From: a virus
Reading direction: 5' to 3' (one strand)
DNA length: 22,721 nucleotides
Virus record (IMG/VR): IMGVR_UViG_3300047478_000350
Span: 1-22,721 of that record
The notes under the pieces: generated by a model
Seen by the model: the letters and a program-made list of their open reading frames with translations, nothing else
Databases searched by the model: none
Told to the model about the DNA's origin: nothing
Program-made: the position numbers and the translations under genes
Shown here: positions 1 through 22,721 of the stretch, piece by piece
Layout of the letters: each line of letters begins with the position of its first letter
Position numbering within the stretch: position 1 is the first letter of the stretch

Positions 1-2
1 TG

Positions 3-593
3 AAACCGGCATTCAAAGACAAAGAGAATCCATTTTTTAAAAGTAGGTATTCAAGCCTCGATGCGATTTGGGATGCATGCCGTGAGGCGCTATCTAAAAA
101 CGGTCTCGCTGTTATTCAGCGTCTCAAAGTGGATGGTGATAGAACTATATTAATTACGGAACTGGGTCATGTGAGTGGTGCTAACGTTTCGAGTGAACTA
201 GCCGTGAAACCAGTCAAGCAAGATCCACAATCTATGGGTTCAGCTATTACATATGCGAAACGATTCACGCTAGGAGGACTAGTTGGTGTTGTAACCTCTG
301 AAGACGATGACGGCAATGTGGCATCTGGGAAAATAGATTCGGAAGAGAAATATATGCCTGCACCTATCCCCTCGCCTAGTGCTTTAAAAATCACTCCGAA
401 AGATCAAAAACCGACTATTGAGCAGTTAAAAAATATGAATGTACTAGCTAGAAATAATGGCTATACAAAAGAAGACCTGCAGGGCTATGTATTCAACTCA
501 TGGGAGATTAGAGAATCATCACAATTGACGTTAGATGAATACTATAAACTCATAGATTTAATTAGTAGTAAAACATTACCAGTGGGGAAATGA
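3..593 (+). CDS. erf: ERF-family single-strand annealing recombinase (5' end outside window)
   Basis: This protein anneals complementary single strands in phage recombination and genome circularisation. The reading frame is open from the first complete codon of the window (K-P-A-F-K-D-K-E), so the N-terminus lies outside; a GTG at 129 is internal and not a real start. The family hallmarks are visible: N-P-F-F-K-S-R-Y-S-S-L-D, then N-G-L-A-V-I-Q, then the block K-Q-D-P-Q-S-M-G-S-A-I-T-Y-A-K-R, followed by L-V-G-V and an acidic D-D-D-G-N. The roughly 90 C-terminal residues are less conserved and include a helical stretch that may bind partners. An SSB-like gene follows after 12 bases, the usual recombination pairing in phages. 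Family identity comes from recognised motifs; the exact role is inferred. Confidence 0.9.
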   Translation, partial: KPAFKDKENPFFKSRYSSLDAIWDACREALSKNGLAVIQRLKVDGDRTILITELGHVSGANVSSELAVKPVKQDPQSMGSAITYAKRFTLGGLVGVVTSEDDDGNVASGKIDSEEKYMPAPIPSPSALKITPKDQKPTIEQLKNMNVLARNNGYTKEDLQGYVFNSWEIRESSQLTLDEYYKLIDLISSKTLPVGK

Positions 594-605
594 GGGGACA
601 GATAG

Positions 606-1007
606 ATGGTACTAGCTAAGCCTGAGATTGAAGAAGAAGAGTCTGAATTAACTGAAGGCAAATACAAATGTGTGATTCTTGAATCAGAGGGGAAAGTTTC
701 AAAAAAAACAGGCAACAAATATATCCAGTGGAAACTATCGGTACTCCCCAAACGCCAAACTATTTTCTATATTACTATGATCCAAGGCAAGGGGGCTGGA
801 CTATTTACTCACCTCGTTCATGCAGCTGGGTTAACCGAGTACAAATCAGGTGATCTAATCGAGACCCAGAAACTGCATGGTAAGACAGTAGTGTGTGAAA
901 TCTATCCCGAAGAATTTCAGGGTAAGACACAATTCAAAGTTAAAAGTGTGGTGAAATGGGATATCACGCACGATGCGTTCGAAGAGGCATCTGATATCCC
1001 GTTCTAA
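606..1007 (+). CDS. SSB-like single-stranded DNA-binding protein with acidic DIPF tip
   Basis: A 133-residue protein that probably coats single-stranded DNA and works with the upstream ERF annealase. The ATG follows an AGGGG ribosome binding site. The N-terminus is acidic (residues 5-16), the middle is rich in alternating beta-type sequence compatible with an OB fold, and the C-terminus ends in A-S-D-I-P-F. That acidic tip followed by I-P-F is the partner-recruiting tail of bacterial SSB proteins. The core does not look like classical SSB; it is closer to the short phage proteins (DUF669-type) found beside ERF or RecT genes. Position and C-terminal tip are the strongest evidence; DNA binding is inferred. 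Confidence 0.7.
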   Translation: MVLAKPEIEEEESELTEGKYKCVILESEGKVSKKTGNKYIQWKLSVLPKRQTIFYITMIQGKGAGLFTHLVHAAGLTEYKSGDLIETQKLHGKTVVCEIYPEEFQGKTQFKVKSVVKWDITHDAFEEASDIPF

Positions 1008-1062
1008 AAGTTTTTCAATATTCAGGGACATAGGTTGGGTTAGGGATACATGAGGAGTATCC

Positions 1063-1572
1063 GTGTTTAGAAAAATAGTCGTTACTGTATTTTTAGTTTT
1101 AGCATTAGTATCTGCAAAAGAATCTAGCGCAGGTCCAGGTGCTGGAGCATTATGTTGTGCTGCAGTTTGTCTCATTGAAGCAGAATTTCCGCCGCTTTTG
1201 TTATTATGTACTACTACGTGTGTCGGTACGCTAGGTGCCTCGTTTCCGTCGTTAGGCCTATGTACTGGTCTATTTACGTGCCCAGTGCTACCACTCACTC
1301 CGATGTCGTCGCCATTTTCTGGCGGTTTCAATTCTGCACCACAATCTAATTCAGGCCGAGTCAGTATAACGTCAGCGTTGGGAGATATGTTTGGAGGCAA
1401 TTCGTCTGCGTTTAGTTCTCATATGTCTATTGCAAATGCTGTGAATGGGAATGGCCAATTACAGTCTATACGACAAACTCCAACAGGTAATGAAGTCCTG
1501 ACCGATGCATCTAAAATAACTAAAGCAGATATCGAAGAAGCCATTCGACAAGCAATCACGAAAAGACATTAA
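1063..1572 (+). CDS. secreted cysteine-rich protein of unknown function
   Basis: Start is GTG at 1063, six bases after a GAGGAG ribosome binding site. Residues 1-23 form a signal peptide: F-R-K, a hydrophobic core, then a small-residue cleavage zone around S-A-K-E-S-S-A. The mature N-terminal part (24-75) is hydrophobic with seven cysteines in the pattern CC-x3-C-x12-C-x3-C-x13-C-x5-C, suggesting disulphides or lipid-embedded packing. The rest (76-169) is polar, rich in S, N, G and Q, and ends in a short charged helix. No family is recognised. The next gene starts one base after the stop and encodes a membrane-anchored protein, so the pair may act together at the envelope. Possible roles include superinfection exclusion or lysis control; these are guesses. 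Confidence 0.7.
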   Translation: MFRKIVVTVFLVLALVSAKESSAGPGAGALCCAAVCLIEAEFPPLLLLCTTTCVGTLGASFPSLGLCTGLFTCPVLPLTPMSSPFSGGFNSAPQSNSGRVSITSALGDMFGGNSSAFSSHMSIANAVNGNGQLQSIRQTPTGNEVLTDASKITKADIEEAIRQAITKRH

Positions 1573-1573
1573 A

Positions 1574-2446
1574 ATGAGGAAAAATATTATACTTTCAATA
1601 TCAGTTTGTTTAATAATAGCAGTAGTTGCAGTTTATTTTTTGGATCGTAAATCTAATAAAACAATATCTAAAAATGATACTGTAAAAGAAAATAAAGTTG
1701 AAAATAAAATTATAGAGGATAAAAAAATAGTAGCCACAAAAGTGAGTTCTACTATGGATTCTAAGAAAATTAAATCAATGGAAAATGAAGAGACTTTAGA
1801 CCGGATATCTAAATCGTCTAATGTAGATAGATACTATAAACGTATGATACAGGGTGCTCATTACATGCTAGATAACCTAGCCAGAACTGGCACTCAAACC
1901 GAAGAGTCTACAAAAATATATCAGATTCTGTTAGCTAGATTCGACAACATAGATCAAGCAATCACTGATTATAAAAATGAGATATCAAAACTCAGTGTTG
2001 AGGAGATCGAGTATATAGATGAAATGTACCAACATCCGTTAGCTATAAAATTCAATACTATTGAAAATAATATTGAGTCAGGCAATAAAGACTATAAAGA
2101 ATATGCGTCTAAATTTTCTGGTATTAAAGATCCTGTTCGAGCCGGTCTCATTAATACATTGATTGATAAATTATCTATGAATGAGCATTCTATTGTTACG
2201 TCGAAAGAAATGATGAATTTAACGACGAAAATCTATAAGAAAAACGTAATGCCTCAAAATGAGACAACAGCAAAATTTATGGATGACTATGCTAAAAAAA
2301 TCGTCTCTATAGAAATAAGTTACAAACTACAAAATTTTTCAGAGCAAGAGTTGAAAGATTTTGTACAAATAAAAACTCAACCTGCAGCAATTAACGAGCA
2401 TAAAATTAAAAATAAACTCATACAAAATACGATGCGATTAGAATGA
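1574..2446 (+). CDS. N-terminally membrane-anchored protein with two DUF2059-like segments
   Basis: A 290-residue protein whose ATG lies one base after the previous stop and without a strong ribosome binding site, so it is probably translationally coupled. Residues 5-23 are a single transmembrane or uncleaved signal segment after M-R-K-N. A lysine- and glutamate-rich linker follows (25-75), then a mostly helical region. Two segments look alike: about 136-165 (L-S-V-E-E-I-E-Y-I-D-E-M-Y-Q-H-P) and about 250-280 (F-S-E-Q-E-L-K-D-F-V-Q-I-K-T-Q-P). Both fit the pattern of an aromatic or leucine, S/T, E-E-L, then a short helix ending in a proline, as in DUF2059-type periplasmic proteins. That match is tentative. 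The protein is expected to face the periplasm or the cell exterior. Confidence 0.65.
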   Translation: MRKNIILSISVCLIIAVVAVYFLDRKSNKTISKNDTVKENKVENKIIEDKKIVATKVSSTMDSKKIKSMENEETLDRISKSSNVDRYYKRMIQGAHYMLDNLARTGTQTEESTKIYQILLARFDNIDQAITDYKNEISKLSVEEIEYIDEMYQHPLAIKFNTIENNIESGNKDYKEYASKFSGIKDPVRAGLINTLIDKLSMNEHSIVTSKEMMNLTTKIYKKNVMPQNETTAKFMDDYAKKIVSIEISYKLQNFSEQELKDFVQIKTQPAAINEHKIKNKLIQNTMRLE

Positions 2447-2505
2447 AGAAGTTATTAATTTAAATAGTTTATATATAAATATATGTTTTATTTTTATTTG
2501 TTTTG

Positions 2506-2523
2506 TTATATGATTTATATATA
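2506..2523 (+). promoter_or_regulatory. copy 1 of an 18-nt AT-rich promoter-like motif
   Basis: The gap 2447-2546 is extremely AT-rich. The motif TTATATGATTTATATATA found here recurs exactly at 2850-2867, again just upstream of a small gene. It contains TATGAT, a 5/6 match to a sigma-70 -10 box, at 2509-2514. I see no good -35 element at the right distance for this copy. The next start codon is at 2547 with a GGAG ribosome binding site. Likely the promoter of the small accessory gene group. Confidence 0.45.
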
Positions 2524-2546
2524 TCGAGTCGAATGGAGATAAAACA

Positions 2547-2819
2547 ATGTATAAAGTTTATTTGAAGCCACTTGATATCATTGACGAATCTGTTTTAGAA
2601 TTAGGTCTCAGTTTCGTTACGACTAGTCTAACAGAGGCCATACAAGCGTTCTCACACATGGTAAACCAATATGGTTTATACGGTAGAGAAATAGCTCTAG
2701 TCCTAAAATCGGATGGTACAGATTATATATGCCATCGATTCGATAGGAAAATCGGTGAGGATCTGTGTTGGTTAAATCGTTTGCATGAACTAGATCGCGT
2801 ATATCAGGGGTTAGTTTAA
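2547..2819 (+). CDS. small hypothetical protein
   Basis: A 90-residue acidic, soluble-looking protein beginning M-Y-K-V-Y-L-K-P, with a good GGAG ribosome binding site eight bases before ATG. It has no signal peptide, no membrane segment and no recognised motif; the pattern of short strands followed by a helix (residues 28-41) suggests a compact alpha/beta fold. It sits alone between two copies of the repeated promoter-like motif, so it may be a separate transcription unit or the first gene of the accessory group. Function unknown. Confidence 0.65.
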   Translation: MYKVYLKPLDIIDESVLELGLSFVTTSLTEAIQAFSHMVNQYGLYGREIALVLKSDGTDYICHRFDRKIGEDLCWLNRLHELDRVYQGLV

Positions 2820-2829
2820 ATAATAGTTA

Positions 2830-2858
2830 TTTACATATTATTTTAAATATTATATGAT
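2830..2858 (+). promoter_or_regulatory. sigma-70-like promoter TTTACA-N17-TATGAT
   Basis: TTTACA at 2830-2835 (5/6 to consensus), a 17-base spacer, and TATGAT at 2853-2858 (5/6). The -10 box lies inside copy 2 of the repeated 18-mer (2850-2867). The expected start of transcription is near 2865, directly before the AGGAG ribosome binding site (2867-2871) and ATG 2878, giving a very short leader. Confidence 0.5.
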
Positions 2859-2877
2859 TTATATATAGGAGTTATTT

Positions 2878-3099
2878 ATGAGAACACAGAATGTATCACC
2901 GAGCACAGAATTACTAAAATTGTATAATGAGCTAAAATTGAGTGTTGTAGAATTGACTGATAGCCTCCCTGTTTTTGGCCCTAGGTTCAATAATAACCCC
3001 ACTGAATGTTGGTCGTGGGATAATAATTTTATTATCGTTGGGACGTGTGTTGGCGATTTAGAAATTAGACAATACGTAGTTGAATTGAGAATTTTATGA
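2878..3099 (+). CDS. small hypothetical protein, first of an overlapping trio
   Basis: A 73-residue protein with an AGGAG ribosome binding site seven bases before its ATG. It has no membrane segment or known motif; an N-terminal helix (about 7-30) is followed by a strand-rich half containing W-S-W-D-N-N. Its stop TGA overlaps the start of the next small gene as ATGA, so the two are probably translationally coupled. Function unknown. Confidence 0.55.
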   Translation: MRTQNVSPSTELLKLYNELKLSVVELTDSLPVFGPRFNNNPTECWSWDNNFIIVGTCVGDLEIRQYVVELRIL

Positions 3100-3206
3100 G
3101 TAACAAATTCAAATCAGGCGCGATAGGGTTGGCTAGGGCAGTGTGGGAGTTCATCCCCGGTATGTTTATTTTATTATTAGTTGCACATGTGTTTAAAATT
3201 TTATGA
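3096..3206 (+). CDS. 36-residue single-span membrane peptide
   Basis: This ORF is easily missed because of its size. ATG 3096 overlaps the upstream stop (ATGA), and its own TGA overlaps the next ATG at 3203 in the same way, so it is chained to both neighbours. The peptide starts M-S-N-K-F-K-S-G and has a hydrophobic segment I-P-G-M-F-I-L-L-L-V-A-H-V-F, enough for one membrane span, before a short K-I-L end. The sequence AATTTTATGAGTA occurs at both junctions (3090-3102 and 3197-3209), so the start context is duplicated. It could be a holin-like, antiholin-like or exclusion peptide; the sequence does not distinguish these. Confidence 0.55.
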   Translation: MSNKFKSGAIGLARAVWEFIPGMFILLLVAHVFKIL

Positions 3207-3529
3207 GTAGAGATAATTTTATGTTAAAAATAGTAAACTCAAAAAATTATAGTGTTCATGATCTTAGAGAATCACCAAACGATTCATTGAATTATATACA
3301 GGTATTAGTTGATATAGTATTGAGTAACGGTGCATGTTATTCTGTGATATTCCAACACGACGATGGAGAATTTTTTATTAATGCGGAATCAGATGGAGAC
3401 TCGTATAAAATTTATATAGAGTCATTTAATGATGACGATAGGCCTGCTAGTTATTGTGAATTAGAAAAACGCATAATTGGATTAGATGCAGTTAGAATTA
3501 AATGTGAAAAATTAGCTAAAATAATGTAG
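3203..3529 (+). CDS. small acidic hypothetical protein
   Basis: A 108-residue acidic protein that starts in an ATGA overlap with the membrane peptide upstream. Aspartate and glutamate dominate residues 50-85 (including H-D-D-G-E-F-F and F-N-D-D-D-R). The alternating hydrophobic pattern suggests a beta-rich fold closed by a C-terminal helix (90-108). No family recognised. Small acidic phage proteins are sometimes DNA mimics or inhibitors, but nothing here is specific enough to claim that. Confidence 0.6.
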   Translation: MSRDNFMLKIVNSKNYSVHDLRESPNDSLNYIQVLVDIVLSNGACYSVIFQHDDGEFFINAESDGDSYKIYIESFNDDDRPASYCELEKRIIGLDAVRIKCEKLAKIM

Positions 3530-3538
3530 TAGGGGTTA

Positions 3539-4501
3539 ATGCGATTCAACGAGATATTACATCCTGAAATTCTACTTGGGTTGAGGGGTCAGGAATTAGA
3601 GAGAGTTCTCTATAGAGCTATTATGCCTCACACTAAAATAGTCGATGAGGAACTTTTTTATAATCAGGATATAGAAATAGTAAAAAACCATTTTGATGAG
3701 GGTGAGTATCTTTATTCAAACGTAGTACATTTGTATTTATGCCATAAATTTAAAACTTCAAATAAAAAAATATATAGGTTAGGCAGTGAGCTAGCAACAA
3801 CATTTAAAAATATTAGAGGCCATATACCAGTAGGACTGATACCAATAAAAACTATTTGTTATATTTCTCTACCTAAAAATCTTATAGCCACAGATGATGG
3901 AACTTACTTGACAGGAGCCTATATTTATATAGGTAATTCTGAGAAAGTCCTATCTAGGAAATTATACCAAAAAAATGGTGATGATGTATTATTATGTAGT
4001 TTTATATCTGCTTCTATCGAACCAGAATATATCCAGCTCGTTGGTCCAATATTATCGTTAAACCTGTCCACAAAACCATACAAAAATCAGAGTAGCCAAT
4101 GGCACAATGATGCACTCAACGTGATCGTAAACACTCTCATTTATGTGAATTCATCAGAGCCTCATATCGAGCTAGCACCACCAATACATACATCTCGAAA
4201 ATCAAAAAAAGAGTTGGCTAGACAAAACAAAATAATAAATGAAACGTTATTACCGGTTGATTTTGTCTATAAAAATTTCCATTGCATGAAATATATTGTA
4301 GATGGTTGTCAGGTTGCAGGGCATATGCGTTGGCAAAGGTGTGGAGAAAATTGGTCTAAAGTAAAATTGATATGGATCGATCCACACGAAAGGAAATATA
4401 ATAAATTGTGTCAACTACACCTCCCTAAAGGGAGGAGCTTGAAGGAAACAAAAGCTCTGTTGACCAGAACACTGACAGAAAGGAGAAAAGATTGTCTGTA
4501 A
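3539..4501 (+). CDS. AcrVA2-like protein (possible anti-CRISPR family member)
   Basis: A 320-residue protein with an AGGGG ribosome binding site before ATG 3539. Three blocks remind me of the AcrVA2 family, whose founding member blocks Cas12a by reducing its production: a strand block around 96-115 (I-C-Y-I-S-L-P-K-N-L), a helix around 192-211 ending S-S-E-P-H-I-E, and above all the C-terminal block at 259-283, V-A-G-H-M-R-W-Q-R-C-G-E-N-W then K-L-I-W-I-D-P-H. Homologues with this G-H-x-R-W ... W-I-x-P ending are widespread in phages whose hosts lack Cas12a, so the name need not mean anti-Cas12a activity here. An extra 35-residue basic tail follows the motif. It is the last gene before the structured RNA region. 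Family assignment is from memory of motifs and is moderate. Confidence 0.55.
   Translation: MRFNEILHPEILLGLRGQELERVLYRAIMPHTKIVDEELFYNQDIEIVKNHFDEGEYLYSNVVHLYLCHKFKTSNKKIYRLGSELATTFKNIRGHIPVGLIPIKTICYISLPKNLIATDDGTYLTGAYIYIGNSEKVLSRKLYQKNGDDVLLCSFISASIEPEYIQLVGPILSLNLSTKPYKNQSSQWHNDALNVIVNTLIYVNSSEPHIELAPPIHTSRKSKKELARQNKIINETLLPVDFVYKNFHCMKYIVDGCQVAGHMRWQRCGENWSKVKLIWIDPHERKYNKLCQLHLPKGRSLKETKALLTRTLTERRKDCL
4420..4457 (+). promoter_or_regulatory. two adjacent hairpins at the 3' end of the AcrVA2-like gene
   Basis: CCTCCC-TAAA-GGGAGG (4420-4435) is a perfect 6-bp hairpin, directly followed by GAGCTT (4435-4440) pairing with AAGCTC (4452-4457). There is no U-tract, so these are not terminators. 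They lie inside the coding sequence just before the structured non-coding region and may be a processing or stability element separating messenger RNA from the RNA downstream. Confidence 0.4.
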
Positions 4502-4830
4502 ACGATACTAGAGAAATAGGTACCTTGGGATGTCACCTCAGTCCCCAGCTCTACGGACACCGGCTAAATAATCCTAAAGTGGTAGTGGATAGTGCTTGTG
4601 TCGCTAAAACCTCTGGATATCTGTTCGAGAGGAAGTCGGATTCTGTGGAATACCTTAAAAGCCACAGATACGCACAACTTGGTGTCTCAGCAAGAAATAC
4701 TCAATACGTGGACCAAATGCGTGGAAGCGTAGATTTAGTATTTGTCTCTGAGGCAATCTTGACGGACCGGGGTCGTGCGGCTCCGGCTGGGTCTAGCAGA
4801 GACTTGGATTTCCACCGCACAACATTTTAA
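4492..4830 (+). CDS. doubtful 112-residue ORF overlapping the structured RNA
   Basis: A TTG start at 4492, overlapping the previous stop, has a well-placed AAAGGAG six bases upstream, which favours translation. Against it, the predicted protein resembles nothing I know. The DNA is visibly more G+C-rich than the genes before it. The stretch 4610-4820 is also full of paired segments (TCTGTGG/CCACAGA, AAATACT/AGTATTT, CTCAG/CTGAG, GTGCGG/CCGCAC) that continue past the stop codon without a break. I think it is more likely the 5' part of a structured RNA that happens to be open. A dual coding and RNA role cannot be excluded. Confidence 0.25.
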   Translation: MSVNDTREIGTLGCHLSPQLYGHRLNNPKVVVDSACVAKTSGYLFERKSDSVEYLKSHRYAQLGVSARNTQYVDQMRGSVDLVFVSEAILTDRGRAAPAGSSRDLDFHRTTF

Positions 4831-5042
4831 GAAAGGACGCGGCTCATCCTCGGACTAAAGTCTCGAGGTTTCCGCCGCGAAGAAATTGGATGACAAATTG
4901 GCAGGCTATTTTGTCACTAATTTGTCTCTTTACAGCAGGTTGACACAAGCGCTCCCTACAATCGCTAAGTAACCACTGGGTAACCAATTGAGAAAACTAC
5001 GTATATTTCCCGGGGATTTTGTAAAAAGATATTTTTCATTTT

Positions 5043-5060
5043 CTTACACAATTGTGTAAG
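5043..5060. promoter_or_regulatory. 18-bp perfect palindrome
   Basis: CTTACACAATTGTGTAAG is a perfect palindrome directly after an AT-rich stretch (about 5010-5042) in the middle of the structured region. Such symmetry is typical of a dimeric repressor operator, but as RNA it would fold into a 6-bp hairpin, so it may simply be another helix. I see no convincing -35/-10 pair beside it. Confidence 0.4.
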
Positions 5061-5520
5061 TGTGCAAGTTAGCTGAATGAACCCTTTAAGTTGTTGCTAG
5101 CTTCTTTGAGGGAGATTATTTCAGGGGAGGTCAAAGTTAATTTGTCCAGCATCTTGACCTCCCTCTTTCTGAGGTTCAGAAGGGTCAGCTTTTGGCTTAA
5201 TGATTAACCTTGGCCTACCACCTGATTGACAGTCATTGACTGACAAACGAATACAATCCCCTACCTACCCTTCTTTGGGCTTGTGGTCGATAGCGCCTAT
5301 TGGCTAACCCCCACTCGGCTATCTCTAGGGAAGGAATCAACACACGAATCTAAAAAAAAAGTCGTGTGCTCAGTACACCCCTAGAGCGAATCTCGCCTTG
5401 CTGGTTCTATCTAAATTCGATCGTTGTGGGAGGCCGCCAGACCATTCTAGCCCCTAAACCGTGGCTTGAGCATCCTGCTAGCGCACGATTGGTCCTTTAA
5501 CAATCTCCGGCAGAATTCTC

Positions 5521-5558
5521 CCTCCTAGATTCGTTAGAATCAGGAGGTGAGATGAATG
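5521..5558 (+). promoter_or_regulatory. hairpin masking a strong Shine-Dalgarno sequence
   Basis: CCTCCT (5521-5526) pairs with AGGAGG (5542-5547), and after a one-base bulge GATTC (5528-5532) pairs with GAATC (5537-5541) around the loop GTTA. The right arm is a near-perfect Shine-Dalgarno, with ATG at 5552 and again at 5556. The first ATG opens a 25-codon frame ending at 5629 (M-N-D-W-F-C-L-E-F-G), the second a 60-codon frame running through the inverted repeat. Either translation is gated by the hairpin or the match is only part of an RNA fold. Confidence 0.35.
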
Positions 5559-5654
5559 ACTGGTTTTGTCTTGAGTTTGGCTCCCACAGCGGCTATACGA
5601 ATATATGCGACTGGGGCGGCAGTCCTTAGAAGCTGGTCTAGGCCAGAACCGTCA

Positions 5655-5764
5655 CAGCTCATACATAGTAGGAGCAGGGGAGTCGATTTTTTCGCCTCCC
5701 CATTTTTTTGTCCACTATTCCATAATTTTAGCATATAAACATTTCTCCTACTATGTATGAGCTG
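5655..5764. repeat. 20-bp perfect inverted repeat enclosing a terminator-like hairpin
   Basis: The 20 bases at 5655-5674 are the exact reverse complement of 5745-5764, separated by 70 bases. The spacer holds a separate G+C-rich hairpin with a T-tract at 5677-5709. The arms do not continue past 5655 and 5764, and no target-site duplication is visible, so a mobile element origin is not supported. It could be the long basal stem of an RNA domain, a cruciform, or a recombination or packaging site. Confidence 0.8.
5677..5709 (+). terminator. intrinsic terminator-like hairpin within the inverted repeat
   Basis: GGGGAG (5677-5682) pairs with CTCCCC (5696-5701); inside, CG (5684-5685) pairs with CG (5693-5694) across one mismatch. 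ATTTTTTT (5702-5709) follows. It is competent only on the + strand. If active, the upstream RNA ends near 5709. It sits inside the 20-bp inverted repeat, whose long stem could compete with or hide it. Confidence 0.5.
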
Positions 5765-5974
5765 ATGAGAATTCGCGATAACCAAGCATTAGATTCTCCT
5801 CATAAAAGTTTTGTTCCTAAAAACCAGACTCGGACGGGAGTCTGTGGGTATCCAGTCCCTAGAAGCCCCCACTAAAATTTAGTGGTGGGAGCTGTCACCA
5901 AAATAAGTTGCCGAAAACACTCCCGTGTGGCAAACCTCGTCTCGATAAAAAGAGTAACTAGCAAAACCAAAAAT

Positions 5975-6016
5975 AGAGACCTTAGTAAGTTATGCCTACC
6001 GGGGTCTCTTTTTTTT
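5975..6016 (+). terminator. intrinsic terminator, possibly bidirectional
   Basis: AGAGACC (5975-5981) pairs with GGTCTCT (6003-6009), followed by eight T residues (6009-6016) on the + strand. On the opposite strand the same stem is followed by ATTTTT, so it could also stop late transcription coming from the right. It marks the likely 3' end of the structured RNA. Confidence 0.7.
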
Positions 6017-6059
6017 AGAACTACAATTTGACCTACTGAAATTAATATGGTTTATACAT

Positions 6060-6192
6060 CTTCACGCTCCCTGACGGCGTATCAGGGGGCCAGAGGCATT
6101 CGGTGTACATCTAATGTCTCACGATTTGAGCGTGTACATACTTCAAATCAAACTAAGCTAGGAAAGGAGCAATCTGATCCTGGCTTTTTTTT
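6060..6192 (+). ncRNA. possible small RNA gene with its own promoter and terminator
   Basis: Between two terminators, 6017-6192 has no ORF. CACGCTC (6063-6069) pairs with GAGCGTG (6128-6134), enclosing the hairpin CCCTGA (6069-6074)/TCAGGG (6082-6087) and CTCA/TGAG near 6118-6130. A clean terminator follows at 6156-6192. Upstream, TTGACC (6028-6033) and a weaker copy (13 of 15 bases) of the repeated promoter-like motif lie at 6045-6059, though the -35/-10 spacing is not ideal (18-19 bases). About 130 nucleotides long. Could also be 3' read-through sequence of the large RNA. Confidence 0.35.
6156..6192 (+). terminator. intrinsic terminator facing the late operon
   Basis: AGCTAGGA (6156-6163) pairs fully, with one G-T wobble, with TCCTGGCT (6178-6185), followed by eight T residues (6185-6192). 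The T-tract overlaps the stop codon of the - strand transglycosylase gene. It would stop + strand transcription exactly at the border of the late genes. Confidence 0.65.
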
Positions 6193-6682
6193 AGTCTTTT
6201 TTTGTTCGATATAATTTTAGAGATACCATAACCCGGTCTACATATTTTTGATTATAGTAACTAGTATCTCGTTTTTTCATCGCACTCAATCCACCATTAT
6301 ACCCGGCAAATATAGCCTCTTCCTCTTGCGTGTAGCCCTTGAGTAACGCGATATATTTGCACATGTGCTCTATGTTTAGATCTGGTTTCAGTAGCTCTGT
6401 TAGAATGCCTAAAAACCCCTGCTGTCTAGCAAGCGCACCCATGACCTGTCCTAACCCCCAGCTCATTTTCTGATTCGATATTTCAGTCGATAGTGTACTG
6501 TTTGTCCCTCTGATGAATTTTACCGGAGTACATAGATAGTTGTAATCCGGCTCGTATCTCACGGCCCACGGGTTCCAAGCGCTCTCTTGACTAATAATAG
6601 CTCGTATCCAGTCTGAATCAATTCGATAGATCCTGGCCTTTTGTACAATGATACTATCGAATTGAGATTCAGTATAGATCAC
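6191..6682 (-). CDS. lytic transglycosylase (SLT-like), virion-associated or endolysin
   Basis: A 163-residue enzyme predicted to cleave peptidoglycan glycan strands. Visible SLT-type motifs: the catalytic glutamate E33 in I-S-Q-E-S-A-W-N-P-W-A, the S-W-G-L-G-Q-V-M block at 74-81, and A-G-Y-N-G-G at 126-131 followed by Y-V-D-R-V-M. There is no signal peptide. It is the last gene of the late operon, after the fibre genes, and its start overlaps the previous stop as ATGA. The place at the end of the tail genes fits either a host-lysis enzyme or a virion enzyme that opens the wall at entry. I see no holin beside it on this strand. Confidence 0.85.
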   Translation of the reverse strand: MIYTESQFDSIIVQKARIYRIDSDWIRAIISQESAWNPWAVRYEPDYNYLCTPVKFIRGTNSTLSTEISNQKMSWGLGQVMGALARQQGFLGILTELLKPDLNIEHMCKYIALLKGYTQEEEAIFAGYNGGLSAMKKRDTSYYNQKYVDRVMVSLKLYRTKKD

Positions 6683-8010
6683 TGATACTCATCCCAAGTT
6701 AGGCCACCGAACGTAGCCGTATTTCCAGCGGTACTTTGTACAGTGACCGTGAATATATCACCCGTAGTACCGGCAACATCAAATCCAAGATTTGCAATTC
6801 CTCTGATACAACTCAAATCGAGTGAACCTCCGGCCGATGAATCGACTTGAGACTCATATATCAAAGAACCGCCCGTCAATGCCGAGGCCGCGATATCGAA
6901 ATTAGTAGCGCTATTAGATGCAGGTGCTGCATTGAATGTTGGCGAGGTTAGTGTAGCATTTAGATAGCCTCTTACGATTACAGCAACACTCGCACTACTA
7001 ATATCTAACTGTCTAGGTATGATCGGAATTCGATTAGCTACACCATTGAATGTTGTTTTAGGTTGAATACTAATGAGGGGTATTTCTGTAGTCCCCGCGG
7101 TTACTGATGTTCTCCCGCGAGTAGCTCCGAATGAATACGGTGCAGTTGAGGCGATCCCCCCACCCTCTTTTAGGACCGTAGCACACACCATTTTCATTGT
7201 AGTTGCACTAGCCGAGACACCTGTATTCGTCATTTCAAAACGGACTGGGAGTTGAGGAGTGAGGCAGTAGGGAAGTGCGAGGCTATTCGCATTTAGAAAT
7301 CGATGACAATAAACAATCCCATCGTCTAAAATAATTCCCATGCGTACAGTCCCGGTCCCCTGCCAAACGTACTCAATGATAAAACCTTGGTGATTAGCCT
7401 CACTTAATGTGACTCCGCTTGCACCGGTTCCATCTAATTTATCGAGGTTCCAGTTTGCTTGTGCAACTCTAGTATTTACAGCGGATCCACTTGAGGATGT
7501 TCTTTGAACTACTGCTATGTCGGTTCCGGTTTGTTCCCAGTATGGACCGTCTAAAGCATCGAATAGTCCAAATCGTTTTCTAACATTTGTTTTTTTAGCT
7601 CCAATATTTCCCGTCGCAAAAATAGTATGAGCATCCCCTGGGCTGTATGGAATTCTTTTCCTAGTTTGATAAATAATACTATCCCCAGATGCTGTACCCA
7701 CGGCTAGATCTAATGTCCCGGTTGTTGCGTTATATGTAGCAGTGCCAGTACCAGATGAGGAGCTATTAAAATACAGGGGATGGATACCGTGTGAGAAATA
7801 AAGACCGAAAATAATTTCAGGGGATACGGCTCTTAACCGCCCGTAGCCATCAAGTTGAGAGCCTTTATTGAGTGAAACATTTATCCCTCGGTCAGTTCCA
7901 TGGAGTGTAGAGCTAATAGGGTTTCCTGCACCATCGTGAAAATTATTTCCTATACCTGTTTTTATAGATTGGTCTAGTTGGTTTAGATCTGTAGAAAGTA
8001 AATTACTCAT
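6679..8010 (-). CDS. minor structural protein, probably tail- or fibre-associated
   Basis: A 443-residue, G/S/T-rich beta-type protein. The N-terminal segment with D-G-Y-G-R-L-R-A-V-S-P-E-I-I-F-G (about 54-69) matches a phage structural protein family that carries a G-R-L-R-V-S-x-P-x-T-L-F motif before a beta-sandwich body. Residues about 110-290 look like a jelly-roll or lectin-like domain with several aromatic residues; the C-terminal part (330-443) is a second beta domain. Located between the collar fibre and the transglycosylase, so it is likely exposed at the tail tip. Its exact role is unknown. Confidence 0.6.
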   Translation of the reverse strand: MSNLLSTDLNQLDQSIKTGIGNNFHDGAGNPISSTLHGTDRGINVSLNKGSQLDGYGRLRAVSPEIIFGLYFSHGIHPLYFNSSSSGTGTATYNATTGTLDLAVGTASGDSIIYQTRKRIPYSPGDAHTIFATGNIGAKKTNVRKRFGLFDALDGPYWEQTGTDIAVVQRTSSSGSAVNTRVAQANWNLDKLDGTGASGVTLSEANHQGFIIEYVWQGTGTVRMGIILDDGIVYCHRFLNANSLALPYCLTPQLPVRFEMTNTGVSASATTMKMVCATVLKEGGGIASTAPYSFGATRGRTSVTAGTTEIPLISIQPKTTFNGVANRIPIIPRQLDISSASVAVIVRGYLNATLTSPTFNAAPASNSATNFDIAASALTGGSLIYESQVDSSAGGSLDLSCIRGIANLGFDVAGTTGDIFTVTVQSTAGNTATFGGLTWDEYQ

Positions 8011-8021
8011 ATTATTCCCCT

Positions 8022-8864
8022 CTAATTGATACGAATGAAAATATTTACTGTAACATTCCTAGGTGCTGTTTCACTCGATCCGGTCGTATCGTTAGTTATC
8101 CCTGTAATTTGAGATACAATTGTTATCCCGGTCAACCCCGTGTTTATAGTAATGGCCGTATTGGTTGGGTTCATAGAGATAGTAGTAGCAGTTGAATTTA
8201 CGTTTCCTGGACCGGTTGCATATTCAGTTACTCCTCCGGGTATATTATAACCATCACCGCCAGTGAGATACCCAGAATCCGGTCCTGTAGAGTACGGATC
8301 TATATAAATAGTTTGAATACCATGTTGATGACCAATCGGACTGAATGTGTGTGAATGAGGGTTATTGTTTACAGCATGAACGTGTGTTGGGTCTGTAATA
8401 CCGTGATTATGGCTCGGGTCTGTAACTGTATGAGTATGCCCTGGGTCTGTGATCGTATGAGTATGAGATAAAAACCGATCTGCCGTGTAGGTCCCCACTG
8501 CTAAATCACCGTCTGGGTTACCAGTGCCAGTTGATCTAGCTCCATTTTTACTACGTAAAAATATCCCTCTTAAATCTGGGATTGTAGAGCTACCTGTCAG
8601 AGTTGCGTAACCGCTACCTGCTACATTCCGTCCATCAGCGATCACCCACGTGTTAGCGTGGGAATTAGTACCTGGATTGAGGCACTGAGTATTAAACGTA
8701 GTCTCATCTAACATTGAATGAACTATCGAACCTAGGGGTAATACAATATGTCTGAGATAGTTAGTGAGAGCTGCGATCGCAGTAATCGATGCCTCACTCA
8801 CCGCTTGGTTGAACTGAATACTAGGTTGTTGAATTGGTTGTGAGCTATCTGCTACATCTGCCAC
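8022..8864 (-). CDS. tail collar-domain fibre protein with six HxH motifs
   Basis: A 280-residue fibre protein. Residues about 40-108 form a phage tail collar domain (L-P-L-G-S-I-V-H-S, then W-V-I-A-D-G-R-N-V, then P-D-L-R-G-I-F-L-R-S-K-N-G). It is followed by an exactly periodic ladder of HxH motifs at residues 134/136, 143/145, 152/154, 161/163, 170/172 and 179/181. In T4-type long fibres HxH motifs bind metal ions along the trimer axis. The C-terminus, S-E-T-A-P-R-N-V-T-V-N-I-F-I-R-I-N, is the usual end of collar-type fibres. Probably trimeric and receptor-facing. Gaps to both neighbours are about ten bases. Confidence 0.85.
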   Translation of the reverse strand: MADVADSSQPIQQPSIQFNQAVSEASITAIAALTNYLRHIVLPLGSIVHSMLDETTFNTQCLNPGTNSHANTWVIADGRNVAGSGYATLTGSSTIPDLRGIFLRSKNGARSTGTGNPDGDLAVGTYTADRFLSHTHTITDPGHTHTVTDPSHNHGITDPTHVHAVNNNPHSHTFSPIGHQHGIQTIYIDPYSTGPDSGYLTGGDGYNIPGGVTEYATGPGNVNSTATTISMNPTNTAITINTGLTGITIVSQITGITNDTTGSSETAPRNVTVNIFIRIN

Positions 8865-8873
8865 TAGTTCCCC

Positions 8874-11390
8874 CTAATCATACCTGTAGTACCCTAAATG
8901 ATCATTAAACCCTAACCCCTCGACAAAATAAGTACTGTCTGGAGTTAATCCTAAATCGTCACACGTGACAAGCGTTCCTGCAATGCTAACAATTTTAACT
9001 TCATTACTCGTTGTGTTGTAATCGGTCGCTCTAACATAAATGTAATTGTCCGGAATGAATTTGGATGCGTCTGATATATTAATATTAAACTGAGTTCCAG
9101 ATACCCCTGATGTTATTGCTACCGTCGGTGAATAATGAGCATAGAGAGTTTTGTAGAGGTTATCTGTGAGTGGGTTTACATCACTCGGATACGGTACGAT
9201 ATCCATGATGTATCCAGATCCCGGTGTAAAACTGAGGGCCGGTGTAACTTGAATAGCAGTCGGATCACTCGGGTCAATCCCAACGATCGTTGCAGTCCCC
9301 TGAACACTGTAATCGTATGAGTGAACATTTACATCTAATCCAATAAATGGGGTCCATTTTGTTAGCTCATTTGTGATATCCGATTGTCCAAAACTGGGGG
9401 TTACTCTCATACTCGTTGTTGTACATCCTGCATTGAGTATTGTAGAGGGTGAGTAAAGACCATACCGAGCATTTACATTAAATCCTAGACCGCCTAATAG
9501 TTTTAGTTTCACATTTCCAGCTGAAACATTAAATGTTCTATCGGTAACCTCAAACATTTGAGAACCTAGGTTACGTTTCCCAGTTTCGAAATTCATTATT
9601 TTCAGATCACCGTTATCATTGAGTAGTACAATATCTGAGACCTCAATGAGTGAGCCGACACTCCACTGAACAGTTACATCAATTACGATTGCACAGTTTT
9701 TATATCGCCTTAAAAGTGCAGTTGACCTCTGGTTAATAATGTTAGCTCCACCTAGGCTATCTGTTCTAATACCTGGAGCATTGATCGGAAGAATATTTAA
9801 TTGGTTAAAATTATTGAGTGAATCGGTATCTAGAAAATACTGAATAGTACTATAATTATCAGTACCGGGTTTTTTATCAAACTGGAATGAAATGAGATTG
9901 AAAAATGTTCTTGAGTTAGTAGACCGAGTAATAGAAATATTTTGAGGGTCAATGACTGTGTCTTTGTCTAATGTAACTAGTTTCCCAATGCCTGGTAATG
10001 GAGGCTTTGCAATCGACATTGAGATACGTCCAAATCGTGAGACGCCATAACATCCCATCGGGAGTGATATATCCGTATCAATTGCGTCTTTTGCTTGTAT
10101 TGCAGCTGAATAAAAAATGGAGATATTAGAATTACCAGTATTAAAATAATTGGCTTTTATGAGTTGAAATGTTGAAACGTCTACATCTCTCATCCTACAT
10201 TTAGCACCCGCCGTGATCGGTAATGTATCGTACTGAGACCTGAATGAAGTCAGAGCACTGCTAGTCAATTCAAGAGTGAACGTTTGGTTAGTAAATATAA
10301 TTACGTTTTTTGGATAAACAGTTGGGTCATTTATTTGAATATTAGTGATACGTCCACTTAAATTGTTAGCCGGGTTAGTAGCCCCTGTAATATAAAAATA
10401 ATCACCCTCGGTTAATCCTAGGTCCTCAAATGCATCTAATGTTTTTAATACAAAAACACTCGTATCATTAACAGATAGTTTAGGATTAAATCCGAATGAA
10501 TCAATTGATACATCCGTCTCACAAGGCCCATTCCACCCGGATAAAAGAATTTTTAGAATGAGGTCTATGAAATGAATACCTGTAAAAATATCACCGAATT
10601 GGATAGCGTTATGGACCTCAGTGCCATGTTCATGATTTACTGCTATCGTATCAAGACTTGCTCTAACCATTTCAATTCGGTTGTAGGCCGGGTAGTCTAC
10701 AACTTTCATCCATTCCTCATTCACATGAATGTAAGTTGTAACAGTTGGGTCATAGTTTCCATCCGGACCTAGTATAGGTTTATGAAACCCGATATGGCCG
10801 TTCACGTGGAGGAGCGTATCTATGTTATCAATATCGGTAGTGATGGACACGGTTGGGGTATTACAGATGGGTTGCCTTTTTTTAGTCGTTCCATCTGATA
10901 TCTGAAATTTAACTAGTCCTGGAGGGCATACTATCTGTGAAATATAACCTCGGTAAATGAGTAAATAATCAACTGGGAAACTAGTCTGAGTAAATCCTAA
11001 ATAGAGCCTAACCTCTTTACTCATCATGATTTCATCTACAACTATACCCGGTGCTATGACCTGAGATACCTCTCCGTTCTTGTCAATGAGAGTAATATTA
11101 ATAGTCCCAATATTTCCCTTCCCCTGTTCAGGTTCTATTTTTTGAGAAATGGTTAGACCGGTATCTAGTACGATATACGGTTTTACATTATTGATTAGTT
11201 TTAGAGCACCATAAACTAAGCCTGGGAGCCCATATACTAAACCCGCATCACCGTATCGAACTGTTTTGTATGTAGCACCAATCCCGTAAATATCTGATAC
11301 ACCCTCAATCTGCATTAACAGTGAAACGTTTTTAGACGCCTGTGAGTTGAAGAGCAAATATTTATCTGGATAGTTTCCAAAACTCGCCAT
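8874..11390 (-). CDS. large tail-tip or baseplate hub-like protein
   Basis: An 838-residue beta-rich protein with no clear family motif. The first 170 residues, with K-P-Y-I-V-L-D-T-G-L-T-I-S-Q-K-I and R-G-Y-I-S-Q-I, resemble the start of tail-hub proteins where a beta domain follows a surface description of ring strands. Later segments (about 340-420 and 640-838) are repetitive beta modules with many D, N, T and S residues. It starts in a TAATG overlap with the stop of the upstream fibre gene. Size and position, after the tape measure and before the terminal fibres, fit a Tal or hub role, but this is inference. Confidence 0.55.
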   Translation of the reverse strand: MASFGNYPDKYLLFNSQASKNVSLLMQIEGVSDIYGIGATYKTVRYGDAGLVYGLPGLVYGALKLINNVKPYIVLDTGLTISQKIEPEQGKGNIGTINITLIDKNGEVSQVIAPGIVVDEIMMSKEVRLYLGFTQTSFPVDYLLIYRGYISQIVCPPGLVKFQISDGTTKKRQPICNTPTVSITTDIDNIDTLLHVNGHIGFHKPILGPDGNYDPTVTTYIHVNEEWMKVVDYPAYNRIEMVRASLDTIAVNHEHGTEVHNAIQFGDIFTGIHFIDLILKILLSGWNGPCETDVSIDSFGFNPKLSVNDTSVFVLKTLDAFEDLGLTEGDYFYITGATNPANNLSGRITNIQINDPTVYPKNVIIFTNQTFTLELTSSALTSFRSQYDTLPITAGAKCRMRDVDVSTFQLIKANYFNTGNSNISIFYSAAIQAKDAIDTDISLPMGCYGVSRFGRISMSIAKPPLPGIGKLVTLDKDTVIDPQNISITRSTNSRTFFNLISFQFDKKPGTDNYSTIQYFLDTDSLNNFNQLNILPINAPGIRTDSLGGANIINQRSTALLRRYKNCAIVIDVTVQWSVGSLIEVSDIVLLNDNGDLKIMNFETGKRNLGSQMFEVTDRTFNVSAGNVKLKLLGGLGFNVNARYGLYSPSTILNAGCTTTSMRVTPSFGQSDITNELTKWTPFIGLDVNVHSYDYSVQGTATIVGIDPSDPTAIQVTPALSFTPGSGYIMDIVPYPSDVNPLTDNLYKTLYAHYSPTVAITSGVSGTQFNINISDASKFIPDNYIYVRATDYNTTSNEVKIVSIAGTLVTCDDLGLTPDSTYFVEGLGFNDHLGYYRYD

Positions 11391-13636
11391 TAGTCTCCTA
11401 TTTTATGGATAGAACAGTAAACATTTACTGCATTAGTGTGTAGTGCTTTATTAGTACCGTTATTCTGGAATGCTCTGAAATCTATATAATCACCCGCTGT
11501 TAATAGAATGTCATCATTGATACTCGTACTCACTACTGCACCACCTATAGGTTGCGCGAAATTAGATACCTGAGATCCATTTTTAAAAAGTCTTATATCG
11601 AACTCCCCAACCGCTGGAGTGAAATTCTGGACATTTATACAGGCCTTGCAATTATATCTAGCTGTAATAGGTGCCGTGAATTTCCAAGAGGCTCCCGTGG
11701 TCACCGCGCTAGCAGTGTCATATGTTTGAGTTTCGAAATCGACGATAGCAAACGTTGTATTATTAACAATAGTTTGCCCCGCTGTAGATGTATATCTAGC
11801 TGCTATTACCTCACTAGTTGCCCATTTAATACCTGTTGATTGAGTAGAATCGGCAACTAGATATTGACCGTTAGATCCAACCGCTAGTCTATCCGCGGTA
11901 TTAGATCCATTCCCAACCATCAAATCACCCTTGGTTGTGATCGGTGTACTGAATTCAATATTTTGTGAACTTTGGGTTGCAGTTAAACCCTTAGTCGCGC
12001 TGAGAGTTACATCACCGGTTAATGCAGTTTGTCCACTCGCTGCAATCGTTTGAATCATGGCCGCCCATTCAACGCCTAGCGATTGAGCAGAGTTTGCTCG
12101 GAGCATTTGATTATTAGATCCAACCCCTAATCTATTAGCGGTATTAGTTCCAGATCCAACCATGAGGTCGCCCTTGGTTGTGATGGGAGTACTGAACTCG
12201 ATGTTCTGTGAAACCTGAGTAGCAGTGAGGCCTTTTGTTGCACTAAGAGTTACATCGCCTGTCAGTGCAGTTTGTCCGCTAGCTGCGATCGTTTGAATGA
12301 CCGTTGCCCATTCAAGACCTGTCGATTGTGCAGAGTTTGCCCGAAGCATTTGGTTATTAGAACCAACACCTAAACGTGACGAGGTATTAGATCCATTCCC
12401 AACCATCAAATCACCCTTGGTTGTCAGTACGGTTGATAACGCTACATTCTGGCCAGTCTGAATGCCCTGAATACCATTCGTTGCGCTAATGGTAGCGTCT
12501 CCAACTAATGCCGTTTGACTGAGCAATGAGAATGAATGGAGCCCTACATGTACATGGTCTTCTTTAGCGGATTTTAACGATGTCCCTAAGGATACGGTTG
12601 CAGCTACAGGATTTGGATTGAACGTAGCGAGAGGCGGTGCATACCCCGTTTTAGTAGCCCCCGTATCAGTCCAGACAAATCCTCCACTCGCGGCTAGTGT
12701 GATATCACCAAATGCTTGTCCCCCACCTGCATCGATAGATCTAACCCCTTTATGTGTGTGATCTGAATTTGAAACGGTACCATTTGCAGTTCCCGCAGAA
12801 CCACTGGATGCGATATCTGTTGGGGTTCCTGTAGATAAAATTGTTTTACCGTATAAACTGCTAGTCGCTTGGATTATATTAGAAGTAGAATTAGATGACT
12901 TGAGTTGCAACTCCTCTGCATAAACAGATGGAGCCGATAACGGGTTAAATAATTCCTGGTAGTACCATTTGAGGTTAGGGGAACCACTAAATGAATATGC
13001 AGTCTCGGTCGAGGAAACGAGTGAATAGTAACTCAAGGTCCAGGTGCCAGCGGAAAACGTTACACGCCCATAGACCAGATTCCCATTTGCATCCACAATG
13101 TCTTGCCCACCGTTTACGCCCGAGATATAAAATAGATTCACTTTGTTGTTGGGGGATGTGGTTGATACACCGGGGGTTGTGGAGTTAGTTGAAGCAGATT
13201 TTCCACTCATTAACGACGTGATATCTGTACTAGTTCCAGTAGCTGAACTAATTTGAGAACCGAGTTGTATGTATCCGAGCAGAGGGACTGCAGCAATATT
13301 TACAGCATTTACAGGAGTCCCGTCCCCCGCTGCCCCTGTGTGTTTATGACCTGTACTCGGATCAAATTTATTTGCCAGTTCTGTTAATGCAGTTAAATGA
13401 GAATCACCATTTATAATAGTTGATGCTGTAGCATTGTATAGTGTCCCAGTTGCCGATTCACTCGCACCGGTTGCAGTGTAGAGTTTATTAACCGCTGCTT
13501 GAATGTCAGAAATAGTTGCCCCAGATAGTGCCCGAGCAAATGAGAGTATATTTGCCATGGTGTCATTAGTATTTTTATTAATGAACGCTGGGTTAGTTAC
13601 CGTTGCACTAACCGCCTGTCCGTCAACCACTCCCAT
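11390..13636 (-). CDS. tail fibre with TTKGD repeats and C1q-like C-terminal domain
   Basis: A 748-residue fibre protein with a GGAGG ribosome binding site. The first 110 residues are a helical attachment region ending in D-P-S-T-G-H-K-H-T-G-A-A-G, and a second H-T-H-K motif follows near residue 290. From about residue 405 come three tandem units starting T-T-K-G-D-L-M-V-G, two of 81 residues and one truncated. Each carries L-G-V-G-S-N-N-Q-M-L-R-A-N-S and G-D-V-T-L-S-A-T-K-G. The last 136 residues (613-748) look like a C1q/TNF-type jelly roll (N-C-K-A-C-I-N-V-Q, L-F-K-N-G-S, A-G-D-Y-I-D-F-R), a common receptor-binding head. Likely a homotrimeric side or tip fibre. Confidence 0.8.
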   Translation of the reverse strand: MGVVDGQAVSATVTNPAFINKNTNDTMANILSFARALSGATISDIQAAVNKLYTATGASESATGTLYNATASTIINGDSHLTALTELANKFDPSTGHKHTGAAGDGTPVNAVNIAAVPLLGYIQLGSQISSATGTSTDITSLMSGKSASTNSTTPGVSTTSPNNKVNLFYISGVNGGQDIVDANGNLVYGRVTFSAGTWTLSYYSLVSSTETAYSFSGSPNLKWYYQELFNPLSAPSVYAEELQLKSSNSTSNIIQATSSLYGKTILSTGTPTDIASSGSAGTANGTVSNSDHTHKGVRSIDAGGGQAFGDITLAASGGFVWTDTGATKTGYAPPLATFNPNPVAATVSLGTSLKSAKEDHVHVGLHSFSLLSQTALVGDATISATNGIQGIQTGQNVALSTVLTTKGDLMVGNGSNTSSRLGVGSNNQMLRANSAQSTGLEWATVIQTIAASGQTALTGDVTLSATKGLTATQVSQNIEFSTPITTKGDLMVGSGTNTANRLGVGSNNQMLRANSAQSLGVEWAAMIQTIAASGQTALTGDVTLSATKGLTATQSSQNIEFSTPITTKGDLMVGNGSNTADRLAVGSNGQYLVADSTQSTGIKWATSEVIAARYTSTAGQTIVNNTTFAIVDFETQTYDTASAVTTGASWKFTAPITARYNCKACINVQNFTPAVGEFDIRLFKNGSQVSNFAQPIGGAVVSTSINDDILLTAGDYIDFRAFQNNGTNKALHTNAVNVYCSIHKIGD
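11816..12424 (-). repeat. 243-bp tandem repeat in the tail fibre gene
   Basis: Three in-frame units with an exact 243-base (81-codon) period start at 12424, 12181 and 11938 on the - strand; the third stops after about 41 codons. Around the T-T-K-G-D start, units 1 and 3 are identical in nucleotide sequence while unit 2 differs at several synonymous sites. Confidence 0.85.
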
Positions 13637-13649
13637 GATATACCTCCAT

Positions 13650-14438
13650 TCAAACGCTCGTTACAAACTGAGACGCCGATAGTACGATTCGAAATTTCAT
13701 TAACCCGGTCTGATATCTATTTGGAAAATTAGGTAGCATCTCAGACATTTGAAACCCCAACCCCCTGCCATCGTACGTAGTGTTCTCAAGAGTCACATTA
13801 TATACAGTATCTGGAAAACTAACTTCAGGGGTGAATTCAAACGGTCGTTGCTGAATAGACCAAATAAAAAACGGGTACCATATTAGTTGCAATCTTGTTT
13901 TAGTCTCATACATGAAATTTACTGTTATAAATTTTTGAATATTAAATGTAATAGATTCTTTAACACCGGATGCGGATACATTTACAGCACCAAACACTTT
14001 AGCCGTATTGATATCGTCAGTATAATTGTATCCTATATAATCCGGCAAAAACGACGTTCCGGCAGTACTACTCGATGTATAGTTTGTTGAACCTGTATAA
14101 TCACTCTGATTGAAACCGGCGATTGAGGCAACACTATTAGATACGTTAGTACCACTCCCAAATAGTATAGATAAAAATGATCCATCCGTTTGGATCTTGA
14201 TTCTATTTTGTGTACCACCTGAAATATTTCTTAGTACAGTTACAGTATATATATGAGTTGGATCCGCTGCAGTCATAGCTACAGATATCTCTGTAGCTAA
14301 CTCACCCACTGAATAAAACCCAGCTGTTAACTGCGCATGGAGTTCACTACCCCCACCTGATATTTTAAAATCAATACTACCATTCAGCGGAGTAATCTGA
14401 ATACCGTAAACGAATAAACTTTGAGCACTAAGCGCCAT
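13650..14438 (-). CDS. tail-tip protein, distal-tail-like position
   Basis: A 262-residue beta-rich protein directly after the tape measure gene, with which it shares a TAATG overlap. In siphophages this slot normally holds the distal tail protein that caps the tube and links it to the hub. The N-terminal stretch (about 10-60, with N-G-S-I-D-F-K-I-S-G-G-G and E-L-A-T-E-I) resembles modules seen in virion proteins of environmental phages. The C-terminal half has a run of aromatic residues (W-Y-P-F-F-I-W). No family is firmly recognised; the role rests on position. Confidence 0.5.
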   Translation of the reverse strand: MALSAQSLFVYGIQITPLNGSIDFKISGGGSELHAQLTAGFYSVGELATEISVAMTAADPTHIYTVTVLRNISGGTQNRIKIQTDGSFLSILFGSGTNVSNSVASIAGFNQSDYTGSTNYTSSSTAGTSFLPDYIGYNYTDDINTAKVFGAVNVSASGVKESITFNIQKFITVNFMYETKTRLQLIWYPFFIWSIQQRPFEFTPEVSFPDTVYNVTLENTTYDGRGLGFQMSEMLPNFPNRYQTGLMKFRIVLSASQFVTSV

Positions 14439-16648
14439 TATTTAACCCCAATTTTGTTATACGTGAAATCAGTAGCATCGGTTTCCTGTCTAATGAGTTC
14501 GACTATTGTCCGTTGGGTCTCCGAGGTGTTAAATAGATTGCCAGCGATGTTCACAACTACGGATCTGGAAAGAGTTGGGTTTTGTTGCATGTCAGGGGTA
14601 GCGGTATTGCTAGGGAGAACTTCTTGTTGAGCAATAGCAGCTTGTGCAATTTCAGTTGAAGTTGCGGGTCCAGTTATAGTTGGTTCAACCTCTGATTTTG
14701 TTTCCTTCATTTTGTCTATAGCAATAGCAGCACCTGCAGAAGCCGCTGCATGTATTGCTGGATTAAATTCAGCTGAGCTAGATGTAATTGTAACAGGGAC
14801 CCCTACCCCACCAGAGGTTCCAACACCGCCTCCTACAGCACCGGCGGCGGTAGTCCCAGTCCCCCCAGCTAGCCCTCTTAATGCACCTGCTATAGCAAAT
14901 AATCCTACACCCTGAGCAATAGCGATTGGGTTCCAAGATCCGATTCCTTGAGCAATCAGAACTTTCGCCCATGCCTCTGCATAGTCAGCAATCATATTTA
15001 GAAATACTGATTTCATCGCATCAGCTGCAGCTGTAGCAATATCAGCGCCCTTGGCTATAGAATCGCCCATAGTTTCAAATGCGGATTGAGTATGATTCTG
15101 AAGAGAGGTCATGGCAATAGTACCAAATTTTCCAAACTCTTGCATGTCATGTGTGGCTTGGATACCCATAGATTCAGCTGCTCTAGTGATACCCTCAAAT
15201 GCATTTGTAGAGTTATTTACATAGGCGTCTAGTGCCTTCTTTTTCTGTTCATATAATGCCTTATCTCTAGCCGTTTCGCCTTCTTTATACGCAATATCTA
15301 ATTGAGCTAGTAATTGTGTTTTCTGTTTACCATCTGCAAATGTAGCTTGTTCAAGAGCGGCTCTTTTATTCTTATATTCAGTAGCATTAAGTGTTTTTTG
15401 TTTTGTTGCTATTGTGTCTATGTCTGAAAGTTTTTTAACCCCTGCTATACTTGCAGCGATAGATTCTTTATTAATATTTATAAGTTCTTTTTCATATGCT
15501 AATTTAGCTTTTGCTTTTAGCGCATCGTCTTCATACTTTTTCTTAGATACTGTTGCAGCTTCTTGATCAGTTTTAATTTTTTCTTTAGCGGCTAACTCTG
15601 CTTTTTCACTAGCAGTCATGGCGGCTTTTTCAGCTTCCTCCATGGCATCAAGTTGCATTTTCAATGATATTAATCTAGACGATGTTTTAGCAACTAAATC
15701 GTCTTTTCCAAAAAAATCGGCCTTCTTTTGTAATTCCTCAAACTCTTTAGTTGTTTCTCTAATTTGCTTTTTAACAATATTCATTTTCTCGGAAGCACTA
15801 TCTGCATCACTTCCAAGCGTAATGACAAGAGTTTCCTTCATCGCACTAGCTAATGAATTTAAGCCCGTCAAACTAGCTCTAACTGCATTCCCAAATATTT
15901 TATCAAATGTTAAAGCGGTGACCTCACCAAACTCATTCATGGTTGTTTTTAACAACTGCATGTTAGAGGTAGCGGTAGTTAAATCAACATCTATTCCCTT
16001 TAGTCTAGTCTGCCCAGCTTCTAGTAAACCATTTAGAATGGCTTGTTGTTTGCCAGCTAAGTTGATACTGTCTACAGCTAAATTTTGTTCTTTTGCAAAA
16101 CTTTTAACTGCTTTTTCAGCGTCGAAGTAAAGGCCGTACTGTTTTAATATACGGGTATTGCCACCTTCTACTGCTCTAATAATATCATTAAATACACTTA
16201 TGGTATCGCCGCCATAAACTTGGCTTGCCTTCCTGGCGATCTCCATTATTTTTGGTATTTGATCACCAGCAGAACCTAATGATACTAACGCTTTATTAGC
16301 AGTTTGCATTAGGTCTGTGTTATCAACAAGACCTAGCCCGACTTCATCTAAACCAGCTTTTAATACATCTGTATTTACTCCAGCTTGTTTAGTGAGAATT
16401 TCAAACTGTTTATTTATTTTCTGAATACCTTCAGCTTCTAGGGTTAAATCTAACGACTCTTTAAATGAGAATATAATAGCCATAGCACCCCCTAGTATCG
16501 GTGCTATTTTCTCTAACCCTGACAAAAGGCCCTTTAAGTGATGTTCTTCCCCCAATTCTTTAACTTTATCTATAGCTTTTTCAGCTTTATCGACAAAATC
16601 AATAGAGTCTAGGTCTAATCTAAATGATAGTAATTCCTCATCAGCCAT
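14438..16648 (-). CDS. tape measure protein
   Basis: A 736-residue, mainly alpha-helical protein setting tail length. Evidence is its position right after the chaperone pair, its size, long coiled-coil regions (about 290-470, rich in K, E and A), hydrophobic segments near 50-70 and 560-620, and a glycine/alanine-rich stretch (A-G-G-T-G-T-T-A-A-G). From the usual 0.15 nm of tail per residue, a tail of about 110 nm would be expected. The first eight bases overlap the end of the GT extension. No lysozyme or peptidase motif is visible within it. Confidence 0.85.
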   Translation of the reverse strand: MADEELLSFRLDLDSIDFVDKAEKAIDKVKELGEEHHLKGLLSGLEKIAPILGGAMAIIFSFKESLDLTLEAEGIQKINKQFEILTKQAGVNTDVLKAGLDEVGLGLVDNTDLMQTANKALVSLGSAGDQIPKIMEIARKASQVYGGDTISVFNDIIRAVEGGNTRILKQYGLYFDAEKAVKSFAKEQNLAVDSINLAGKQQAILNGLLEAGQTRLKGIDVDLTTATSNMQLLKTTMNEFGEVTALTFDKIFGNAVRASLTGLNSLASAMKETLVITLGSDADSASEKMNIVKKQIRETTKEFEELQKKADFFGKDDLVAKTSSRLISLKMQLDAMEEAEKAAMTASEKAELAAKEKIKTDQEAATVSKKKYEDDALKAKAKLAYEKELININKESIAASIAGVKKLSDIDTIATKQKTLNATEYKNKRAALEQATFADGKQKTQLLAQLDIAYKEGETARDKALYEQKKKALDAYVNNSTNAFEGITRAAESMGIQATHDMQEFGKFGTIAMTSLQNHTQSAFETMGDSIAKGADIATAAADAMKSVFLNMIADYAEAWAKVLIAQGIGSWNPIAIAQGVGLFAIAGALRGLAGGTGTTAAGAVGGGVGTSGGVGVPVTITSSSAEFNPAIHAAASAGAAIAIDKMKETKSEVEPTITGPATSTEIAQAAIAQQEVLPSNTATPDMQQNPTLSRSVVVNIAGNLFNTSETQRTIVELIRQETDATDFTYNKIGVK

Positions 16649-17055
16649 AGCCTTGAGACCTCTTTAGATTATAAAAGATCGAAAATAAATGATCTTTCAT
16701 CTCCTCACCGGATAGTCCTACATTTTGATTAGTCAATATGTCTGTGTCGTTAAATGTGTCTGAATGTTTTGGTAGAGAGGGTGTAGACGGTAACTCTTTT
16801 ATCTTAGGCTCTATTACAGCGTTATATTTAGCTCGTAAAAATTCATAGTATTTTAGCGGTTGCATAGGGACTGCAGATATATCGAGCAGTTCTCTATATG
16901 AGCCTGCTTCCATCCTAAGCCCCTCATAGTAGAAAACAAATGTAGTTCGAATAGGTAGTTTTAAAATATCTTGATAACTAAGACCGTACCAATGCATGAG
17001 ATGGGAAATGACTGGTATTAGATTTATAGTTATAGTTTCACGGACTTTTTTTTTT
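16641..17055 (-). CDS. tail assembly chaperone T extension, reached by -1 frameshift
   Basis: The frame is open from the A-tract at 17046-17055 through ATG 16997 to the stop at 16641. It reads V-R-E-T-I-T-I-N-L-I-P-V-I-S-H-L-M-H-W-Y-G after the slip. H-W-Y-G-L-S-Y-Q-D-I-L-K-L-P at the start is typical of the T part of lambda-type G/GT chaperones. The ATG at 16997 has no ribosome binding site, which supports synthesis as a G-T fusion of about 271 residues rather than a free protein. The GT form recruits tail tube protein to the tape measure during assembly and is not part of the virion. Confidence 0.75.
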
Positions 17056-17455
17056 CTCCGGTATCAGTCACTTCGTCAGACTGCATCTCGTTTTGAGTAC
17101 CGCCCATCATGTGTTTAGTAATGGTCACAACGAGGGCATTTATTTGAGCGAGTGTACATGATTTTAAAACAGATAGAGTTATATCAGGGCAAACCGATTG
17201 TATGAAATCGGTATAGACCTCATAAACCTCGGCATCGAAAATTTCCTCGCCTTTTTCTCTCTTATCAAGAATTTTCTGAATAGCAGATAGATTTGCACTC
17301 AATTTCATGAACGTTTCAGTATCCACTGGGTTTATTCGGTAGACTTTCCCGCCTAGTTTAACACCGATACTATTCGATACTAATGCATCTAAATCAGTTA
17401 TGATTTTGATTCTAGGCTCTGAAAACGTCCGTGCGGGTTTGAGTTTAGTCTCCAT
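17030..17455 (-). CDS. tail assembly chaperone G
   Basis: A 141-residue protein with helices in its second half and a lysine-rich end (G-E-K-K-K-S-V-K-L). It lies between the major tail protein and the tape measure, where G-type chaperones always sit. Near its stop is an uninterrupted A10 tract followed by G, a strong -1 slippery site leading into the open T frame. G binds the helical tape measure and keeps it soluble. The identity comes from synteny plus the frameshift site. Confidence 0.8.
   Translation of the reverse strand: METKLKPARTFSEPRIKIITDLDALVSNSIGVKLGGKVYRINPVDTETFMKLSANLSAIQKILDKREKGEEIFDAEVYEVYTDFIQSVCPDITLSVLKSCTLAQINALVVTITKHMMGGTQNEMQSDEVTDTGEKKKSVKL
17045..17055 (-). promoter_or_regulatory. 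-1 programmed ribosomal frameshift site (A-AAA-AAG)
   Basis: The - strand reads ten A residues then G, in zero frame G-E-K-K-K-S. Tandem lysine codons AAA-AAG permit simultaneous slippage by one base. In the zero frame a stop follows after only four codons (S-V-K-L-stop); the -1 frame stays open for about 135 codons. Confidence 0.8.
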
Positions 17456-17466
17456 ACTCTCACCGC

Positions 17467-18309
17467 TTAGAGATAGTTGGGGCCAGTTACAGCAATGGTA
17501 TACGTATCCCCTGCAGTTGCATCCGGGGTTCCGTCTGTGATTAAAAACGATATATAGTTAGACGTGAATTGGGTTCCTACGGTTGCAATCCCCTGAGCAC
17601 CTGAGACTGAACCAGTCACACTAAATAGGCCCACCCCTGTAGTACCGGGATGAACACAGGTTATAGTAATAGTTTCAGTTTTAGAGGTTGGGAATGCTGA
17701 GATAGTTCCGACGGTATCACCGCCTACGTTCCCACCCCCTGCTACAGCTGCAGCTGCACTAGCATTCACTGCTCCGACGCTTGGATCACCATAGAATAAA
17801 TATCTAGGAGGGTTCGTTGTAAAATCAAGGTAGGCATTGAATACAACTTTTAATTTTTGTTGTTCAGTTGGAGAAAATACAACATCTGATTTCGGCATTG
17901 CCGTAGCGATGTATATCATTACATCAGCTGATAAATCGTTATTTGCGTGTGAGAGGGGATGAATGATTAAAGGACCTCCTAGAGATTTCAAAGAAGTCCC
18001 GATTGATGAATCAAAATAAAAACTCTGGTTTCCACCACTCGTTATTAATTTATGGCAAGGGAATACTACATTCCAATTTGATTTGTCTAAAGTTTGCGCA
18101 ATTTCAGTTTCAATAGTTGCTTTATGCCCAGACACGAAATGATCTAACTCAGTAGTTCCTAGTTGGTCAGCTTTTATCGGTGATTGAGAGGTTTCTATTT
18201 TTACAGAAACGTTTCCTAATGTACCGCCTAAATCAACTCCTTTAAACGTGAGTCTAGAGGGACTAATTTGCATTACGCTTGGATTTACTGTAGCTGTACT
18301 CAACGGCAT
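17467..18309 (-). CDS. major tail (tube) protein with C-terminal beta domain
   Basis: A 280-residue protein. The N-terminal 180 residues carry features of tail tube proteins: F-K-G-V-D-L-G-G-T-L-G-N-V-S-V-K, then D-Q-L-G-T-T-E-L-D-H-F-V-S-G-H-K-A-T with a following E-T-E. After an alanine/glycine linker (about 195-215) a second beta domain of about 70 residues follows, probably a surface-exposed decoration such as an Ig-like fold. It sits between the tail terminator-like gene and the chaperone pair, the normal siphophage order. Confidence 0.85.
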   Translation of the reverse strand: MPLSTATVNPSVMQISPSRLTFKGVDLGGTLGNVSVKIETSQSPIKADQLGTTELDHFVSGHKATIETEIAQTLDKSNWNVVFPCHKLITSGGNQSFYFDSSIGTSLKSLGGPLIIHPLSHANNDLSADVMIYIATAMPKSDVVFSPTEQQKLKVVFNAYLDFTTNPPRYLFYGDPSVGAVNASAAAAVAGGGNVGGDTVGTISAFPTSKTETITITCVHPGTTGVGLFSVTGSVSGAQGIATVGTQFTSNYISFLITDGTPDATAGDTYTIAVTGPNYL

Positions 18310-18319
18310 TTAGAGCCCC

Positions 18320-18832
18320 CTATTCAAGATTTTCGATGTGATCTACGTCTAACATTAAGCTGACTTCTTTTCTAAAAACGGTGTCATTAGTTGACACGTC
18401 ATTCATAGGTAGAATTCCGCTAAAATTGCATTCCCTTACACGTACGAAAAGCCTAACCGCGCTATCTGTACTTGTCAAAGATACGAGATGCAAACATTGA
18501 ACGAGGGCGGATTGATAACGCCATGCCTTTATTGTAGCGAGGCGCTTTACCCGGTCCTCGATAACCACTGCGACAAGGACCGTATTGCTAGCGTTAATGT
18601 GATTAGCACCTTTGACCTCATTCCTGAAATCTTGGCTCTGAATAATCGTAAATACACTCGGAGTTCTGAGTGCCTCAGCTTCTTCATAGATAAAATATTC
18701 CTGTGGTATTTCGGTTGTAACGATTGGATCAGCTCGTTGCGTTCTTACGTCGCTTAAGGCGGTCGATATTTTAGATTTTATTTGAGCTTCAATTAAATTT
18801 ACTGCAATCTCGGCGAGTCTATAACTAGCCAT
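18320..18832 (-). CDS. tail terminator-like (neck) protein
   Basis: A 170-residue protein starting M-A-S-Y-R-L-A-E-I-A-V-N-L-I-E with an N-terminal helix, followed by alternating strands and a helix around 100-120. The order connector, gp10-like, this gene, tube protein matches siphophages where the tail terminator caps the tube and joins the head. No family motif is certain; the assignment is by position and predicted fold type. Confidence 0.55.
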   Translation of the reverse strand: MASYRLAEIAVNLIEAQIKSKISTALSDVRTQRADPIVTTEIPQEYFIYEEAEALRTPSVFTIIQSQDFRNEVKGANHINASNTVLVAVVIEDRVKRLATIKAWRYQSALVQCLHLVSLTSTDSAVRLFVRVRECNFSGILPMNDVSTNDTVFRKEVSLMLDVDHIENLE

Positions 18833-18835
18833 GAT

Positions 18836-19093
18836 TTAGCCTCTTAAAATGAATGACCTCACAGCATTTTTCATTTCTTTAATATGCTCAGTACTGAATG
18901 TCATGAAAGGTCTGATTTCTGCTACTTTGTGAGCATACGTGAAATCTTTTCCTTCATCATTCAGGCCAGACTCTTCTACATATATTTTCATTGAACGGTC
19001 GCTAAATATTTTTCTATGCTGTTTAGTTCCATGGAAAGGATGAGCCCCTGGACCTATTACTGATCCAGCAAGAAAACTGGTAGCTATTAACAT
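18836..19093 (-). CDS. HK97 gp10-like neck protein, C-terminal fragment
   Basis: The 85-codon ORF from ATG 19093 has only a poorly spaced ribosome binding site. Its frame is open upstream to 19195, reading L-N-S-K-Y-S-Q-Q-K-L-K-R-F before the ATG. The content (P-F-H-G-T-K-Q-H, then a C-terminal helix with F-I-L-R-G) fits the C-terminal part of a gp10-like head-tail joining protein. The expected N-terminus is encoded in another frame at 19156-19272. Either the gene is split by a frameshift, or a base is missing or extra in the sequence, or the two parts are separate products. Confidence 0.5.
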   Translation of the reverse strand: MLIATSFLAGSVIGPGAHPFHGTKQHRKIFSDRSMKIYVEESGLNDEGKDFTYAHKVAEIRPFMTFSTEHIKEMKNAVRSFILRG

Positions 19094-19155
19094 TTTCCTA
19101 CCGCCACCGGGATAAGATCTAAAACGTTTTAATTTTTGTTGGGAGTATTTAGAGT

Positions 19156-19272
19156 TTAATGATACAACGGATAAACAACTCGCTCTAACCCAGCTTTAGC
19201 ACCCCTGGAACGTGTAACCATTCCATCTAATCTAGTTTTAATGTCATTTTTTTTGATTTTCAGTCCTGACAT
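19156..19272 (-). CDS. HK97 gp10-like neck protein, N-terminal fragment
   Basis: A 38-residue ORF with a TAGGA ribosome binding site, starting 12 bases after the connector stop. It reads M-S-G-L-K-I-K-K-N-D-I, then R-L-D-G-M-V-T-R and G-L-E-R-V-V-Y-P-L-Y-H before TAA. This is what the beginning of a gp10-like protein looks like, but it stops at a quarter of the normal length. The -1 frame continues with the rest of such a protein, and the frames overlap only at 19156-19195. I see no classical slippery heptamer in that overlap. An A8 tract lies earlier in the gene. Confidence 0.45.
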   Translation of the reverse strand: MSGLKIKKNDIKTRLDGMVTRSRGAKAGLERVVYPLYH

Positions 19273-19284
19273 TAATCCTACTCT

Positions 19285-19929
19285 CTAGGGCATTTGACGA
19301 ACGTTTCCCTTCACAGTACCGAATAGGGGTTGCAGTGAACGACCTTGACGCTTGTAGAACTCATCTCGAGATTTAAGCGCCTCTTCTCTAAATGTTTTAC
19401 TCATGTCCATAAATGACGTTGTTTTAGCGTCGGCCTCCTCATTTGGATCATCGTGTAGTTTATAAGTGGATGAAGCGTAATCCTTCCAACGAATAGCGAG
19501 TTTTAAATACGCTTCAGCGGATGAGTACTTGAGAGTGCACGGGATTAGACCGCTTGGTATCAACGTAAAATCGGTACTAGATTGTACCCAAAGAGCCGCA
19601 GTCTCCAAAAACATCTGGAGCTCAGAATCTAAAAACCACTGGGTATAGTAACTCGCCTCAACAACAGAACCGTCGGTAGGAGCGGTAGTAACTACAAAAA
19701 TTCCAGTAGCTGGATCGTCTGATGTAATTGCACTGGTAGCGAGTTGAGTACCGTTCACAGACACACCTACGGTTGTACTGAAATTAGTGACTCTCCTAAA
19801 CTCAAACGTTTTGAATGTTTTGTTAGTCCCGTTCACTTCGCCAAAACATCGTTTTCTAAAATGATATCGGTCTGTAGGACCGTCACTTAGCTGAGTTCTT
19901 AGATTTTGAATTGCCGTTGTCCAAGCCAT
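19285..19929 (-). CDS. head-tail connector (head completion) protein
   Basis: A 214-residue protein. An N-terminal helix is followed by a beta module (about 25-95, with V-S-V-N-G-T-Q-L), and a helical half contains W-F-L-D-S-E-L-Q-M-F-L-E-T-A-A and Y-L-K-L-A-I-R-W-K, resembling head-completion proteins that dock on the portal. The start ATG lies inside the last 47 bases of the upstream gene, a long overlap. The next gene downstream is the gp10-like candidate, in the usual neck order. Role by synteny and fold pattern. Confidence 0.6.
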   Translation of the reverse strand: MAWTTAIQNLRTQLSDGPTDRYHFRKRCFGEVNGTNKTFKTFEFRRVTNFSTTVGVSVNGTQLATSAITSDDPATGIFVVTTAPTDGSVVEASYYTQWFLDSELQMFLETAALWVQSSTDFTLIPSGLIPCTLKYSSAEAYLKLAIRWKDYASSTYKLHDDPNEEADAKTTSFMDMSKTFREEALKSRDEFYKRQGRSLQPLFGTVKGNVRQMP

Positions 19930-20374
19930 TTTTTTTAACCCGCTGCGTTTCTAAGTCTTCGTATAAGTCTTCTAAGGTTGAATCTTTTTCTATTACAATG
20001 TGTCTCAGATTCAGTTTCAACATTACTTTGTGTCGCTCGTATGCCTCGAGCATCTGTTTTTCAGTCATGGGCTCATCGACATAGAGGGGACCTCCCTTAG
20101 CATTTGCATAAAATTTAGTTACAAATTTCATGCTCGACTGGAGTGGGTCGGTATAGATTTGCTCTGATCCGGGGAATTTACAGTTACGGCATGTGTAGTG
20201 AGATTGTGCGAGCTGATCCGCTAGATTCGTGAATTTCTGTCTCAGCTCGCACCGATTGATTACTTCTTTAGAGTTTTTTTGGTCTTCTTTGTTTTCTTTT
20301 TTGTTGCCATGTTCTTTAATCTCAACTTTCCGTGTTTCTAATGACGCTTGTGGCGCTATTATTATTTTATCCAT
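19883..20374 (-). CDS. hypothetical protein with a CxxC zinc-ribbon-like motif
   Basis: A 163-residue, highly charged protein. Residues 20-45 are lysine- and glutamate-rich, C62-R-N-C65 followed by K-F-P-G-S resembles a zinc-binding knuckle, and C42 is the only other cysteine, so a full four-ligand site is not evident. The C-terminal half is helical with an acidic stretch (E-D-L-Y-E-D-L-E-T-Q). It is the first gene after the intergenic region following the capsid gene. Head-neck genes in this position often encode small virion or assembly factors; I do not recognise the family. Confidence 0.6.
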   Translation of the reverse strand: MDKIIIAPQASLETRKVEIKEHGNKKENKEDQKNSKEVINRCELRQKFTNLADQLAQSHYTCRNCKFPGSEQIYTDPLQSSMKFVTKFYANAKGGPLYVDEPMTEKQMLEAYERHKVMLKLNLRHIVIEKDSTLEDLYEDLETQRVKKNGLDNGNSKSKNSAK

Positions 20375-20403
20375 TTATGATTCTCGCTTTTGGTTTTTTG
20401 GGT

Positions 20404-20444
20404 TCAGTCTGCATGGATAACCAGATTTAATCCATGCAGACTGA
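20404..20444. repeat. 15-bp perfect inverted repeat in the gap after the capsid gene
   Basis: The 15 bases at 20404-20418 are the exact reverse complement of 20430-20444 around an 11-base loop. No U-tract follows on either strand, so it is not an ordinary terminator. It lies in the presumed leader of the downstream - strand genes, about 30 bases before ATG 20374. Confidence 0.7.
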
Positions 20445-20503
20445 CTTTAGACCAGAATGAGAATTTAAACGAAGAGGAATTCATTCAGTCGAATTCATCT
20501 CTT

Positions 20504-20531
20504 ATTAAACACTGAATAACACGGTTATCAA
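20504..20531 (-). promoter_or_regulatory. sigma-70-like promoter TTGATA-N16-TTTAAT
   Basis: On the - strand TTGATA (20531-20526, 5/6) and TTTAAT (20509-20504, 5/6) are 16 bases apart, in the 185-base gap below the capsid gene. Transcription would begin near 20497 and run into the neck and tail genes. The spacer is one base short of ideal. Confidence 0.4.
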
Positions 20532-20559
20532 AAAACATGTAAACAAAAGAATCAAATAT

Positions 20560-21846
20560 TTAACTCGTTACTGAACCATCGTTCCCTTGCCAAGCAAATC
20601 GTGGATCAATGTGATCAGCGTTTGCCCTCAATGAGAGTTTGAATCTAATAATATCTCGGTTAAATGATTCCCCAGCAGTTGGGGATTCTTGTTCTATTAA
20701 AGCGGCCTGCCTGATTTGCGTAATAAACCATGGCTTTTTATCATCAACTAGGTACCAGGCTTTCGAGGTTCCATCGACTGTAGCGTCATTCTTAAACATG
20801 AAACGAGTCACGGTTAGAGCTGCAATTGATTCGATGGGATTGATTGCAAAACTATTCCCCGTAGTACCTGCAGTACCCGTTACTGAATTAGAGGGATAGA
20901 ATGAGGAGTTCAGTAATACAGCTGCATCGAATCTAAATGCTGGCCCTATGATCAATCGGTTAGGGTCTACACTCATTTTTAACCCTAAGAGATTTTTCTG
21001 ATTCATGAGCCCGATGAACGAAGCCTGTACCGCTGCTTGAGTCAGAATGGTGTACGAGCTGGGTCGATTAGCACCACCCCCCACTAACGATGTACTCCAC
21101 GGGTAGTTAGTCTCGGTCGACGGTTTAGTTTCAGTATTTGGAATGCTTAGGGTTGAATAGTTAGCAACTGCACCGCCTGTAAACACCCCGGCTAGTTTCG
21201 CATAGGTCATTGCCTCAAGCGCCAGCTTTGCGTACTCACCAAGGAGACTAGCTTGCTGAGCAAATTGTCCCGTTTGGTCATCCTCTAGAAGTCCCTTTTC
21301 GATTGGATAGATCACACCATATTTACGATTGATCAATTTAATATCTAACCCAGCTGCTCTACTCTCTGGATATAATTCCTGGGATCCAACCTCGCTTAAA
21401 AATGATAACCCATGCAGTGGTGCATAGAGTTCCTCACGTTTTGTACTATTTACAGTTTTAGTCCACGATTCAAACGTTGTGGGTACGGTCTGATAACTCG
21501 AATTCACTAACGTCTGAACACCGGCTCGAAGTACCTGAACGAATGAGCTAGATGAATCTGCCTCTTGGAATGCGACATCAACCGATGGACACCCGCATTT
21601 TTGAGCGACCTTGTTCCAATTAAATGAGTCTTCATGAACAGGGAACGCATTTTTATCTGCGAAATCAATTCCCTGTTTTCTCTTAAAACTCTCACGCATG
21701 TATTTTATTTCTTTAGACTCCCAAAGATTTTTCTCAATGCGTTTTGTATTTTCCTCTTTAGCTTCATTTACTAACACTGTTTTATTACGTGAATTAGTCC
21801 ACGCATTACTCTCAGACATTTTTTTAATTTCAGATAGAGTTAGCAT
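20560..21846 (-). CDS. major capsid protein
   Basis: A 428-residue protein. The C-terminal block F-K-L-S-L-R-A-N-A-D-H-I-D-P-R-F-A-W-Q-G-N-D-G-S is typical of HK97-fold capsid proteins in many environmental and Mu-like phages. The first 60 residues are charged and helical (scaffolding-like or N-arm); a cysteine pair (C-G-C) lies near residue 84. It is flanked upstream by a decoration-like protein and a scaffold or protease end, as expected. No insertion or break is apparent. A promoter-bearing gap follows, so this gene may end one transcription unit. Confidence 0.9.
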   Translation of the reverse strand: MLTLSEIKKMSESNAWTNSRNKTVLVNEAKEENTKRIEKNLWESKEIKYMRESFKRKQGIDFADKNAFPVHEDSFNWNKVAQKCGCPSVDVAFQEADSSSSFVQVLRAGVQTLVNSSYQTVPTTFESWTKTVNSTKREELYAPLHGLSFLSEVGSQELYPESRAAGLDIKLINRKYGVIYPIEKGLLEDDQTGQFAQQASLLGEYAKLALEAMTYAKLAGVFTGGAVANYSTLSIPNTETKPSTETNYPWSTSLVGGGANRPSSYTILTQAAVQASFIGLMNQKNLLGLKMSVDPNRLIIGPAFRFDAAVLLNSSFYPSNSVTGTAGTTGNSFAINPIESIAALTVTRFMFKNDATVDGTSKAWYLVDDKKPWFITQIRQAALIEQESPTAGESFNRDIIRFKLSLRANADHIDPRFAWQGNDGSVTS

Positions 21847-21861
21847 TGTTTATCCTTATTA

Positions 21862-22368
21862 TTAATATTGTATATCGCCTGAACCTAAACCGAATCGGCA
21901 TCCAACTAGCACATTCCCGGTCTGGCCTGCAGCTGCAGATGCTACGGCCTTATCTTGAAATATACCTATGTGTAGAGCATTGCCGGGGTCTGTAGATGTG
22001 ACTATTTGTGGATCGGTTGTAACCGGGTAAACTTTATCACCTGGGTTAAATGCATCTGATGTTTTGAGTGTAAAAAATGCGACGACTCCATAAACAGGTC
22101 CTGCCACATCAGAAATTCCTTGAGCTGCATCTACAGCGGTTGAGTATGCGCTAGCCACTTTTCCACTCACTACAGTTTGTCTAGCAACACCAAGGACTGT
22201 AGCAGCATCACCGGATGCTGCGATTGGTTTAATGAGGTTAGCACTGTCGTCGAAATAAAGGATATCACCTTGGTTATACGTGACTGCAGTACTCAGCACA
22301 GGGAACGCGCTTTCGAACATGCTTTTTGGTGCAACGGATCGATAGATATTATTTTTAGCTACTGACAT
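21862..22368 (-). CDS. capsid decoration (cement)-like protein
   Basis: A 168-residue, beta-rich, alanine- and valine-rich protein with an AGGAGG ribosome binding site upstream. Motifs Y-N-Q-G-D-I-L-Y-F-D (about 31-40) and F-N-P-G-D-K-V-Y-P-V (about 107-116) are the paired G-D turns of small capsid cement proteins (DUF2190-like). It is encoded between the scaffold/protease and major capsid genes, the usual place for decoration proteins. The assignment is from position and motifs. Confidence 0.65.
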   Translation of the reverse strand: MSVAKNNIYRSVAPKSMFESAFPVLSTAVTYNQGDILYFDDSANLIKPIAASGDAATVLGVARQTVVSGKVASAYSTAVDAAQGISDVAGPVYGVVAFFTLKTSDAFNPGDKVYPVTTDPQIVTSTDPGNALHIGIFQDKAVASAAAGQTGNVLVGCRFGLGSGDIQY

Positions 22369-22390
22369 TTTAGCCTCCTTTTTCTTTAAG

Positions 22391-22409
22391 TTTAATCCAC
22401 GCAGTCTGA
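22391..22409. repeat. second copy of the capsid-gap sequence
   Basis: TTTAATCCACGCAGTCTGA here matches 20426-20444 (right arm of the 15-bp inverted repeat) at 17 of 19 positions. It includes the stop codon of the scaffold-like gene. The repeated sequence thus borders both the start and the end of the decoration-capsid pair. Confidence 0.55.
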
Positions 22410-22721
22410 AAACGAATTATTCTTTTCGTTTGAATCAGGCCTACGGGATTGTTTTTCAGTAAAGAAAACAGAGGTATCGGTGCTGAATTCCTCTGCACTG
22501 GTATCCACCGCTTTCATGAATAGATCATACATTTGATCAATCTGATATTTGGACTTAGGCATCCCGAGAGCTTCACGGAATGCTTTTGTAATTGAATTGG
22601 GTCTTTTAGACTTAGCTAGTTTTGATTCTAGGTAGTCACGAAGCTCATATTTAGTTACTGATTCTTTGAGCTTTGCAACTTCAGCAGAGAGCGTGACAAT
22701 TTTTTTAGATTCCTTATTAGG
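22392..22721 (-). CDS. scaffold or prohead-protease C-terminal part (5' end outside window)
   Basis: The - strand is open from the window edge to TAA at 22392, giving 109 residues. The beginning is a coiled-coil-like stretch (K-I-V-T-L-S-A-E-V-A-K-L-K-E-S-V), then helical sequence with A-F-R-E-A-L-G-M-P, then a polar, disordered end. This charged helical character and the place just before decoration and capsid genes fit a capsid scaffold, often fused behind a prohead protease. The catalytic part, if any, lies outside the window. Confidence 0.55.
   Translation of the reverse strand, partial: PNKESKKIVTLSAEVAKLKESVTKYELRDYLESKLAKSKRPNSITKAFREALGMPKSKYQIDQMYDLFMKAVDTSAEEFSTDTSVFFTEKQSRRPDSNEKNNSFSDCVD

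Follow-up and report, generated by a model that had tools for sequence, protein, structure and literature searches.

An ORF-less HEARO element and an adjoining structured non-coding locus in a phage

What is the structured, non-coding stretch that stands between two oppositely oriented gene blocks of this phage, and is it one feature or more than one? The window analysed here, by which we mean the whole of a 22,721-bp virus record, carries plus-strand genes on its left side, including those for an Erf-like annealing protein and an SSB, and minus-strand late genes on its right side, including those for an SLT-domain endolysin (6191-6682), tail and virion structural proteins (6679-8864) and the major head protein (20560-21846). 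A sequence-only reading had described 4503-6016 as a single feature, a large phage RNA. The non-coding structure that it described is present, but the feature begins at 4410 and comprises two unrelated pieces. We consider it probable that these are nested: a non-autonomous HEARO/OMEGA element at 4410-4888, and a phage non-coding RNA locus at 4890-6192 that the element interrupts. The novelty rests with the second of these, an orphan candidate RNA locus, the HEARO part belonging to a known family.

The feature has a G+C content of 0.44-0.48, which is rich in comparison with the early genes to its left (0.30-0.37), as had been noted from the sequence, but not in comparison with the late genes to its right (mostly 0.40-0.48). 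The closest IMG/VR relatives of the capsid protein, contigs of the phage itself aside, are at most 72% identical, and the closest among annotated phage records is only 23% identical; in a host search, the protein matched only phage-like contigs in a Cytophagales MAG. Elsewhere in the window, internal repeats of ~243 nt that are 75% alike occur at 11817-12424, within a structural gene of 748 aa (11390-13636), and 1063-1572 encodes a 169-aa protein that starts like a signal peptide, has a hydrophobic stretch rich in Cys and is without a Pfam or PHROG match.

The HEARO element and its ends

HEARO RNA is the omegaRNA of the IscB/IsrB nucleases, of which the IscB type is the ancestor of Cas9. An IscB or IsrB gene usually lies downstream, but this is not obligatory, and ORF-less loci are known. 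A cmscan search placed a full-length match to the HEARO model (Rfam RF02033, positions 1-211 of 211) at 4410-4640 on the plus strand, with 93.7 bits against a gathering threshold of 83 bits and an E value of 2.8e-18. Pairing is canonical in 55 of the 67 consensus pairs of this omegaRNA scaffold of the IscB/IsrB OMEGA family, which starts 93 nt before 4503, inside the ORF upstream, at its 3′ end. In IscB omegaRNAs, the guide consists of the 16-17 nt that immediately precede scaffold base G1 (PMC9640706). By position, the ~16 nt directly 5′ of scaffold base 1 (4394-4409, plus strand) would be the guide segment of the window copy, taken from the flanking gene; at the same place, L057, from a second contig of the same phage (IMGVR_UViG_3300043431_000439; L045, L057 and L062), reads GCGTCGCATAGGTCGC.

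Comparison with this second contig defines the element to the base. L057 is 100% identical to window 4410-14682, over 10,273 nt, and its left flank is wholly different, with the switch exactly at 4410, which is HEARO position 1. In window orientation, L057 starts with a 43-nt copy of the right end of the element (ATCCTCGGACTAAAGTCTCGAGGTTTCCGCCGCGAAGAAATTG), followed by tATGA; this second right end (L045/L057) is identical to that of the window up to 4888, differs at 4889 and continues with ATGA. We infer the body of this second copy from the 43 nt at the contig end. Both ends are fixed by the left-flank switch at 4410 and the right end of the second copy, giving an ORF-less mobile element of ~479 nt on the plus strand (4410-4888), base 4889 being ambiguous. 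Directly 3′ of the element stands gATGA (4889-4893), a TAM-like motif that is tATGA at the other copy; IsrB nucleases depend on a TAM of the NTGA type (PMC9581776).

The ends carry IS200/605-type hairpins with a CTAAAG loop in both, the left one at 4420-4435 (CCTCCCTAAAGGGAGG) and the right one at 4838-4879 (CGCGGC..CCTCGGACTAAAGTCTCGAGG..GCCGCG). The left end, at the same place and with the same loop, recurs in L058, L060 and L061, and also in L059, which bears HEARO together with an IscB gene. The right end resembles that of L059, where a hairpin is followed by GGTCTCCCGCGC and then ATGA, and the right-end hairpin is found twice in L062. The scaffold thus stands at the left end of the element, the flank takes the place of the guide, and NATGA follows both right ends. 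We conclude that 4410-4888 is a phage-borne HEARO element of a known family and that its boundaries are unusually clear.

No trace of IscB, TnpB or any other protein was found in the element by ORF, Pfam and tblastn searches, and the IscB of L059 had no significant tblastn match in the window or in the L057 flank. No associated IscB/IsrB gene stands downstream of HEARO, where no ORF has a Pfam match, and TnpA, like IscB/IsrB, is absent both from the element and from the phage sequence at hand. Against 395 genomes of one phylum, the element gave just chance matches of 28-35 nt. The possibility that a decayed IscB/TnpB or other gene fills 4641-6190 was also considered and was unsupported by tblastn and Pfam. 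A further virus contig, L060, holds an ORF-less HEARO-type element at 1760-2166 (minus strand), with the left-end motif and the right-end hairpin ~400 nt apart and no RF02033 match above threshold.

The structured locus beyond the element

The first third of the large RNA that had been proposed is therefore HEARO, and the part of the proposal that stands is the remaining 1.1-1.3 kb, which is structured, non-coding and terminator-bounded and has no credible Rfam match. The suggested division near 5000-5060 is replaced by one at 4888/4893, where the HEARO element ends. The absence of a credible ORF was borne out, as the longest open frame in 4890-6190, at 82 codons, is shorter than the median of 90 for Markov sequences, and no Pfam match reached the cut-off.

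Folding was compared with dinucleotide shuffles, for which coding controls gave mean z-scores of -0.1 (plus) and -0.8 (minus). The plus and minus strands scored -4.2 and -3.2 over 4889-5300, -3.6 and -5.2 over 5301-5712, and -3.4 and -1.1 over 6017-6192, and the plus strand scored -2.9 over 5713-6016. The DNA in which the sequence-only reading saw plus-strand helices thus folds far better than shuffles, on both strands, and the nested hairpin at 5323-5386 is present with 25-nt arms. Over 4889-6016 the minus strand equals the plus strand in folding strength, and only terminator polarity favours plus. A low folding energy does not by itself establish that a gene for an RNA is present, and the minus strand is about equally well folded. 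T runs of at least six number four on the plus strand and one on the minus strand. Three of these runs end terminator-like hairpins, near 5709, 6016 and 6192, which an automated terminator scan missed because their loops are long. A plus-strand RNA is favoured because of terminator polarity together with helix strength.

These plus-strand terminators delimit three candidate units. The 3′ part of unit 1 (4890-5709) has no ORF beyond chance and no credible Rfam match, and ends in an intrinsic-terminator-like GGGGAG..CTCCCC followed by T7 (5677-5709, T run 5703-5709). Its 5′ part would be the ~240 nt that lie beyond element copy B in L057 (10875-11120, minus strand); this far side (10875 to ~11120) is non-coding, with long helices and sliding-window z-scores down to -3.8 (plus) and -4.9 (minus). 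Unit 2 (5710-6016) is closed by arms at 5969-5981 and 6003-6015 plus T8, the U8 terminator at 6016 that had been read from the sequence, and a perfect 20-bp inverted repeat spans 5655-5764 (arms 5655-5674 and 5745-5764). Unit 3 (6017-6192), a small structured RNA candidate, ends in GCTAGGA..TCCTGGC T8 at 6157-6192. In L057, a promoter-like TTGACT-18-TATTAT, a consensus match only, points into the locus, towards the element. When the flanks of the second site are joined, a hairpin re-forms across the junction, weakly (P 0.03-0.4, by flank length). The 14-nt motif CAGTCCYTAGAAGC occurs in units 1 and 2 (5620-5633 and 5853-5866, 93% alike), as an RNA motif or by chance.

Relatives of the locus were sought widely. 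The Rfam search proposed in the sequence-only reading, run on 4300-6250 with E up to 5, returned just HEARO, over its threshold, and a spurious rli47, with no GOLLD, ROOL or OLE; group I/II introns and tmRNA had no match (Rfam/ARAGORN), nor did the L057 side of the locus match Rfam at a loose threshold. No tRNA genes were found in the window, L057 or L080. The proposed homologue search came back empty for 4890-6192: there were none for 4890-6200 in phage or plasmid records or in ~1.9 Mb of relatives (nhmmer --max), two 16-mer seed scans of IMG/VR gave chance matches in long open frames only, and 395 genomes of one phylum gave matches of 28-45 nt only, read as chance or terminator-like. In related phages, the endolysin lies just ~230-310 nt from a 69-aa gene; of the related virus records that were searched, only that of L057 has HEARO. 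Because the relatives have this short gap and no HEARO, the DNA at this position is an addition.

A new large RNA, a small-RNA cluster and a functionless remnant are all possible for 4890-6192. That it forms, together with the ~240 nt beyond copy B, a large (~1-1.4 kb) phage non-coding RNA of a new class, or three such RNAs, invaded by a guide-RNA-only OMEGA element is a proposal that we put forward tentatively, holding it at less than even confidence. The locus might instead be a leftover without function, made of decayed DNA or mobile-element remnants; its hairpins would then be former element ends and terminators, not parts of one RNA. Such an origin would account for its absence from this position in relatives, for folding on both strands and for the lack of homologues, and the region does draw insertions (the HEARO copies and, in L057, an HTH_Tnp_1 fragment). 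However, the long helices are still well paired, three terminators share the plus strand, z-scores reach -4/-5 against shuffles, and neither a protein remnant nor a second HEARO match is present, and we regard a mere leftover as unlikely.

Two copies and the junction in the window

The two right ends, with different next bases before ATGA, imply at least two insertions. In L057, the right end of copy A is followed by a plus-strand gene whose product begins MNQIF.., and by minus-strand genes for HTH_Tnp_1, RusA, a lipoprotein and the 69-aa protein; then come ~285 bp of non-coding DNA, HEARO copy B, the 1.3-kb region and the endolysin. Homologues of the 69-aa protein and the lipoprotein adjoin the endolysin in related phages, so L057 has the normal late order. 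In L057 the locus does not lie between early and late genes, as it had seemed to from the window: in that contig it falls within the late block, flanked by the endolysin and the 69-aa gene. The late region of this phage also holds an orphan HTH_Tnp_1 gene, IS3-type and orfA-like (L045 11656-12000).

The junction in the window can be read in the same terms. The final 30 codons of the ORF at 3539-4501 come from the HEARO left end and do not belong to the native gene. When copy A is removed with the element end at 4888, gene 3539 stops at codon 292 in ATGA, and that ATGA also gives the start of MNQIF.., a usual stop/start overlap; the native gene thus probably ended at about codon 291/292 in this overlap. 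The restored overlap fits two direct copies ~1.94 kb apart. At 4409/4410, against 10874/10875 in L057, the window is without these 1.94 kb, which hold RusA along with lysis-type genes (the lipoprotein and the 69-aa gene). To judge from this arrangement, the window probably joins the two direct copies that flank them, through a recombination deletion or an assembly collapse.

The different left flank of L057 could itself be an artefact of assembly, in a phage with a single HEARO copy, given that the contigs come from a short-read metagenome and that one ends 43 nt into the repeat. We consider this improbable: both left sides are phage-like, the 69-aa and lipoprotein homologues stand beside the endolysin in relatives, and two right ends with different next bases and ATGA require two copies.

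Possible mobility and comparison with known systems

In the nested arrangement that we favour, a Y1 TnpA supplied in trans would move the element to sites 5′ of NATGA. There the scaffold would be transcribed from the flank, ~16 nt of which would become the guide, and an IscB or IsrB, likewise supplied in trans, may cut or nick the unoccupied allele, which offers both the guide match and ATGA. Such cutting of the empty allele would favour retention and spread of the element. The phage has at least two direct copies, and these can recombine with each other. The locus at 4890-6192, with the ~240 nt beyond the element in L057, would give one to three plus-strand transcripts next to the endolysin, interrupted by copy B.

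Standalone omegaRNAs are able to work with IscB in trans (PMC9581776), and the scaffold here retains 55 of 67 consensus pairs, so that the phage might have co-opted the copies to guide a host IscB in trans; they would then serve against competing phages or mobile elements instead of promoting their own spread. This strikes us as very unlikely, as both guides are simply the insertion-site flanks, which is what a mobile element would give, nothing in the window closely matches guide B, and no partner protein was identified. A single continuous GOLLD/ROOL-like giant RNA across 4503-6016, for which the size, the lack of ORFs and the dense folding along the whole stretch would speak, can be all but dismissed. 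It is contradicted by the junction at 4410 and the ends at 4888; the opening 480 nt belong to a mobile HEARO element, which has ends of its own and a further copy at another site; and neither a GOLLD/ROOL match to E 5 nor tRNA genes are present.

The window element resembles the HEARO family (RF02033) of ISC/IS200-605 elements in its full-length model match and in the scaffold at its left end, and shares end hairpins and a 3′ ATGA with the IscB-bearing element of L059. Unlike typical members, it is without IscB/IsrB or TnpA, lies in a phage and is present in two direct copies. With the standalone trans-acting omegaRNAs it shares the lack of a nuclease gene of its own; it differs in that its ends, two insertion sites and its place in a phage have been documented, whereas trans activity is putative.

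GOLLD and ROOL are RNAs of phages and prophages (PMC12286853). The orphan locus is like them in being non-coding, ~1 kb long, dense in predicted structure and located in a phage. It differs in having no model match at E 5 and no homologues, and it would have several terminators on the plus strand; GOLLD and ROOL are often near tRNA islands, whereas the orphan locus has none. The locus is nevertheless a concrete candidate for a further class of large phage RNA, classes whose functions are unknown. Beside it stands a base-exact OMEGA guide-RNA element, travelling in a phage without a protein gene, at two insertion sites with matching TAMs, and protein-less guide elements of this kind bear on the spread and trans action of IscB-type (pre-Cas9) guides.
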